Part shown: positions 1 to 64,000 of the stretch, piece after piece
Layout of the letters: every line of letters begins with the position of its first letter
Position numbering within the stretch: the stretch's first letter is position 1
Source: Rhodoferax sp.
GTDB lineage: Bacteria > Pseudomonadota > Gammaproteobacteria > Burkholderiales > Burkholderiaceae_C
Reading direction: 5' to 3'
DNA: 64,000 bases
NCBI GenBank assembly: GCA_019449595.1
Contig: JAGRPL010000009.1
Span: 1-64,000 of the forward strand
Made by a program: the position numbers and the translations under genes
Notes under the pieces: generated by a model
The model's input: the letters and a program-made list of their open reading frames with translations, nothing else
What the model was told of the DNA's origin: nothing
The model's database searches: none

Positions 1-139
1 CGTCCTGGCCTTTCTGGGCGGCCAGCTGCTTCAGGCGGATGGCGGTGGACAGCCCGCCGGGGCCGCCGCCGACGACGACAACGTCGTATTCCATCGCTTC
101 ACGGGGGCCGTACTGGGCCAGAATTTCCTCGTTGGTCAT
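1..139 (-). CDS. Electron transfer flavoprotein-ubiquinone oxidoreductase, N-terminal fragment
   Basis: Only the first 46 codons are inside the window; the rest lies to the left. The protein starts MTNEEILAQYGPREAMEYD and continues into a GGGPGG dinucleotide-binding loop at residues 24-29, the FAD-binding N-terminus typical of ETF-QO in Comamonadaceae. ETF-QO passes electrons from acyl-CoA and amino acid dehydrogenases, via electron transfer flavoprotein, to ubiquinone at the inner membrane. It is transcribed away from the SDR gene at 276 across a 136-base divergent region. The family call rests on this short N-terminus; another FAD oxidoreductase of the same fold is possible but less likely. 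Confidence 0.75.
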   Translation of the reverse strand, partial: MTNEEILAQYGPREAMEYDVVVVGGGPGGLSTAIRLKQLAAQKGQD

Positions 140-234
140 GGTGTGTCTCGCTTGATAATGGGAGCCGGGTGAATGGGACCGGTTGCATTTGCGCTGGCCG
201 GATTTGATGCAGATTTTATGCGCTGAAAAAGCTT

Positions 235-256
235 AAATAGCACGATCGTTCTATTT
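235..256. promoter_or_regulatory. Palindromic operator candidate in the divergent ETF-QO/SDR promoter region
   Basis: A 22-base palindrome with half-sites AAATAGCACGA and TCGTTCTATTT pairs at 10 of 11 positions. It lies 19 bases before the SDR start codon. The core ACGATCGT flanked by TAG/CTA resembles operators of TetR-family repressors of fatty acid or aromatic catabolism. The regulator is not in the window, so the family is an inference. Confidence 0.5.
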
Positions 257-275
257 TTTCGTGGAGGCCCTCTAA

Positions 276-1058
276 ATGGCGTACACCATTGATCTTTCTG
301 GCCGTGTGGCCTTCATCACCGGGGCTTCCAGTGGCCTGGGTGCGCAGTTTGCCCGAACTCTAGCATCCGCTGGCGCGGCGGTGGTGCTGGCGAGTCGCCG
401 AATCGACAGGCTCAAGGAGTTGCGGGCCACCATCGAAGGGGCGGGCGGGAACGCCCATGTGATCCGGCTGGACGTGAATGACTACGACTCGATCAAGTCC
501 GCCGTGGCCCACGCCGAAACCGAAGTGGGCTCCATCGACATCCTGGTCAACAACTCCGGGGTGAGTACCACGCAGCGCCTGCAGGACGTGTCGCCCGATG
601 ACTACGACTACCTGTTCGACACCAACGTCAAGGGGGCGTTCTTTGTGGCGCAGGAGGTCGGCAAACGCATGCTGGCGCGTGCGCGGGGGGCTGCGCCGGG
701 CAGTTACACCGGGGGGCGCATTGTCAACGTGGCGTCGATGGCGGGGCTGCGGGTGTTGCCCCAGATCGGGGTGTATGCCATGAGCAAGGCGGCCGTCATC
801 CAGATGACCAGGGCCATGGCGCTGGAGTGGGGCCGGTTCGGCATCAACGTGAATGCCATCTGTCCGGGGTACATCGACACTGAAATCAACCACCACCATT
901 GGCAGACCGAGGGTGGGCAAAAGCTGGTGCAAATGCTGCCGCGCAAGCGGGTGGGGCATCCGCAGGATCTGGATGCCCTGCTGGTGACCCTGTGCTCGGA
1001 CCAGAGCCACTTCATCAACGGGGCTGTGATTGCAGCGGACGATGGCTTTGGCGTGTAG
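276..1058 (+). CDS. SDR family NAD(P)-dependent oxidoreductase
   Basis: This is a 260-residue classical short-chain dehydrogenase. The cofactor loop TGASSGLG is at residues 15-22, NNSG at 92-95, catalytic Ser at about 154 and the YxxxK pair Tyr167/Lys171, so it should be active. A GGAGG ribosome site lies 8 bases before the ATG. Family members reduce or oxidise carbonyl/hydroxyl groups, often on acyl thioesters; the substrate cannot be read from sequence. It stands between ETF-QO and a Liv-type transporter, which suggests acyl-CoA or branched-chain catabolism. Expression is probably governed by the palindrome just upstream. Confidence 0.9.
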   Translation: MAYTIDLSGRVAFITGASSGLGAQFARTLASAGAAVVLASRRIDRLKELRATIEGAGGNAHVIRLDVNDYDSIKSAVAHAETEVGSIDILVNNSGVSTTQRLQDVSPDDYDYLFDTNVKGAFFVAQEVGKRMLARARGAAPGSYTGGRIVNVASMAGLRVLPQIGVYAMSKAAVIQMTRAMALEWGRFGINVNAICPGYIDTEINHHHWQTEGGQKLVQMLPRKRVGHPQDLDALLVTLCSDQSHFINGAVIAADDGFGV

Positions 1059-1186
1059 GCCGAACCTTGCCCGCATATCACTCTCTAAGGGTCTGTCCTG
1101 ATACCGCGTCGGCCACTGCATGGCTAAGCTGACCTTAAATACTTCACCGGGATTGAAATCCAGTCCCTACTTTGTTGGAGAGTCAT

Positions 1187-1960
1187 TTGTCAGTGGAGTT
1201 CATTCTCGAAACCCAGGGGTTGACCAAGGAATTCAAGGGATTCGTTGCCGTCAATGCCGTTGATCTCAAGGTCCAGCGTGGACACATTCATGCACTGATC
1301 GGACCCAATGGCGCAGGCAAGACCACTTTTTTCAATCTGCTGACGAAGTTCCTGACGCCCACCCGCGGCACCATTCTCTACAACGGCAACAACATCACGT
1401 ATGAAAAGCCCGCGCAAACTGCGCGCAGCGGCATCGTGCGGTCGTTCCAGATATCGGCCGTTTTCCCGCACATGACCGTGCTGGAAAACGTGCGCGCGGC
1501 GCTGCAGCGCAATCTGGGTACGTCCTTTCACTTCTGGAAGGCAGAAAGCACGCTGTACCCGCTGCATGAACGCGCCCATGCGTTGCTGGATGCGGTGGAC
1601 CTGGCGCAATTTGCCGATGAGTTGACTGTCAATCTGCCTTATGGCCGCAAGCGTGCACTCGAGCTGGCCACCACGCTGGCGCTGGAGCCCGAGCTGATGC
1701 TGTTGGACGAACCCACCCAGGGCATGGGGCACGAGGACGTGGACCGTGTGACGCAGCTCATCAAGAAAGTCTCGGCGGGCCGCACCATCCTGATGGTGGA
1801 GCACAACATGAACGTGGTGTCGTCCATTGCCGACCGCATCACCGTGTTGCAGCGCGGCGCCATCATTGCCGATGGCCCGTATGCCGAGGTATCGAAAAAC
1901 CCGCAGGTGATTGAAGCCTACATGGGTACGGCTGACGCCGCATTGCAAGGAGCGCACTGA
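1187..1960 (+). CDS. livG: Branched-chain amino acid ABC transporter, ATP-binding protein LivG
   Basis: From the TTG at 1187 this gives 257 residues starting MSVEFILETQGL. The TTG has a GGAG site 6 bases upstream; a longer reading from 1172 lacks one. Walker A GPNGAGKT is at residues 39-46, followed by a degenerate signature (LPYGRKRALE), Walker B LMLLDEP and the switch His in VEHNM. This is one of two ATPases that power uptake of Leu/Ile/Val-type substrates by the LivHM channel at the inner membrane. livF begins directly after the stop codon and the rest of the system follows, so the five genes form one operon. Confidence 0.93.
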   Translation: MSVEFILETQGLTKEFKGFVAVNAVDLKVQRGHIHALIGPNGAGKTTFFNLLTKFLTPTRGTILYNGNNITYEKPAQTARSGIVRSFQISAVFPHMTVLENVRAALQRNLGTSFHFWKAESTLYPLHERAHALLDAVDLAQFADELTVNLPYGRKRALELATTLALEPELMLLDEPTQGMGHEDVDRVTQLIKKVSAGRTILMVEHNMNVVSSIADRITVLQRGAIIADGPYAEVSKNPQVIEAYMGTADAALQGAH

Positions 1961-2665
1961 ATGACGCGAGAGTTGCTCCGCATTGAAGACCTGCACGCCT
2001 GGTACGGTGAGTCGCACATCCTGCATGGCGTGAACCTCACGGTGAACGAAGGCGAGGTAGTGACCCTGCTGGGCCGCAATGGCGCCGGGCGCACCACCAC
2101 GCTGCGCGCCATTGTGGGCATGACGGGGGCCCGCAAAGGCTCCATCCGAATCAACGGCGAGGAAGTCCTCAGGCTGGCACCGCACAAGGTTGCCCGGCTG
2201 GGCGTGGGCTATTGCCCGGAAGAGCGCGGCATATTTGCCACGCTGTCCGCCGAGGAAAACCTGATGCTGCCCCCCACCATTGCCCCGGGGGGCATGAGTG
2301 TGACCGAGATCTACACCATGTTTCCCAACCTGCAGGAGCGCGCCAAGAGTCCGGGCACCCGCCTTTCGGGGGGGGAGCAACAGATGCTGGCTGTGGCGCG
2401 CATCCTGCGCACGGGCGCGCGGCTTTTGCTGCTGGACGAAATTTCCGAAGGACTGGCTCCGGTCATCGTGCAGAAACTGGCCGAAATGATCCAGACCCTC
2501 AAGGCCAAGGGCTACACCATTGTGCTGGTGGAGCAGAACTTCCGCTTTGCGGCACCGCTGGCCGACCGTTTCTACGTGATGGAGCACGGACAGATCGTCA
2601 AACAGTTCGCACAGTCTGAGCTGGCCCAGAACATGGGCATGCTGCAGGAGTACCTGGGGGTCTAG
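1961..2665 (+). CDS. livF: Branched-chain amino acid ABC transporter, ATP-binding protein LivF
   Basis: This is the 234-residue second ATPase of the Liv system, starting on the base after the livG stop codon. Signature LSGGEQ is at 135-140 and Walker B LLLLDE at 155-160. The Walker A motif reads GRNGAGRT at 38-45, so the usual ATP-contacting Lys is Arg44. The codon is CGC, which does not suggest a simple AAA/AAG sequencing slip. The other motifs are intact, so the protein is probably functional, perhaps with LivG doing most of the hydrolysis. Confidence 0.93.
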   Translation: MTRELLRIEDLHAWYGESHILHGVNLTVNEGEVVTLLGRNGAGRTTTLRAIVGMTGARKGSIRINGEEVLRLAPHKVARLGVGYCPEERGIFATLSAEENLMLPPTIAPGGMSVTEIYTMFPNLQERAKSPGTRLSGGEQQMLAVARILRTGARLLLLDEISEGLAPVIVQKLAEMIQTLKAKGYTIVLVEQNFRFAAPLADRFYVMEHGQIVKQFAQSELAQNMGMLQEYLGV

Positions 2666-2726
2666 ACCGTTGACGCGGCCAGCCCCCCCTTTTTTTTGCG
2701 CTTACCACTTCAACGAGGAGACCACC

Positions 2727-3920
2727 ATGAAACTGAAAACACTTGTCGCACTGATGTCCATCGGCTTTGGCGCCACGGCTTTTGCCCAGGGCACTGGCCC
2801 GGTCAAGATCGGCATGATCACCGACATGTCGAGCCTGTACGCCGACATTGATGGCCCTGCGGGCGCTGAAATGGTCCGCTGGGCCGTGCAGGACTTCGGT
2901 GGCAAGGTGCTGAATCGCCCCATTGAAGTGGTGTCGGCCGACCACCAGAACAAGCCGGACATTGCCAGCTCCAAGGCCCGCGAATGGATAGACAAGGATG
3001 GCTTGTCCATGCTGATTGGCGGTACCAACTCAGGCACTTCGCTGGCCATGGCCAAGGTCGCCGCCGAGAAGAAGCGGCCCTTCATTTCCATCGGCGCGGG
3101 CTCGGCCCGTCTGACCAATGAAGACTGCACGCCGTACACCGTTCACTATGCCTACGACACAGTGGCACTGGCCAAGGTGGCGGGGGCGGCCCTGGTCAAG
3201 GCGGGCAACAAGAGCTGGTATTTCCTGACAGCCGATTACGCCTTCGGCCATTCCCTGGAGAACGATGCGGCCAACGTGGTGAAGGCCAATGGCGGAACGG
3301 TGGCCGGTACCGTGCGCCATCCGCTCAATGCCTCTGACTTCTCTTCCTTCCTGCTGCAGGCACAGTCTTCCAAGGCCCAGATTCTGGCGCTGGCCAATGC
3401 AGGGGGCGATTTCACCAACGCCATGAAGGCCGCCAAGGAGTTTGGCATCACCAAGACCATGAAAGTGGCGGGCTTGCTGGTGTTCATCAATGACGTGCAC
3501 AGCCTGGGTCTGTCCAACACGGAAGGTCTGCAATTGGCTGACAGCTGGTACTGGAACCAGGACGATGCGTCGCGCAAATTTGCCAAGCGGTTCTTTGAGA
3601 AATACAAGCGCATGCCATCCAGCCTGCAGGCAGCCGATTACTCGGCTACTACCAATTACCTGAAGGCCGTGCAAACGGCCGGTACCACCGATGCCGACAA
3701 GGTGATGAGCACGCTGAAGTCCATGAAGTTTGACGACTTCTACAGCAAGGGCCAGATTCGTGCCGATGGCCGCATGATCCACGACATGTATCTCTTCCAG
3801 GTCAAGAGCGCAAAAGAGTCGACGACACCCTGGGACTACTACAAGACGGTTGCCAAGGTTCCAGGCGAGCAGGCATTCACCACTGTGGCCGAGTCCAAGT
3901 GCGCGTTGAACAAGAAATAG
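2727..3920 (+). CDS. ABC transporter substrate-binding protein, Liv family
   Basis: This is a 397-residue periplasmic binding protein (Peripla_BP_6/LivK fold). A signal peptide of about 20 residues ends near ATAFAQG, followed by the family opening VKIGMITDMSSLYADIDG. A GAGGAG ribosome site precedes the ATG at 2727; an in-frame reading from 2670 would destroy the signal peptide. It lies between livF and livH, so it delivers ligand to this transporter. The ligand may be a branched-chain amino acid, but this family also binds aromatic acids and amides, so the substrate is left open. Confidence 0.92.
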   Translation: MKLKTLVALMSIGFGATAFAQGTGPVKIGMITDMSSLYADIDGPAGAEMVRWAVQDFGGKVLNRPIEVVSADHQNKPDIASSKAREWIDKDGLSMLIGGTNSGTSLAMAKVAAEKKRPFISIGAGSARLTNEDCTPYTVHYAYDTVALAKVAGAALVKAGNKSWYFLTADYAFGHSLENDAANVVKANGGTVAGTVRHPLNASDFSSFLLQAQSSKAQILALANAGGDFTNAMKAAKEFGITKTMKVAGLLVFINDVHSLGLSNTEGLQLADSWYWNQDDASRKFAKRFFEKYKRMPSSLQAADYSATTNYLKAVQTAGTTDADKVMSTLKSMKFDDFYSKGQIRADGRMIHDMYLFQVKSAKESTTPWDYYKTVAKVPGEQAFTTVAESKCALNKK

Positions 3921-3932
3921 GCGGACATCGAG

Positions 3933-3962
3933 AGTGGCCGTCCGCAGGGGTGGGCGGCCACT
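3933..3962 (+). other. Intercistronic hairpin between binding protein and livH
   Basis: An 11-bp stem (left arm 3933-3943, right arm 3952-3962, one T-G wobble) with an 8-base loop sits 12 bases after the binding-protein stop. Only a weak T-rich stretch follows. Such hairpins behind binding-protein genes usually protect the upstream mRNA or partly terminate, giving more binding protein than channel; that role is inferred here. Confidence 0.5.
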
Positions 3963-3997
3963 TTGTGTACTTTCAAGGCGTGAACTGACGGGGTTTC

Positions 3998-4882
3998 ATG
4001 GAAATTTTTGGCATTCCTCTGCAGGCTTTTCTGGGCCAGTTGTTGCTCGGGCTGGTCAATGGCGCCTTCTATGCGCTGCTGAGTCTCGGGCTGGCGGTGA
4101 TTTTTGGCCTGTTGGGCATCGTGAACTTCGCGCACGGCGCGTTGTACATGCTGGGTGCGTTCGCTGGCTGGATCATGCTGGACAAGTTTGGCCTCAATTA
4201 CTGGTACGCGCTGGTGCTGGCACCGCTCATGGTGGGGGTTCTGGGCATGGTGATCGAACGCCTGTTCCTCAAGCACCTGTACAAGCTGGACCCTTTGTAT
4301 GGCCTGTTGCTGACCTTCGGGCTGGCGCTGATTGCGGAAGGTGTCTTCCGCGAGCTGTATGGCGTATCTGGCCAGAACTACGACGTGCCCGAATTGTTGT
4401 CAGGCGCCACCAACCTGGGCTTCATGGTGTTGCCCAATTACCGGGCCTGGGTGGTGCTGGTTTCGCTGGTGATTTGTCTGGGGACCTGGTTTCTGATTGA
4501 ACGCACCCGCCTGGGCGCCTATCTGCGTGCAGGAACGGAGAACGCGCAGCTGGTGCAGACCTTTGGCGTCAACGTGCCCATGATGGTGATGTGCACCTAT
4601 GGTGCCGGGGCGGCCTTGGCGGCGCTGGCGGGGGTGCTGGCGGCACCCATCATCCAGGTCAACCCCCTGATGGGTTCGAACCTCATCATTGTGGTCTTCG
4701 CGGTGGTGGTGATCGGTGGCATGGGTTCCATTCTGGGGTCCGTGATCAGCGGTCTGGGGTTGGGCCTGGTCGAGGGGCTGACCCGCGTTTTCTATCCGGA
4801 GGCGTCCAACATTGTGGTGTTTGTCATCATGGTTCTGGTGCTGATGGTTCGTCCGGCCGGCCTGTTTGGCAAGGAGGCCTGA
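3998..4882 (+). CDS. livH: Branched-chain amino acid ABC transporter permease LivH
   Basis: A 294-residue inner-membrane protein with about eight hydrophobic segments. The opening segment (FLGQLLLGLVNGAFYALL) and GLLGIVNFAHGALYMLGAF are characteristic of LivH permeases. It should form half of the channel with LivM, whose gene starts 3 bases downstream. The start ATG lies 77 bases after the binding-protein gene, with the hairpin at 3933 between them. Confidence 0.93.
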   Translation: MEIFGIPLQAFLGQLLLGLVNGAFYALLSLGLAVIFGLLGIVNFAHGALYMLGAFAGWIMLDKFGLNYWYALVLAPLMVGVLGMVIERLFLKHLYKLDPLYGLLLTFGLALIAEGVFRELYGVSGQNYDVPELLSGATNLGFMVLPNYRAWVVLVSLVICLGTWFLIERTRLGAYLRAGTENAQLVQTFGVNVPMMVMCTYGAGAALAALAGVLAAPIIQVNPLMGSNLIIVVFAVVVIGGMGSILGSVISGLGLGLVEGLTRVFYPEASNIVVFVIMVLVLMVRPAGLFGKEA

Positions 4883-4885
4883 GCC

Positions 4886-5884
4886 ATGAATAAAGTGATT
4901 TCTCAACCAACGATGACATCTGCCGCCAAATTGACCCGCATGACGTACTGGGCCCTGCTGGCCTTGGTGCTGCTGGCACCCGCGCTGGGGCTGTACCCGG
5001 TGTTCGTCATGAAGCTGCTGTGCTTTGCGCTGTTTGCCTGCGCCTTCAATCTGCTGCTGGGTTTTACCGGCTTGCTGTCGTTTGGCCACGCGGCTTTTTT
5101 TGGCTCGGCGGCTTACATCACTGGCTGGTTCATCAAGGCACAAGGCTGGACCCCGGAGCTGGGCATTCTGGCGGGCACGGTGGGCGCGGGCCTGATTGGC
5201 CTGGTGGTGGGTGTGGTGGCCATCCGGCGCCAGGGTATTTACTTTGCCATGATCACGCTGGCCATTGCGCAGATGGTGTTCTTTGTCTGCCTGCAAGCGC
5301 CCTTTACGGGTGGTGAAGACGGCCTGCAAGGCGTTCCGCGTGGCAACTTGCTGGGGGTCTTGTCGCTGGAGTCCGACACGGCGCTGTATTACTTTGTCGT
5401 TGCGGTATTTGTGCTGTGCTTCCTGTTTATTTCGCGCATCGTGCATTCGCCGTTTGGGCAGGTGCTCAAGATGATTCGCGAAAACGAGCCGCGCGCCATA
5501 TCACTGGGCTACCAGGTGGATCGCTACAAGTTGCTGGCCTTTGTCTTGTCGGCTTCTCTGGCGGGTCTGGCGGGTGCGTTGAAGACGCTGGTCATGGGTT
5601 TTGCCACGTTGTCGGACGTGCACTGGTCCATGTCGGGGGAAGTCATCCTGATGACGCTCCTGGGAGGCGTTGGAACGTTCTTTGGCCCGGTTTTGGGTTC
5701 GGGCATCGTGATTGCGTTGCAAAACCTGCTGGCCGACAAGGTGGGTTCCTGGGTCACCGTCATCATCGGAGCAATTTTTGTGGTGTGCGTGCTGGCCTTT
5801 CGCAAGGGAATTGTGGGCGAACTGCAAGCCTTTCGGGAGCGTCGCCGCGTGGCCGTCACCAAGGCGGCCGCCCCGCGCACCTGA
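4886..5884 (+). CDS. livM: Branched-chain amino acid ABC transporter permease LivM
   Basis: A 332-residue inner-membrane permease. The segment NLLLGFTGLLSFGHAAFFGSA is the LivM equivalent of the NFAHG motif in LivH, and the EAA-like loop (MIRENEPRAISLGYQ) that contacts the ATPase is visible at about 195-210. It is the last gene of the liv operon; a strong terminator follows 42 bases after the stop codon. Confidence 0.93.
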   Translation: MNKVISQPTMTSAAKLTRMTYWALLALVLLAPALGLYPVFVMKLLCFALFACAFNLLLGFTGLLSFGHAAFFGSAAYITGWFIKAQGWTPELGILAGTVGAGLIGLVVGVVAIRRQGIYFAMITLAIAQMVFFVCLQAPFTGGEDGLQGVPRGNLLGVLSLESDTALYYFVVAVFVLCFLFISRIVHSPFGQVLKMIRENEPRAISLGYQVDRYKLLAFVLSASLAGLAGALKTLVMGFATLSDVHWSMSGEVILMTLLGGVGTFFGPVLGSGIVIALQNLLADKVGSWVTVIIGAIFVVCVLAFRKGIVGELQAFRERRRVAVTKAAAPRT

Positions 5885-5926
5885 GTAACGCTTCAGGTCG
5901 CAGGTATTTTGCGGCTTGTTTGATAG

Positions 5927-5963
5927 CAGGCTGCGCTCCTTCGTAGGGGCGCAGCCTGTTTTT
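5927..5963 (+). terminator. Rho-independent terminator of the liv operon
   Basis: A 10-bp perfect stem (CAGGCTGCGC with GCGCAGCCTG), extendable to 14 bp with a TCGT loop, is followed directly by five T. It ends 2 bases before the convergent SDR gene's stop codon. The opposite strand has no T-run, so it acts mainly on plus-strand transcripts. Confidence 0.88.
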
Positions 5964-5965
5964 GC

Positions 5966-6724
5966 TTAGCGCGGGGCCAGGCGGATGGCTCCATCCAAGC
6001 GAATCACTTCGCCATTGAGCATGTCGTTTTCAAAAATGTGCTGCGCCAGCTTGGCATAGTCCTGTGGCGTACCCAGGCGGGAAGGGAAGGGAACGGCTGC
6101 TGCCAGCGAGTCCTGCACGTCCTTGGGCATGCCAAACATCATGGGTGTGCCAAAGATGCCCGGTGCAATGGTCATGTTGCGGATGCCGTTGCGTGCCAGG
6201 TCGCGTGCGATGGGCAAGGTCATGCCCACAATGCCGCCCTTGGATGCGCTGTAGGCCGCTTGGCCAATTTGCCCGTCGTACGCAGCGACTGAGGCGGTGG
6301 AGATCATCACGCCGCGCTCACCCGTGGACTCGGGTTCGTTCTTGCACATGGCGTCGGCTGCCAAGCGAATCATGTTGAAGCTGCCCACCAGGTTGACGGT
6401 GATGCACTTGGTGAAGGTGGCCAGGGCGTGCGCGCCGGTCTTGCCAACGGTCTTCTCGCCGGGAGCAATGCCGGCACAGTTCACCAAGCCCATGAGCTTG
6501 CCCATGGACACGGCCTTGGCGACCACGGCCTGACCATCAGCCTCATTGCTCACATCGCATTTGACGAAAGCACCGCCGATTTCCTTGGCGATGGCTTCGC
6601 CTTTTTCGGCCTGCATGTCGGCAATGACAACCTTGCCGCCCTTGGCAGCCAGCATGCGTGCCGTGCCTTCACCCAGGCCCGATGCGCCGCCGGTCACGAT
6701 AAATACTTTGCCTGCAATTTCCAT
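5966..6724 (-). CDS. SDR family 3-hydroxyacyl-CoA dehydrogenase (HSD10-like)
   Basis: A 252-residue short-chain dehydrogenase with [10 protein letters not shown] near residues 10-19, NCAG and the catalytic YSASK. It closely resembles the 3-hydroxy-2-methylbutyryl-CoA dehydrogenase/HSD10 group (cofactor segment [19 protein letters not shown], late segment [20 protein letters not shown]). That group oxidises 3-hydroxyacyl-CoA intermediates, including those from isoleucine. It converges on the liv operon and is preceded by a LiuR-like palindrome, both of which fit branched-chain catabolism. The exact substrate is inferred. Confidence 0.9.
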
Positions 6725-6755
6725 GGATAACTCCTCTTGATAAATGGGGGAATGT

Positions 6756-6777
6756 TTGACGTTTACGTTAACGTCAA
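6756..6777. promoter_or_regulatory. Palindromic operator, LiuR-like
   Basis: The arms TTGACGTT and AACGTCAA surround TACGTT, giving a 22-base palindrome pairing at 10 of 11 positions, 32 bases before the HSD10-like start codon. ACGT-rich palindromes of this type are bound by MerR-family LiuR regulators of branched-chain amino acid and fatty acid breakdown in proteobacteria. The site is seen; the regulator is inferred. Confidence 0.55.
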
Positions 6778-6830
6778 TTATGACCCAAGTGCGATGAATT
6801 ACTTCGATCGAAGAAGAGGGGTCAGATTGC

Positions 6831-6839
6831 TGTTATACT
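6831..6839 (+). promoter_or_regulatory. Extended -10 promoter of tRNA-Val
   Basis: TGTTATACT is an extended -10 element (TGn plus TATACT) ending 20 bases before the tRNA 5' end. No convincing -35 is seen at 16-18 bases spacing, as is common for TGn promoters. Confidence 0.55.
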
Positions 6840-6858
6840 TCCGCTTCTCGAATACTGT

Positions 6859-6935
6859 AGGCGCGTAGCTCAGCTGGTTAGAGCACCACCTTGACATGGT
6901 GGGGGTCGTTGGTTCGAGTCCAATCGCGCCTACCA
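6859..6935 (+). tRNA. tRNA-Val (anticodon GAC)
   Basis: The 77-base cloverleaf has acceptor arms AGGCGCG (6859-6865) and CGCGCCT (6925-6931), discriminator A and encoded CCA. The anticodon stem CCACC/GGTGG encloses loop TTGACAT with anticodon GAC at 6893-6895, and the T loop is GGTTCGAGTC. It reads GTC and GTT valine codons. A promoter element and a terminator flank it, so it is a single-gene unit. Confidence 0.97.
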
Positions 6936-6941
6936 AATTGC

Positions 6942-6977
6942 AAGCCCTGGTTTCCATTGCGGATGCCGGGGCTTTTT
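6942..6977 (+). terminator. Terminator of tRNA-Val
   Basis: The stem AAGCCCTGG (6942-6950) pairs with CCGGGGCTT (6966-6974) with one wobble. It runs into TTTTT and a second T-run a few bases on. It begins 7 bases after the tRNA CCA end. Confidence 0.82.
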
Positions 6978-7087
6978 GGTTTTTGGTCACGCCTAGGGTA
7001 ATCCCAGGGCAACACGGCTGGAGCACTCCCTAGAATGTGTTGCGCTGCAATACATTTTTGGCCTTCAGGGGGCCGTCGCCAATCGCC

Positions 7088-7537
7088 ATGGAAAACAAAT
7101 CAACTAAAAGCCCAAAGCCCCGCCAGCGCGTCATCAAAAAGTATCCCAATCGCCGCTTGTACGATACGGATACGTCGAGCTACATCACATTGGCCGAGAT
7201 CAAGCAGTTGGTAATGGACAACGAGCCCTGCGCGGTAGTAGATGCCAAGACCGGGGAAGACCTGACGCGCAGCATCCTGCTGCAGATCATCCTGGAGGAA
7301 GAAGCCAACGGGACGCCCATGTTTACGGCGCCGGTGCTGGCCCATATCATCCGTTTTTATGGCCATGCCATGCAGGGTCTGATGGGCGGGTATCTGGAAA
7401 AGAACATGCAGGCGTTGATGGAAATGCAAGCTCCGCTGGTCCAGGGTGCAATGGGCAACAACCTGTTTCAGCAAATGCAGGAGCAGATGCAGAAACAGAC
7501 GGAGCAGTTTCTGGGTTCCTTTGGCCTGAAACGGTAG
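7088..7537 (+). CDS. phaR: Polyhydroxyalkanoate synthesis repressor PhaR
   Basis: From ATG 7088 the protein has 149 residues. Residues 14-75 hold the PHB_acc_N DNA-binding region ([20 protein letters not shown]), then the PHB accumulation domain, then a Gln/Met-rich tail ([13 protein letters not shown]). PhaR binds DNA and PHA granules and represses phasin and its own gene until polymer forms. An upstream in-frame start at 7037 adds residues without family similarity. No pha synthesis genes lie nearby. Confidence 0.92.
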
Positions 7538-7577
7538 TGCGCGCAGGAGCGCCGCATTGGTGGGACAATTGGCGCCT

Positions 7578-8972
7578 ATGAGCGACGCAATTTTCCCGAA
7601 TAAAACCACCCCCACCATTGGCTTTGTCAGCCTGGGCTGTCCCAAGGCGCTGACTGATTCCGAGTTGATCCTGACCCAGCTCAGCGCCGAGGGCTACCAG
7701 ACTTCGAAGACCTTCCAGGGGGCCGACCTGGTGATTGTCAACACCTGTGGTTTCATCGACGACGCCATCAAGGAGAGTCTGGACACCATCGGCGAGGCGC
7801 TGACGGAAAACGGTCGTGTGATTGTGACGGGCTGCCTGGGCGCCAAGGCCTCGGATGATGGCGGCAACCTGGTGCGCCAGATGCATCCCAAAGTGCTGGC
7901 GGTGACTGGGCCGCACGCCACGCAGGAGGTCATGGATGCCGTGCACACCAATTTGCCGAAGCCACATGATCCTTTCGTAGATCTTGTGCCCAACGCCTTT
8001 GGCGTGGCCGGTATCAAGCTCACACCGCGGCACTATGCCTATTTGAAGATCAGCGAAGGGTGCAACCATCGCTGCACGTTCTGCATCATTCCGTCCATGC
8101 GGGGTGACCTGGTTTCGCGCCCCATCGGGGATGTACTGGGTGAAGCCCGGGCCCTGTTCGAAGGGGGCGTGAAAGAGTTGCTGGTGATCAGTCAGGACAC
8201 CTCTGCCTATGGTGTGGACGTGAAATACCGTACTGGATTCTGGGACGGCAAGCCGGTGAAGACCCGCATGCTGGAGCTGGTGCAGACACTGGGCGAAATT
8301 GCAGAGCCTTATGGCGCCTGGGTCCGTTTGCATTACGTGTACCCGTACCCGAGTGTGGACGACATCATTCCGCTCATGGCGGCAGGCAAGGTGTTACCGT
8401 ACCTGGATGTACCGCTGCAGCACAGCCATCCCGATGTACTGCGCCGCATGAGGCGACCGGCCAGCGGAGAGCGCAATCTGGAACGCCTGCAGCAGTGGCG
8501 GCAGGCCTGTCCGGAAATCGTGATCCGCAGCACGTTCATTGCCGGATTCCCGGGGGAGACGGAAGAGGAGTTTGCACATTTGCTGGATTTTGTCCGTGAA
8601 GCGCAGATTGACCGGGCGGGTTGTTTTGCCTACAGCCCGGTGAAAGGTGCCGCAGCCAACGACTTGCCTGGCATGTTGCCGCTTGAAATTCGGGAGGAGC
8701 GCCGGGCGCGTTTCATGGAGGTGGCCGAAGCCGTTTCGGCGACGAAACTGCAGCGCCGTGTCGGCTCGACCATGCAGGTCTTGGTGGATTCGGCTCCCGG
8801 CATGGGGAAGAAAGGCGGCCTGGGCCGAAGCTATGCCGATGCACCGGAGATTGATGGTGTCGTGCGTTTGCTGCCACCCGAGAAAATCAGCAAGACACTG
8901 AAGGTGGGGGAGTTCACCAAGGCCCGTATCGTGAGCGCACAGGGGCACGATCTCGTGGCTCTGCCCATCTAG
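7578..8972 (+). CDS. rimO: Ribosomal protein uS12 methylthiotransferase RimO
   Basis: A 464-residue radical-SAM methylthiotransferase that adds a methylthio group to Asp89 of ribosomal protein S12. The UPF0004 domain carries cluster cysteines at about 21, 57 and 86. The radical-SAM motif CNHRCTFC spans 162-169 (C162, C166, C169), and a TRAM domain occupies the C-terminus. Start ATG 7578 matches family N-termini ([17 protein letters not shown] follows). It lies 40 bases behind phaR; a bidirectional terminator follows. Confidence 0.96.
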
Positions 8973-9031
8973 TTTTTGAGCGACTGACCGATGCATGGCA
9001 AGGTCAGTGGCTTGAATCAAACAGGCGAAAA

Positions 9032-9059
9032 AAAAGCCGCTGAATTCACAGCGGCTTTT
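9032..9059. terminator. Bidirectional terminator between rimO and tRNA-Leu
   Basis: The stem AAAAGCCGCTG/CAGCGGCTTTT with a 6-base loop has an A-run on the left and a T-run on the right, so it can stop rimO transcripts on the plus strand and the tRNA-Leu transcript on the minus strand. Confidence 0.88.
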
Positions 9060-9080
9060 CATTATCTACATTACCATTGT

Positions 9081-9165
<85 letters not shown>

Positions 9166-9214
9166 ATCTCAGGAAAGAGAGAAGTATATCAAAGTTTTTA
9201 GCCAAACCAACGGA

Positions 9215-11479
9215 ATGTTGGATGAAATTGAAGGAATTGTTCAGGGCCATCGTGATGGCCATGGATTTGTGTCGCGCGACGATGGTGCGCCCGACGTTTA
9301 TTTGCCACCTAATGAAATGCGGGCGGTGCTGCACAAGGACCGCGTCAAGGTGCGTATCGTGCGCAGCGACCGCAAGGGTCGCCCGGAGGGGCGGGTTGTA
9401 GAAATCATTGAGCGATCCAGCCAACCCATCATCGGTCGCCTGCTTCAGGAGAGCGGAGTCTGGCTTGTGGCGCCGGAAGACAAGCGTTATGGCCAAGACG
9501 TGCTGATCCCCAAGGGGGCGACCAGCGTGGCCAAGGTGGGCCAGGTGGTGGTGGTTGAACTGGTCGAGCCGCCGGCGCTCTTTGGGCAGCCGGTGGGACG
9601 CATCAAGGAAGTGCTGGGGGAGGTGGACGACGCGGGCATGGAGATTGAAATCGCCGTTCGCAAGTACAGCGTGCCCCATGAGTTTTCCGAGGCCTGCGTT
9701 GCCTTAGCCCGCACGCTGCCGGACAAGGTGCGGCCCCAGGATTGTGAAAATCGCATCGATCTGACGGATGTGCCACTGGTCACGATTGACGGGGAAGATG
9801 CGCGCGACTTTGACGACGCGGTGTATTGCGAGCCGGCTTCCAAAGGCCGGGGCAAGTCCGCAGTCAAGGGGTGGCGCCTGTTGGTGGCCATTGCCGATGT
9901 CAGCCACTATGTGCAAACCGGGTCGGCCATTGACGTGGACGCGTACGACCGCGCAACCAGTGTCTATTTCCCGCGCCGGGTGATTCCCATGCTGCCGGAG
10001 AAGCTGTCCAACGGCTTGTGTTCACTGAATCCGGAGGTGGAGCGTCTGTGCATGGTGTGCGACATGTTCATCACTTCGGAAGGTGAAGTGGATGCCTACC
10101 AGTTTTATCCGGCTGTGATGTGGAGCCATGCACGCTTCACGTACACGGAAGTTGCGGCGATTCTGGGCAATACCCGGGGGCCGGAAGCCGCCAAGCGCAA
10201 GGACCGTGTCGATGACTTGCTCAATTTGCATGGGGTTTACCAGGCGTTGCTCAAATCGCGACTGAAACGGGGGGCGGTGGATTTTGACACCACGGAAACG
10301 CAAATCGTCTGTGACGAGAATGGGCGTATCGAAAAAATCGTGCCGCGCACCCGCAATGTGGCGCACCGTTTGATTGAGGAAGCCATGCTGGCGGCCAATG
10401 TCTGCAGTGCCGATTTCATTGCCCAGAGCAAGCATCCTGGACTGTTCCGCGTGCATGAGGGACCCACGCCGGAGAAGCAGGAGATCTTGCGCAATTACCT
10501 CAAGGCGACCGGCATCGGCATGACCATCAGCGACGATCCGTCTCCAGGGGAGTTTCAGGCAATTGCCGAGGCGACCAAAGATCGGCCCGATGCCCAGCAG
10601 ATCCATTCCATGTTGCTGCGTTCCATGCAGCAGGCGATCTATACCCCCGCCAACAGTGGACATTTCGGGTTGGCCTACGGGGCCTACACCCATTTCACCA
10701 GTCCCATTCGGCGCTATCCGGATTTGCTGGTTCACCGGGTCATCAAATCCATACTCGGCAAAACCCGGTACCAACTGCCTGCGTTGCCCACTCCCGGAGA
10801 AGCGCATGCCAAACTGTCGCGCAGACTCGAAAAGGGGCTGGCAGCTCGGGTGGGAGAGCCCGGGCAGAAACCGAAGAAGGTCAGCGCAGAAGGCATGGCG
10901 TGGCAGGCTGCAGGCTTGCATTGCAGCGCCAACGAGCGTCGGGCTGATGAAGCCAGCAGGGATGTTGAGGCCTGGCTGAAATGCAAGTACATGAAGGAGC
11001 ATTTGGGCGAGGAATACAGCGGCGTGGTGACGGCTGCAACCAGTTTTGGCGTGTTTGTTACGCTGGATGCCCTGTATGTGGAAGGGTTGGTGCACATCAC
11101 CGAGCTGGGGGGCGAGTATTTCCGCTTTGACGAAGCCCGGCAGGAGTTGCGGGGCGAAAGAACGGGCGCGCGCTATGCCATCGGGACCCGTGTGCGCATC
11201 CAGGTGAGCCGGGTTGATCTGGATGGTCGCAGGATCGACTTCCGGCTGGTACAGGAGGGAGAAGGACTGATCGGCCGGGCCATGGTGGAAAAAGGCGCGC
11301 AGCGGGAATCGAAAGCCCGTGCCGCGCCGGGCGGGCGGGGCGACGCCCCCATCGATGCCCGGTCGGCGTCTTTCAAGGCCGAATCCCGCAAGCGTGTCGC
11401 CAACAAGCCTGGTCGAACGTCCAAGGCACAAGACAAATCGTCGGCTTCACCGAAGAAGGCCGCGCGAAAACGGCGCTGA
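9215..11479 (+). CDS. rnr: Ribonuclease R
   Basis: A 754-residue RNase II-family 3'-5' exoribonuclease that degrades structured RNA. It has cold-shock domains at the N-terminus (IEGIVQGHRDGHGFVSRDDG), a catalytic RNB domain with the metal site DGEDARDFDDAVYCE, a C-terminal S1 domain (GVVTAATSFGVFVTLDALYV) and a basic Lys/Arg/Ser tail. Start ATG 9215 is chosen because an in-frame reading from 9077 would be translated through the antisense tRNA-Leu sequence. The ribosome site is weak. Confidence 0.94.
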   Translation: MLDEIEGIVQGHRDGHGFVSRDDGAPDVYLPPNEMRAVLHKDRVKVRIVRSDRKGRPEGRVVEIIERSSQPIIGRLLQESGVWLVAPEDKRYGQDVLIPKGATSVAKVGQVVVVELVEPPALFGQPVGRIKEVLGEVDDAGMEIEIAVRKYSVPHEFSEACVALARTLPDKVRPQDCENRIDLTDVPLVTIDGEDARDFDDAVYCEPASKGRGKSAVKGWRLLVAIADVSHYVQTGSAIDVDAYDRATSVYFPRRVIPMLPEKLSNGLCSLNPEVERLCMVCDMFITSEGEVDAYQFYPAVMWSHARFTYTEVAAILGNTRGPEAAKRKDRVDDLLNLHGVYQALLKSRLKRGAVDFDTTETQIVCDENGRIEKIVPRTRNVAHRLIEEAMLAANVCSADFIAQSKHPGLFRVHEGPTPEKQEILRNYLKATGIGMTISDDPSPGEFQAIAEATKDRPDAQQIHSMLLRSMQQAIYTPANSGHFGLAYGAYTHFTSPIRRYPDLLVHRVIKSILGKTRYQLPALPTPGEAHAKLSRRLEKGLAARVGEPGQKPKKVSAEGMAWQAAGLHCSANERRADEASRDVEAWLKCKYMKEHLGEEYSGVVTAATSFGVFVTLDALYVEGLVHITELGGEYFRFDEARQELRGERTGARYAIGTRVRIQVSRVDLDGRRIDFRLVQEGEGLIGRAMVEKGAQRESKARAAPGGRGDAPIDARSASFKAESRKRVANKPGRTSKAQDKSSASPKKAARKRR

Positions 11480-11539
11480 GAAACCGGTTCAAGCGGGCGC
11501 ATGGATGCTGCCCGCCGCCACAGGCCGCTTAGCGTGGGT

Positions 11540-13036
11540 TCACAGAGCCTGTGCCAAGCGTTGTGCGGTGAGGGTGGTGGCGGCGTTCCATCGGTCAGCA
11601 ACCTGGCCGTGCCGGAAAACTGCTGTGCAGGCGGCCTGAAAGGCATCGCCGCCAGTGGCGAGACCGGCGCCAATGAGTCCGGCCAGCACATCGCCAGTGC
11701 CTGCGGTTGCCAGGCGGGCGTTGCCGGTTGGGTTGATGCGAGGGCATGTGTTGGGAGCGGCGATTACTGTGCCCGAGCCTTTGAGTACGACCGTGCAGGC
11801 AAATTGATCCGCCAGAGATTGTGCCGCCTTGAGGCGGTTGGCTTGCACGTCCGTACTCGACAACCCCATCAGACGAGCGGCCTCCAGTGGGTGGGGGGTT
11901 AATATTGTGGGTCTTCCTTTGCGCAACACGAGTCGGTTCTGGAGTGACGCGTCTTCGGCAATGATGTTGAGCGCATCGGCATCCAGTACCAATCGGGCCG
12001 AGCGATCCAGGATATCGGGCAGATATGCGCGGATGGATGGACCACCACCACACCCCGCAACGACCGACATGGATTCGTAAGCCAATGCGGTTGGCGCGCG
12101 GAACATGAGTTCAGGCTGGCAGGGATTCAGTTGAAGGGGCTCTGGATCCAGCAACCCGACGTAGATGCGGCCCGCTCCGCCATGCAGTGCAGCCTTGGCT
12201 GCCAGCAGTGCGGCGCCGGTCATGCCGCAGGCGCCGCCGATAACGCCGACATCACCGTAGGTTCCCTTGTGCGTGTTGTGCGCGCGTGTCGCGGGAATGG
12301 GAAGCGTGTTCAGTTGTGCACATGCAGTGGCGGGCTCCGGGATGTCCAGGGAGTTGAACCAGATTTCGCCGCAAGCATCGCGCCCGGCTGCCGTGAACAG
12401 GCCTGGTTTCAGCGTCAGCAGGCTCAGGGTGAAGTCGGCCTTGACGTGCAAGGCACTTGCTGTGCCGGTCTCGGCATCCAGTCCAGAGGGGACATCGACC
12501 GCGATGACCGGTGCTTGCTTGGCATTGATGCGGTCAATCCAGGTTGCGTAGGGTTCCTCGAAGTTACGGAGGGAGCCTATGCCAAACAGGGCGTCAATGC
12601 ACAGATCGTAGGCGTCGGGCACACGATCCGCAAAAGCAACGCCCGCATTCACCGCCCCCTGACGGGCTGCAGCGGCATCTGCGGGGAGTGGTGTCGTACT
12701 GACAAGACTGGTCACGACAGGGTGCTTGCCCCATTGTTTCAGGTGTTTTGCAGCCTCGTATCCATCGCCACCGTTGTTTCCGGGACCACAGGGAATCCAG
12801 ATGATCTGGGCGTGGGGGGCCGTCGCCAGTGCAAAGCGGGCCAGCGCCAGTCCAGCCCGTTGCATCAGTGCGTGCGGAGGAAGACTTCCGGCCGCGGAAC
12901 CCTCCAGCACCCGTGCCTCACGGTTGCTGAAGAGCAGTTTGGCGGTGACCGGGACGATGCCGTCAGCACCAAGAATACGCTCAGAATTCGTAGACGTCTC
13001 CTTCGCGCGCCAGGCGGATGTCCATCCCGTTGGCAA
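11540..13036 (-). CDS. nnr: Bifunctional NAD(P)H-hydrate epimerase / ADP-dependent dehydratase
   Basis: Up to 498 residues. The N-terminal YjeF_N epimerase half carries CGPGNNGGDGYEAAKHL; the C-terminal ADP/ATP-dependent dehydratase half carries KGRPTILTPHP and TAGTGDVLAGLIGAGLA. Together they repair hydrated NADH and NADPH. The only ATG is at 13036, which overlaps the upstream MBL-fold gene by 56 bases. The first 30 residues lack family similarity, so a non-ATG start further in is possible. It converges on rnr. Confidence 0.9.
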   Translation of the reverse strand: MPTGWTSAWRAKETSTNSERILGADGIVPVTAKLLFSNREARVLEGSAAGSLPPHALMQRAGLALARFALATAPHAQIIWIPCGPGNNGGDGYEAAKHLKQWGKHPVVTSLVSTTPLPADAAAARQGAVNAGVAFADRVPDAYDLCIDALFGIGSLRNFEEPYATWIDRINAKQAPVIAVDVPSGLDAETGTASALHVKADFTLSLLTLKPGLFTAAGRDACGEIWFNSLDIPEPATACAQLNTLPIPATRAHNTHKGTYGDVGVIGGACGMTGAALLAAKAALHGGAGRIYVGLLDPEPLQLNPCQPELMFRAPTALAYESMSVVAGCGGGPSIRAYLPDILDRSARLVLDADALNIIAEDASLQNRLVLRKGRPTILTPHPLEAARLMGLSSTDVQANRLKAAQSLADQFACTVVLKGSGTVIAAPNTCPRINPTGNARLATAGTGDVLAGLIGAGLATGGDAFQAACTAVFRHGQVADRWNAATTLTAQRLAQAL

Positions 13037-13868
13037 GCGATGCGTTGCTTTCTAGTGCCGCATGAAATGCATCTTCCAGGGCGTCGTCGCTGCGGGTGGG
13101 TTCATGGTGTGTGCAAAACAGGACCTTGGCATCCGCCGCGCGGGCGAGCGCGATGCTGGAGCTGAAGGTGCCGTGCCCCCAGCCTTTTTTCAATGGATAT
13201 TCCGTGTCGGTATAGGAGCTGTCAGCGATGAATACGTCCACGCCACGGACGGCATCCTGGATGGCTTTGATTTTGTCGTCGACAAATACCTGGTATTCGT
13301 CGTAACCCTCATCTCTGGGTTCGTAGATGTTGTACGGCGGCTCATGGTCACCGGTAAAAAACACCGATTTTCCGTTGCATTCAATGCGATAGCCGAAGTC
13401 GATCACCGGGTGGTTCAGGAGGTAAGGGGTGACGGTTGCCGACCCGACCTGAATGGTCTGCTCTGGTGTCAATGTGACGTATTCAATGCGTGCTTTCATT
13501 TCCGCTTCACGGACTGGAAAGTAGCTGTATTGCAGTTGAACGGACATAACTTGTTCAATGCCTTTTCCCGAAACAGGATCAAACCCCCCGTGCAGCCGTA
13601 ACGTGTTGCCCGGGATGAAATTGGGAATGAAGAACGGCAGGCCCTGGATGTGATCCCAGTGGGAGTGGGTGATCAGCACGTTGGCGGAAACGGGTAGTTC
13701 AGCCAGCAGGGTTTGGGAGAGGGGGAAAATCCCGGTTCCCGCATCCAGAATGATGAGTTCGTTATTGTCGGTGCGGATTTCTATGCAGGTCGTGTTTCCA
13801 CCGTACCGCACCGTATTGGGTCCCGGAGAAGGTATGGAACCGCGTACTCCCCAAAACCTGACCTTCAT
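12981..13868 (-). CDS. MBL-fold metallo-hydrolase
   Basis: A 295-residue metallo-beta-lactamase-fold enzyme starting MKVRFWGVRGSIPSPG. The zinc motif HSHWDH near residue 80, a GDHEPP segment and a late HHEPTRSDD give the metal ligands of the phosphodiesterase/RNase Z-like branch. The substrate is not known; relatives hydrolyse cyclic nucleotides or other phosphodiesters. Start 13868 is chosen over 13904 because the family begins at MKVRFWGVRG. Its end overlaps nnr, implying coupled transcription. Confidence 0.88.
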   Translation of the reverse strand: MKVRFWGVRGSIPSPGPNTVRYGGNTTCIEIRTDNNELIILDAGTGIFPLSQTLLAELPVSANVLITHSHWDHIQGLPFFIPNFIPGNTLRLHGGFDPVSGKGIEQVMSVQLQYSYFPVREAEMKARIEYVTLTPEQTIQVGSATVTPYLLNHPVIDFGYRIECNGKSVFFTGDHEPPYNIYEPRDEGYDEYQVFVDDKIKAIQDAVRGVDVFIADSSYTDTEYPLKKGWGHGTFSSSIALARAADAKVLFCTHHEPTRSDDALEDAFHAALESNASLANGMDIRLAREGDVYEF

Positions 13869-14007
13869 GGTGTTTCTTTCCGTCGCGTACAAAAAATGCC
13901 ACAAAGCTGCAATCTAGCATTTCTGGGGCAGGGTTTGGGGAACTTGGACGAATAACTTCGTCGCAGGCGTATTGTGTCAACACATGCGCCAATAGAAAAG
14001 TCCTACG

Positions 14008-15261
14008 TCAGCCCGGGCGACGGTCTGCGCGCAAGTGCTCTGTGCCGACGGCAGGGGCTTTTTTCATGATCAGATCGGCCAAAACCCGGGCGGCTCCGCT
14101 AGACAGGCCCCAGCCATGCGGGCCGTGTCCCAAATTCAGCCATACACCAGGGATTTCGCTGGCGCCAATCACGGGCAGGCCGTCAAAGGTAATGTTTCTG
14201 GAGCCTTTCCAGATCTGTGTTCCAGAAGGGTAATGCGCTGCACCGGGGAAATGGTTCTGCAAGGCCTTGTACAGGCTCTGTACTGCTTTGGGGTCCTGGG
14301 TTGCCGGATTGCCACCCAGCTCTGCACCGCCGGAAACCCGAATTCGGTTACCCAGACGGGTGATCACGATTCCGGAGTTCATATCCGTTACGGCGCTTCT
14401 CGGGGCATTCAGGGGTTCGCGAATAGCCGCACTCAGGGTGTAGCCGGATATAGAAGCGATTGGAAGCCGAATTTTGAGTGGCGCCAGTGCAGGATGCGAG
14501 GGTCCACCCGTGCAAATTACAACGTTGTCATAGGTGCGTGCTACCGGATCCCCGTGGATTGCGACCGCCAGATTGGGTGTGACTTCAATATGGGAAGCGG
14601 TTGTGTTGAACGCGAACCGGACCCCCATTTTCTGAGCTGCGTTCTTGAGCAGCAGTGCGTATTGACGGCAGTTGCCTACCTCATCGTTTGGAAAGTGGAT
14701 CGCGGAATGCAGAGTTTCCGTGTTTTGCAGGGCGGGTTCAATTTTTTTGGCATCTTCCGGCTGAATTTCCAGGAATGCAACGCCCGCCTCCTTGAGTGCC
14801 GCCAGGCGGGGCTGGAGGGTTTTGTGCGCCGCCTCAGAGTGAATCAGGTGCAGCTGTCCCGTGCTGCGTTCATATTCCAGTTGTGCCGCGGCAGCAATTT
14901 GGTGCATTCGGTCCTGACTGTACGCATACAAGTGCTGCAGGCAGTCGCGGTTGGCCAAAAAAGTATCGGACTGGCCCGCGTGACTCCATTGCCAGAGCCA
15001 GCGCAGTTCCGGGCTTGAAATTTTGCGCTTCCAGGCCACCTGGCCCAATGAACGGAAGAAATGCAGTGCGGAAGTGACTGGCCATGCGGGCATGGACAGG
15101 GGAAGCATCCCGCTTGGGGCCACCAGCCCCGCATTGGCGAAACTTGCGCTTTCGGCGGCGGCGCCTGTTTTTTCAAGCACGGTCACTTCGTGCCCGTCGC
15201 AAGCCAGTTCATAGGCCGTAGTAATGCCGATAATCCCGGCGCCAATGACGGCGATCTTCAT
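14008..15261 (-). CDS. dadA: D-amino acid dehydrogenase (FAD-dependent)
   Basis: A 417-residue DAO-family flavoenzyme. The N-terminal GAGIIGITTAYEL (residues 7-19) is the Rossmann FAD loop; SFANAGLVAPSGMLPLSMP and a late NLGHGPHGWGLSSGAARVLADL match the DadA family. DadA oxidises D-amino acids to 2-oxo acids and feeds electrons to the respiratory chain. Transcribed away from rpsB. Related glycine/sarcosine oxidases share the fold, so the substrate is likely rather than proven. Confidence 0.87.
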   Translation of the reverse strand: MKIAVIGAGIIGITTAYELACDGHEVTVLEKTGAAAESASFANAGLVAPSGMLPLSMPAWPVTSALHFFRSLGQVAWKRKISSPELRWLWQWSHAGQSDTFLANRDCLQHLYAYSQDRMHQIAAAAQLEYERSTGQLHLIHSEAAHKTLQPRLAALKEAGVAFLEIQPEDAKKIEPALQNTETLHSAIHFPNDEVGNCRQYALLLKNAAQKMGVRFAFNTTASHIEVTPNLAVAIHGDPVARTYDNVVICTGGPSHPALAPLKIRLPIASISGYTLSAAIREPLNAPRSAVTDMNSGIVITRLGNRIRVSGGAELGGNPATQDPKAVQSLYKALQNHFPGAAHYPSGTQIWKGSRNITFDGLPVIGASEIPGVWLNLGHGPHGWGLSSGAARVLADLIMKKAPAVGTEHLRADRRPG

Positions 15262-15335
15262 GGAAACCTTAAATTCTGGGGAGCTGTAGCCGAAGCGGGC
15301 ATTATAGGGAGCAAGAGCGGTGTTTTCCCCCGTCG

Positions 15336-15344
15336 TGCTATACT
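15336..15344 (+). promoter_or_regulatory. Extended -10 promoter upstream of rpsB
   Basis: TGCTATACT is an extended -10 element 145 bases before rpsB, implying a leader of about 135 bases. It matches the tRNA-Val promoter at 6831 in eight of nine bases. No clear -35 is seen. Long rpsB leaders are used for S2 autoregulation in other bacteria; no specific S2-binding fold was recognised here. Confidence 0.5.
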
Positions 15345-15489
15345 CTCAAGGCTTTGCATGGAGTGCTTTTGGCGCCTGCAATTCAATCGCAAACCGATCC
15401 CGCCAAGGTGTTGTCCGGTCGAGAAGAAAGTTCTTTTTCGACTGGGCAAAAAGCGGACCGGATTTTAGACCTAACCTTTGGAGTAATTT

Positions 15490-16242
15490 ATGGCAGTAAC
15501 AATGCGCGAAATGCTGGAAGCTGGCGTCCATTTCGGACACCAAACCCGCTTCTGGAACCCCAAGATGGCCCCGTTCATTTTTGGCCATCGCAACAAAATT
15601 CACATCATCAACCTGGAAAAATCGCTCCCGATGTTCCAGGAAGCGGCCAAGTTTGTCCGCCAGTTGTCTGCCAAGCGTGGAACCATCCTGATGGTGGGGA
15701 CCAAGCGCCAAGCGCGCGAAACGGTAGCGGCTGAGGCGCAACGCGCTGGCGTGCCTTTTGTGGACCAGCGTTGGTTGGGCGGTATGCTGACCAACTTCAA
15801 AACCGTCAAGACGTCGATCAAGCGTTTGAAGGAAATGAAGGTTCAGCAAGAAGCTGGCTTGGACAGCATGAGCAAGAAGGAGCAACTGATGTTTGCTCGC
15901 GAACTGGCGAAGCTGGAAAAGGACATTGGCGGCATTCAGGATATGGCCGCTTTGCCGGACGCAATTTTTGTTATCGACGTTGGCTACCACAAGATTGCCA
16001 TCGCTGAAGCGCGCAAGCTGGGTATTCCCCTGATTGGCGTGGTTGACTCCAACCACTCCCCGGAAGGCATTGACTACGTGATTCCGGGTAACGACGATTC
16101 CGCCAAGGCTGTGACCTTGTATGCCCGTGGCATTGCAGACGCAATCCTGGAAGGTCGTGCAAATGCTGTGGATGATGTCGTCAAGGCAGTTGCCGCCGAG
16201 AGCGAAGATGAGTTCGTTGAGGTGAACGAAGCCTCTGCTTGA
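15490..16242 (+). CDS. rpsB: 30S ribosomal protein S2 (uS2)
   Basis: A 250-residue S2 protein with the family opening [24 protein letters not shown] (shown here in part), the segment [10 protein letters not shown] and [20 protein letters not shown]. It binds the 30S head/body junction through S1. The gene leads the rpsB-tsf-pyrH-frr block; a terminator-like hairpin separates it from tsf. Confidence 0.97.
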
Positions 16243-16256
16243 GGTTTTTTCGCCCG

Positions 16257-16286
16257 AAAAAGGGGGCTTCGTGGCCCCTTTTTTTT
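16257..16286 (+). terminator. Attenuating terminator between rpsB and tsf
   Basis: GGGGC (16263-16267) pairs with GCCCC (16274-16278), extended outward by a G-T pair and an A-run facing a T-run of eight. It lies 14 bases after the rpsB stop. It probably stops part of the transcripts, keeping S2 above EF-Ts. Confidence 0.75.
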
Positions 16287-16326
16287 AGCCTTTATTAAAC
16301 TATTGAACTGATGACGGAGAAATAAG

Positions 16327-17250
16327 ATGGCTGCAATTACCGCAAGCATGGTTGCTGAACTGCGTGGAAAAACCGACGCACCGATGATGGAGTGCAAAAA
16401 GGCACTGACTGAAGCCGATGGCGACATGGCCAAAGCAGAAGAGTTGCTGCGTGTGAAGCTGGGTAGCAAGGCTGGCAAGGCCGCTGCGCGCATCACCGCT
16501 GAAGGCGTGGTGGCGACTTCCATGGACGGTACGGTGGGCTCCATGATTGAAGTCAACTGCGAAACCGATTTTGTAACCAAGAACGACAGCTTCCTGGCGT
16601 TGGCCAATGCGGCGGCTGCTTTGATTGCCAAGCACAATCCGGCGGATGTGGCCGCACTGAGCGCACTCGAGTATTCCCAGGATGGATTTGGTCCCACGCT
16701 GGAAGATGTTCGCAAAGGACTGATCGGAAAAATCGGTGAGAACATGACTTTCCGCCGTTTCAAGCGTTTCGCATCGGGCGCCAAACTGGCGTCTTATCTG
16801 CACGGTACCCGTATTGGCGTGGTCGTGGAGTTCGAAGGTGATGATGTCGCTGCCAAGGATGTGGCGATGCACGTCGCCGCCATGAAACCGGTAGCCTTGT
16901 CCAGCAACGATGTTCCTGCTGAGTTGGTGGAGCGCGAGCGTTCGGTTGCTGCCGCAAAGGCCGCTGAGGATGCGGCGGTCGCTACGGCCGCGGGCAAGCC
17001 CGTCCAATCCGCTGACATTGTTGCCAAGCGTATTGAAGGTGGCGTGCAGAAGTACCTGAAAGAAGTCTCGCTTTTCAACCAGCCTTTTGTCAAGAATGAC
17101 AAGCAAACGGTTGAGCAGATGCTCAAGGCCGTTGGTACCACTGTCAAGGGTTTCACCCTCTATGTGGTGGGTGAAGGCATCGAGAAGAAGGTTGACGATT
17201 TCGCTGCCGAAGTCGCAGCCCAGGTTGCTGCTGCAAAGCAGACGGCTTGA
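16327..17250 (+). CDS. tsf: Elongation factor Ts
   Basis: A 307-residue EF-Ts, the guanine nucleotide exchange factor of EF-Tu. It opens [20 protein letters not shown] (UBA-like N-domain) and has the EF-Tu contact TDFVTKND near residues 79-86. A GGAG ribosome site stands 7 bases before the ATG. It is paired with rpsB as in most bacteria. Confidence 0.97.
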
Positions 17251-17304
17251 TCACGGGCCAACCAGAAAGATCCACATCCACCTATGAACCACCGGGAGTC
17301 ATCC

Positions 17305-18027
17305 ATGCACCAAGATAAACCCGCATACAAGCGAATTTTGCTGAAGCTGTCGGGCGAAGCTTTGATGGGTGACGACCAATTTGGCATCAATCGCGACACG
17401 ATTGTGCGCATGGTGGACGAAATTGCCGAGGTGACCCGTCTGGGTGTGGAGGTTGCGGTGGTCATCGGTGGCGGGAATATTTTCCGTGGTGTTGCTGGCG
17501 GCTCTGTCGGCATGGACCGGGCCACCGCTGATTACATGGGCATGCTGGCAACGGTCATGAACGCGCTGGCTTTGGGTGACACCATGAACAAGGCGGGACT
17601 GACCGCGCGCGTCATGTCGGCCATTGGAATTGAGCAGGTTGTCGAGCCCTATGTGCGTCCCAAGGCCTTGCAATACCTGGAAGAAGGCAAGGTTGTAATT
17701 TTTGCTGCCGGGACCGGCAACCCGTTTTTCACCACGGATACGGCAGCAGCGCTGCGTGGTGCTGAAATCGGTGCCGAAATAGTGCTCAAGGCAACGAAGG
17801 TGGATGGCGTTTACACGGCCGATCCCAAAAAAGACGCCGCCGCCATTCGCTACGCAAAAATCACGTTCGATGATGCAATGTCGCAAAACCTGGGAATCAT
17901 GGACGCCGCCGCTTTTGCGCTGTGCCGGGACCAGAAGCTTCCGATCAAGGTGTTTTCCATCTTCAAGCATGGTGCACTCAAGCGTGTGATCATGGGCGAG
18001 GACGAGGGCACGTTGGTACACGTGTGA
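17305..18027 (+). CDS. pyrH: Uridylate kinase (UMP kinase)
   Basis: A 240-residue bacterial UMP kinase of the amino acid kinase fold that phosphorylates UMP to [17 protein letters not shown] is the N-terminal phosphate loop, [13 protein letters not shown] binds phosphate, and [13 protein letters not shown] contacts ATP. ATG 17305 is preferred over 17284 because GGGAG lies 6 bases upstream and the length then fits the family. Confidence 0.95.
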
Positions 18028-18072
18028 AGCTTGCCTGCAATGGTGCCGGCTTTGACGACTCGAGGATGAACT

Positions 18073-18633
18073 ATGGCGATCAATGAAATTAAAGCGACCC
18101 TGGAAGGCAAGATGGACCAGTCCATCGCAGCCCTCAAGCACAATCTGACAAAAATCCGCACCGGGCGAGCCAATCCCGCTTTGCTGGACACCGTACAGGT
18201 GGATTACTACGGCTCTCTCGTTCCCATCAGCCAGGTGGCCAATTTGTCCCTGCTGGATGCCCGGACCATTAGCGTGCAGCCGTGGGAAAAGGGAATGGGT
18301 GCCAAGATCGAGAAAGCCATTCGGGACAGCGACCTGGGTTTGAACCCTTCCAGCATGGGTGATTTGATTCGCGTGCCTTTGCCAGCCATGACTGAGGAGC
18401 GCCGGCGCGAGCTGACCAAAGTGGTGCGTGGCGAGGGGGAAAGTTCCAAGATCGCCATTCGTAACCTGCGGCGGGACGCCAACGAAGCGGTGAAGAAGCT
18501 GGTTAAGGAAAAACTTGCCTCCGAGGACGATCAGAAGCGTTCGGAGGCCGACATCCAGAAACTGACAGACCGGCACATCACCGAAGTGGACCGCTTGGTG
18601 GCATCCAAAGAGCAAGAGATCATGGCGGTTTGA
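18073..18633 (+). CDS. frr: Ribosome recycling factor
   Basis: A 186-residue recycling factor that splits post-termination ribosomes with EF-G. It matches family length and has the typical [13 protein letters not shown] and [18 protein letters not shown] segments of the three-helix domain. Ribosome site GAGGA precedes the ATG. It lies 45 bases behind pyrH, ahead of uppS. Confidence 0.97.
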
Positions 18634-18670
18634 CGTCGGTTTTTGCCGCGTTTGAATTGAGCCGATAGAT

Positions 18671-19396
18671 ATGGCCGAACAGGTTGCCGTACCGCGCCAT
18701 ATCGCCATCGTCATGGATGGAAATGGGCGCTGGGCTTCACGCCGGTTTTTGCCGCGCATTGCCGGTCATAAGCAGGGTGTCGATGCCCTCAAGCGCATTG
18801 TCAAGGCCTGCGCGAGCAGGCATGTTCCCGTGCTGACAGTGTTCGCCTTTTCATCGGAAAACTGGAACCGTCCGGCCGAGGAAGTGTCGGGCTTGATGGA
18901 CATCCTGGCCCTGGCCCTGGCCCGGGAGGTGTCCCAGTTGCAGCGTGACGGTGTTCAGCTGCATTTTGTGGGGGACCGCGAGGCGTTGTCCGCGCGGGTC
19001 AGAAAGGGCCTGGAAGATGCAGAGGTTGCAACGGCTGGCAATTCCCTGTTGACGCTGAACGTCTGTTTCAATTACGGTGGGCGCTGGGACATTGCATCGG
19101 CCGCTGCGCGTCTCGCTGCGGCAGGAACACCCATTACGGAAGAAAGTCTGTCTGGCGCGCTCGCCCTGGCCCATTGTGCGGACCCAGATCTGGTGATCCG
19201 GACCGGCGGCGAGAAGAGGCTCAGCAATTTCCTGCTGTGGCAGGCGGCCTACTCGGAGCTGTGTTTCAGCGACGTTTTATGGCCGGACTTTGATGAGGCC
19301 GCCCTGGATGCCGCCTTGCAGGAATACGCGTCGCGTGAACGCCGATTCGGGCAGACTTCGCAGCAGATTGCCGAGAGCACGGAAACCCGGCGTTAA
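18671..19396 (+). CDS. uppS: Isoprenyl transferase (undecaprenyl diphosphate synthase)
   Basis: A 241-residue cis-prenyltransferase that condenses isopentenyl diphosphate to undecaprenyl diphosphate, the lipid carrier for peptidoglycan and LPS. The catalytic Asp is in IVMDGNGRWA (residues 13-22); FAFSSENWNRP and the substrate loop RTGGEKRLSNFLLWQ are present. The usual Ser of RTSGE is Gly here, a tolerated variation. Confidence 0.95.
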   Translation: MAEQVAVPRHIAIVMDGNGRWASRRFLPRIAGHKQGVDALKRIVKACASRHVPVLTVFAFSSENWNRPAEEVSGLMDILALALAREVSQLQRDGVQLHFVGDREALSARVRKGLEDAEVATAGNSLLTLNVCFNYGGRWDIASAAARLAAAGTPITEESLSGALALAHCADPDLVIRTGGEKRLSNFLLWQAAYSELCFSDVLWPDFDEAALDAALQEYASRERRFGQTSQQIAESTETRR

Positions 19397-19409
19397 CCAA
19401 GGACCTTTC

Positions 19410-20255
19410 ATGTTGAAGCAAAGAATCATTACGGCACTGCTGATGCTGGTCATTTTGCTTCCGGCCGTCTTTTATCCGGCGCCTGAGGCATTCGGGGCGG
19501 TGGCTGTGGTCTTGATTTCTGCCGGAGCCTGGGAATGGGCCAAATTGAACCAATACAGTCAAGTGCAGGCGTTGCTGACGGCCGTCTTCTGTGCCGCACT
19601 GTGTGTGATCTCCTGGTATGGTGGGTTGGTGCATGCCGCGCTGAAGGTGCTTTGGATTGGTGCAGGCAGCGCCTGGGTGGTATTGGGGGCCTGGCTTTTG
19701 CACGGCGGGGTCAGGGTGTGGGCCAGCGTTCCTCGGGTGCTGCGTTTGGCCGGAGGCATTCTGGCCTTGTGGGTGGCCTGGCTTGCGGTGACGCAGGCCC
19801 GCATCATCGGCATCAATTTCCTTTTTTCCATCCTGGTTCTGGTGTGGGTTGCAGACATCTTTGCGTACTTTGCCGGGCGGGCGCTGGGGGGGCGGTTTTT
19901 CACCCGCAAATTGGCGCCCTCCATCAGCCCCGGAAAGACCTGGGAAGGTGCCATTGGCGGCATGGTTGGCGTTGTGGTGTGTTCGCTCATCTGGCGCAGC
20001 CTGGACGTTCTGGCAACGCCCGAACAGGCGGGTATTTACAGTCGCTTAGGTGCAGCAGGTGTCCCCTTCATGGTTCTCGCCGTGCTGTTCCTGGCGGCCA
20101 TGAGTGTGGTAGGGGACTTGGTGGAGTCGCTCTTCAAACGCAGCGCAGGTGTCAAAGACAGCAGCGGCTTGCTCCCCGGCCACGGAGGCGTATTGGACCG
20201 TGTGGATGCCTTGCTTCCGATCCTTCCCCTGGCGATGATGCTTACCTCTTTATGA
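19410..20255 (+). CDS. cdsA: Phosphatidate cytidylyltransferase
   Basis: A 281-residue inner-membrane enzyme making CDP-diacylglycerol from phosphatidate and CTP. About eight hydrophobic segments precede the signature near the end (VKDSSGLLPGHGGVLDRVDA), with SPGKTWEGAIGG upstream. ATG 19410 is chosen: 13 bases after uppS and matching membrane topology; the longer frame from 19290 lies in uppS. The stop codon overlaps the dxr start (ATGA). Confidence 0.95.
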   Translation: MLKQRIITALLMLVILLPAVFYPAPEAFGAVAVVLISAGAWEWAKLNQYSQVQALLTAVFCAALCVISWYGGLVHAALKVLWIGAGSAWVVLGAWLLHGGVRVWASVPRVLRLAGGILALWVAWLAVTQARIIGINFLFSILVLVWVADIFAYFAGRALGGRFFTRKLAPSISPGKTWEGAIGGMVGVVVCSLIWRSLDVLATPEQAGIYSRLGAAGVPFMVLAVLFLAAMSVVGDLVESLFKRSAGVKDSSGLLPGHGGVLDRVDALLPILPLAMMLTSL

Positions 20256-21451
20256 ACAGTGAAAAACTACGTGTCGTGATCTTGGGGTCTACGGGCTCCA
20301 TTGGTGTCAATACCCTGGACGTCATTGATCGCCACCGGGATCGGTTTGACGTGTTTGCCCTGACCGCATCCACCAGCGTTGAGGCGATGGCCGTGCAGTG
20401 TGGGAAATACAAGCCCGTCTATGCGGTGATGGCCAGCGAAGCCCACGGACGTCAGTTGCATGCTCTGTGTGAGTCCTCCGGGTTGCGTACCCAGGTCCTG
20501 TGGGGTGCGCAAGCCCTGACCATGGTGGCTGGGCATGAGCAGGCGGACACCGTAATGGCAGCCATTGTGGGCGCCGCCGGATTGGCGCCCTGTCTTGCGG
20601 CTGCGCGCGCAGGCAAACGCCTCCTGTTGGCCAACAAGGAGGCGCTCGTGGTGGGTGGCCAGCTGTTCATGGACGCGGTGGCCGCGGGCGGCGCAACCCT
20701 GCTGCCGATTGACAGTGAGCACTCTGCAATCTTCCAGTCTTTGCCGCAAAATCCGCAGGATTGGGCTGCACGGGTGGACAAAATCATATTGACGGCCTCA
20801 GGTGGTCCGTTCCGAACCCGGGATCCCCGAACCCTGCAGGACGTGACCCCGGAGGAGGCCTGTGCGCATCCGAACTGGGTCATGGGACGCAAGATATCCG
20901 TGGACTCGGCGACGATGATGAACAAGGCGCTGGAAGTGATTGAAGCCCGTTTCCTGTTTGGCATGGCCCCGGAAAAAATCGAGGTGGTCATACACCCGCA
21001 AAGCGTGATTCATTCGATGGTGCAGTACGTGGACCATTCCGTCGTGGCTCAGTTGGGGACACCGGATATGCGCGGCCCCATTGCGTATGGCCTGTCTTGG
21101 CCCCACCGGGTGAGTTCAGGCGCCTCGGCGCTGGATTTTTCTTCCATGGCCAGCCTCACGTTTGAAACGGTGGATACCGATGCGCATCGGCAGCGGTTCC
21201 CAGGCCTGGCCCTGGCATGGGCTGTTTTGAACGCTCCGCAAGGTACTCCCGCGGTGCTGAACGCCGCCAATGAGGTTGCAGTGGCGGCGTTCCTGGCGCG
21301 TCGTATTCGGTACGACCAGATTCACCAGGTCAATTCGGAGACCCTGGACGCGGTTGCTTTCGAGAATCCGGCGTCGCTGGACGACTTGCTGAACCTGGAC
21401 CAACGTTCTCGCCGTGCTGCCGAAGAGGCTGTTGTGCGGTTTGCTTCCTAG
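20252..21451 (+). CDS. dxr: 1-deoxy-D-xylulose 5-phosphate reductoisomerase
   Basis: A 399-residue NADPH enzyme of the MEP isoprenoid pathway, making 2-C-methyl-D-erythritol 4-phosphate. VVILGSTGSIGVNTLDVI is the NADPH loop, LLANKEALVVGG and IDSEHSAIFQ are active-site segments, ASGGPFRT the flexible loop and MNKALEVIEARFLF the substrate helix. Start ATG overlaps the cdsA stop by four bases. It supplies precursors to uppS in the same block. Confidence 0.96.
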   Translation: MNSEKLRVVILGSTGSIGVNTLDVIDRHRDRFDVFALTASTSVEAMAVQCGKYKPVYAVMASEAHGRQLHALCESSGLRTQVLWGAQALTMVAGHEQADTVMAAIVGAAGLAPCLAAARAGKRLLLANKEALVVGGQLFMDAVAAGGATLLPIDSEHSAIFQSLPQNPQDWAARVDKIILTASGGPFRTRDPRTLQDVTPEEACAHPNWVMGRKISVDSATMMNKALEVIEARFLFGMAPEKIEVVIHPQSVIHSMVQYVDHSVVAQLGTPDMRGPIAYGLSWPHRVSSGASALDFSSMASLTFETVDTDAHRQRFPGLALAWAVLNAPQGTPAVLNAANEVAVAAFLARRIRYDQIHQVNSETLDAVAFENPASLDDLLNLDQRSRRAAEEAVVRFAS

Positions 21452-21459
21452 CGGTTGAC

Positions 21460-22821
21460 ATGTTGACCATTGCTGCCTTTGTCTTTGCCATTGCCATTCT
21501 TGTGGCGGTGCATGAGTGGGGGCATTACCGCATGGCGCGCGCCTGCGGTGTGAAGGTGTTGCGGTTTTCCATAGGTTTTGGGCCCCGGGTGTGGGGATGG
21601 ACGTCCCGCCGATCCGGAACAGAGTTTGTACTGGGGCTGCTGCCGCTGGGTGGGTATGTGAAGATGCTGGACGAACGTGAAGGTCCCGTCGCCCAGGCCG
21701 AGCGGCATCGGGCCTTTAATACGCAACCGCTGCGTAGCCGTGCGCTCATCGTTGCAGCCGGCCCGTTGGCCAATCTGCTGCTGGCGGTCGCGCTGTATTC
21801 CTGGGTCAACTGGACAGGCATTGAACAACCGCGGGCGATATTGGCCAAACCCTTGCAAGGCTCGGTGGTCGCCCAGGCCGGATTCGAGGGAGGGGAGCAG
21901 GTTCACCGGGCGGGATTGGAGGGGGATGATCTGGAGGACGTGGTGTCGTTCGAGGATTTCCGCTGGTGGCTGACGCGGGCGGCACTCAGCCACCACAATC
22001 TGCAGGTTGAATTTTCAGACGCGCAGGCGAGCCGGGGCAAATTGGTCATCCTGCCGCTCAGCGGCGTGGATGCGCGCAATGCCGATACCCGTCTATTCAG
22101 GGAGATTGGTATCCTCGGCCCGTTTTCCCAGGCCCGTTTGGGCGCGCTGTCGGCGGATGGCGCAGCGCAACTGGCCGGTTTGGCACCGGAGGATGTGGTG
22201 TTGCAGGTGGATGGTGCCACCATAGTCGATGCGGAGCAATTGCGTGAGTTGATACGCAAGTCCGGTTCAAGCGGAACGGCCGCGCAACAGAACTGGCTGG
22301 TCCAGCGCGGTGCATCCCGGCTGGTGGTCGCGGTGACACCCAAGGTCGAAAAATCAGGTGACGGATTCGTGGGGCGGATCGGCGCATTTGTCGGCGCGCC
22401 CCCGGTTGTCGGCACCGTTCGTTATGGGCCGCTGGAGGGTCTGGCCCGTGCCCTGAGCCGCACGGGAGAGGTGTCGATGCTCACCCTGCGGATGATGGGG
22501 CAAATTGCAATAGGGGATGCGTCCCTGAAGAACCTCAGCGGCCCCATCACGATTGCGGATTACGCAGGAAAATCCGCGGCCATGGGCTTAACCCAGTTCC
22601 TGGTCTTTCTGGCCTTGATCAGTATAAGCTTGGGGGTTCTGAATCTGCTGCCGGTGCCGGTGCTGGATGGCGGGCACCTGATGTATTATCTTTGGGAGTC
22701 GCTTACAGGCCAGCCGGTGTCCCAGTTGTGGATGGACCGGTTACAACGGGCGGGTCTGGTGATTTTGCTGATGATGATGTCCATCGCCGTGTTCAATGAC
22801 GTGACGCGCGTGCTGGGTTGA
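21460..22821 (+). CDS. rseP: Site-2 RIP metalloprotease RseP
   Basis: A 453-residue inner-membrane zinc protease. Catalytic HEWGH lies at residues 19-23 in the first membrane segment and the third metal ligand is in the C-terminal NLLPVPVLDGGHL; a PDZ region lies between. RseP cleaves anti-sigma-E factor RseA in the envelope stress response and also clears signal peptide remnants. It directly precedes bamA, as in most proteobacteria. Confidence 0.95.
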   Translation: MLTIAAFVFAIAILVAVHEWGHYRMARACGVKVLRFSIGFGPRVWGWTSRRSGTEFVLGLLPLGGYVKMLDEREGPVAQAERHRAFNTQPLRSRALIVAAGPLANLLLAVALYSWVNWTGIEQPRAILAKPLQGSVVAQAGFEGGEQVHRAGLEGDDLEDVVSFEDFRWWLTRAALSHHNLQVEFSDAQASRGKLVILPLSGVDARNADTRLFREIGILGPFSQARLGALSADGAAQLAGLAPEDVVLQVDGATIVDAEQLRELIRKSGSSGTAAQQNWLVQRGASRLVVAVTPKVEKSGDGFVGRIGAFVGAPPVVGTVRYGPLEGLARALSRTGEVSMLTLRMMGQIAIGDASLKNLSGPITIADYAGKSAAMGLTQFLVFLALISISLGVLNLLPVPVLDGGHLMYYLWESLTGQPVSQLWMDRLQRAGLVILLMMMSIAVFNDVTRVLG

Positions 22822-22868
22822 CTGTCCGGGATTTTCTGGAATTTTCAGCGCACTTAAATTGAAAAACA

Positions 22869-25172
22869 ATGCAATTCAATCGTAATTTTCTGCGTCGCGT
22901 CAGCTGTGCTGCAGTGTCTTTTGTCGTCATGCACAGTGCGTGGGCTTTGGAGCCATTCGCAGTGCGGGACATTCGGGTTGAAGGATTGCAACGGGTTGAA
23001 GCGGGGACGGTCTTTGCCTCGCTGCCGGTTCGTGTGGGCGATACCTACAGCGATGAAAAGGCCGCTGCGTCCATCAAGGCGCTTTTCGGGTTGGGTCTGT
23101 TCAAGGATGTCCGCATCGAGGCCAACGATGGCGTGCTGGTGGTCATTGTCGAAGAACGCCCGTCCGTAGCCGACGTGGATTTCTCCGGGACCAAGGAATT
23201 CGACAAGGACACGCTGAAGAAGGCGTTGCGCGACATCGGATTGATGGACGGGCGTCCCTTTGACAAGGCGCTGGTTGATCGGGCTGAGCAGGAACTCAAG
23301 CGGCAGTACATCAACCGCAGCATGTATGCGACGGAAGTGGTGACCACCGTGACGCCGATTGAGCGCAACCGCGTGAATTTGAGTTTTGCGGTTGTTGAAG
23401 GGGAGGTCGCCAAGATCAAGGACATCCGTATCGTGGGGGCCAAGGTTTTCTCCGAATCCACCTTGCGGGGGCTGTTTGATCTGGATACCGGTGGATGGCT
23501 GAGCTGGTACACCAAGTCGAATCGTTACTCCCGCGCCAAGTTGAATGCCGATATTGAAACCCTGCGTTCCTACTATTTGACGCGGGGCTACCTGGAGTTC
23601 AAGGTGGATTCCACGCAGGTGGCAATATCCCCTGACAAGCAGGATATCAGCATCACCATCAACGTGAGCGAAGGCGAGCGGTTTGTGGTTTCCAAGATCA
23701 AGATGGAAGGCAACTTCCTCGGCAAGGACGAGGAATTCCGCTCACTCATCGCCATTCGTGCTGGGGAGGCCTACAACGCAGACCAGGTCGCCCAGACCAC
23801 CAAGGCATTCACCGATTACTTTGGCAATTTCGGATTTGCATTTGCCCGAGCCGAGGCACGCACGGACATTGATCGCGCAACCAACCGCGTGGAAGTCACC
23901 TTGCAGGCAGATCCCTCCCGCCGGGCCTATGTGCGCCGGATCAATATTGCCGGCAATGACCGCACGCGTGACGAAGTGATCCGGCGTGAGTTCCGGCAGT
24001 TGGAAGCCGCCTGGTACGACGGCGATAAGATCCGCCAGTCCCGCAACCGTGTGGACCGCCTGGGGTACTTCAAGGAAGTATCCCTGGAAACCCAGGAGGT
24101 GCCTGGGTCACCGGACCAGGTGGACCTGTTGCTCACTGTGGCAGAGAAACCCACGGGCAGCGTGAGTCTGGGGGCGGGTTTGTCCAGTGGCGAAGGGCTT
24201 GGTTTCACATTTGGCTTCAAGCAGGACAATGCCTTTGGTTCTGGCAGCTCCCTAGGCGTGGAGTTGAATACCAGCAAGTACAACCGAACGGCGGTCTTCA
24301 GTACCACCAATCCCTATATCACTGAAGACGGCGTGTCCCGAACCATCGACATACACCAGAGAACGTCCAAACCCTATACAGATGTGGACAGTTACTCGAT
24401 TGAGACGACTGGTGCAAGCCTGCGCTTTGGCGTTCCTTTCTCGGATTCCGATACGGTGTACCTCGGCGGTGGCTTCGATCGAACCACGATTGCGCCTGGT
24501 ACCTACCTTCCCGCGGCGTACCAGAATTTTGCCAACGAGTTTGGTTACACCACCTATGCCGTGCCCCTGACGATTGGTTGGGCGCGGGATACGCGTGACA
24601 GCGCCATGGTGCCCAGTGTCGGCAAGGTCATCCGGACAACGGGTGAGTGGAGTGTCGGTGGGGATATGCGCTATGTGCGCGGCACGGTCCAGTACCAGCA
24701 ATTCTTCCCGGTTTCCCGGAAGGTGACCGCGGCACTGAATACCGAACTGTCCCTGGGGCAAGGCACTTCCGGGCTGTCGTATCCCGTTTTCAAGAACTAT
24801 TATTCGGGTGGCCTGGGGTCGGTTCGGGGCTTTGAGCAAGGGAGTCTGACGACGGGTTCGCAACGCCTGCCCGGGTCGGACGGCATTGCGATCGGTGGCG
24901 CCAAGAAATTCACCATCAATGCGGAATTGCTGTCGCCCCTGCCGGGTGGCGGCAATGACCGGACCCTGCGCATGTTCGGGTTTTTTGATGCGGGCGGCAT
25001 CTATGATGCCAACGAGTCCATTATGCTGGGTGACATGCGGACGTCGATCGGGGTGGGGATCAGCTGGATTTCCCCGGTGGGGCCCCTGCGCCTGGCTTTT
25101 GCGCGCCCCATCAACAAGTTTGAAAACGATAAACTTCAATACATGCAATTTCAGATCGGAACTACTTTCTAA
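22869..25172 (+). CDS. bamA: Outer membrane protein assembly factor BamA
   Basis: A 767-residue protein with a signal peptide of about 26 residues (cleavage near WALEPF), five POTRA repeats to about residue 420 and a 16-strand barrel ending in the outer-membrane signature (LQYMQFQIGTTF, terminal Phe). It has the lid-lock loop GLGSVRGFEQGSL. It inserts beta-barrel proteins in the outer membrane. The TAA stop shares one base with the skp start. Confidence 0.97.
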   Translation: MQFNRNFLRRVSCAAVSFVVMHSAWALEPFAVRDIRVEGLQRVEAGTVFASLPVRVGDTYSDEKAAASIKALFGLGLFKDVRIEANDGVLVVIVEERPSVADVDFSGTKEFDKDTLKKALRDIGLMDGRPFDKALVDRAEQELKRQYINRSMYATEVVTTVTPIERNRVNLSFAVVEGEVAKIKDIRIVGAKVFSESTLRGLFDLDTGGWLSWYTKSNRYSRAKLNADIETLRSYYLTRGYLEFKVDSTQVAISPDKQDISITINVSEGERFVVSKIKMEGNFLGKDEEFRSLIAIRAGEAYNADQVAQTTKAFTDYFGNFGFAFARAEARTDIDRATNRVEVTLQADPSRRAYVRRINIAGNDRTRDEVIRREFRQLEAAWYDGDKIRQSRNRVDRLGYFKEVSLETQEVPGSPDQVDLLLTVAEKPTGSVSLGAGLSSGEGLGFTFGFKQDNAFGSGSSLGVELNTSKYNRTAVFSTTNPYITEDGVSRTIDIHQRTSKPYTDVDSYSIETTGASLRFGVPFSDSDTVYLGGGFDRTTIAPGTYLPAAYQNFANEFGYTTYAVPLTIGWARDTRDSAMVPSVGKVIRTTGEWSVGGDMRYVRGTVQYQQFFPVSRKVTAALNTELSLGQGTSGLSYPVFKNYYSGGLGSVRGFEQGSLTTGSQRLPGSDGIAIGGAKKFTINAELLSPLPGGGNDRTLRMFGFFDAGGIYDANESIMLGDMRTSIGVGISWISPVGPLRLAFARPINKFENDKLQYMQFQIGTTF

Positions 25173-25684
25173 TGAAAACACTCAAGACAAGCTGGGTTGC
25201 AGCCCTGTTGCTGGCTGCAGTCGCCTCTGGCGCGATGGCCCAGGACTCCAAGATTGCCTATATCAGCAACCAGCGCATCATCACGGAATCTGGCCCGGCG
25301 AAGCTGGCCCAGACCAAGCTGGAGCAGGAGTTTTCCCGGCGCCAGAAGGAACTCTCCGACCAGCAGCTTTCCCTGAAGGCATTCAGCGAGAAATTTGAAC
25401 GGGACGCCCCTACGCTGACCGATAGCCAGCGCGCGAGCCGCCAGAAGGAGTTTGCGGAGCAGAGCCGGGATTTCCAGCGCAAGCAACGTGAGTTTCAGGA
25501 GGACCTGAATGGCCGCCGCAACGAAGAGTTGCAACAGGTGTTGGAAAAGGCCAACAAGGCCATGAAGCAGGTGGCCGAGGCGGAGAAGTACGACATGGTG
25601 CTGTCCGAGGGCGTGGTGTACAGCAACAACAAGCACGACATCACCGACAAGGTTCTCAAGATCCTCAACGCCGGTAGCAAGTAA
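25172..25684 (+). CDS. skp: Periplasmic chaperone Skp/OmpH
   Basis: A 170-residue chaperone that carries unfolded outer-membrane proteins to BamA. A signal peptide ends near SGAMAQDSK; the rest is a charged, Gln/Glu/Lys-rich coiled coil (residues about 55-125) forming the tentacles of the trimer. It overlaps the bamA stop by one base, so translation is coupled. Confidence 0.93.
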   Translation: MKTLKTSWVAALLLAAVASGAMAQDSKIAYISNQRIITESGPAKLAQTKLEQEFSRRQKELSDQQLSLKAFSEKFERDAPTLTDSQRASRQKEFAEQSRDFQRKQREFQEDLNGRRNEELQQVLEKANKAMKQVAEAEKYDMVLSEGVVYSNNKHDITDKVLKILNAGSK

Positions 25685-25708
25685 GCGGTGGGTTCGGGGC
25701 GCGGCGGT

Positions 25709-26683
25709 ATGGAGCTGGATCTGGCTTCTGTGGTGGAAGCCTTGGGTGGCAAGCTTCACGGTGATGCGTCCCTGCGGGTGTCCGGGCTGGCGTCGCTGGA
25801 AACGGCCACTGCGAGTGACCTGAGCTTCCTGAGCAACCCCCGCTACCAACAACAGCTGCTGACTTCGCGTGCAGCGTGCGTCATTGTCGGCCCGCAGATG
25901 GAAGCCGCTGCGATGACCCGCGGTGCCTGCATCGTGACCGATCAGCCCTATCTGTATTTTGCCCGGCTGACCCAGCTGTGGAAGCGGAGGCGCAGCGCCG
26001 CCGCAGTGCCCCAGGTACATCCCAGTGCGGTCGTTGATTCCACTGCAGTGGTTCACCCGTCTGCATCCATCGGCCCGTTGTGCGTGGTCGAGCGCGGTGC
26101 GCGCATTGGTGCTGCCACGGTCTTGAAATCCCGGGTGACGGTGGGTGAGGATTGCGTGGTGGGCGAGCGCTGCATCCTGCATTCCGGGGTCGTGATCGGT
26201 GCGGATGGCTTCGGTTTTGCGCCCAACGGCGATGCCTGGGAAAAAATCGAGCAACTCGGTGCCGTGCAAATCGGCAACGACGTGGAGATTGGCGCCAACA
26301 CCTGCATTGACCGGGGCGCCCTGCAGGACACGGTGATTGAAGATGGCGTCAAGCTCGACAACCTGATCCAGATCGGGCACAACGTGCACGTGGGACGCAA
26401 TACGGCCATGGCCGGATGTGTGGGCGTGGCGGGCAGTGCCACGATCGGCCCCAACTGCACGATTGGCGGTGGCGCTATTGTGCTGGGACATCTCACCATC
26501 GGGGCCCATGTGAATATTTCTGCTGCGACGGTCGTCAGCAAATCGATCCTGAAGCCTGGTCATTACACCGGCATGTTCCCGATTGACGAAAATGCATCGT
26601 GGGAACGCAACGCCGCAACGTTGAAGCAACTGCACAGCCTGCGCGACCGAATCAAAACTATTGAAAAAGAACTCAAGCCATGA
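25709..26683 (+). CDS. lpxD: UDP-3-O-(3-hydroxyacyl)glucosamine N-acyltransferase
   Basis: A 324-residue third-step lipid A enzyme. An N-terminal uridine-binding domain ([13 protein letters not shown]) is followed by hexapeptide repeats (residues about 110-290) and a C-terminal helix. The catalytic His lies in [15 protein letters not shown] 25709 is preferred over an in-frame GTG at 25688 because the family starts at this point. The stop overlaps fabZ. Confidence 0.95.
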
Positions 26684-27129
26684 TGGACATCCATAAAATT
26701 CTCAAGCAGTTGCCGCACCGTTACCCCTTTCTCCTTGTGGACCGCGTGCTGGAACTGGACAAGGGCAAGACGATCAAGGCGCTGAAGAACGTCACCATCA
26801 ATGAGCCCTTTTTTGAAGGCCATTTCCCCCACCGACCAGTGATGCCGGGCGTGCTGATGCTGGAGGCGCTGGCCCAGGCCGCGGCCCTGCTGGCCTTTGA
26901 TGCGCTGGACAGCGCTCCCAACGACCAGATGGTGTACTACTTTGCCGGCATCGATGGCGCCCGCTTCAAGCGCCCGGTGGAGCCGGGTGATCAGCTGATT
27001 CTTGAAGTGGAGCTGCTGCGCATGAAGGCCGGAATTTTCAAGTTCAAGGGCAAGGCATCGGTTGCCGGCGAGACCGCCGTCGAGGCCGAACTGACCTGCG
27101 CCATGCGTGCCATTCCGCAGGATGCCTGA
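26680..27129 (+). CDS. fabZ: 3-hydroxyacyl-ACP dehydratase FabZ
   Basis: A 149-residue hotdog-fold dehydratase of fatty acid elongation. [12 protein letters not shown] and the catalytic His in [21 protein letters not shown] are present. It competes with LpxA/LpxD for 3-hydroxyacyl-ACP, which explains the cluster. ATG 26680 overlaps the lpxD TGA; a second ATG at 26683 is an equally good start. Confidence 0.96.
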
Positions 27130-27130
27130 C

Positions 27131-27925
27131 GTGTCGTTGATCCACGCCACCGCCATTGTTGACCCCGCTGCCGAGCTGGACAGTTCGGTGACTGTTGGCC
27201 CGTATACGGTCATCGGGCCCCACGTCAAGGTTGGTGCCGGCACCACGATCGGGCCGCACTGCGTCATCGAAGGCCATACCACCATTGGCCAAGACAACCG
27301 CATTTTCCAATTCAACTCCCTGGGCGCCATTCCGCAAGACAAAAAGTATGCCGGCGAGCCCTGCGAGTTGCACATCGGCGACCGCAACACCATCCGCGAG
27401 TTCTGCACCTTCAACATCGGATCTCCCGGTGATGCCGGCGTGACCAAAGTCGGCAACGACAACTGGATCATGGCCTACGTGCACCTGGCGCACGACTGCC
27501 AGGTGGGCAACCACACCATCTTTGCCAACAACTCCCAGCTGGCCGGCCACGTGCATGTGGACGACTGGGTCATCCTCGGGGGCTTCACCGTAGTGCACCA
27601 GTTTGTGCGTTTGGGGGCCCACAGCATGACGGCCATGTGCTCGTTGCTGTTTGCGGATCTGCCGCCGTTTGTCATGTGCCAGGGCCAGCCGGCAGCGGCC
27701 CGTTCCATGAACTTCGAAGGCTTGCGTCGCCGTGGCTGGAGTCCGGAGCGCATCAGCGGTGTCAAAGCCATGCACAAGGCGCTGTATCGCGATGACCTCA
27801 CGCTGGAACAGGCGCGCGCGCGTATCGCCGAGCTCGGCCGCAGTCAGCCCGAGACGGCAGTGGATGTGGCCATGATGCAGTCGTTCCTGGACCACACCTC
27901 CACACAGCGCGGCATCGTCCGCTGA
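27131..27925 (+). CDS. lpxA: UDP-N-acetylglucosamine acyltransferase
   Basis: A 264-residue first-step lipid A enzyme. Left-handed beta-helix hexapeptides run to about residue 190 ([14 protein letters not shown]), the catalytic His is in [13 protein letters not shown], and the C-terminal helical domain follows. GTG 27131 is chosen since AGGA lies 8 bases before it and [10 protein letters not shown] matches family N-termini; an ATG at 27122 overlapping fabZ would add three residues. Confidence 0.94.
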
Positions 27926-27934
27926 CGCCGGACC

Positions 27935-29128
27935 ATGCCAGCTGCGCTGCCCGACCCCGTGGCCCCAGCGCCGCACGCTGACCCGTTCGTAGCGCTGGTC
28001 GCCGGGGAGGCGTCCGGCGACCTGCTGGCCGGCCTGTTGCTGGAGGGGCTGCGCAGACGCTGGCCTGCGCTGGCGTCGGCCGGCATTGGCGGCCCGCAGA
28101 TGCAGCGTCACGGGTTCATCGCCTGGTGGCCGCACCACAAGCTGTCCGTGCATGGTTACGGCTGGGAAGTGTTGCGCCGGTACCGGGAAATCGTGGGCAT
28201 CCGTCGCCAGCTGCAAGAGCGCTTGCTGGTCCAGCGCCCGGACATATTCATTGGCGTGGATGCGCCCGATTTCAACCTGGACCTGGAGCGCAATTTGCGG
28301 GAGCAGGGCGTCAAGACCGTGCATTTTGTCTGCCCGTCTATCTGGGCGTGGCGGGCCGAGCGGGTGGAAACAATCCGCCGCAGCGCCGACCACGTCCTGT
28401 GCGTATTTCCATTCGAACCCGCATTGCTGGAGCGCCACGGCATTGCTGCCACCTATGTCGGCCACCCGCTGGCGAACGTGATTCCCCTGGAGCCCGACAA
28501 GGCTGCGGCCCGTGCGGCGCTGGGTTTGCAGGCGCACGACGAGGTACTTGCGCTGCTGCCGGGTAGCCGCGCCTCCGAGGTGAAACATCTGACCGGGCCT
28601 TTTTTTGCCGCCGCTCGGCAGATTCTCCAGGTTCGGCCGGACATCAAGTTGGTGCTGCCGGCCGTGCCGGCCCTGCGGGCAACCATTGAACAGGCTGCCG
28701 CGCAGGCGGGCTTGCTGGAGCAGGTGCAGATCGTCAACGGCCAGTCGCACACGGTGCTGGCCGCCTGCGACGTGACGCTGATTGCCAGTGGCACCGCCAC
28801 GCTGGAGGCTGCGCTGTTCAAGCGCCCCATGGTCATTGCCTACCGCATGGGCTGGCTGTCGTGGCAGATCATGCGGCGCAAGCAGCTGCAGCCTTGGGTG
28901 GGTCTGCCCAACATCCTGTGCGAGGAGTTCATCGTGCCCGAGCTGCTGCAGGAGCGTGCCACGCCCGAGGCGCTGGCGGACGCCGTGCTGCAGTGGTTTG
29001 ACGACCTGGACCACCAGCCTGCGGAAATGGCGGCTCTGCAACAACGGTTTTTGGCGCTGCACCACAGCCTGCGGCGTGACACTTCTTCTCTGGCTACCGA
29101 TGCGATCGAAAAAATTCTTGCACGCTGA
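27935..29128 (+). CDS. lpxB: Lipid-A-disaccharide synthase
   Basis: A 397-residue GT19 glycosyltransferase joining lipid X and UDP-diacylglucosamine. The N-terminal [40 protein letters not shown] and the nucleotide-binding [20 protein letters not shown] are all family landmarks. It overlaps rnhB by 29 bases. Confidence 0.96.
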
Positions 29129-29717
29129 ACAGGCGGCGCTCTCGTGGGACACGCCAGGTCTGATTGCCGGTGTGGATGAGGCCGGGCGCGGGCCGCTGGC
29201 CGGACCCGTGGTGGCCGCCGCCGTGATTCTGGATGCGCGCAATCCGATTGAAGGGCTCGCCGACTCCAAGGTGCTCACCGCGCGCCGGCGTGAGCAACTG
29301 TTTGACGAGATACGCGCCAAGGCCTTGTGCTGCTCCATTGCCCAGGCCAGCGTGGAAGAGATCGACCAGATCAACATCCTGCAAGCCACCCTGCTGGCCA
29401 TGCGCCGTGCCGTGGAGGGCTTGCGGCTCAAGCCGACCAAGGTGCTGGTGGACGGCAACCGCCTGCCCGTGCTGGATGTGTTGGCCGAAGCCATCGTCAA
29501 AGGGGACAGCAAGGTGCCGGCCATCTCCGCCGCGTCCATTCTGGCCAAGGTCACCCGCGACCGCTGGTGCGCCGAGCTGGATGCGCAATACCCGCAGTAC
29601 GGCTTTGCCGGCCACAAGGGGTACGGCACGGCGGAGCACTTGGCCGCCCTGCAGCAGCACGGCGCCTGCCCGCAGCACCGCAAGACGTTCAGCCCCGTGA
29701 CCAAGGTGCTCACATGA
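29100..29717 (+). CDS. rnhB: Ribonuclease HII
   Basis: A 205-residue RNase HII that cuts the RNA strand of RNA-DNA hybrids and removes single ribonucleotides. [19 protein letters not shown] holds the DEDD metal residues, LADSKVL and [12 protein letters not shown] follow. ATG 29100 lies inside the end of lpxB; a TTG at 29118 is an alternative. The stop overlaps the next gene (ATGA). Confidence 0.93.
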
Positions 29718-30481
29718 GCCAGCCGCTGCCCATCACCTCGCGCGACAACCCGCTGCTCAAGGAGCTGCGCAAGGTTGCACAGGACAATATCGCCTATCGC
29801 AAGGCCGGCCGCTTCTGGGTGGAGGGTGACCACCTGTGCAGCGCCGCCCTGGTGCGCGGGTTGAAACCGGCCGTGGCCGTATTTTCAGAGCATTTTTGGC
29901 CTCAAGCCCCCGCAGAATATGCGCAGGCAGCTATCAAAAGCATAGTGATTCCGGATGCCTTGTTCCGGGAACTCAGCGGCCTGGAGTCGCCTGCCCAGGT
30001 GGGCTTTGTGCTGGATGTGCCCACCGGCGTGGCACTGCAGCCGCAGGCTTCTACGGTCATCCTGGACCGCGTGCAGGACGCTGGCAATGTGGGTTCCATC
30101 CTGCGCAGTGCCGGGGCTTTCGGTTTTCGGCAGGTGCTGGCGCTCAAGGGCACGGCGGCGCTGTGGAGCCCCAAGGTGCTGCGCGCCGGCATGGGTGCGC
30201 ACTTCGGCTTGTCGCTGCTGGAAGGCGTCTCGCTGGACGACCTGCAGGCCTTGCAGGTGCCCATCGTCGTCACCAGCTCGCACCAGGGCGACTTGATTCA
30301 AAACATCAGACTGCCCCGTTCCTGCGCCTGGGCCATGGGCCACGAAGGGCAGGGCGTGTGCCCGGAGTTGATGGGCCGCGCCAGCGTGCATGTGCGCATT
30401 GGGCAACCGGGTGGCGAAGAGTCCCTCAACGTGGCGGCAGCGGCGGCCATCTGCCTGCATGCCAGCAGCCTGGCAGCCTGA
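29714..30481 (+). CDS. TrmH/SpoU family RNA 2'-O-methyltransferase
   Basis: A 255-residue SPOUT methyltransferase. The N-terminus ([15 protein letters not shown]) is an RNA substrate-binding domain; the C-terminal knotted domain has [28 protein letters not shown] and a late [13 protein letters not shown], the three SpoU motifs. The likely target is 23S rRNA ribose, as in RlmB-like enzymes, but the exact nucleotide is not readable. Residues about 61-78 are encoded by a copy of the dispersed repeat. Confidence 0.9.
29893..29946 (+). repeat. Dispersed repeat, copy A (inside the TrmH-family gene)
   Basis: A 54-base copy running from TTTTTGGCCTCAAG to GCTATCAAAAGCATAGT with the core AATATGCGCAGG. 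Its last 41 bases align without gaps to copy B at 36268; about 10 bases are missing in the left half. It is read in frame as part of the methyltransferase. Confidence 0.6.
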
Positions 30482-30483
30482 AC

Positions 30484-30885
30484 ATGCCCGCACTCCACAA
30501 TCCCTTCACCCTGCGCGTCTATTGGGAAGACACCGATGCCGGTGGCGTGGTGTTCTATGCCAACTACCTCAAGTTCTTCGAGCGCGCCCGCACCGAGTGG
30601 CTGCGTTCCCGTGGCGTGGAGCAGGCTGCCCTGCAGGCGCAAACCGGTGCCATTTTCGTGGTGGCTGATGTCCAGGTGCGTTACCGGGCCTCTGCCCGGC
30701 TGGATGACCTGGTGGTGGTGACCGTGAAGGTGCTGGAGCAGGGGCAGGCCTCGCTGCTGCTGGAGCAGCAGGCCTGGCGCGGCGACACCCTGCTGGCTGA
30801 AGGGCGGGTGCGCGTAGGCTGCGTGGACGCGGCGAGCCTGCGGCCGCGGCGCATGCCCCAGCAGGTGCTGGACGTCTTGGGCTAG
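30484..30885 (+). CDS. ybgC: YbgC/FadM-type acyl-CoA thioesterase
   Basis: A 133-residue hotdog-fold thioesterase. VYWEDTDAGGVVFYANYLKFFERARTEWL (residues about 12-40) holds the catalytic Asp and the YbgC signature. Such enzymes hydrolyse short or hydroxy acyl-CoA thioesters and act with the Tol-Pal envelope system in some bacteria. It starts 2 bases after the methyltransferase stop codon. Confidence 0.92.
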   Translation: MPALHNPFTLRVYWEDTDAGGVVFYANYLKFFERARTEWLRSRGVEQAALQAQTGAIFVVADVQVRYRASARLDDLVVVTVKVLEQGQASLLLEQQAWRGDTLLAEGRVRVGCVDAASLRPRRMPQQVLDVLG

Positions 30886-30923
30886 AAAATACCCGCGGCT
30901 GCACCAGGGCGCAAGCCCTCCGC

Positions 30924-30929
30924 TATAAT
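30924..30929 (+). promoter_or_regulatory. -10 element upstream of carA
   Basis: TATAAT, a perfect -10 box, lies 124 bases before the carA start. No good -35 is present at 16-18 bases. It implies an untranslated carAB leader of about 115 bases, in which no regulatory fold was recognised. Confidence 0.55.
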
Positions 30930-31052
30930 GAGAGGCTACTCAGAAAACAGCCGTCCCAAGCGCATTTCTAGCACCTTTCCCTACCAACAACAGCAGCCAG
31001 GACTCGTTCTTGAGCGCGCTTGGGCGTACCCGTAACCCACTCGGAGAACCCA

Positions 31053-32235
31053 GTGCTCTTGTCTCTTCAGGGAACCCCCCCCCCCGCCATCCTGGCGCTC
31101 GCAGACGGCACGGTCTATATTGGCAATTCCATTGGAGCCCCCGGTTCCACCGTCGGCGAGGTCGTGTTCAACACGTCCATGACCGGCTACCAGGAGATCC
31201 TGACTGATCCCAGCTATTGCCAACAGATCGTCACCCTCACGTACCCCCACATCGGCAACTACGGCACCAACCCCGAGGACATCGAGTCCGACAAGGTGCA
31301 TGCCGCGGGCCTGATCATCCGTGATCTGCCCATGGTGGCCTCGAATTTCCGCAGCACGGCCTCCTTGAGTGAGTACCTTGTGCGCGCCGGTACCGTGGCC
31401 ATAGCCAACATTGACACCCGCCAGCTGACCCGCCAATTGCGGACCCAGGGCGCGCAGAACGGCTGCATCCTGGCGCTGACCGCCAGCGAGGCCGTGACCT
31501 CCGCAACTGTGGAGAAAGCCGTTGCGTTGGCCAAGGCGGTTCCGTCCATGTCCGGGCTGGACCTGGCCAAGGTGGTTTCCAGCACCCGCAGCTACGGCTG
31601 GACCGAGAGCGAATGGACGCTGGGTGCGGGTTACGGCCAGCAGACCGCACCGCGCTTCCATGTGGTGGCGTACGACTTTGGTGTCAAGAAGAACATCTTG
31701 CGCATGCTGGCTGAGCGCGGCTGCAAGGTCACCGTGGTGCCTGCGCAGACGCCGGCGGCCGAGGTGCTCAAGCACCAGCCCGACGGCATCTTCCTCTCCA
31801 ACGGCCCGGGTGACCCGGAACCTTGCGATTACGCCATCACGGCCGCCAAGACCCTGATCGAATCGGGCATCCCGACCTTCGGCATCTGCCTGGGGCACCA
31901 GATCATGGCCCTGGCCAGTGGTGCCAAGACCTTCAAGATGAAGTTCGGCCACCATGGCGCCAACCATCCCGTAAAGGACCTGGACAGCGGGCGTGTTTCC
32001 ATCACCAGCCAGAACCACGGTTTTGCGGTGGACGAGAAAACGCTTCCTGCCAACCTGCGCCCCACCCACATCAGCCTGTTTGACAACACGCTGCAGGGGT
32101 TGGAGCGCACCGACAAGCCGGCGTTCTGCTTCCAGGGTCACCCCGAAGCATCTCCCGGCCCGCACGACATTGGTTACCTGTTCGAGCGCTTCATTGCGTT
32201 GATGGAAAAACACAGCACGGCAGTGGAGAAGAAGA

Positions 32236-32243
<8 letters not shown>
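31053..32243 (+). CDS. carA: Carbamoyl-phosphate synthase small subunit
   Basis: A 396-residue glutamine amidotransferase subunit that supplies ammonia to CarB for arginine and pyrimidine synthesis. The N-terminal domain has [20 protein letters not shown]; the class I GATase domain has [10 protein letters not shown], the catalytic Cys in GICLGHQ and the His-Glu pair near the end ([11 protein letters not shown]). GTG 31053 has GGAG 6 bases upstream; a TTG at 31020 lacks a site. The stop overlaps carB by 8 bases. Confidence 0.96.
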
Positions 32244-35490
<3,247 letters not shown>

Positions 35491-35494
35491 GTGT

Positions 35495-35503
35495 TGGCAT
35501 AAT
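35495..35503 (+). promoter_or_regulatory. Extended -10 promoter candidate of greA
   Basis: TGGCATAAT is an extended -10 element 90 bases before greA, starting 5 bases after the carB stop. Transcripts would start near 35510, just before the hairpin at 35519, making that hairpin part of a greA leader. Confidence 0.45.
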
Positions 35504-35518
35504 CCAGCCTAGCTTGCA

Positions 35519-35563
35519 AAGGACAGTGCGGCGTGCAAACGCTGCGCTGTCCTTGTTATTTTT
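35519..35563 (+). terminator. Terminator after carB or attenuator in the greA leader
   Basis: A 15-bp stem (35519-35533 with 35540-35554, two G-T wobbles) and a 6-base loop is followed by TTATTTTT. It can end carAB transcripts. If transcription also starts at the element at 35495, it would release a short leader RNA of about 50 bases. Confidence 0.85.
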
Positions 35564-35592
35564 GACGACAGCTTTTTAAACCCCTGTTTCTT

Positions 35593-36069
35593 ATGGCAAC
35601 CATTCCAATTACCAAACGCGGCGCTGAAATCCTCAAGGCTGAGCTGCACAAGCTCAAGACCGTGGAACGTCCTTCGGTGATCAGCGCAATTTCGGAAGCC
35701 CGTGCCCAGGGCGACCTGAGCGAAAACGCCGAATACGAAGCGGCCAAAGACCGCCAGGGTTTCATTGAAGGCCGCATCCAGGAAGTGGAAGGCAAGTTGT
35801 CGGCGGCGCAGATCATCGACCCGTCCGAACTCGACGCCGGTGGCAAGGTGGTGTTTGGCGCCACCGTGGAGCTGGAAGAAGAGGAAACCGGGGAACGGGT
35901 GACGTACCAGATCGTGGGTGAAGACGAGGCCGACCTGAAGTTTGGCCGGGTCAACATCAGCTCCCCCATTGCCCGTGCCCTGATCGGCAAGGAAGAGGGC
36001 GATACCGCCGAGGTGCAGGCACCGGGCGGCATCAAGGCTTACGAAATCGTCGCGGTGCGCTACATCTGA
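35593..36069 (+). CDS. greA: Transcription elongation factor GreA
   Basis: A 158-residue factor that stimulates transcript cleavage by stalled RNA polymerase. The N-terminal coiled coil (residues 1-75) carries the acidic tip [18 protein letters not shown]; the C-terminal FKBP-like domain has [16 protein letters not shown]. The stop shares a base with the next start (TGATG). Confidence 0.96.
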
Positions 36070-36506
36070 TGCGAATGCCGGCCTTGCATGCGCTGCCGCT
36101 GTGGGTGGCGGCGGCCTGGTGGGGCAGCCTTACCACGCTGGGGTTCTTCGTGGTCCCGATGCTGTTCGTGCACCTGCCCAGCCCGGCGCTGGCCGGCGCC
36201 ATGGCGGGCAAGCTCTTTTCTGCCCAGACCGGCATCTCGGTGGTGTGTGGGTTGGCCCTGCTGTTGATTTTTCGCTCAAAACAGCCGATAGCGCCCGTGG
36301 ATACTGCGCAGAGTGCTACTCTTTTTGTAGTGACCGGTGTCTTGCTGGCGCTGCTGGTGGAGTTCGGCGTGTCGCCCCACATCCTGGCGCGCGACAACCT
36401 GGCGCTGTGGCACCGGGTCGGAACGGCGATGTATGTGGGGCAGTGGCTGTGCGCTTGCGTTGTTTTTGGCAAGCTTGCCCGGCCCTCTTGGCGAAATCAG
36501 GTCTGA
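36069..36506 (+). CDS. DUF4149 (TMEM205-like) membrane protein
   Basis: A 145-residue inner-membrane protein with four hydrophobic segments (about 8-33, 45-66, 82-100, 115-137) and the family pattern WWGSLTTLGFFVVPMLF. No molecular function is established for the bacterial members. It is translationally coupled to greA and converges on yhbY, overlapping it by 10 bases. The loop at residues about 67-88 is encoded by dispersed repeat copy B. Confidence 0.82.
   Translation: MRMPALHALPLWVAAAWWGSLTTLGFFVVPMLFVHLPSPALAGAMAGKLFSAQTGISVVCGLALLLIFRSKQPIAPVDTAQSATLFVVTGVLLALLVEFGVSPHILARDNLALWHRVGTAMYVGQWLCACVVFGKLARPSWRNQV
36268..36331 (+). repeat. Dispersed repeat, copy B (inside the DUF4149 gene)
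   Basis: A 64-base copy from TTTTTCGCTCAAAACAGCC to GCTACTCTTTTTGTAGT. It shares the block ATACTGCGCAGA and the GCTA...TAG terminal arms with copy C at 61566, which has the same length. It is translated in frame between the second and third membrane segments. Confidence 0.6.
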
Positions 36507-36973
36507 CTGCGTTTCTTGACGCTGACCTGGGGCTTGGGTTTGGCGCGCTTCACATTGCCGCCGGCGGTCAGGCGCTGGTTGCCCAGCACGCGCAGGGTCT
36601 TGACTTCCGGGCGCTGGCCGGCGCGCTTGCTGTATTTCAGCACCTTGAAGTCGCGGGGGCCGGCCATGCGGTCTTCATCGACGGCGCGTTCCTTCTCGAC
36701 CTTGGGGCGCCACAGCACCAGCAGCTTGCCGATGTGCTGGATGGGGGCGGCGTTGAGTTCGTCAGCCAGGGACTGGAACATGGCTTCGCGCGCGACGCGG
36801 TCGTCCGAGAAAACGCGGACCTTGATGAGGCCATGGGCGTTCAGGGCGGCGTTGATTTCTTTTTTGACGGCCTCGGTCAGGCCGTCTCCGCCAACCATCA
36901 CGACGGGGTCGAGGTGGTGGGCTTCGGCCCGGTGTTCTTTACGCTGGGCGGGTGTCAATTGAATTAGGGGCAT
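36497..36973 (-). CDS. yhbY: YhbY-family RNA-binding protein (CRM domain)
   Basis: A 158-residue protein. Residues 1-97 form the CRM domain ([20 protein letters not shown], then [12 protein letters not shown]), which binds pre-50S rRNA in E. coli YhbY. A basic C-terminal extension ([10 protein letters not shown]... [15 protein letters not shown]) is longer than in E. coli. Divergent from rlmE with 59 bases between the starts, the usual arrangement of these two ribosome-biogenesis genes. Confidence 0.92.
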
Positions 36974-37032
36974 GGCGCTATTATCGGTCGATTGGACGGC
37001 CCGCGGTAGGGCCGCTTCCTCAGAAAGCCAGA

Positions 37033-37704
37033 ATGAAAACTCCCAGCAAGGGCAAAAAGGTCAACAAGGCCTGGTTGCACGACCATATCAACGACCCCTA
37101 CGTCAAGTTGGCGAACCGGGAGGGGTACCGCGCGCGCGCGGCCTACAAGCTCAAGGAAATTGACGAGGCGCTGGGGCTGATCAAGCCCGGCCAGCTGGTG
37201 GTGGACCTGGGCTGTACCCCGGGTGCCTGGAGCCAGTATGTGCGCCGGCGCCTGTCGCCCTCGGGGGCGGCGGTGGGTGAACTCGACGGCACCATCATCG
37301 GCCTGGACCTGCTGCCCATGGAGGCGATTGAGGGGGTGACCTTCATCCAGGGCGATTTCCGCGAGGCCGAGGTGCTGGAGCAGCTGACCCAGGCGCTGCA
37401 GGGGCGCCAGGCGGACGTGGTGGTGTCGGATATGGCGCCCAACCTGTCGGGCATCGCATCGGCGGATGCCGCCCGCATTGAGTACCTGGTCGAACTGGCC
37501 ATCGAATTCGCCCAAAACCACATGAAACCCAGCGGTGCACTGGTGGCCAAGGTATTCCACGGCGGCAGCTACAACGCCGTGGTGCAGCGTTTCAAGGACG
37601 CATTTGAGGTGGTCAAGCCGTTCAAGCCCAAGGCCTCGCGGGACCGTTCCTCCGAGACCTTCCTGGTGGGCCTGGGGCTCCGGCACGCGCAGGGCCGGGG
37701 TTAG
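37033..37704 (+). CDS. rlmE: 23S rRNA (uridine-2552 2'-O) methyltransferase RlmE/FtsJ
   Basis: A 223-residue heat-shock methyltransferase of A-site U2552. The SAM loop reads [12 protein letters not shown] (more often DLGAAPGGWSQ); [11 protein letters not shown], the catalytic Lys in [11 protein letters not shown] and [16 protein letters not shown] complete the K-D-K-E active site. ATG 37033 is chosen because the Lys in [11 protein letters not shown] follows at normal distance. ftsH lies downstream, as in E. coli. Confidence 0.95.
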
Positions 37705-37789
37705 TCCTGCCGGTTGGGCGGCGGCCAATAGCGGGGCTAAATCCATCCTGTTCATGGGGCCGGAAACGCGAAAAAACCGCGCCAATTGC

Positions 37790-37817
37790 CTTGAAACGCC
37801 TAAAATGGGACCCAGAT
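37790..37817 (+). promoter_or_regulatory. Heat-shock (sigma-32 type) promoter of ftsH
   Basis: CTTGAAA (37790-37796), a 14-base spacer, then CCCAGAT (37811-37817) match the sigma-32 consensus CTTGAAA and CCCATnT at 12 of 13 defined positions. It predicts a transcript start near 37825, 33 bases ahead of ftsH. ftsH is a known sigma-32 gene in E. coli. Confidence 0.65.
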
Positions 37818-37857
37818 ATGCACGGTATTTCTACTTGTGCCCCTATTGGAGCTTCGC

Positions 37858-39774
<1,917 letters not shown>

Positions 39775-39793
39775 GCGGTCATCCGACAACCAG

Positions 39794-39815
39794 ACGGGGC
39801 CTTGTGCCCCGTTTT
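39794..39815 (+). terminator. Terminator after ftsH
   Basis: ACGGGGC (39794-39800) pairs with GCCCCGT (39806-39812) around a 5-base loop and runs into TTTT. It lies 20 bases after the ftsH stop and 18 before folP, so folP-glmM is partly uncoupled from ftsH. Confidence 0.75.
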
Positions 39816-39833
39816 GCTTTTCCAAGGAACTCC

Positions 39834-40721
39834 ATGCATTGGCAAACCAGCCGTTTTTTGATTGACCTGGCGCGCCCGCAGGTGATGGGCATTGTCAATG
39901 CCACCCCCGATTCCTTTTCCGATGGCGGCTTGTATGCCGCGCGCGGCGGGGCGCTGGCGCACTGCGAGCAGCTGCTGGCCGACGGAGCCGACATACTGGA
40001 CATTGGCGGCGAGTCCACGCGCCCCGGTGCGCCGGCGGTGTCGCTGGAGGAGGAGTTGGCCCGGGTGCTGCCGGTCGTGCGGCACGCCGTGACGCTGGGG
40101 GTTCCGGTGTCGGTGGATACCTACAAGCCGCAGGTGATGCAGGCGGTGCTGGACCTGGGGGCGGACATCATCAACGACATCTGGGCCCTGCGCTGGCAGG
40201 CACAGCCCGGTGGGCTGACCGGCCGCCAGGTGGTGGCCGCCCACGCACGGTGCGGCGTGTGCCTGATGCACATGCACCGCGAGCCGCAGACCATGCAGGT
40301 GGCGCCCATGGAAGGCGACGTGGTGCCGCAGGTGCTATTGTTTTTGCAGCAAGCTGCGCAGGAACTGCGGGCCTTGGGCGTCGATTCGGCACGTATTTGC
40401 ATAGACCCGGGAATCGGGTTCGGCAAGACAGTGGAGCAGAACTTTGCCCTGCTGGCACGCCAGGCCGAGCTGCTGCCGCTGGGCTATCCACTGCTGGCGG
40501 GTTGGTCGCGCAAATCCTCGCTGGCGGGCATGGCCCGGCAGACGCCGGGCGCGCCGGTCACACTGGACGTGCGCGAGCGCCTGGTGCCCAGCGTGGCCGC
40601 GGCACTCCTGGCGGTGCACAATGGCGCCCACGTGGTGCGCGTGCACGACGTCCAGGAAACGGTGCAGGCGCTGCGGGTGCTGGAAACCATGCGAGAACAA
40701 CAGATCAAGGTGAGGACATGA
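39834..40721 (+). CDS. folP: Dihydropteroate synthase
   Basis: A 295-residue folate enzyme condensing dihydropterin diphosphate with p-aminobenzoate, the sulfonamide target. [27 protein letters not shown] and [13 protein letters not shown] are the pterin-binding motifs; AGWSRKSSL is the late loop. ATG 39834 has AAGGAA upstream. The stop overlaps the glmM start by four bases, the usual folP-glmM coupling. Confidence 0.95.
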
Positions 40722-42049
40722 CAAGAAAATATTTTGGCACCGACGGCATCCGTGGCACGGTTGGCCAAGCCCCCATTACCCCCGACTTCGTGCTGCGCCT
40801 GGCGCACGCCGTCGGCCGCGTGCTGAAGAAGACCGAATCGCGCCCCACCGTGCTGATCGGCAAGGACACCCGCATCTCCGGCTACATGCTGGAGAGCGCG
40901 CTGGAAAGCGGCTTCAACTCCGCCGGCGTGGACGTGGTGTTGCTCGGGCCGCTGCCCACCCCCGGCGTGGCCTACCTCACGCGCGCGCAGCGTGCTTCGC
41001 TGGGTGTGGTCATCAGCGCCAGCCACAACGCCTACCCGGACAACGGCATCAAGTTTTTCAGCGCCCAGGGCACCAAGCTGACCGACGCCTGGGAGCAGGC
41101 GGTGGAAGCCGCGCTGGACGAACCGCCCGTGTGGGCCGACTCCGCTTCGCTGGGCAAGACCCGCCGCCTGGACGATGCCGCGGGCCGTTACATCGAATTC
41201 TGCAAAAGCACGTTTGCCAACGACCTCACGCTCAAGGGCATGAAGATCGTGGTGGACGCGGCGCATGGCGCGGCGTACCACATCGCCCCCAAGGTGTTCC
41301 ACGAACTCGGTGCCGAGGTGGTGGCCATCGGCTGCGCGCCGGACGGCCTGAACATCAACCACGAGGTGGGCGCCACCCACACCGACGCACTGGTGGCCGC
41401 GGTCAAGGCGAACCATGCCGACTACGGCGTGGCACTCGACGGCGATGCCGACCGCCTGATGATGGTCGACGCTTCGGGCCGGCTGTTCAACGGCGACGAA
41501 CTGCTGTACCTGATGGCGGACGAACGCATTGGGCGTGACGAGAACGTGCCCGGCGTGGTCGGCACGCTCATGACCAACATGGCGGTGGAAGTGGCGTTCA
41601 AGAAACGCGGCGTGCAGTTTGTGCGCGCCAAGGTGGGCGATCGTTATGTACTGGAAGAGCTGCACAAGCACAAGTGGCTGCTGGGCGGCGAAGGCTCGGG
41701 TCACCTGCTGGCGCTGGACAAGCAGACCACTGGCGACGGCCTGGTGTCGGCGCTGCAGGTGCTGCAGACCTGCGTGCGCAGCGAGCGCAGCATGGCGCAG
41801 CTGCTGGCCGACGTGACGCTGTTCCCGCAGACCCTGATCAACGTGCGCCTGCAGCCGGGCCAGGACTGGAAGACCAACACGCGGCTGGCCTCAGAGACCA
41901 AGGCGGTGGAAGCCGAGCTGGGCGACCATGGCCGTGTGCTGATCCGCGCCAGCGGCACCGAACCGCTGGTGCGGGTGATGGTGGAAGCGCGCGATGCGGC
42001 GCAGGCACAGGCGTGTGCGGAGCGGTTGGCGGCGACACTCAGGGTTTGA
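40718..42049 (+). CDS. glmM: Phosphoglucosamine mutase
   Basis: A 443-residue enzyme making glucosamine-1-phosphate for peptidoglycan and LPS. It opens with [13 protein letters not shown]; the phosphoserine site is [16 protein letters not shown], the metal loop DGDADRLMM and the C-terminal phosphate loop [15 protein letters not shown] 40718 overlaps folP. In related genomes the pst/pho genes often follow glmM; here accessory DNA intervenes. Confidence 0.96.
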
Positions 42050-42422
42050 TGGCGACCGGTTGGTTTTGACGGCTTTGGGCCAGTTGCGGTCGTAGGTAAA
42101 TGACTGTTTTGGAGCGCTCGTTTATTCATCGACTCGAATTCCCAAATTCACCCGATTGGGGGATATTCAGGTCAGCCTCTGATGGTCAGAATTGCAGCGG
42201 AAGCGTTCATCCAGCTTAGGCCCCAATTCGCGGAGAACCTGACAAGAATGCGCTAAGCTTTCTGGCGACTTTATCGCTTTTAATATACCTGTACGTTCAC
42301 CCAACCGCGAGACATAAGCACATGATTCGCAAAGAAGTTTTTGGAAATCTTCTGTCGCGTTATCCGACTGGCTGCCCTGTTATCCCGCAGTTTTGCCGGA
42401 TATATCAAAGTTAAGAGGCAAT
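42050..42422. other. Non-coding stretch at the border of the accessory region
   Basis: These 373 bases are more AT-rich than their surroundings. They hold no supported gene, repeat, terminator or clear attC site. A 30-codon reading frame at 42322-42414 has no ribosome site or similarity. ACCCAAC near 42298 fits the attC left-box consensus but lacks a partner. The last 12 bases carry the AGAGG ribosome site of the next gene. Confidence 0.6.
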
Positions 42423-42725
42423 ATGTACTGTCCTAGTTGTGGTGCCGAAAATTTGAACACAGATATGCGTTGTCTGCGGTGTGGAACTAGCCTAATCGGT
42501 GAAACCGTTGGGGGATCTGACACGTATCGCAATGCCGCTCGCGCCGTGGATATGCGCATCTTTGGGCGAATAGGTGCCTTTGTCGGTTTCGCCCTTACCT
42601 TCGCCCTTAGCAGGACCGTGTTCTCGAGTTTGTATTTCAGCGACAAGGAAACTTACATGGCGGCAATAGTCGCCGCAGTGGTTTTCGGATTCGTTGGCCG
42701 ATTTATCGCGAGCAGAAGAATATGA
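42423..42725 (+). CDS. Small zinc-ribbon membrane protein (cassette gene 1)
   Basis: A 100-residue protein of unknown function. Residues 1-22 form a zinc ribbon (MYCPSCGAEN, then RCLRCGTSL: CxxC, 12 residues, CxxC). Hydrophobic segments at about 46-66 and 78-95 suggest two membrane spans. AGAGG lies 5 bases before ATG 42423. The stop codon is 3 bases before an attC-like site, the normal layout of an integron cassette. Base composition is more AT-rich than the core genes. Confidence 0.72.
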   Translation: MYCPSCGAENLNTDMRCLRCGTSLIGETVGGSDTYRNAARAVDMRIFGRIGAFVGFALTFALSRTVFSSLYFSDKETYMAAIVAAVVFGFVGRFIASRRI

Positions 42726-42728
42726 GCC

Positions 42729-42789
42729 ACTTAACTGGTCGGCCAACACTGATCGGCCTTCGGCTGACCAGTTGCCTCCAACGTTAAAT
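42729..42789 (+). other. attC-like recombination site 1
   Basis: A 61-base imperfect palindrome. The outer boxes are ACTTAAC (42729-42735, consensus RYYYAAC) and GTTAAAT (42783-42789, consensus GTTRRRY). Inner boxes GGCCAAC (42741-42747) and GTTGCC (42771-42776) pair with one unpaired C on the left arm, as in true attC sites, with 5- and 6-base spacers. The centre folds as TCGGCC-TTC-GGCTGA. The next gene starts 3 bases after the right box. No integrase gene is in the window. Confidence 0.6.
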
Positions 42790-42792
42790 CCC

Positions 42793-43305
42793 ATGACAGC
42801 CATCCACGTGCGTCGCGCGATCAACGGAACCGCAAGGGCGCTTTACGCGGTGCTGTACATGTTTGTGGCGGCGCTCTTCTTCACTGTCTTGCATCACTTC
42901 TTGGTTTCCGCTCAGTTCTTAGCAGTCGCTGCGGTATGCGCGCCAACTCTGGCTCTACTTTTTGGCTTCGCAGGTGTACTTTACGGCCGAGCGCGTGCGC
43001 TGCCCAAGGGGCCAGATCAACAGCGCTGCCTCTACGCTGCGGAGCGAGCTCTTCAGGCTGCCTTGGTATTCATGACTGCTGTCGCAGTCGGTGCCTTAAT
43101 CGCATCCTTTTTGTGGGTAATGGGACAGCAATCACCTTCGTTGCTTCAAGACCGAACTAGGCTGCTCTTGTGGTTCAGTATTCCAATATTCTTGGCGCTA
43201 ATGGCGTTCGGTGCGTTTTTCTTCGCCTTCCGCGCCGTGGGGCACCAATTGCTTCGCTGGGTGCATGTGCGGCCTCTGGCCCGAAGGCTCAGAAATGGGA
43301 CTTAA
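42793..43305 (+). CDS. Hypothetical membrane protein (cassette gene 2)
   Basis: A 170-residue protein without recognised family. Four hydrophobic segments (about 17-37, 43-64, 87-110, 124-147) suggest an integral membrane protein; the C-terminus is basic (RWVHVRPLARRLRNGT). ATG 42793 lies 3 bases after attC-like site 1 and the TAA stop is inside the left box of site 2, so the gene plus site 2 form one cassette of about 567 bases. Function unknown. Confidence 0.7.
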   Translation: MTAIHVRRAINGTARALYAVLYMFVAALFFTVLHHFLVSAQFLAVAAVCAPTLALLFGFAGVLYGRARALPKGPDQQRCLYAAERALQAALVFMTAVAVGALIASFLWVMGQQSPSLLQDRTRLLLWFSIPIFLALMAFGAFFFAFRAVGHQLLRWVHVRPLARRLRNGT

Positions 43306-43356
43306 CATGTCGCTACATCGGACCGCCTACGGCGGTCGCTGAACTTCACGTTAAAC
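43300..43356 (+). other. attC-like recombination site 2
   Basis: A 57-base element bounded by ACTTAAC (43300-43306) and GTTAAAC (43350-43356). Its right simple site is canonical: GCTGAAC, 5-base spacer TTCAC, GTTAAAC. The centre is a perfect stem GACCGCC-TAC-GGCGGTC. The left inner box is degenerate and pairs poorly with GCTGAAC, so recombination activity may be reduced. The left box supplies the stop codon of the preceding gene. Confidence 0.6.
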
Positions 43357-43394
43357 GTCCGTTTTCCCTTGCCCTGGATGTCTGCCTCGGGTCG

Positions 43395-43422
43395 AAAACA
43401 GAAGCCTGAAGAGCTGGCTTCT
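43395..43422 (-). terminator. Terminator of the ars operon
   Basis: On the minus strand AGAAGCC pairs with GGCTTCT across a 9-base loop and is followed by GTTTTC. It lies 14 bases after the arsC stop codon. The T-run is short, so strength is moderate. Confidence 0.6.
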
Positions 43423-43436
43423 ATGGCTTGTCCGAA

Positions 43437-43859
43437 TTAAATCCGCCGCCCCTGCGCATCCACAACCGCTTCCCCATCCTCCTTGCTGAAGGCTCCGCGC
43501 TGCGGCTGCGGCAGGATGTCCAGCACCAGTTCCGACGGCCGGCACAGGCGGGTTCCCAGCGGCGTCACCACCAGCGGGCGGTTGATCAGGACCGGGTGGG
43601 CCAGCATGGCGTTCACCAGTTCTTCGTCGCTGCACGCCGGATCATTCAACCCAAGTTCGGCACAGATGGCTTCCTTGCTGCGCAGGATTTCGCGCGCGGA
43701 AAGACCGCTGGCGACGATCAGGGCCAGCAATTGTTCGCGCGTCGGTGGCGTCTTCAGGTACTCGATGACCGTGGGCTCGACACCGCTGTTGCGGATCATG
43801 GCCAGGGTGTTGCGCGAGGTGCCGCACTTGGGGTTGTGGTAGATCGTGATGGTGCTCAT
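43437..43859 (-). CDS. arsC: Arsenate reductase (glutaredoxin-dependent)
   Basis: A 140-residue ArsC of the glutaredoxin-coupled type that reduces arsenate to arsenite. ITIYHNPKCGTSRN carries the catalytic Cys12; the substrate-binding Arg residues in LINRPLVVTPLGTRLCRP are present. Start 43859 gives the family N-terminus MSTITIYH; an ATG at 43919 would overlap acr3. It is the last gene of the ars operon. Confidence 0.94.
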   Translation of the reverse strand: MSTITIYHNPKCGTSRNTLAMIRNSGVEPTVIEYLKTPPTREQLLALIVASGLSAREILRSKEAICAELGLNDPACSDEELVNAMLAHPVLINRPLVVTPLGTRLCRPSELVLDILPQPQRGAFSKEDGEAVVDAQGRRI

Positions 43860-43881
43860 GGGGTGGTTCTCTTGCAGAGGG

Positions 43882-44901
43882 TCAGTGACGTTCGTACCAG
43901 GCTTTGGAGTGGTTGACAAGGCGCACTACCAGCAGCATGGCGGGCACTTCGATCAGCACGCCGACCACCGTGGCCAGCGCCGCGCCGGAGTGGAAGCCGA
44001 ACAGGCTGATGGCCGCAGCCACCGCCAGCTCGAAGAAGTTGGAGGCTCCGATCAGCGCAGACGGGCAGGCGATGTTGTGCTTTTCACCGACCGCGCGGTT
44101 GAGCCAGTAGGCCAGTGCCGAGTTGAAAAAAACCTGGATCAGGATGGGCACGGCTAGCAGCGCTATCACCAGCGGCTGGCGCAGGATGGCCTCGCCCTGA
44201 AACGCGAACAGCAGCACCAGCGTGGCCAGCAGCGCCGCGACGGACCACGGCCCTATGGCCTGGATGGCCGCCTCCAGTGCCGCCGCTCCGCGGGCCAACA
44301 GGGCCTTGCGCCACAACTGGGCCAGGATGACCGGAAGGATGATGTAGAGCACCACGGAGGCCAGCAGCGTGTCCCAGGGAACCGTGATGGCGGACAACCC
44401 CAGCAGAAACGCCACCAGCGGTGCAAAGGCCACGATCATGATGCCGTCGTTGAGTGCGACCTGCGACAGGGTGAACAGCGGGTCACCCCCGGTGAGACGG
44501 CTCCAGACGAAGACCATGGCGGTGCAGGGCGCCGCTGCCAGCAGGATCAGACCGGCGATGTAGCTGTCGAGCTGGTCGGGCGGAAGCAAGGGGGCAAACA
44601 CGTGGCGAATGAACAGCCAGCCCAGGAACGCCATGGAAAAGGGCTTGACCAGCCAGTTCACGGCCAGCGTGACGCCAATGCCGCGCAGGTGCTGGCGCAC
44701 TTCGTGCAGGGCGCTGAAGTCGACTTTCACCAGCATGGGAATGATCATTACCCAGATCAGCAGCCCGACCGGAAGGTTGACGTGGGCCACTTCCATGTGG
44801 CCAATGGCCTGGAAAACGCCCGGAAACCATTGACCCAGCGCGACGCCGACCACGATGCACAGGAATACCCAGATGGTGAGGTAGCGTTCAAACGTGTTCA
44901 T
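43882..44901 (-). CDS. acr3: ACR3 family arsenite efflux transporter
   Basis: A 339-residue inner-membrane carrier with about ten membrane segments that expels arsenite. The essential Cys of ACR3 proteins is in LLAAAPCTAMVFVWSRLT, and SALIGASNFFELAVAAAI is the conserved late helix. ATG 44901 gives the family start MNTFERYLTIWVF; longer frames are arginine-rich read-through. Its first 14 bases overlap the ATP-grasp-like gene. arsC starts 22 bases after its stop. Confidence 0.94.
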   Translation of the reverse strand: MNTFERYLTIWVFLCIVVGVALGQWFPGVFQAIGHMEVAHVNLPVGLLIWVMIIPMLVKVDFSALHEVRQHLRGIGVTLAVNWLVKPFSMAFLGWLFIRHVFAPLLPPDQLDSYIAGLILLAAAPCTAMVFVWSRLTGGDPLFTLSQVALNDGIMIVAFAPLVAFLLGLSAITVPWDTLLASVVLYIILPVILAQLWRKALLARGAAALEAAIQAIGPWSVAALLATLVLLFAFQGEAILRQPLVIALLAVPILIQVFFNSALAYWLNRAVGEKHNIACPSALIGASNFFELAVAAAISLFGFHSGAALATVVGVLIEVPAMLLVVRLVNHSKAWYERH

Positions 44902-46243
44902 GGGTGCGATGACTCGGGGACGATAGGGTTGCAGAGGGTAGGGCAGGCAGCACCACCACCGGCGAGAAGCCGCCGCCCGTGGTGCGGAAATTGGTGGTCT
45001 GGCCGGTGTAGGTGCGCGCGGCCAGCAGCTGCACATGGGCCCGGTAGGTGTAGGCGCGTACGTCCAGCTTCAGCCGGGTTGGCACACCGTTCACGTCCAC
45101 CAGGCGCTCGCTGGGCGGAACCAGTGCCTGCGCCACAAAGTCGCCCGCCACGATTTCGCTCCAGACGCGCCGCGTCAGCTTGTCGCCGCGGTAGGCCGCC
45201 TTGGCCCCGTAGCCGGCCACGGGCTTGAAGAACAGGTGGCGCCGGTCGGCCCACAGGGCGTCGGCCACGTCGGGCGTGACCTGCACGGTGCGGGGCACAA
45301 CGGCTTGCAGCAGCTGGCGGTCTTGCAGTGACACCCCCCATGTGGCCAGCAGGGCGTCGTCGCCCAGGGTTATCAGGTTGCGCTTGTCGGCATGCAGCGC
45401 ATGGGCGTGGGGGTGCGGCGTCACGACGGTGGCGCCGGCAACATAGGCGTCGCGCAGCGCGGTGTGGGTTGGGGCGGACAGGTCAAAATCGGTCAACCGG
45501 TTGTAGACCAGATCCACCGGCAACCCCGGTGGCAGTGCCGGGTGCCACAGCGCGCCATCGCGCCACTGCAGTTCGCTGGCATCGGCCACCACGGCGGCAA
45601 TGCCCTGGTGCTGGAACAGAAGCCGCGTCAGCGCAAACTCGGGGGCAAGGTACTGGTCCTGTGGTGCGTCGTCCACGATCAGTACGGAGCGCAAGGCCTG
45701 TGCACCGCGCTGCGCCCGCCATTCGGACACAAACATGGCCATGAAAACCTGGTCCAGCTGCGCCAGATCGGTCGATGCGTCAAACAGCCCTTCCATGCTT
45801 TCACAGCAGGCCCGGTGTGCCCGTGCCAGTGCGGCATTGAGCAGGGCGCCACCGGCGTTGGTGTTGATTTCGATCAGGCGGGGGCCGTCCGTGCCCAGGT
45901 GAAAGTCGTAGCCCATGAAGACACCCGCGGGGCCAAAGGCATGCCGGGCGATGGGCGGCGCCTGCGCCAGGGTGTGCTGCTGGTACGCGGGCAGCGCAAT
46001 GACCCGTTCGATGGCCGCGATGGCCTGTTCCAGCGTGGCGCGGACTGCGGGGTCCAGGAACACGGCGGAGTCCGAAAACAGGTGGGGGTGGGTCGTCGTC
46101 AGCTGGCTGCTCAGGCCTTCGAGGCTGGGGTCGGTTTCCAGTTGTTCGCGCAAACGGGCGGCGTCCAGGGTGCGGCACATGCAGCCCAGGTTCAGGGCGT
46201 CGGCCAGGCTCGCGGGGGATTCTGTTGGGTTTGGCATGGGCAT
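44888..46243 (-). CDS. ATP-grasp-like protein of the ars operon
   Basis: A 451-residue protein of unknown function. GPRLIEINTNAGGALLNAA and the late HLFFKPVAGYGAKAAYRGD, DFVAQALVPPSERL and KLDVRAYTYRAHV resemble the nucleotide- and metal-binding strands of ATP-grasp ligases, with an arrangement like the glutathionylspermidine-synthase group. No arsenic gene family is a clear match. It overlaps arsR by one base (TGATG) and acr3 by 14, so it is translated with them. A role in making or using a thiol or peptide ligand for arsenic is a guess; the fold assignment is moderately sure. Confidence 0.7.
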   Translation of the reverse strand: MPMPNPTESPASLADALNLGCMCRTLDAARLREQLETDPSLEGLSSQLTTTHPHLFSDSAVFLDPAVRATLEQAIAAIERVIALPAYQQHTLAQAPPIARHAFGPAGVFMGYDFHLGTDGPRLIEINTNAGGALLNAALARAHRACCESMEGLFDASTDLAQLDQVFMAMFVSEWRAQRGAQALRSVLIVDDAPQDQYLAPEFALTRLLFQHQGIAAVVADASELQWRDGALWHPALPPGLPVDLVYNRLTDFDLSAPTHTALRDAYVAGATVVTPHPHAHALHADKRNLITLGDDALLATWGVSLQDRQLLQAVVPRTVQVTPDVADALWADRRHLFFKPVAGYGAKAAYRGDKLTRRVWSEIVAGDFVAQALVPPSERLVDVNGVPTRLKLDVRAYTYRAHVQLLAARTYTGQTTNFRTTGGGFSPVVVLPALPSATLSSPSHRTHEHV

Positions 46244-46605
46244 CAGCACGCGGTGCAGGCGTCGGCGGCCGCGCAGGCCTCGCCCTGACAACACTGTTCG
46301 GTCAGGTAGGCGAGCAGTGTGTTCATGTGCGCAAAGTCTGCGCGGTAAATCAGGTTGCGGCCGCGCGGCTCGCTGCTGACCAGGCCCGCGTGCGCCAGTT
46401 CCTTCAGATGAAACGACAGCGCGCTGGCCGCGATGCCCAGGTGCTCGGCCATGGCGCCCGGGGTCAGCCCGTCGGCACCGGCCACCACCAGGGCCCGGAA
46501 GGCGCGCAGGCGCTGTGTTTGGGCCAGCGCAGCCAGTGCCTTGACGGCAAAGGCTTCGTCCTGCGGGGTTGCAGTCGGACGGGGTGGGTTTGGGATTGTT
46601 TTCAT
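46243..46605 (-). CDS. arsR: ArsR family arsenic-responsive repressor
   Basis: A 120-residue winged-helix repressor. The helix-turn-helix covers about 42-85 (GLTPGAMAEHLGIAASALSFHLKEL). Six cysteines lie in the last 16 residues (CCQGEACAAADACTAC), a likely arsenite sensor outside the usual helix position. It heads the operon arsR, ATP-grasp-like gene, acr3, arsC. The start codon lies inside its own operator. Confidence 0.94.
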   Translation of the reverse strand: MKTIPNPPRPTATPQDEAFAVKALAALAQTQRLRAFRALVVAGADGLTPGAMAEHLGIAASALSFHLKELAHAGLVSSEPRGRNLIYRADFAHMNTLLAYLTEQCCQGEACAAADACTAC

Positions 46606-46630
46606 ACTTCAATTATATTTGAAATATGAA
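46601..46630 (-). promoter_or_regulatory. ArsR operator and -10 box of the ars operon
   Basis: Nested arms TTCATA/TATGAA and TTCAA/TTGAA share one centre and form a 30-base dyad pairing at 13 of 15 positions. A perfect TATAAT on the minus strand (46617-46612) is at its centre. The arsR ATG (46605-46603) is in the left arm, so the transcript would begin at or next to the ATG. A weak -35 (TTCGGA) sits 17 bases upstream. Confidence 0.75.
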
Positions 46631-46645
46631 ATGTTCCGAACCAGA

Positions 46646-48151
46646 TCAGGATCGGGTTTGCGTCGCAGCCAGCCCCCGCACAAAGCCCATCAGTTCGCGG
46701 TCCACGTCCAGCGCGGCCACCACGGCGGCGGCCTGCTGGCGGTCGCGGTCGGCGCCGATGCGGGTTTGCAGCTTCACCGCCTGTCGGTACCAGCGGCGGG
46801 CTGCGGCTGGGGGGAGCAGGGGGCGTAGGGTTTCGATACCGTAGCGCAGACGCTTGGCGAGCAGGCGAACGCGGTGCGCGCTGTCGGGCTGGCCGGAATC
46901 TGCAAGTGCCTGTTGCAGTTGGTCATGCAGGCGCAGCATGCGCCGCCGGGCCCAGTGCTGCAGGTGCTTTTTTTGCCTCTTTCCCGCCGCATTCGGCGCG
47001 TCCAGCGCGGCGGCACCATCCAGCCACTGTGTAATCGCCAGCAGGGTGGCGCCCACCGAGGGCTTTTCCAGCGCGTAGCGCAGCGCTTTGCGCTGGAACT
47101 GGGCCGCCTGCAGCAGGGCGTGTTCCAGGGACTGCCATTGCGCTGTCCGCCGGGGGTCCCCGGCGGTGTAGGCCTGCTGCCAGGGCGGCAGCGTTTCCAT
47201 GCGGGCGACATCCAGGTCGCGCAATTCGCCCATGAACGTCAACAGGGGGTGCAGCGCGTGCCAAGCGGGCAGGGCCGTGCCCGCGTGAACAGACTTGAAC
47301 AGCCAGGTGGCGGTTCGCAAGCGCCGCCACCCGATCCGGGCCTGGTGCAGGACCTCGGGGTCCTCCGACCCGTACAGGGTGTTCAGGTTGCTGGTGAACT
47401 GGCCAACCGCCTCGCGCAGCACCCGTTGTGCGGCCTGTTGTATCGACAGGCGGGGGGGCAGTGCGGGGGACTGGGCCAGGGTGGGGGCGTGTGCCCGGTT
47501 CTGGACCAGGGCGTAGCCGCGTTCGGCCTTGCTGGTGCCCAGCGGCAGGGTGGCAACATGGCTGGCAATCTGCTGTGCCACGTCAAACAGGGCCTGGGGC
47601 TGGCCGGCAATCAGCTCCAGCTCCAGTTCGCAAATGGGTGCGCTGGTGTTGGCGTAGGCAATCTTCCCCATGTCCAGCGACACCTCCACCTGGCTGCCGT
47701 CGCGTTTGCGAACCAGCCAGCTGGTGCGGTCGAAAACTGTGACAAAAGCGGGCGCCAGGGTCTGGAACACGTGGCCATCCGGGTCGATGGCCGACCATGG
47801 CGTGTCCTGCAACGCGGCCTGCGACAAGCCGGTTCCGGCCACCGTGGATTCCCACTCGCCGCGGCGGCTCAATGCCGAATTGCCGGCGCCGCCGGTCTTG
47901 AGGGTCTGTACCCACCGGGGTCGGGCTTCGCCGGTCACATGCCGCATGCGCAGGGCGATGCGCTGGTGGTGCAGGGTCTGCTCCGGCGTGTCGTAGTAAA
48001 CGTTGTGCAGATGCTGGTGGGTCGTCTTGCGGCGCGCCAGCACCGGAAGACGGGCCAGCCGCTTTTCCAGGAGCGCGGGGCTGCCGGTGTGCAACACGGC
48101 GAGCTTGAGTTCGATTTCTTCCGGACGACGCAGGGGGGCAACAGGCTTCAT
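46646..48151 (-). CDS. CYTH and CHAD domain-containing protein (inorganic triphosphatase type)
   Basis: A 501-residue YgiF-like protein. The N-terminal CYTH domain (1-220) has the metal/triphosphate motif EIELK at 12-16 and ordered basic residues (RMRHV, QTLKTGG). The C-terminal CHAD domain (about 240-495) is helical with conserved His/Arg (VLHQARIGWRRLRTATWLF, AHRVRLLAKRLRYGIE) that bind polyphosphate in studied members. It hydrolyses triphosphate in E. coli. Its place beside ppk, ppx and pst suggests a role in polyphosphate metabolism. Confidence 0.92.
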   Translation of the reverse strand: MKPVAPLRRPEEIELKLAVLHTGSPALLEKRLARLPVLARRKTTHQHLHNVYYDTPEQTLHHQRIALRMRHVTGEARPRWVQTLKTGGAGNSALSRRGEWESTVAGTGLSQAALQDTPWSAIDPDGHVFQTLAPAFVTVFDRTSWLVRKRDGSQVEVSLDMGKIAYANTSAPICELELELIAGQPQALFDVAQQIASHVATLPLGTSKAERGYALVQNRAHAPTLAQSPALPPRLSIQQAAQRVLREAVGQFTSNLNTLYGSEDPEVLHQARIGWRRLRTATWLFKSVHAGTALPAWHALHPLLTFMGELRDLDVARMETLPPWQQAYTAGDPRRTAQWQSLEHALLQAAQFQRKALRYALEKPSVGATLLAITQWLDGAAALDAPNAAGKRQKKHLQHWARRRMLRLHDQLQQALADSGQPDSAHRVRLLAKRLRYGIETLRPLLPPAAARRWYRQAVKLQTRIGADRDRQQAAAVVAALDVDRELMGFVRGLAATQTRS

Positions 48152-48231
48152 GGCTTGGGGAGATTACCGCAACGGCCGCAAAAAGTCTGCCTTTCCCCAC
48201 ATACGGAGATGGGCACGCACAGGCGGCCTTC

Positions 48232-48271
48232 CTGTCACAGAACTGCCACCAAACTGACGTGAACGCGTCAC
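48232..48271 (+). promoter_or_regulatory. PHO box (PhoB-binding repeats) of the lipid-remodelling operon
   Basis: Four 7-base units at an exact 11-base period, CTGTCAC, CTGCCAC, CTGACGT and GCGTCAC, separated by AGAA, CAAA and GAAC. They match the PhoB direct-repeat consensus CTGTCAT with 4-base A/T-rich spacers. A -10-like CAGAAT follows 10 bases later (48282-48287), the normal spacing of a PhoB-activated promoter. Confidence 0.8.
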
Positions 48272-48317
48272 GGCCTGCTTCCAGAATCGCTGCATGACTT
48301 GCACGATGGAGTATGTG

Positions 48318-48536
48318 ATGGAAATGAATGTCAACCTCAGCCGAGATTCTGGAAACGGCGCAGGCCCCTTGGCTGGCAACCCCCTGCACGACTTTGAAAT
48401 GCAATGCCTGCGCGTTCTGCGCTGCACGGCCCAGGCGTTTGCCACCAGCCCCGGAGGGCTGCGCTTCAAGGCTGGCACCCGGCCCTGGCTGGACGCCCTG
48501 TCGGACCGCCGTCCCGACATTTCACCTGCCTGCTAA
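48318..48536 (+). CDS. Small protein gene between PHO box and terminator
   Basis: A 72-residue reading frame starting MEMNVNLSRDSGNG. ATG 48318 has GGAG 6 bases upstream; the frame also continues back to 48294, close to the predicted transcript start. The stop TAA is the first base triplet of a strong terminator hairpin, and the PHO box stands 47 bases upstream, so transcription is well defined. No family is recognised and no signal peptide or membrane segment is evident. It could be a PhoB-induced small protein, or the transcript could act as RNA. Confidence 0.5.
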   Translation: MEMNVNLSRDSGNGAGPLAGNPLHDFEMQCLRVLRCTAQAFATSPGGLRFKAGTRPWLDALSDRRPDISPAC

Positions 48537-48560
48537 GCCCCGTCGTCGGGGCTTTTTTTT
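48534..48560 (+). terminator. Terminator between the small gene and the acyltransferase gene
   Basis: AGCCCCG pairs with CGGGGCT around TCGT and is followed by eight T. It lies 40 bases before the acyltransferase ATG. The downstream operon has no PHO box of its own, so it must depend on read-through or on an unseen promoter. Confidence 0.88.
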
Positions 48561-48599
48561 GGTCCCGCGCACTACACAAACATTCAAGGAGTACACACC

Positions 48600-49421
48600 A
48601 TGGAAGAAACAACCCAGACGGGCCTGATACAGACCACGCCCCACTCGCATGCCACCGCCACGCCTGCCATCCGCACGGAGCCGAAGGAGACCCGTGGCGG
48701 CATTGTGGTGTCCTGGGCCCGGCACCTGGACGAAGTGCGCGCCGCGCAGCGGTTGCGCTACGACGTGTTCGCCGGTGAGATGGGCGCGCGCCTGAGCACA
48801 CCGATACCCGGCCACGACATGGATCTGTTTGACAACTACTGCGAGCACCTGCTGGTGCGCGACGAATGCAGCCAGCAGGTCATCGGCACCTACCGGGTCC
48901 TGACGCCGGTGCAGGCCAAACGCGTAGGCAGCACCTACAGCGACACGGAGTTCGACCTCACCCGCCTGCGCAGTCTGCGTGAGCGCATGGTGGAACTGGG
49001 CCGCAGCTGCGTGCACCCGGATCACCGTCATGGCGGTGTCATCATGGCCTTGTGGGGTGCGCTGGGGGAGTTCATGGTGCGCAACCAGCTGGACACCATG
49101 ATTGGCTGCGCCAGCATCCCCATGTTGCACAACGGCGTGGTCAGTGGGGACCTGGCGGCCAGCATCTGGCGCAAAGTGCAGGCTACCCACCTGGCGCCCA
49201 TCGAATACCACGTGCGTCCGCGCCTGCCGCTGCCGGTAGAGCAGCTCGATGGCTCGCTGGAAGTGGAACCACCCGCTTTGATCAAGGGCTACCTGCGGCT
49301 GGGCGCCAAGGTGCTGGGTGCGCCGGCCTGGGACCCGGATTTCAATTCCGCCGATCTGCCGATGCTGATGCGCATTGCCGATCTGCCCGCGCGCTACCGC
49401 AAGCACTTCCTGGGGACATGA
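48600..49421 (+). CDS. OlsB-like GNAT N-acyltransferase (ornithine lipid type)
   Basis: A 273-residue protein of the L-ornithine N-alpha-acyltransferase/hemolysin-like GNAT family. AAQRLRYDVFAGEMGA, DNYCEHLLVRD, IGTYRVLTP and ELGRSCVHPDHRHGGV are family landmarks. OlsB transfers 3-hydroxyacyl-ACP to ornithine, the first step to phosphorus-free ornithine lipids. An OlsA partner is not in the window. AGGAG lies 8 bases before the ATG. The stop overlaps the next start (ATGA). Confidence 0.82.
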   Translation: MEETTQTGLIQTTPHSHATATPAIRTEPKETRGGIVVSWARHLDEVRAAQRLRYDVFAGEMGARLSTPIPGHDMDLFDNYCEHLLVRDECSQQVIGTYRVLTPVQAKRVGSTYSDTEFDLTRLRSLRERMVELGRSCVHPDHRHGGVIMALWGALGEFMVRNQLDTMIGCASIPMLHNGVVSGDLAASIWRKVQATHLAPIEYHVRPRLPLPVEQLDGSLEVEPPALIKGYLRLGAKVLGAPAWDPDFNSADLPMLMRIADLPARYRKHFLGT

Positions 49422-50284
49422 TGCGAGCCGCTCCGGACGCCTTCGCACCGCTCTGGCCGCGCCTGTCTGAGAGCGCCGCCGCGGACCCCGACGTGCCGGG
49501 CCGGGGTGCGCGCTACCGGGCGATCTTCATTTCGGACATCCACCTGGGTACGGCGGGCTGTCAGGCCCGCGCCCTGCTGGACTTCATGAAGAACCACCCC
49601 AGCGAGTACCTCTACCTGGTGGGGGACATCGTCGACGGCTGGCAGTTGCGTCGGCGCTGGTTCTGGCCCCAGTCCCACAACGACGTGGTGCAAAAGCTGC
49701 TGCGCAGCGCGCGCAAGGGCTGCAAGGTGGTGTTCATACCCGGCAACCACGACGAATTTGCCCGGGGCTTCCTGGGGCACCAGTTTGGCGGCATCGAGGT
49801 CTGCGAGGATGCAGTGCACACCACGGCCGATGGCCGCACGCTGTGGGTTACCCATGGAGACTACTTTGATGGCGTCATCCAGTGCGCCAAGTGGCTGGCC
49901 TATGTGGGCGACAACCTGTACGAGTTCACGCTCAAGCTCAACCGGTATTTGAACGGGCTGCGGGCACGCCTGGGCCTGCCGTACTGGTCGCTTTCGGCCT
50001 ATCTGAAGCACAGGGTCAAGTCAGCTCTCAACTACGTGACCGACTTCGAGGTGGCGGTGGCCAGCGAGGCGCGGTCACGCGGACATGATGGGGTGGTGTG
50101 TGGACACATCCACCGCGCCGAAATGCGCGACATCAACGGCACCCTGTACTGCAACGATGGGGACTGGGTGGAAAGCCGCAGCGCCCTGGTGGAGCATCTG
50201 GATGGGCGACTGGAGCTGCTGTACTGGACGGACACGGATAGCCGGACCTCGCAGGCGGCTGCCTTGCAGGAGACACCGGCATGA
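49418..50284 (+). CDS. PlcP/LpxH-like metallophosphoesterase
   Basis: A 288-residue calcineurin-fold enzyme. Metal motifs are ISDIHLGT (residue about 38), GDIVDGW, PGNHDE, THGD and GHIHRAEM. It is similar to LpxH (UDP-diacylglucosamine hydrolase) but closer in pattern (WFWPQSHNDVVQKLLRSARKG, LGLPYWSLSAYLK) to PlcP, the phospholipase C of phosphate-starved alphaproteobacteria. It is coupled by ATGA overlaps to an acyltransferase and a glycosyltransferase. PlcP activity is the preferred inference; LpxH activity cannot be excluded. Confidence 0.8.
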   Translation: MMRAAPDAFAPLWPRLSESAAADPDVPGRGARYRAIFISDIHLGTAGCQARALLDFMKNHPSEYLYLVGDIVDGWQLRRRWFWPQSHNDVVQKLLRSARKGCKVVFIPGNHDEFARGFLGHQFGGIEVCEDAVHTTADGRTLWVTHGDYFDGVIQCAKWLAYVGDNLYEFTLKLNRYLNGLRARLGLPYWSLSAYLKHRVKSALNYVTDFEVAVASEARSRGHDGVVCGHIHRAEMRDINGTLYCNDGDWVESRSALVEHLDGRLELLYWTDTDSRTSQAAALQETPA

Positions 50285-51363
50285 AGCTGGCACTGGTGAC
50301 TGATGCCTGGCTGCCGCAGGTCAATGGCGTGGTGACCACGCTGGTGGAACTGGTGCGTGAAATGGAAGGGCAGGGGCATGTGGTGACGGTGATCCACCCC
50401 GGCTTGTTTCCTACCCGGCCGTGCCCCGGCTACGCCGGCATCGACCTGGCTGTGCGCCCGGGACCGGCCCTGGCGCGCCAGCTCGACGCCCTTGAGCCCG
50501 ACGCCATCCATCTGGCTACTGAAGGCCCTTTGGGCTGGGCGGCGCGGCGTTACTGCCTCAAGCGTGGCCTGGCATTCACCACCACTTTCCACACCCGCTT
50601 CCCGGAGATCCTGAAGGCTGCCCTGAAAATTCCGCTGTGGGTGGGTTATGCCGTGTTCCGGCATTTTCACAAGCCGTCCAGCGGGGTTCTGGTGCCGACA
50701 CCGAGCGTTCTGCGCATGCTGGAGTCGCGGCGCTTTCGCAACCTGCGCAGCTGGACCCACGGCGTGGACACGGCGCTTTTTACCTACCAGGAGCTGCCCC
50801 GCGTCCATGCCCCGTTGGGGTGCCTGGCCCGCCCGGTATCGCTGTTTGTGGGGCGGGTGTCATACGAGAAGAACATTGAAGCCTTCTTGCAACTGGACGT
50901 TCCGGGTACCAAGGTGGTCTGCGGCGTGGGGCCCATGGAGCTGGCGTTGCGCGAGCGCTATCCGCAGGTGCGCTGGCTGGGTGTTCTGCCCCGGGATGTG
51001 CTGGCGCAGGTTTACGCTGCCGCCGACGTGTTCGTCATGCCCAGCCGCTCGGAGACCTTCGGCCTCGTGATGCTGGAGGCCATGGCCACGGGGACACCTG
51101 TGGCCGCCTTTCCGGTGGAGGGGCCATTGGAGGTGGTCGGCAGCCCGCCGGGTGGTGGTGCGCTGGATCACGACCTTGCCCGTGCCTGGTACAGCGCGCT
51201 ATCCGTTCCCCGCCATGAAGCGCGCAACCGCGCGCTGGCATTCAGCTGGCAGCGCGCGGCGCAGATGTTTCTGGGGTATCTGGTTCCGGCCCGTCGCGGT
51301 GTGCCAGGGGAGTGTCAGGCTGCGCTTCACGGCTCTGTCACGCAAATGTCACCGAAATCGTAA
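50281..51363 (+). CDS. Glycosyltransferase family 4 (Agt-like glycolipid synthase)
   Basis: A 360-residue GT-B glycosyltransferase. MKLALVTDAWLPQVNGVVTT opens it; GRVSYEKNIEAFL binds the donor and PSRSETFGLVMLEAMATGTPV is the GT4 nucleotide-sugar site. Agt-type enzymes glycosylate diacylglycerol released by PlcP. The start overlaps the phosphoesterase stop by four bases. Its last 29 bases lie inside the PHO box of ppk. Sugar donor and acceptor are inferred from context. Confidence 0.82.
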   Translation: MKLALVTDAWLPQVNGVVTTLVELVREMEGQGHVVTVIHPGLFPTRPCPGYAGIDLAVRPGPALARQLDALEPDAIHLATEGPLGWAARRYCLKRGLAFTTTFHTRFPEILKAALKIPLWVGYAVFRHFHKPSSGVLVPTPSVLRMLESRRFRNLRSWTHGVDTALFTYQELPRVHAPLGCLARPVSLFVGRVSYEKNIEAFLQLDVPGTKVVCGVGPMELALRERYPQVRWLGVLPRDVLAQVYAAADVFVMPSRSETFGLVMLEAMATGTPVAAFPVEGPLEVVGSPPGGGALDHDLARAWYSALSVPRHEARNRALAFSWQRAAQMFLGYLVPARRGVPGECQAALHGSVTQMSPKS

Positions 51364-51389
51364 ACAATTGTTCACCGTTGTGTCATAGT
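51335..51389 (+). promoter_or_regulatory. PHO box and -10 of ppk
   Basis: Units CTGTCAC (51335), ATGTCAC (51346), ATCGTAA (51357) and TTGTTCA (51368) keep an 11-base period; the first two fit the PhoB consensus best. CATAGT (51384-51389) is a -10 candidate 9 bases after the fourth unit, which would start transcription only about 7 bases before the ppk ATG. The first units are in the 3' end of the glycosyltransferase gene. Confidence 0.72.
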
Positions 51390-51402
51390 CTGAACCGTAT
51401 CC

Positions 51403-53508
51403 ATGTCGACCCTTCCTCGCCGTTCTCCGCCGTCGCAGGCTTCCAAGGCGCCAGATCTGCTGGATCGCGATCACAGCTTGCTGGCCTTCAATGAGCGCGT
51501 GCTGGATTGGGCGGTCCGCGACGACGTTCCCCTGATCGAGCGCCTGCGCTACCTCTGCATCGTGTCCTCCAACCTCGACGAGTTCTTTGAGGTGCGGGCG
51601 GAGCCGCATTTGCTGGCCAACCAGGCCAACGACCGCAAGGGAATCTACACCGTTGGCTCGTTTGAACGGCTGGCGGCGGCGCTGCACAGCATCGTGGACC
51701 GCCAGTACGCCGTGTACAACGAGAAGCTGATGCCGGCGTTCGAGAAACAGGGCATCAAGATCATGTCGCACGGAGACCGCAATCCGGCGCAGCGCCATTG
51801 GGTCAAGCAGTACTTTGAGCGCGAAGTGCGGCCGCTGCTGATTCCCGTGGGGCTGGACCCCTCCCACCCGTTTCCCCAGGTAGCCAACAAGTCGCTCAAT
51901 TTCATTGTGCGCTTGAGCGGTCGGGACGCCTTCGGGCGGGAAAACGAAATCGCCATCGTGAAGGTGCCGCGTGTGCTGCCGCGCCTGATCCGCATGCCTG
52001 ACAAGGTGTCGGGTTCGCGCACGCTGTTTGTCTCGCTGTCCAGCGTGATCCGCGCCCATCTGGGAGAACTGTTTCCCGGTCGTGCGGTGGGCCAGTTCTC
52101 GCAGTTCCGGGTGACGCGGCATTCCGATCTGGCGGTGGACGAGGATGACGTCAAGAACCTGCGCATGGCCTTGCGCCAGGGGTTGGTGCACCGCAATTAC
52201 GGGCAGGCGGTCCGGCTGGAGGTGTCGGCGGGCTGTTCCGAGCATCTGTGCGACTTCCTGTTGCACCAGTTTGACTTGCCGCAGAAGGCCCTGTTCCGGG
52301 TCCACGGACCGGTGAACCTGGTTCGCCTGACGCAGCTGATTGACCTGGTGGATCGACCGGACCTGTGCTTTCCCCCCTACAAGGCGTCGTACCCGGTGCA
52401 AATGGGCACCACGCAATCCATTTTTGAACAGCTCAAGCAGGGCGACATCCTGATCCACCAGCCGTTTGAGAGTTTCGATGGCGTGGTGGACTTTCTGCGC
52501 CAGGCGGTGAACGACCCGCAGGTGCTGGCCATCAAACAGACCATCTACCGTGCCGGCACCGATTCCGAGGTGATGGACCTGTTGCGTGAGGCCGTGCGCC
52601 GCGGCAAGGAAGTTACCGTGGTGGTGGAGCTCAAGGCCCGTTTTGACGAAGAAGCCAATATCAACTGGGCGGAAATGCTGGAGTCCATCGGGGCGCAGGT
52701 CGTATACGGCGTGGTGGGCCTCAAGACCCATGCCAAGATGATGCTGGTCACGCGGCGGGAAGGCAAGGCACTCAAGCGCTATGGCCATCTGTCGACCGGC
52801 AACTACAACCCGCGTACCGCGCGCCTGTACACCGACGTGAGCCACATCACGGCAGACCCGGTGCTGACCGCAGAAATGGAACATGTGTTCGTGCATCTCG
52901 CCAGCCAGAGCCGGCTGCCCGCGCTGCGCAAGCTCTGGCTGGCCCCGTTCTACCTGCAGCGCAACCTGATTGCCAAGATTGACCGGCTGGGCCAGGCGGC
53001 CAGCCAGGGCAAGGCGGCCCGCATCGTGGCCAAGATGAATTCCCTGACCGACGAGGCCCTGATTCACAGCCTCATGCGGGCCGGCCGGCAGGGCGTGAAA
53101 ATCGACCTGATCGTGCGCGGCGCCTGCACCCTGCCGGCGCAGGTGGCGGGGCATACCGACAACATCCGGGTGCGATCGGTCATCGGCCGTTTTCTCGAGC
53201 ATTCACGGGTGTTCTATTTCCGGGAAGGCGAAGTCGAGGAGCTGTACCTGTCCAGCGCCGACTGGATGAACCGCAACATGGTCCGCCGCGTGGAGTTGGC
53301 GTGGCCGGTCACCGACCCGGTGCAGCGCCAGCGGCTGGTGGACGAGTGCCTGGTGGCGTACCTGCACGACGGCGTGGACGCCTGGGACATGGGCCCTGAC
53401 GGCACATACACCCGCTGCCGGAGCGACGGCACGGTTGCCGTGCATGGTGCGCAGGCGGCGCTCATGGCGCGCTATACCAGCAACGGTAACGGGCATCACG
53501 GAGGATAA
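51403..53508 (+). CDS. ppk: Polyphosphate kinase 1
   Basis: A 701-residue PPK1 that makes polyphosphate from ATP reversibly. LLDRDHSLLAFNERVLDWA opens the N domain; the phosphorylated His is in VGLKTHAKMML, with the second phospholipase-D-like motif in IDLIVRGACTLPAQVAG. ATG 51403 follows a PHO box closely. sixA begins 4 bases after its stop. Confidence 0.96.
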   Translation: MSTLPRRSPPSQASKAPDLLDRDHSLLAFNERVLDWAVRDDVPLIERLRYLCIVSSNLDEFFEVRAEPHLLANQANDRKGIYTVGSFERLAAALHSIVDRQYAVYNEKLMPAFEKQGIKIMSHGDRNPAQRHWVKQYFEREVRPLLIPVGLDPSHPFPQVANKSLNFIVRLSGRDAFGRENEIAIVKVPRVLPRLIRMPDKVSGSRTLFVSLSSVIRAHLGELFPGRAVGQFSQFRVTRHSDLAVDEDDVKNLRMALRQGLVHRNYGQAVRLEVSAGCSEHLCDFLLHQFDLPQKALFRVHGPVNLVRLTQLIDLVDRPDLCFPPYKASYPVQMGTTQSIFEQLKQGDILIHQPFESFDGVVDFLRQAVNDPQVLAIKQTIYRAGTDSEVMDLLREAVRRGKEVTVVVELKARFDEEANINWAEMLESIGAQVVYGVVGLKTHAKMMLVTRREGKALKRYGHLSTGNYNPRTARLYTDVSHITADPVLTAEMEHVFVHLASQSRLPALRKLWLAPFYLQRNLIAKIDRLGQAASQGKAARIVAKMNSLTDEALIHSLMRAGRQGVKIDLIVRGACTLPAQVAGHTDNIRVRSVIGRFLEHSRVFYFREGEVEELYLSSADWMNRNMVRRVELAWPVTDPVQRQRLVDECLVAYLHDGVDAWDMGPDGTYTRCRSDGTVAVHGAQAALMARYTSNGNGHHGG

Positions 53509-53512
53509 AACC

Positions 53513-53974
53513 ATGGATCTGATCCTGTGGCGGCATGCCGAAGCAGTAGAAGACCTGGTGAGTGGTGATGACATGGCCCGGCGGTTGACGCCCCGTGGCG
53601 AAAAACAGGCCGCCCGCATGGCCGCCTGGCTGGACCGGCAACTTCCGGATGGCGTTCGGGTCTGGGTCAGTCCGGCGCAGCGCACGCAGCAAACCGCGCA
53701 AGCCTTGGGGCACAAGTTCAAGACCATCCCCCTGCTGGGGCCGCAGGGCACGCCGGAGCAGTTGCTGGAGCTGGTTCAATGGCCGCACGCCAAAGGCTGT
53801 GTGCTGGTGGTGGGGCACCAGCCGACCCTGGGACAGACCGTGGCAACCCTGCTGGGTTTGAAGGTCAGTGAATGCACCGTCAAGAAAGGGGCGGTGTGGT
53901 GGTTGCGGCACCGGGAGCGCGAACTGTCGGCCCAGACGGTGGTGGTTACCGTGCAGTCACCCGAGTTGCTGTAA
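53513..53974 (+). CDS. sixA: Histidine phosphatase SixA
   Basis: A 153-residue histidine-phosphatase-fold protein with the catalytic RHAE at residues 7-10, RLTPRGEKQAARMA and VVGHQPTLGQTV. SixA dephosphorylates phosphohistidine in E. coli phosphotransfer proteins. The CHAD/ppk neighbourhood is the usual one in betaproteobacteria and suggests a link to polyphosphate control. ATG 53513 has GGAG upstream. Confidence 0.9.
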   Translation: MDLILWRHAEAVEDLVSGDDMARRLTPRGEKQAARMAAWLDRQLPDGVRVWVSPAQRTQQTAQALGHKFKTIPLLGPQGTPEQLLELVQWPHAKGCVLVVGHQPTLGQTVATLLGLKVSECTVKKGAVWWLRHRERELSAQTVVVTVQSPELL

Positions 53975-54007
53975 CGCGGCCCAGCCCAGCGCGTTCGCGT
54001 CTTGGTG

Positions 54008-54036
54008 CTGACACATTTTCTTCACACCCGCGTCAT
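54008..54036 (+). promoter_or_regulatory. Weak PHO-box-like repeats before the EAL-GGDEF gene
   Basis: CTGACAC (54008), TCTTCAC (54019) and GCGTCAT (54030) keep an 11-base period, followed by CTTGTCA (54041) one base out of phase. AT-rich TAATAAT, a possible -10, lies at 54060-54066. The units match the consensus less well than those at 48232 and 51335. Confidence 0.4.
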
Positions 54037-54192
54037 CTTTCTTGTCAAAAATCGGAAGCTAATAATATTCATAGGGCTATAAATGCCACGTTGGTTTCGC
54101 AATTTCTCCAGAGGTATTGGCGGGTGCGAGTTCGGGCCACAGTTCGGCCTGATATGCACCCTTTGCAGTCCATCTGACAGTGGGGAGCGGAC

Positions 54193-56022
54193 ATGAATGC
54201 GGCACCGCTGGCAAGCGCACGGCCCGTCATGACCGGGTGGCAGCGTGGGGCACGGTTGGCCCAGGTGACCGGCGGTCAGGGACCGTTGGAAAAAGTGCTG
54301 CAGGAAAGCCGTCTCTACCCCGTTTTTCAGCCCATCATCAATCTGGCGGATGGATCCATCCATGCCCACGAAGCACTGATTCGCGGTCCCCAGGGCACGG
54401 CATTGCATACGCCGGATGCGCTGTTGCGCGCCGCGGCGCAGGAACATTTGAGTTCCGAGTTCGAGCGCAAATGCGTGGTGGCCGCGTTGAAGACCTGGGG
54501 GCAACTCCAGGCGCCCGGGCGTTTGTTCGTCAATGCCAGCGCCACGGTGCTGACGCAGCTGTTTGCCTTGCGCGGGCGGGAAGCCATGCTCACGCTCATC
54601 AACAGCTTTGGCGTGCTGCCGCGCATGCTGGTGCTGGAAATCACCGAGCACGAGCGTGTGGACGATATGGACCTGCTGGCCGAGGTGGTGCAGGAGTTCC
54701 ATGCGGCCGGTGTCTCGCTGGCGCTGGACGATTTTGGCGATGGGCGCTCCAGCCTGCGCCTGTGGTCCCAGCTGAAGCCCGAAGTGGTGAAGATCGACAA
54801 ATACTTCACCAAGAACATCAGCCAGCACGGCGACAAGCTGAAGACGATCCAGGCGCTGTTGCAGATTGCCGATATTTTCGGTACGGCCCTGGTGGCCGAG
54901 GGCATAGAGACCCCGGAAGACCTGCGCGTGCTGCGGGACCTGGGCATTACCTTCGGACAGGGGTACTTCCTGGGCCGCCCGGACCCGACGCCGATCCGGT
55001 ACCTGGGTAACGATGCCCAGCGGATTCTGGATGAACGCCAGATCGTGGTGTTTCCGGAATGGAGCCGCGCCCAGTCGGGCGGGCATTTGCGTCATCTGTC
55101 GCTCGCGCATCCGCCGACCGTGACTGCCGACACCACGAACGATGAACTCGCAGCCATCTTTTCTGCAGCGCCCGATCTGCCCTCCGTTGCCGTGCTGGAG
55201 GGGGAGCGGCCGGTGGCCATCATCAACCGCGTGCAGTTCATGAACGAGTACAGCAAGCTGTATTACCGGGAGGTGTGGGGCCGCAAGTCGTGCACCGTGC
55301 ATGCCAACCCCGAGCCGCGCCTGGTGGAGCGCGACCACAGTGTGGATGAGCTCGTGGGCATCCTGACCTCGGAAGACCAGCGCTATCTGGCGGACGGATT
55401 CATCGTGACCGACAACGGTCGCTACGTGGGCATGGGCACCGGCGACCAGCTGGTGCGCTCGGTCACGGAGACACGCATCGAGGCTGCGCGCCATGCCAAC
55501 CCCCTGACGTTCCTGCCGGGCAACATCCCCATCAGCCAGCACATGGAGCGCCTGCTCAAGAAAGATGTGCGGTTCGTGGTGTGCTACGCGGACCTGAACA
55601 ATTTCAAGCCCTTCAACGACTACTACGGCTATTGGCGGGGCGACGAGATGATCCGCCTGCTGGCGCGGATATCCATGGAGCAATGCGATTCCCAGCGCGA
55701 TTTCTTGGGTCATGTTGGTGGTGACGATTTCATCCTGTTGTTTCAAAGCGCCGACTGGCGGGAACGTTGCGAGCGCCTGGTGCAGGAATTCAACACCCAG
55801 GCGTTGGGCATGTACGACGATGCGGTGCGCCAGGCCGGTGGCATTCATGGGGACGACCGCCACGGCGTGCCCCGCTTCTTTCCGTGTACGACGGTGTCGA
55901 TTGGCGCCGTTGCCATTGATGGCAGCCGCTTCTCCCGGGCCGAGGATGTGGCCAATCTGGCAGCCCTCGCCAAACAGGGTGCCAAGCAGGCGGGCGTGGG
56001 CGTGCTGGAGCGCGCGGCCTAG
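54193..56022 (+). CDS. EAL-CBS-GGDEF cyclic di-GMP signalling protein
   Basis: A 609-residue cytoplasmic protein. The EAL domain (about 34-275) keeps EAL at 60-62, the Asn in RLFVNAS, ITEHE, DDFGDG, KIDK, AEGIET and GQGYFLG, so phosphodiesterase activity is likely. A CBS pair (about 310-435) follows. The C-terminal GGDEF domain has GGDDF at 509-513 instead of GGDEF; Asp for Glu probably weakens cyclase activity. It has no membrane segment. CBS domains may sense adenine nucleotides. Confidence 0.93.
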   Translation: MNAAPLASARPVMTGWQRGARLAQVTGGQGPLEKVLQESRLYPVFQPIINLADGSIHAHEALIRGPQGTALHTPDALLRAAAQEHLSSEFERKCVVAALKTWGQLQAPGRLFVNASATVLTQLFALRGREAMLTLINSFGVLPRMLVLEITEHERVDDMDLLAEVVQEFHAAGVSLALDDFGDGRSSLRLWSQLKPEVVKIDKYFTKNISQHGDKLKTIQALLQIADIFGTALVAEGIETPEDLRVLRDLGITFGQGYFLGRPDPTPIRYLGNDAQRILDERQIVVFPEWSRAQSGGHLRHLSLAHPPTVTADTTNDELAAIFSAAPDLPSVAVLEGERPVAIINRVQFMNEYSKLYYREVWGRKSCTVHANPEPRLVERDHSVDELVGILTSEDQRYLADGFIVTDNGRYVGMGTGDQLVRSVTETRIEAARHANPLTFLPGNIPISQHMERLLKKDVRFVVCYADLNNFKPFNDYYGYWRGDEMIRLLARISMEQCDSQRDFLGHVGGDDFILLFQSADWRERCERLVQEFNTQALGMYDDAVRQAGGIHGDDRHGVPRFFPCTTVSIGAVAIDGSRFSRAEDVANLAALAKQGAKQAGVGVLERAA

Positions 56023-56035
56023 CCTGCTTTTGGGG

Positions 56036-56338
56036 TCAGGGGCAAATTTCGAACTGGGCGTCGCCCAGGTAGCGGTTAGGCCCCCAGGTAGCAACCACTG
56101 CCGCCGACTCGGCGGCCTGCCACTGGGTGAAAATTTCGAGTTCGTGGGGCGACAGGGCATCGGGGTCGGGCGCCTCGCCATAGGTCATCACGATGCGCTG
56201 GTAGGCGGCATGCACCGGAGCTACCAGGTCTGCATCGCCCAGCGTGGTTTCCAGCGCAGTCCGAAAGCGCTGCTCGGCCGCCCGCAGTTCCGCCGCCGAA
56301 ACGTCCTCCATGGCATAGAGCTTGAGCGTGTAGCTCAT
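56036..56338 (-). CDS. Hypothetical protein, last gene of the MCE operon
   Basis: A 100-residue soluble acidic protein starting MSYTLKLYAMEDVSAAELR, with no signal peptide or membrane segment. No family is recognised with certainty. Its start overlaps the lipoprotein stop (ATGA), so it is co-translated with the MCE transporter genes. Confidence 0.7.
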   Translation of the reverse strand: MSYTLKLYAMEDVSAAELRAAEQRFRTALETTLGDADLVAPVHAAYQRIVMTYGEAPDPDALSPHELEIFTQWQAAESAAVVATWGPNRYLGDAQFEICP

Positions 56339-57045
56339 GGCGCCGCTGCCCCGGCGTCGGGTGTTCGCGGGGGGCTGCCCAGGGTCAGGGCTATGCGCCG
56401 CCGCAGCCGTGTCGCTTCCTCCGGGTTGCCCGCCTGCTCGGTGCGCTGGGCCTGCACGCCAAGCCAGGCCAGCAGGGGCCGGCGCCAGCCTTGGGCGGAT
56501 GCCGTTTCCGTGGCGTGTGCGATGACGGCGGGGGTGGCCGTGCCGGCCTGAAGCATCACGCCGGCGGCAACCAGCTGCGACAGGGGTTCTGCAGCCGCCA
56601 CCACGGCGCTGGCATCACCCGTGGCCGCGGCACGCTGGAGGGGTGGTAGCAGGGCAATGTCTTGTGGCGGTACGCGGCCCTGCAGGTAGTCGGCGTAGGC
56701 GCGCTGGGCGGGCAGGGCATCCGGGCGCAGGGCTTCGAAGGCCGTACACGGTTCAAAAACCAGGCTGGCCACCCGGGTGGCGCAGTGCAGCAGTTCGGCG
56801 GTGGCCAGCAGGTCGGCGCGGCCGGTGCGGCCGAGCTGGCTGCGCGCGCGCAGCAGCTCGGCCATCTCGACGCGGTTGTTTCCCTCCAGATAGGCAGCGA
56901 CGGAGCGCTCCATGGCGTTGCGGGCTTCGAGTTGCCAGTCCGGTGGCTGGGGTGTGCTGCCACAGGCGCTGAGCAGGGCGAGGCCCGCAAGGGGCAGGGC
57001 TTTGCGCAGGGCCGCGGGCTGCAGGATTCGGGCAAAGGCATTCAT
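56335..57045 (-). CDS. Lipoprotein of the MCE transporter operon
   Basis: A 236-residue lipoprotein with lipobox LLSAC at residues 24-28 and Gly29 after the Cys. The rest is helical and Ala/Leu-rich with TPR-like periodicity and a Pro/Ala-rich C-terminus. It is unlike the ABC-type auxiliary lipoprotein usual for MCE systems. It overlaps mlaD by four bases, so a role in the lipid transporter is likely; its exact part is unknown. Confidence 0.78.
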   Translation of the reverse strand: MNAFARILQPAALRKALPLAGLALLSACGSTPQPPDWQLEARNAMERSVAAYLEGNNRVEMAELLRARSQLGRTGRADLLATAELLHCATRVASLVFEPCTAFEALRPDALPAQRAYADYLQGRVPPQDIALLPPLQRAAATGDASAVVAAAEPLSQLVAAGVMLQAGTATPAVIAHATETASAQGWRRPLLAWLGVQAQRTEQAGNPEEATRLRRRIALTLGSPPRTPDAGAAAP

Positions 57046-57956
57046 GGCAGTTTCATCTCCGCATCACGGGCAAATGGCCACTTGCGGTTGATGTCGTTGA
57101 CCAGGCCCTCGATCTTGCGCAGGTTGGCGTCCACGTCGGCCCGCAGGGCTCCCAGATCGGCACTGGCGTCCTTGGCGTTGGCGCTGATGGCCTGGGCATC
57201 CTGCAGCACGGCATCCACTTTCTTCAGACTGGTACGCGCTTCGCCCAGCAGGGCGTTGAGTTGCAGGACGGTGGCGCGGGTTTCGGGCAGCACCCCTTTT
57301 TCGCCGAAGACCTGGGTGTCGGTCTTGCCTGCCAGGGTGTCGAGCTTGGTGAGCAGGGCGTTGGTGCGTCCCAGGGTGGCAATGAATTTCTGGGCCTCTG
57401 CTTCGTTGCCCAGGAGCACGGTGAGCACGCCACCCGGGTCGTTGAGGCGGCTGGTCAGGGTGCCCAGGTTGTCGAGCAGCGTCCGGGCCGATGCGATGGC
57501 CTTGGGGATTTCGGCGCTGGTGTCGCCTTGCAGCACGGTGCGTACGGCGCCGTCCGGCAGGGGCGGGTCTTCCAGCAGGCCGGTGTAGGCGCGCAGGTTG
57601 GTGCTGCCCACCACGCCGCGTACCAGTGTGAAGACGCTGGTGGTGCGCAGCCAGTGGGCGTCCTTGGTGGCAACGTCCACCAGAATGCGTGCCTTGCCGT
57701 CAGCGGCCAGCTCAATGTGGCGCACCCGGCCTATGGGAAAGCCGGAAAACGTGAGGTCCATGCCGACCACCACGCCCTCGGAGTCTTCGGCCACCAGCAC
57801 CAGTTTCTGGGTGGCATCAAATGCGCCCCGCGCGTACAGCACGTACAGCACCGAGCCGCACAGCAGCAGCAACATGAATACCATCAACAGCCGGGCCTTG
57901 AGTTCCAGGTGGGCTATCGGTGGTGTGTTGGGTTCGTGGGGTGAGCTCATGGGCAT
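57042..57956 (-). CDS. MlaD-family MCE domain protein
   Basis: A 304-residue protein with an N-terminal membrane anchor (about 27-43) and an MCE domain (45-125; EDSEGVVVGMDLTFSGFPIG), then a long helical region of weakly repeated heptads. MCE proteins form periplasmic rings or tubes that carry phospholipid between membranes. Start 57956 avoids overlap with mlaE; 57950 is equally possible. Confidence 0.88.
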   Translation of the reverse strand: MPMSSPHEPNTPPIAHLELKARLLMVFMLLLLCGSVLYVLYARGAFDATQKLVLVAEDSEGVVVGMDLTFSGFPIGRVRHIELAADGKARILVDVATKDAHWLRTTSVFTLVRGVVGSTNLRAYTGLLEDPPLPDGAVRTVLQGDTSAEIPKAIASARTLLDNLGTLTSRLNDPGGVLTVLLGNEAEAQKFIATLGRTNALLTKLDTLAGKTDTQVFGEKGVLPETRATVLQLNALLGEARTSLKKVDAVLQDAQAISANAKDASADLGALRADVDANLRKIEGLVNDINRKWPFARDAEMKLP

Positions 57957-57969
57957 GCCATATTCGGTG

Positions 57970-58773
57970 TCAATAGTAGTTGCCAACCAGCGAGGCGATT
58001 TCCACCAGCAGTATCACGGAAAACATGCGGACCAGCCCGCGGATTTCTGCGCTGGTGCGCAGGCGGGTTGTGTGCGGGTCGTACAGGGCCGAGGCCATGG
58101 GAATCAGGGACACCGCCAGGCAAAAGAACAGAATTTTGAGGACGAAGATCAGGCTGACGGCGGGGCTGAACACCTGGCCGAACAGGCGGGTGTAGACCGC
58201 CAGGCCCGATACGGTGAACCCGTAGCTGGCCAGATAGGTCACCACCAGAGTCACCACGCTGCTCAGGGCTGCCAGCGTGACGCCGGCAAACAGGCCGCCA
58301 ATGACCCGGGGCAACACGACGCTGCGTACTGGGTCCTGGCCCTGGCGGCGCATGGCGTCGAGCTGGCCTGCCGTCTGCATCGCCGACAGCTCCGCTCCAT
58401 CGGGAATCGTGCAGCGCAGTGCGACGAACAGCGCCGCGGTCAGGGGGATGAGTTCGAGTACCAGGACCCGGATGACCAGTTGCAAGGCGTACTGCGACAG
58501 GCCGTAACTCAGGGCCGTGACCAGCACGATGCGGGTGAGTACCACGGTCACCAGCGCGCAGAGCACCGTGAAGCCGGCCAGGATGGGAGCGGTGTGCAGA
58601 TAGATATGCCGGGCCAGCGCCGGGCGGTTCGCGCGGCGGTAGCTTGACGGGGAGAGAACCAGCACCAGAATGACCGCGCCCAGCTCCAGCAGGCGCCACC
58701 AGCCCAGGAGCCATTGCTGCGCGGCCTGGCCGGTGCGATCCAGCCAGCGTTGCCATGAAACCGTTGAGGTCAT
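57970..58773 (-). CDS. MlaE-family lipid ABC transporter permease
   Basis: A 267-residue permease with about five membrane segments and the MlaE pattern (QTAGQLDAMRRQGQDPVRSVVLPRV, which contacts the ATPase). It is the first gene of a four-gene minus-strand operon with mlaD, a lipoprotein and a small protein. The expected MlaF ATPase gene is absent; upstream is ppx, 51 bases away. Confidence 0.88.
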   Translation of the reverse strand: MTSTVSWQRWLDRTGQAAQQWLLGWWRLLELGAVILVLVLSPSSYRRANRPALARHIYLHTAPILAGFTVLCALVTVVLTRIVLVTALSYGLSQYALQLVIRVLVLELIPLTAALFVALRCTIPDGAELSAMQTAGQLDAMRRQGQDPVRSVVLPRVIGGLFAGVTLAALSSVVTLVVTYLASYGFTVSGLAVYTRLFGQVFSPAVSLIFVLKILFFCLAVSLIPMASALYDPHTTRLRTSAEIRGLVRMFSVILLVEIASLVGNYY

Positions 58774-58824
58774 GCGGGCATGATACCTGCGGGCTTGCCG
58801 GGCCGTGTGAAGCGCCGTGGACCG

Positions 58825-60333
58825 TCAGGTGGCAGCCACGTCGAGGGACCACGGGGTTTTTTGCCAGGCCAGTGCCTCTTCGCGCAGCAGGTAGGCGGAC
58901 TGCGGAAAGGCTTCGGCCCACCCGGCGCGGCAGCGCAGGCGCACGGTGCGGTTGTGCGTGGCCGAGCGTGCCAGTGTCATGCCGGTCAGATCCGGGTCAC
59001 GCCGGGCGTGGCACAGGATGACGGCCAGGCGCAGCGCCATCAGCTGCATGACCAGATCGTCGTCTCCCAGCACGGCTTCGAGCTTGCGCAGCTTGCCGCG
59101 GTGCCCGAGCACCAGCAGGCTGAGGCGGTGCATTTCCGACAGCGAGAACCCCATGGCATCGGCGTTGTCCAGGATGTAGGCACCGTGCTTGTGGTAGTCA
59201 CTGTGGGAGATGTGGCTGCCAATTTCGTGCAACTGGGCGGCCCAGCTGAGCTTGCGCAGGGAACGGTCTTCGTCGGGGGGCGCGCCATCGCGCGGGGCGG
59301 GCATCAGTTGCTGGAGCAGCAGCGCCGCCACGTTTCCCACGCGGGTGCCGTGGGTGGTGTCGACCCCGAACTTGCTTGCCAGGCGCCGCACGGTCTTGAC
59401 ACGCAGGTCATCTGCGTGGTCGGCCGTGCCCAACATGTCGCACAGCAGGCCATGGCGCAGCCCGCCGCTGGCCTGTTGCAGGGACTGGATGCCCAGCAGG
59501 CTGAAAACGGCGCGCACCACGCTCACGCCGCCGCCGATGATGGCCTTGCGGTCTTCGCGCATGCCGGCCAGCCGCAGGCGGTCGGCGCTCTGGGCGGTCA
59601 CCAGCTTGTCGACCAGCCAGTCCAGGCCCTCCTGTGTCACGGTGCCGGCGGGCCAGCCGGCCGCTACCAGGACGTCGACAATGGCGCCCACCGTGCCGGC
59701 CGAGCCATAGGCCACGTCCCAGCGGCCGGGGTGGTAGGCGTCGAGGGCCTCGTCCAGCACCGCCTTGGCCGCGATTTCGGCAATGTCGAATGCCTTGCGG
59801 GAAAACTGGCCGTCGGGGAAGTAGCGGTTGGACCAGGCAATGCTGCCCACCCGGAACGACTCCATGACCTGGGGGGCAAGGCCCTGTCCCAGCACGAGTT
59901 CGGTGGATCGCCCGCCGATGTCGATGACCAGGCGCCGCTCTTCGGACTGGGGCAGCATGTGGGCCACGCCCTGGTAGATCAGCCGGGCCTCTTCCCGCCC
60001 CGAAATGACATTGATGGGGAAGCCGAGAATCTGGTTGGCCCGGTCGAGGAATTCGTCCCGGTTGCGGGCCTCGCGCAGGGTTTGTGTTGCCACGGCGCGC
60101 ACTTCGGTGGGCTTGAACCCAGCCAGGCGCTCGCCAAAGCGGGCCAGGCAGTCCCAGCCGCTTTGCATGACCTGGGGGGTCAGGTTGCGGTCATCGTCCA
60201 GCCCGCCACCCTGGCGCACGGTTTCTTTCAGGTATTCGGTGCGCCGGAACTCACCGTGGTCCACCCGTCCGATTTCGAGACGAAAACTGTTGGATCCCAA
60301 ATCCACGGCCGCCAGGCGATTTCCGTTTTCCAT
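58825..60333 (-). CDS. ppx: Exopolyphosphatase (Ppx/GppA family)
   Basis: A 502-residue enzyme that releases phosphate from polyphosphate ends (or hydrolyses pppGpp). LAAVDLGSNSFRLEIGRV and VIDIGGRSTELVLGQG are the actin-like phosphate loops; the C-terminal HD-like region (about 310-490) is complete. It is the counterpart of ppk in this cluster. No PHO box was seen upstream. Confidence 0.94.
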   Translation of the reverse strand: MENGNRLAAVDLGSNSFRLEIGRVDHGEFRRTEYLKETVRQGGGLDDDRNLTPQVMQSGWDCLARFGERLAGFKPTEVRAVATQTLREARNRDEFLDRANQILGFPINVISGREEARLIYQGVAHMLPQSEERRLVIDIGGRSTELVLGQGLAPQVMESFRVGSIAWSNRYFPDGQFSRKAFDIAEIAAKAVLDEALDAYHPGRWDVAYGSAGTVGAIVDVLVAAGWPAGTVTQEGLDWLVDKLVTAQSADRLRLAGMREDRKAIIGGGVSVVRAVFSLLGIQSLQQASGGLRHGLLCDMLGTADHADDLRVKTVRRLASKFGVDTTHGTRVGNVAALLLQQLMPAPRDGAPPDEDRSLRKLSWAAQLHEIGSHISHSDYHKHGAYILDNADAMGFSLSEMHRLSLLVLGHRGKLRKLEAVLGDDDLVMQLMALRLAVILCHARRDPDLTGMTLARSATHNRTVRLRCRAGWAEAFPQSAYLLREEALAWQKTPWSLDVAAT

Positions 60334-60406
60334 CGATTGCTTTTTAGAGTTGTAAGGCGGTCAGGAGCATAGCATCCGCACCGCCGCGGTCGGCACCCGG
60401 GCGGTG

Positions 60407-61543
60407 TCAGCCGAGCAGGCGGCCGTCGGTGGAAATCATGCTCTGCGTGACATAGGCGGTGCCACGGCTGCGGGTATCGGGCGCAATGCGGAAGCCGCCC
60501 AGGTCGACGGTGCTGCGCTTCTGGAAGGCTTGCAGCGCGCTGAGCCGGGTCGGCGCGCCGTCAATGCCCTGCAGCACTTCGTAGGTGTAGCGCGCCGCAA
60601 TGTAGCCGGCCAGACTCTGGGGAGTTGGCGGCTCGTCGTACAGGCGGCCCAGCGTGTCGCGGAAGCTTTTGACGATGGGCAGGTTGGCGTTGACCATGGG
60701 AACCACCTGGGTGGCGATCACCGGCGTGAAGCGCGAAACGCCCATTTGCAGCATGGTCTGCAGGTTCACGTCGGACATGGCGATGATGTAGCGCTGTGCC
60801 GCCTGCTTTTCGATGCCCTGGGAAAACTGCACCAGCTCCGGAGTGCCGCCCAGGAACAGCAGGACGCGGGGGCTGTCGGGCGTGAGCGTCTTGCCCAGCT
60901 GCTGCAGGTTGGCGACCGGGCTGTATGACTTCAGCCGCAGCTTGAGCGTGTTGGCCATCTCGTCGACGCCCTGCCGGTAGCTGGCGTATTCGGCTGCGGA
61001 GCCGTAAATGGCGCCCACCTCCGTGATGCCCATGACGGACAGGGATTTGATCGCGTGCGCCACCTGTTCCTGGCGCGAGGCAAAAATGGGGAAGGTGTTG
61101 CTGGCGGCGTCCAGCGTGGCGTTTTGCAGCCAGGGGGCGACATGGGCCACGTCGGGCAGTTCCCGTTGCATCAGGTCCGTCAGCTGGGCCGCCGCGTGGT
61201 CGCCCACGCTACCGGACAGCGCAACGCACTGGGGCTGGTTTTTCAACGTTTGCACGGCGGCGCGCAGGCTGGCGGCGCTGCCGTCCACTTCCAGCACCAG
61301 GTGCTGCACGGTCTTGCCGCGCAACCCGCCACGGGCATTGATGTCCTGCCAGGCGGCGCGCGAGCCAATCAGGAAATCCTTGGAAACGTCGATCTGGCTG
61401 ACAGACACGTCCACAACCTGTGCGACCGTGCAGATGCGGGAGCCGGGCGCGGTTTTGGGGAGTTGGGCCCAGGCTGGAAGGGTGCTGGCCGCGAGGGCGC
61501 CGGCAACCGTGCGCATCAGCTGGCGTCGATCAGGGTTTTGCAT
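60407..61543 (-). CDS. Periplasmic substrate-binding protein, Liv family
   Basis: A 378-residue Peripla_BP_6 protein starting at ATG 61543 (MQNPDRRQLMRTVAG), with a twin-arginine-like signal (RRQLM) and cleavage near PAWAQLP. No permease or ATPase genes are adjacent, so it is an orphan binding protein. The ligand is unknown. It stands between ppx and a fasciclin gene on the same strand. Confidence 0.85.
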   Translation of the reverse strand: MQNPDRRQLMRTVAGALAASTLPAWAQLPKTAPGSRICTVAQVVDVSVSQIDVSKDFLIGSRAAWQDINARGGLRGKTVQHLVLEVDGSAASLRAAVQTLKNQPQCVALSGSVGDHAAAQLTDLMQRELPDVAHVAPWLQNATLDAASNTFPIFASRQEQVAHAIKSLSVMGITEVGAIYGSAAEYASYRQGVDEMANTLKLRLKSYSPVANLQQLGKTLTPDSPRVLLFLGGTPELVQFSQGIEKQAAQRYIIAMSDVNLQTMLQMGVSRFTPVIATQVVPMVNANLPIVKSFRDTLGRLYDEPPTPQSLAGYIAARYTYEVLQGIDGAPTRLSALQAFQKRSTVDLGGFRIAPDTRSRGTAYVTQSMISTDGRLLG

Positions 61544-61565
61544 GGTGGGTCTGTACGTGGGTTTT

Positions 61566-61629
61566 GCTATCAAATGAATAGCTGTCTGCGCAGTATTCAC
61601 GGTGTGCTTGGCCATATTTACGCCAAAAA
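61566..61629 (-). repeat. Dispersed repeat, copy C (intergenic)
   Basis: On the minus strand this 64-base copy runs from TTTTTGGCG to GCTATTCATTTGATAGC and contains ATACTGCGCAGA, identical to copy B over that block. Its first T-run doubles as the T-run of the fasciclin terminator. Confidence 0.6.
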
Positions 61630-61652
61630 TCCGGAGCCTGCTGGCTCCGGAT
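61625..61652 (-). terminator. Terminator of the fasciclin gene
   Basis: A perfect 10-bp stem (ATCCGGAGCC with GGCTCCGGAT, 4-base loop) is followed on the minus strand by TTTTT. It ends 20 bases after the fasciclin stop codon. Confidence 0.88.
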
Positions 61653-61671
61653 GGTGGGGGCGGCCTGTGGC

Positions 61672-62172
61672 TTACTTCTTGGCCGGTGGCAGCAGCACGG
61701 CGTCGATGATGTGCACCACGCCGTTGCTCGCCGTCAGGTCGGCCTGGGTGACCGCGGCGCTTTCGATGGTGACGAAATCGCCGGCCTTGGACAGGGCGAC
61801 ATGGGCGCCGTTGAGGGTCGTGGCGTTGCTGTTCTTCACGTCGGCTGCCAGGGTCTTGCCGGACACCACGTGGTACGACAGCACCGCCTTGAGTTTTTCC
61901 GGATGGGCGCTCAGATCGCTCAGGGTGGCGGCGGGAAGCGCCTTGAAGGCGTCATTCGACGGCGCGAACACGGTATAGGGGCCGGCTGCCTGGAGCGTTT
62001 GCGTCAACCCTGCCTGGGCGACCAGACTGCTGAGTGTGCTCAGCGACGGCGTGTTCGCCAGACGGTCTGCCACGGTGACCGGGGCCGGGCTGGTGGCGCA
62101 TCCGGTCAGGGCGGCGATCAGGGCGCTGAGCAAAACGGCGCGGCGTGCCAGGGGAGAAGAGGTTTTTTGCAT
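61672..62172 (-). CDS. Fasciclin domain lipoprotein
   Basis: A 166-residue protein with lipobox LTGCA (Cys at residue 25) and one FAS1 domain (about 35-163): the H1 motif GPYTVFAPSNDAFKAL and the H2 region NGVVHIIDAVLLP are clear. FAS1 proteins mediate adhesion or bind small ligands at the cell surface. A minus-strand PHO-box-like array lies upstream, between it and pstS. Confidence 0.92.
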   Translation of the reverse strand: MQKTSSPLARRAVLLSALIAALTGCATSPAPVTVADRLANTPSLSTLSSLVAQAGLTQTLQAAGPYTVFAPSNDAFKALPAATLSDLSAHPEKLKAVLSYHVVSGKTLAADVKNSNATTLNGAHVALSKAGDFVTIESAAVTQADLTASNGVVHIIDAVLLPPAKK

Positions 62173-62217
62173 GGTTTTCCGTCAGTGGGTTGAAAAGCGC
62201 AAGCGTAGGAATGCCGT

Positions 62218-62255
62218 GTGACGGCAATGTGACGAAAACTTGAAAAACCGGTGAC
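62218..62255 (-). promoter_or_regulatory. PHO-box-like array upstream of the fasciclin gene
   Basis: GTCAC units (plus-strand GTGAC) at 62218-62222, 62229-62233 and 62251-62255 fall on one 11-base grid; the position at 62240 holds the degenerate TTGAA. They point to the fasciclin gene on the minus strand, 46 bases away. Confidence 0.6.
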
Positions 62256-62304
62256 AAGTGACTTATTTGGCAGGTTGAAACAACCGGGGCTGAAAACTAA
62301 GCTC

Positions 62305-62346
62305 GTGTCACGGAGATGTCACAAATCTTTCTTAAAGTCCTGTCAT
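62305..62346 (+). promoter_or_regulatory. PHO box of pstS
   Basis: GTGTCAC (62305) and ATGTCAC (62316) are separated by GGAG; CTTTCTT continues the grid at 62327 and CTGTCAT lies at 62340. This matches PhoB repeats and stands 29 bases before the pstS start codon, as expected for a phosphate-starvation promoter. Confidence 0.78.
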
Positions 62347-62374
62347 TCCTTAACCAACCTATAGAGGGTTTCCG

Positions 62375-63418
62375 ATGAATATTTCCTTCAACCGTGCCGC
62401 AATGGTGCTTGCCGTTACGTCTTCCCTGGGCTTGGCTGGTGCTGCCAGCGCACAGGAAATCACGGGTGCCGGCGCAACCTTTCCTGCGCCCATCTATTCC
62501 AAGTGGGCTGCGGACTACCACAAGGCCACGGGCGTCAAGGTGAACTACCAGTCCATCGGCTCGGGCGGCGGCATCAAGCAGATCGACTCCAAGACGGTGG
62601 ATTTTGGTGCGTCCGACATGCCCCTGACCGACGAAGTCCTGAAGACCAAGGGCCAGATGCAGTTCCCCACCGTGATGGGTGGCGTGGTGCCGGTTCTCAA
62701 CGTCAAGGGTATTGAACCCGGCCAGCTGAAGCTGACCGGCCAGGTTCTGGGTGACATTTACCTGGGCAAGATTTCCCGCTGGAACGACCCCGCCCTCAAG
62801 GCGCTCAACCCCACCGTGGCATTGCCCGATGCGGCCATTGCCCAGGTTCGCCGCGCCGACGGTTCGGGCACCACGTTCCTCTTCACCAATTACCTGAGCA
62901 AGGTCAACGCCGAGTGGAAGTCCAAAGTGGGCGAGGGCACGGCAGTGAACTGGCCCGTGGGCGCTGGCGGCAAGGGCAATGAAGGCGTGGCTGCATTTGT
63001 GAGCCGCCTGCCCAACTCCCTGGGCTATGTGGAGTACTCGTACGTGAAGCAGAACAAGCTGACCTACGCCATCATGCAGAACGCCGCCGGCAACTTTGTC
63101 AAACCCGAAGATGACGCATTCAAGGCCGCAGCTGCAGGTGCCGACTGGGCCAAGTCGTTCTACCAGGTGCTGACGAACCAGCCCGGCAAGCAGGCCTGGC
63201 CCATCACTGGCGCGACGTTCATTCTGATGCACACCAAGCAGGACAAGCCCGCGAACGCCTCCGAAACGCTGAAGTTCTTCAGCTGGGCCTACAAGAATGG
63301 CGACAAGGTGGCTGCCGATCTGGACTATGTGCCCATGCCCAAGGCTGTGATTGCCGCGATCGAGAAGTCCTGGGGTGAGATCAAGGACACGTCCGGCAAG
63401 CCGGTTGCGTTCAAGTAA
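62375..63418 (+). CDS. pstS: Phosphate ABC transporter, substrate-binding protein PstS
   Basis: A 347-residue periplasmic phosphate-binding protein. A signal peptide ends near [25 protein letters not shown] and [20 protein letters not shown] bind phosphate, and [18 protein letters not shown] follows. It supplies the high-affinity PstCAB channel under phosphate limitation. AGAGGG precedes the ATG. Confidence 0.97.
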
Positions 63419-63459
63419 TTTTGGTTGTGTCTCGTATGGTTCTGGACGGGGAGTCTGTC

Positions 63460-64000
63460 ATGTCATCTACACTGGTGCATCGCGACACCCTGTCCAGCCA
63501 TTCCGTTATTTCTGCCGCACGCTCCATGACCCGACCTCCACCCGTCAAAAAAGCCCGATCCGGCCCCCTGGCCGACCGTATTTTCGGCTGGATGGCCAAA
63601 GGGGCGGCACTTCTGACCCTGGGATTGCTGGTGGCCATCCTGGGCTCACTGACGGTCAGTGCCTGGCCGGCGATCACCCAGTACGGTCTGGGGTTCCTGA
63701 CCAGTACCACCTGGGATCCCGTCAAGGAGGAGTTCGGCGGGCTGGTCATGATTTACGGCACGCTGGCGACGTCGTTCATTGCGCTGCTGATCGCCGTGCC
63801 GGTGAGTTTCGGCATTGCGCTGTTTCTGACCGAGCTGGCGCCCGCCTGGCTCAAGCGGCCCCTGGGAACCGCCATTGAGCTGCTCGCGGCCGTGCCCTCC
63901 ATCGTGTATGGCATGTGGGGTCTGCTGGTCTTTGGCCCGGTGCTGGCAACCTATGTGCAGCAGCCCCTGCAGGCCATGTTCAATGGCGTGCCGTATCTGG
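63460..64000 (+). CDS. pstC: Phosphate ABC transporter permease PstC, N-terminal part
   Basis: The first 180 codons; the gene runs off the right edge. ATG 63460 has GGGGAG 6 bases upstream. An unusually long hydrophilic N-terminus of about 45 residues precedes the first membrane segment ([18 protein letters not shown]), with further segments and the family pattern [13 protein letters not shown] and [20 protein letters not shown] second ATG 22 codons in ([12 protein letters not shown]) is a possible start. It follows pstS by 41 bases. Confidence 0.95.

Follow-up and report, generated by a model that had tools for sequence, protein, structure and literature searches.

A probable PhoB-activated operon for membrane remodelling, with olsB-like, plcP and agt genes, in Rhodoferax sp.

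The stretch of Rhodoferax sp. DNA that was analysed here (hereafter, the window; 64,000 nucleotides) contains three genes that very probably constitute a PhoB-activated membrane-remodelling operon. In particular, an olsB-like N-acyltransferase gene (Acetyltransf_5; 48600..49421), plcP, for a phospholipase C-type metallophosphoesterase (49418..50284, with the ATG at either 49418 or 49421), and agt, for a GT4 glycosyltransferase (50281..51363), follow each other on the forward strand, and both junctions are ATGA overlaps, as the initial annotation had described them. Next on the same strand comes the polyphosphate kinase gene ppk1 (51403..53508; NF003918, 1073.8 bits with a cut-off of 691), and a Ppx/GppA gene on the reverse strand (58825..60333) and a phosphate-binding-protein-like gene (62375..63418) complete the neighbourhood of ppk, ppx and pst that had been noticed previously. 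The single enzymes are of known kinds, and the combination of olsB, plcP and agt looks new; the grouping of the genes, its spread through a large order and the small gene of no known family at its head look little described. In our literature search, in which subscription papers are thinly covered, none of the titles and abstract openings listed dealt with an operon of olsB, plcP and agt, and no paper paired OlsB with Comamonadaceae.

From the sequence we infer the induction of the locus, the activities and lipid products of its enzymes and readthrough of a terminator, as follows. At low phosphate, PhoB would act on the PHO box and turn on the small gene and then, past the terminator, olsB, plcP and agt. 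PlcP would cleave phospholipids to diacylglycerol and phosphate-bearing head groups, Agt would add glucose or glucuronate to the diacylglycerol, and OlsB would acylate ornithine or another basic amino acid, with the second acyl chain provided by an unlinked OlsA; the net exchange would be of phospholipid for glycolipid plus aminolipid.

The OlsB-like protein and its candidate partner

The claim that the operon holds the enzymes for both phosphorus-free lipids, ornithine lipids and glycosylated diacylglycerol, is supported by sequence for the olsB-like gene, plcP and agt; it does not extend to olsA, which is not there and for which the candidate is unlinked. The product of the first gene passes the PF13444 cut-off of 22.4 with 119.6 bits (1.1e-34) and stays below the NCBIfam equivalog cut-offs for OlsB (153.6 vs 350 bits with NF052554, 143.7 vs 320 with the second model); because these are missed, we use the name OlsB-like. 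Two OlsA-linked OlsB relatives also fail both cut-offs (142.7 and 160.9 bits with NF052554), and the S. meliloti and Paracoccus OlsB rows each pass one of the models. The window protein is 33% identical to S. meliloti OlsB and 46% identical to the OlsB of Kitasatospora, which adjoins OlsA; the relatives at 42-50% identity, which are actinobacterial and methanotroph rows, stand directly before an OlsA-type gene. Judged by these comparisons, the OlsB-like protein is a member of a distant OlsB subfamily. According to PMC4686642, ornithine lipid in S. coelicolor requires olsB.

The probable OlsA partner is encoded elsewhere in the genome, at C7:176138-176905; this candidate, picked out by a comparison of three among the genome's six PF01553 genes with the OlsA models, scores 137.8 bits with NF052553 (cut-off 300), and the 500 bases upstream of it hold no PHO box, the best raw three-unit score there being 11/21. 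As judged from presence tables over 200 genomes of the family, compared by hand, the OlsA-like gene is missing in nine genomes and OlsB in 34, with OlsB also missing in eight of the nine (Fisher 2.6e-6 for joint absence, kinship not removed). The OlsA-like family is present in the other 191 genomes and is kept by 26 of the 34 that lack OlsB; hence, its main role may be phosphatidate synthesis. At four loci of other families (L112, L113, L116, L120), OlsA-like genes adjoin olsB or plcP, and at L118 and L119 they lie in the same stretch as these genes; four of the ten stretches examined contain none.

It is possible, albeit rather unlikely, that the substrate of the OlsB-like enzyme is something other than ornithine, be it lysine, glutamine or another amine, or that the enzyme yields a free N-acyl amino acid, such that the product would not be ornithine lipid. 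The scores below the equivalog cut-offs point in this direction, along with the identity of just 33-35% to alphaproteobacterial OlsB, an insertion of four residues compared to the other four aligned rows, and a match to FeeM that is weak, at 22.8 bits with a cut-off of 27; in addition, the OlsB of Acinetobacter, as described in PMC11828411, forms ornithine and lysine lipids alike. However, the nearest of the relatives linked to OlsA are 42-50% identical to the window protein, and the absence of OlsB from eight of the nine genomes without an OlsA-like gene also counts against a product other than ornithine lipid.

The PHO box, the small gene and the hairpin

The PHO box upstream of these genes, reported by the initial annotation as four units with an 11-base period, spans 48232..48275 on the forward strand and reads CTGTCACAGAA CTGCCACCAAA CTGACGTGAAC GCGTCACGGCC. 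When sites were scored by their match to CTGTCAT at the 11-base period, this box had the top three-unit (16/21) and four-unit (20/28) scores in the 64 kb, both strands included, and neither score was reached by any of 500 dinucleotide shuffles of 48152-48599. Scored as two units, it reaches 11/14, which is tied with several sites and reached by 3 of the 500 shuffles, and the top two-unit score of the 64 kb (12/14) falls elsewhere. In 65 of 80 named relatives, olsB is preceded, within the 420 bases scanned, by a PHO-like site that no more than 5 in 100 shuffles equal; the other 15 loci fall short of this mark over the same distance, which counts against the operon explanation. Since such sites recur in relatives and the box of the window is well above chance, these data support a PhoB-activated operon. 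A weaker PHO-like site is found inside the 3' end of agt, before ppk (51324..51356, forward strand); its three-unit score of 14/21, the highest of that region, was equalled by 15 of 500 shuffles, and 40 of the 65 named relatives examined have a PHO-like site before ppk as compared to mononucleotide shuffles.

Two elements between the PHO box and olsB had been overlooked, namely, a small coding gene and a terminator-like hairpin. The small gene, the first cistron behind the PHO box, occupies 48294..48536 of the forward strand, stop codon included, and its likely start at 48318 yields 72 amino acids. Its coding nature is indicated by the single-base codon differences in 28 pairs of eight sequences, with 380 synonymous vs 123 nonsynonymous in frame, compared to 74:420 and 37:440 in the other two frames. 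No family was detected for it in NCBIfam, PHROG or Pfam (in Pfam, with the window copy), and a Pfam search of the ORFs before olsB at two other loci (L025, L038) gave no match. The hairpin (48535-48554), followed by a T-run up to 48562, resembles an intrinsic terminator of the forward strand, with an 8-pair stem that includes six G-C pairs, a 4-base loop and a predicted energy of -14.7 kcal/mol; the outermost two A bases of the hairpin form part of the TAA stop codon of the small gene, and the G-C stem starts from 48537. A strong terminator placed between the sole clear PHO box and olsB counts against the single-operon explanation. The room left for a second promoter between the terminator and olsB is 37-45 bases.

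The hairpin that closes the small gene (-14.7 kcal/mol) and similar hairpins at three further loci (L106, L107, L109) would be compatible with a PHO box that serves the small gene alone, transcription stopping at the terminator and olsB-plcP-agt being expressed from a weak or constitutive promoter of its own. Such an arrangement is, nevertheless, improbable: a consensus search, which is a weak test, found no sigma-70-like promoter on the forward strand of 48100-51700; at L016 and L023, the same small gene lacks the terminator and olsB begins at its end; and, in many relatives, a PHO-like site lies directly before olsB. Within the PhoB-activated operon that we favor, the small gene under PHO control and the hairpin that starts in its stop codon could, as a tentative and somewhat doubtful suggestion, form a translation-coupled attenuator, with the small protein perhaps acting on the lipid enzymes. 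A ribosome at the stop codon of the small gene would then mask the 5' arm of the hairpin, and the polymerase would continue into olsB-plcP-agt. If this is true, lipid remodelling would require translation of the small protein in addition to PhoB.

The phosphoesterase and the glycosyltransferase

The product of the middle gene is 49-50% identical to the PlcPs of S. meliloti and P. aeruginosa and 20-22% identical to LpxH. These reference rows, which we take to be the proven PlcPs on the basis of gene neighbours (AHL synthase and LuxR genes; cyclase and MlaD genes) and gene order, group with the window protein in a tree of 24 rows with LpxH as outgroup, and LpxH stands apart at 100/100, on long branches. 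The window protein carries the motif GNHD, as opposed to GNRD in both LpxH rows, and its matches to the NCBIfam LpxH models, 43.2 bits (cut-off 134) and 36.1 bits (cut-off 190.35), are both below threshold; the PlcP of P. aeruginosa likewise matches these models weakly. A separate lpxH, the presence of which the initial annotation had proposed to check, is located at C13:746172-746813, beside ppiB-like genes, and scores 183.2 bits, slightly under the cut-off of 190.35. Judged by sequence, the middle gene is plcP and not lpxH. Neither grouping with LpxH nor lack of another lpxH, two outcomes named by the initial annotation as refuting its view, was observed. The anticipated mislabelling is real, annotated relatives being named 'UDP-2,3-diacylglucosamine diphosphatase'. 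This public label and the weak model matches, of the same kind as those of the P. aeruginosa PlcP, are what an lpxH gene or a working lpxH paralogue, with the operon engaged in lipid A synthesis, could draw upon, but the tree, the identities, with the GNHD motif, and the separate lpxH rule this out almost completely.

The assignment of the third gene as agt-like is borne out by the 49% identity of its product to P. aeruginosa Agt1, by the domains PF13439 and PF00534, and by its position adjacent to plcP; plcP and agt are side by side in 32 of the 80 named olsB loci. Deletion of agt1 in P. aeruginosa PAO1 abolishes MGDG, according to PMC8528852.

Relatives and known systems

Among the 80 named olsB loci of relatives, plcP is next to olsB in 42, the complete order olsB-plcP-agt-ppk is found in 30, and ppk comes next after olsB, olsB-plcP or olsB-plcP-agt in 62; 28 loci show olsB-ppk without plcP-agt in between, which also counts against the operon explanation. 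Outside the family, among the matches listed, olsB and plcP lie within 10 kb of each other in 17 of the 85 genomes having both, in eight families and in several orders. This clustering supports the membrane-remodelling explanation, and its recurrence in several gene orders suggests that both lipid branches are selected together. PlcP is present in 27 of 35 genomes checked (including 19 titled Variovorax) and absent in eight. Pathway loss in Variovorax, where plcP is not beside olsB, is ruled out by the presence of PlcP elsewhere in all 19 of these genomes. The relatives with olsB-ppk and with plcP elsewhere or absent offer ready comparisons.

If the membrane-remodelling explanation is true, many Burkholderiales in phosphate starvation would replace phospholipids by both aminolipids and glycolipids, and, in one large group of the order, both swaps would be under one control. 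The trait is hidden because databases name the key gene LpxH. The literature that we found covers marine alphaproteobacteria, Pseudomonas and methanotrophs, and Burkholderia for ornithine lipid alone.

Lipid remodelling by PlcP and Agt is known from Sinorhizobium, Agrobacterium and SAR11, and also from roseobacters. With the plcP-agt pair of P. aeruginosa, which we take to be PA3219-PA3218, the locus shares the position of agt directly after plcP with a four-base overlap, the PHO box and 49-50% protein identity; unlike in P. aeruginosa, olsB here stands immediately ahead of plcP within one run of genes, and agt is succeeded by ppk. In that bacterium, according to PMC9804370, the olsBA operon is separate from plcP, agt1 and agt2. 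The initial view of PlcP-Agt as an alphaproteobacterial trait proved too narrow, given its description in Pseudomonas (PMC8528852) and methanotrophs (PMC9239053) and the presence of PlcP in 155 of the 300 Burkholderiales genomes compared. In marine bacteria, six types of plcP gene neighbourhood have been described (PMC4796936), in which, as here, genes for phosphorus-free lipids stand beside plcP along with PHO boxes; the partners given in that source are btaAB and glycosyltransferases, unlike the olsB of the window, and its main text makes no use of the term betaproteobacteria. The locus resembles the OlsBA pathway of S. meliloti, S. coelicolor, Burkholderia and Acinetobacter in the PHO box before olsB, and A. 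baumannii, as portrayed in PMC11828411, in that olsA, represented here by a candidate gene, is unlinked and has no PHO box. It differs from that pathway in that its OlsB-like protein, at 42-50% identity to rows from actinobacteria and methanotrophs, is nearer to these than to the alphaproteobacterial ones (33-35%), and in that olsB here shares one operon with plcP and agt.

The operon and its phosphate-related surroundings

The initial annotation described a PhoB-controlled lipid-remodelling operon, and its layout is confirmed: the olsB-like gene (48600-49421), plcP (49418-50284) and agt (50281-51363) follow each other on the forward strand, with ATGA overlaps at both junctions. The four-unit PHO box (48232-48275) is the top three- and four-unit site in the whole window, both strands considered, and 500 dinucleotide shuffles of the region around it never equalled these scores; at two units, the box is not unique in the window. 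The expected phosphate-gene neighbours are present in the window as well, namely ppk, which starts at 51403, next after the three lipid genes, and, further on, a Ppx/GppA gene and a phosphate-binding-protein-like gene. The weaker PHO-like site before ppk has a score equalled by 15 of 500 shuffles.

Divergent from the PHO box lies a gene for a CYTH-CHAD protein (46646-48151, reverse strand), a family linked to polyphosphate; it could share the intergenic region. Between ppk and ppx, on the reverse strand at 57042-58773, are genes for an MlaE permease and for an MlaD-like protein (the latter with 24.1 bits, slightly below the cut-off of 25.1); an MlaD-family gene is also found a few kb from the plcP-agt locus of P. 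aeruginosa.

Identity of the three enzymes

The phosphoesterase of the window shows 49% and 50% identity to PlcP of S. meliloti and P. aeruginosa, respectively, and 20-22% identity to LpxH of its own genome (GCA_019449595.1) and of E. coli. The two reference sequences, which we take to be the proven PlcPs, were recognized by gene order and by neighbouring genes (AHL synthase and LuxR genes; cyclase and MlaD genes). A tree of 24 sequences separates LpxH from PlcP with 100/100 support; the LpxH branches are long. A second relative in the genome matches the LpxH model with 183.2 bits (cut-off 190.35) and adjoins two cyclophilin genes, much as E. coli lpxH adjoins ppiB; it is likely to be the true lpxH. 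The mislabelling foreseen for the middle gene does occur: in annotated records, PlcP relatives bear the name "UDP-2,3-diacylglucosamine diphosphatase". The agt product is a GT4 protein with 49% identity to the product of the P. aeruginosa gene directly after plcP, the place of Agt1; deletion of agt1 in PAO1 is reported to abolish MGDG (PMC8528852).

The olsB-like product, ACYLTRANSFERASE, is an Acetyltransf_5 protein whose top NCBIfam matches are two OlsB models, far under their cut-offs. Two relatives adjoining an OlsA-type gene are also under both cut-offs, and the OlsB sequences of S. meliloti and Paracoccus are each over the cut-off of one model. The window protein is 33-35% identical to the latter two and 42-50% identical to OlsA-linked proteins of Methylomagnum, Kitasatospora and Streptomyces; in S. 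coelicolor, ornithine lipid is reported to require olsB and to become a major lipid under phosphorus limitation (PMC4686642). A search of the genome at E 0.01 gave no second Acetyltransf_5 gene. PF01553 genes number six; among the three of these compared with NCBIfam, the gene at 176138-176905 of contig C7 is the best OlsA match (137.8 bits, cut-off 300), and no clear PHO box precedes it.

Among 200 genomes of the family, PlcP was found in 149 (E 1e-30), OlsB in 166 and an OlsA-like gene in 191 (E 1e-15). Eight of the nine genomes without the OlsA-like gene also lack OlsB, as compared to 34 of 200 overall (Fisher p 2.6e-6, from tables compared by hand, kinship not removed); the converse fails, the OlsA-like gene being kept in 26 of the 34 OlsB-less genomes.

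A small gene and a terminator-like hairpin at the operon head

The stretch from the PHO box to olsB contains a small gene at 48294-48536, with its start likely at 48318 (72 aa). Coding selection is evident in eight sequences: their 28 pairs show 380 synonymous and 123 nonsynonymous single-base codon differences, and the two remaining frames give 74:420 and 37:440. The core of the protein is approximately QCLRILRCTA-A-A-SPGGLRF-AGTRPWL. With 14 candidates scored per genome, the gene was detected in 7 of 399 family genomes, its own included (five from one genus, one a weak match at 8.9e-4), and was not seen in the four other sampled genomes of the window's genus; two named loci, L016 and L023, carry it too. 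Searches of NCBIfam and PHROG gave no family for it, and the window copy has none in Pfam; for another member, Pfam gave a match at E 0.22.

The window shows a hairpin, with a T-run, that starts inside the stop codon of the small gene; its G-C stem begins at the next base. A comparable hairpin lies 6 bases downstream of the stop in L106 and L107 and 15 bases in L109; the same scan found none in L108 and L110, nor at the gene end in L016 and L023, where olsB starts where the small gene ends. With a terminator between the PHO box and olsB, transcription of olsB in the window must either cross it or begin in the few dozen bases that are left. A ribosome terminating at the small-gene stop might help readthrough into olsB.

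Two other relatives have an ORF 3' of a PHO-like site, followed by a terminator and then olsB (L025:5260-5841 and L038:5245-5838), the site being more than 700 bases upstream of olsB. These ORFs, 48% identical over 177 aa and without a Pfam match, may represent another uncharacterized first gene behind a PHO site. In L034, an alkaline phosphatase PhoX gene (4784-5812) immediately precedes olsB-plcP-agt-ppk, with a terminator-like hairpin between.

Clustering in relatives and relation to known systems

In the family, at least 58 genomes have olsB immediately before plcP in the same orientation, among the OlsB matches listed (150, from 148 of the 166 genomes). Gene order was annotated by tblastn (55% identity floor) in 80 loci of named relatives, the best among at least 593. 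Within these 80, olsB adjoins plcP in 42; the order is olsB-plcP-agt-ppk in 30, olsB-plcP-ppk without agt in 4, olsB-ppk without plcP-agt in between in 28, olsB-plcP only in 5 and olsB alone in 9, with 4 cut by a contig end. In 65 of the 80, no more than 5 of 100 shuffles equalled the PHO-like site before olsB. In all 19 genomes titled Variovorax, plcP lies elsewhere.

In the order sample (300 genomes, 10 from the family), PlcP was found in 155 genomes at E 1e-40, and OlsB in 218 at E 1e-20. Outside the family, 17 of 85 genomes with both among the listed matches have them within 10 kb, and 68 do not. The 17 span 8 GTDB families and show plcP>olsB, olsB>plcP, divergent and convergent arrangements. 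Ten of these stretches were annotated by tblastn, and six of the ten carry an OlsA-like gene, four being without. Examples include ppk divergent from olsB-plcP-agt (L115); olsA divergent from plcP-agt, followed by olsB and ppx (L112); olsB-olsA divergent from a glycosyltransferase gene, plcP and an agt-like gene (L116); agt-plcP, ppk, ppx, olsA, olsB and a partial pstS (L119); and olsB-olsA with agt-plcP (L120). Of 19 upstream regions tested, 11 have a PHO-like site that no more than 10 of 200 shuffles equalled, and 8 failed this mark. Judged by gene order, clustering in such varied arrangements argues strongly for a joint function.

L099 (NZ_CP137508.1), a record named as a P. aeruginosa plasmid, holds a seemingly chromosomal plcP-agt1 region, so that either the assembly is in error or the plasmid carries chromosomal DNA. 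An S. meliloti record of 3.7 Mb under the label pSymB (CP090106.1; L005, L098), with plcP, olsB, lspA and mutS, looks like the chromosome.

PlcP, Agt, OlsB and PHO control are already known. Since no description of an olsB-plcP-agt operon was found in the open-licence literature, covered mostly at listing level, what appears to be new is the combination, with its unexplained small gene. For Burkholderia sensu lato, ornithine lipid and predicted Pho boxes before olsB are described in an account that does not mention PlcP (PMC7814305). The arrangement of olsB and the olsA candidate resembles that of A. baumannii, where olsB has a Pho box and olsA is reported to be unlinked and without phosphate response (PMC11828411). 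In Pseudomonas putida BIRD-1, both PlcP and OlsAB are reported to be PhoBR-dependent, but plcP and olsAB bear distant locus tags (PMC5082522).
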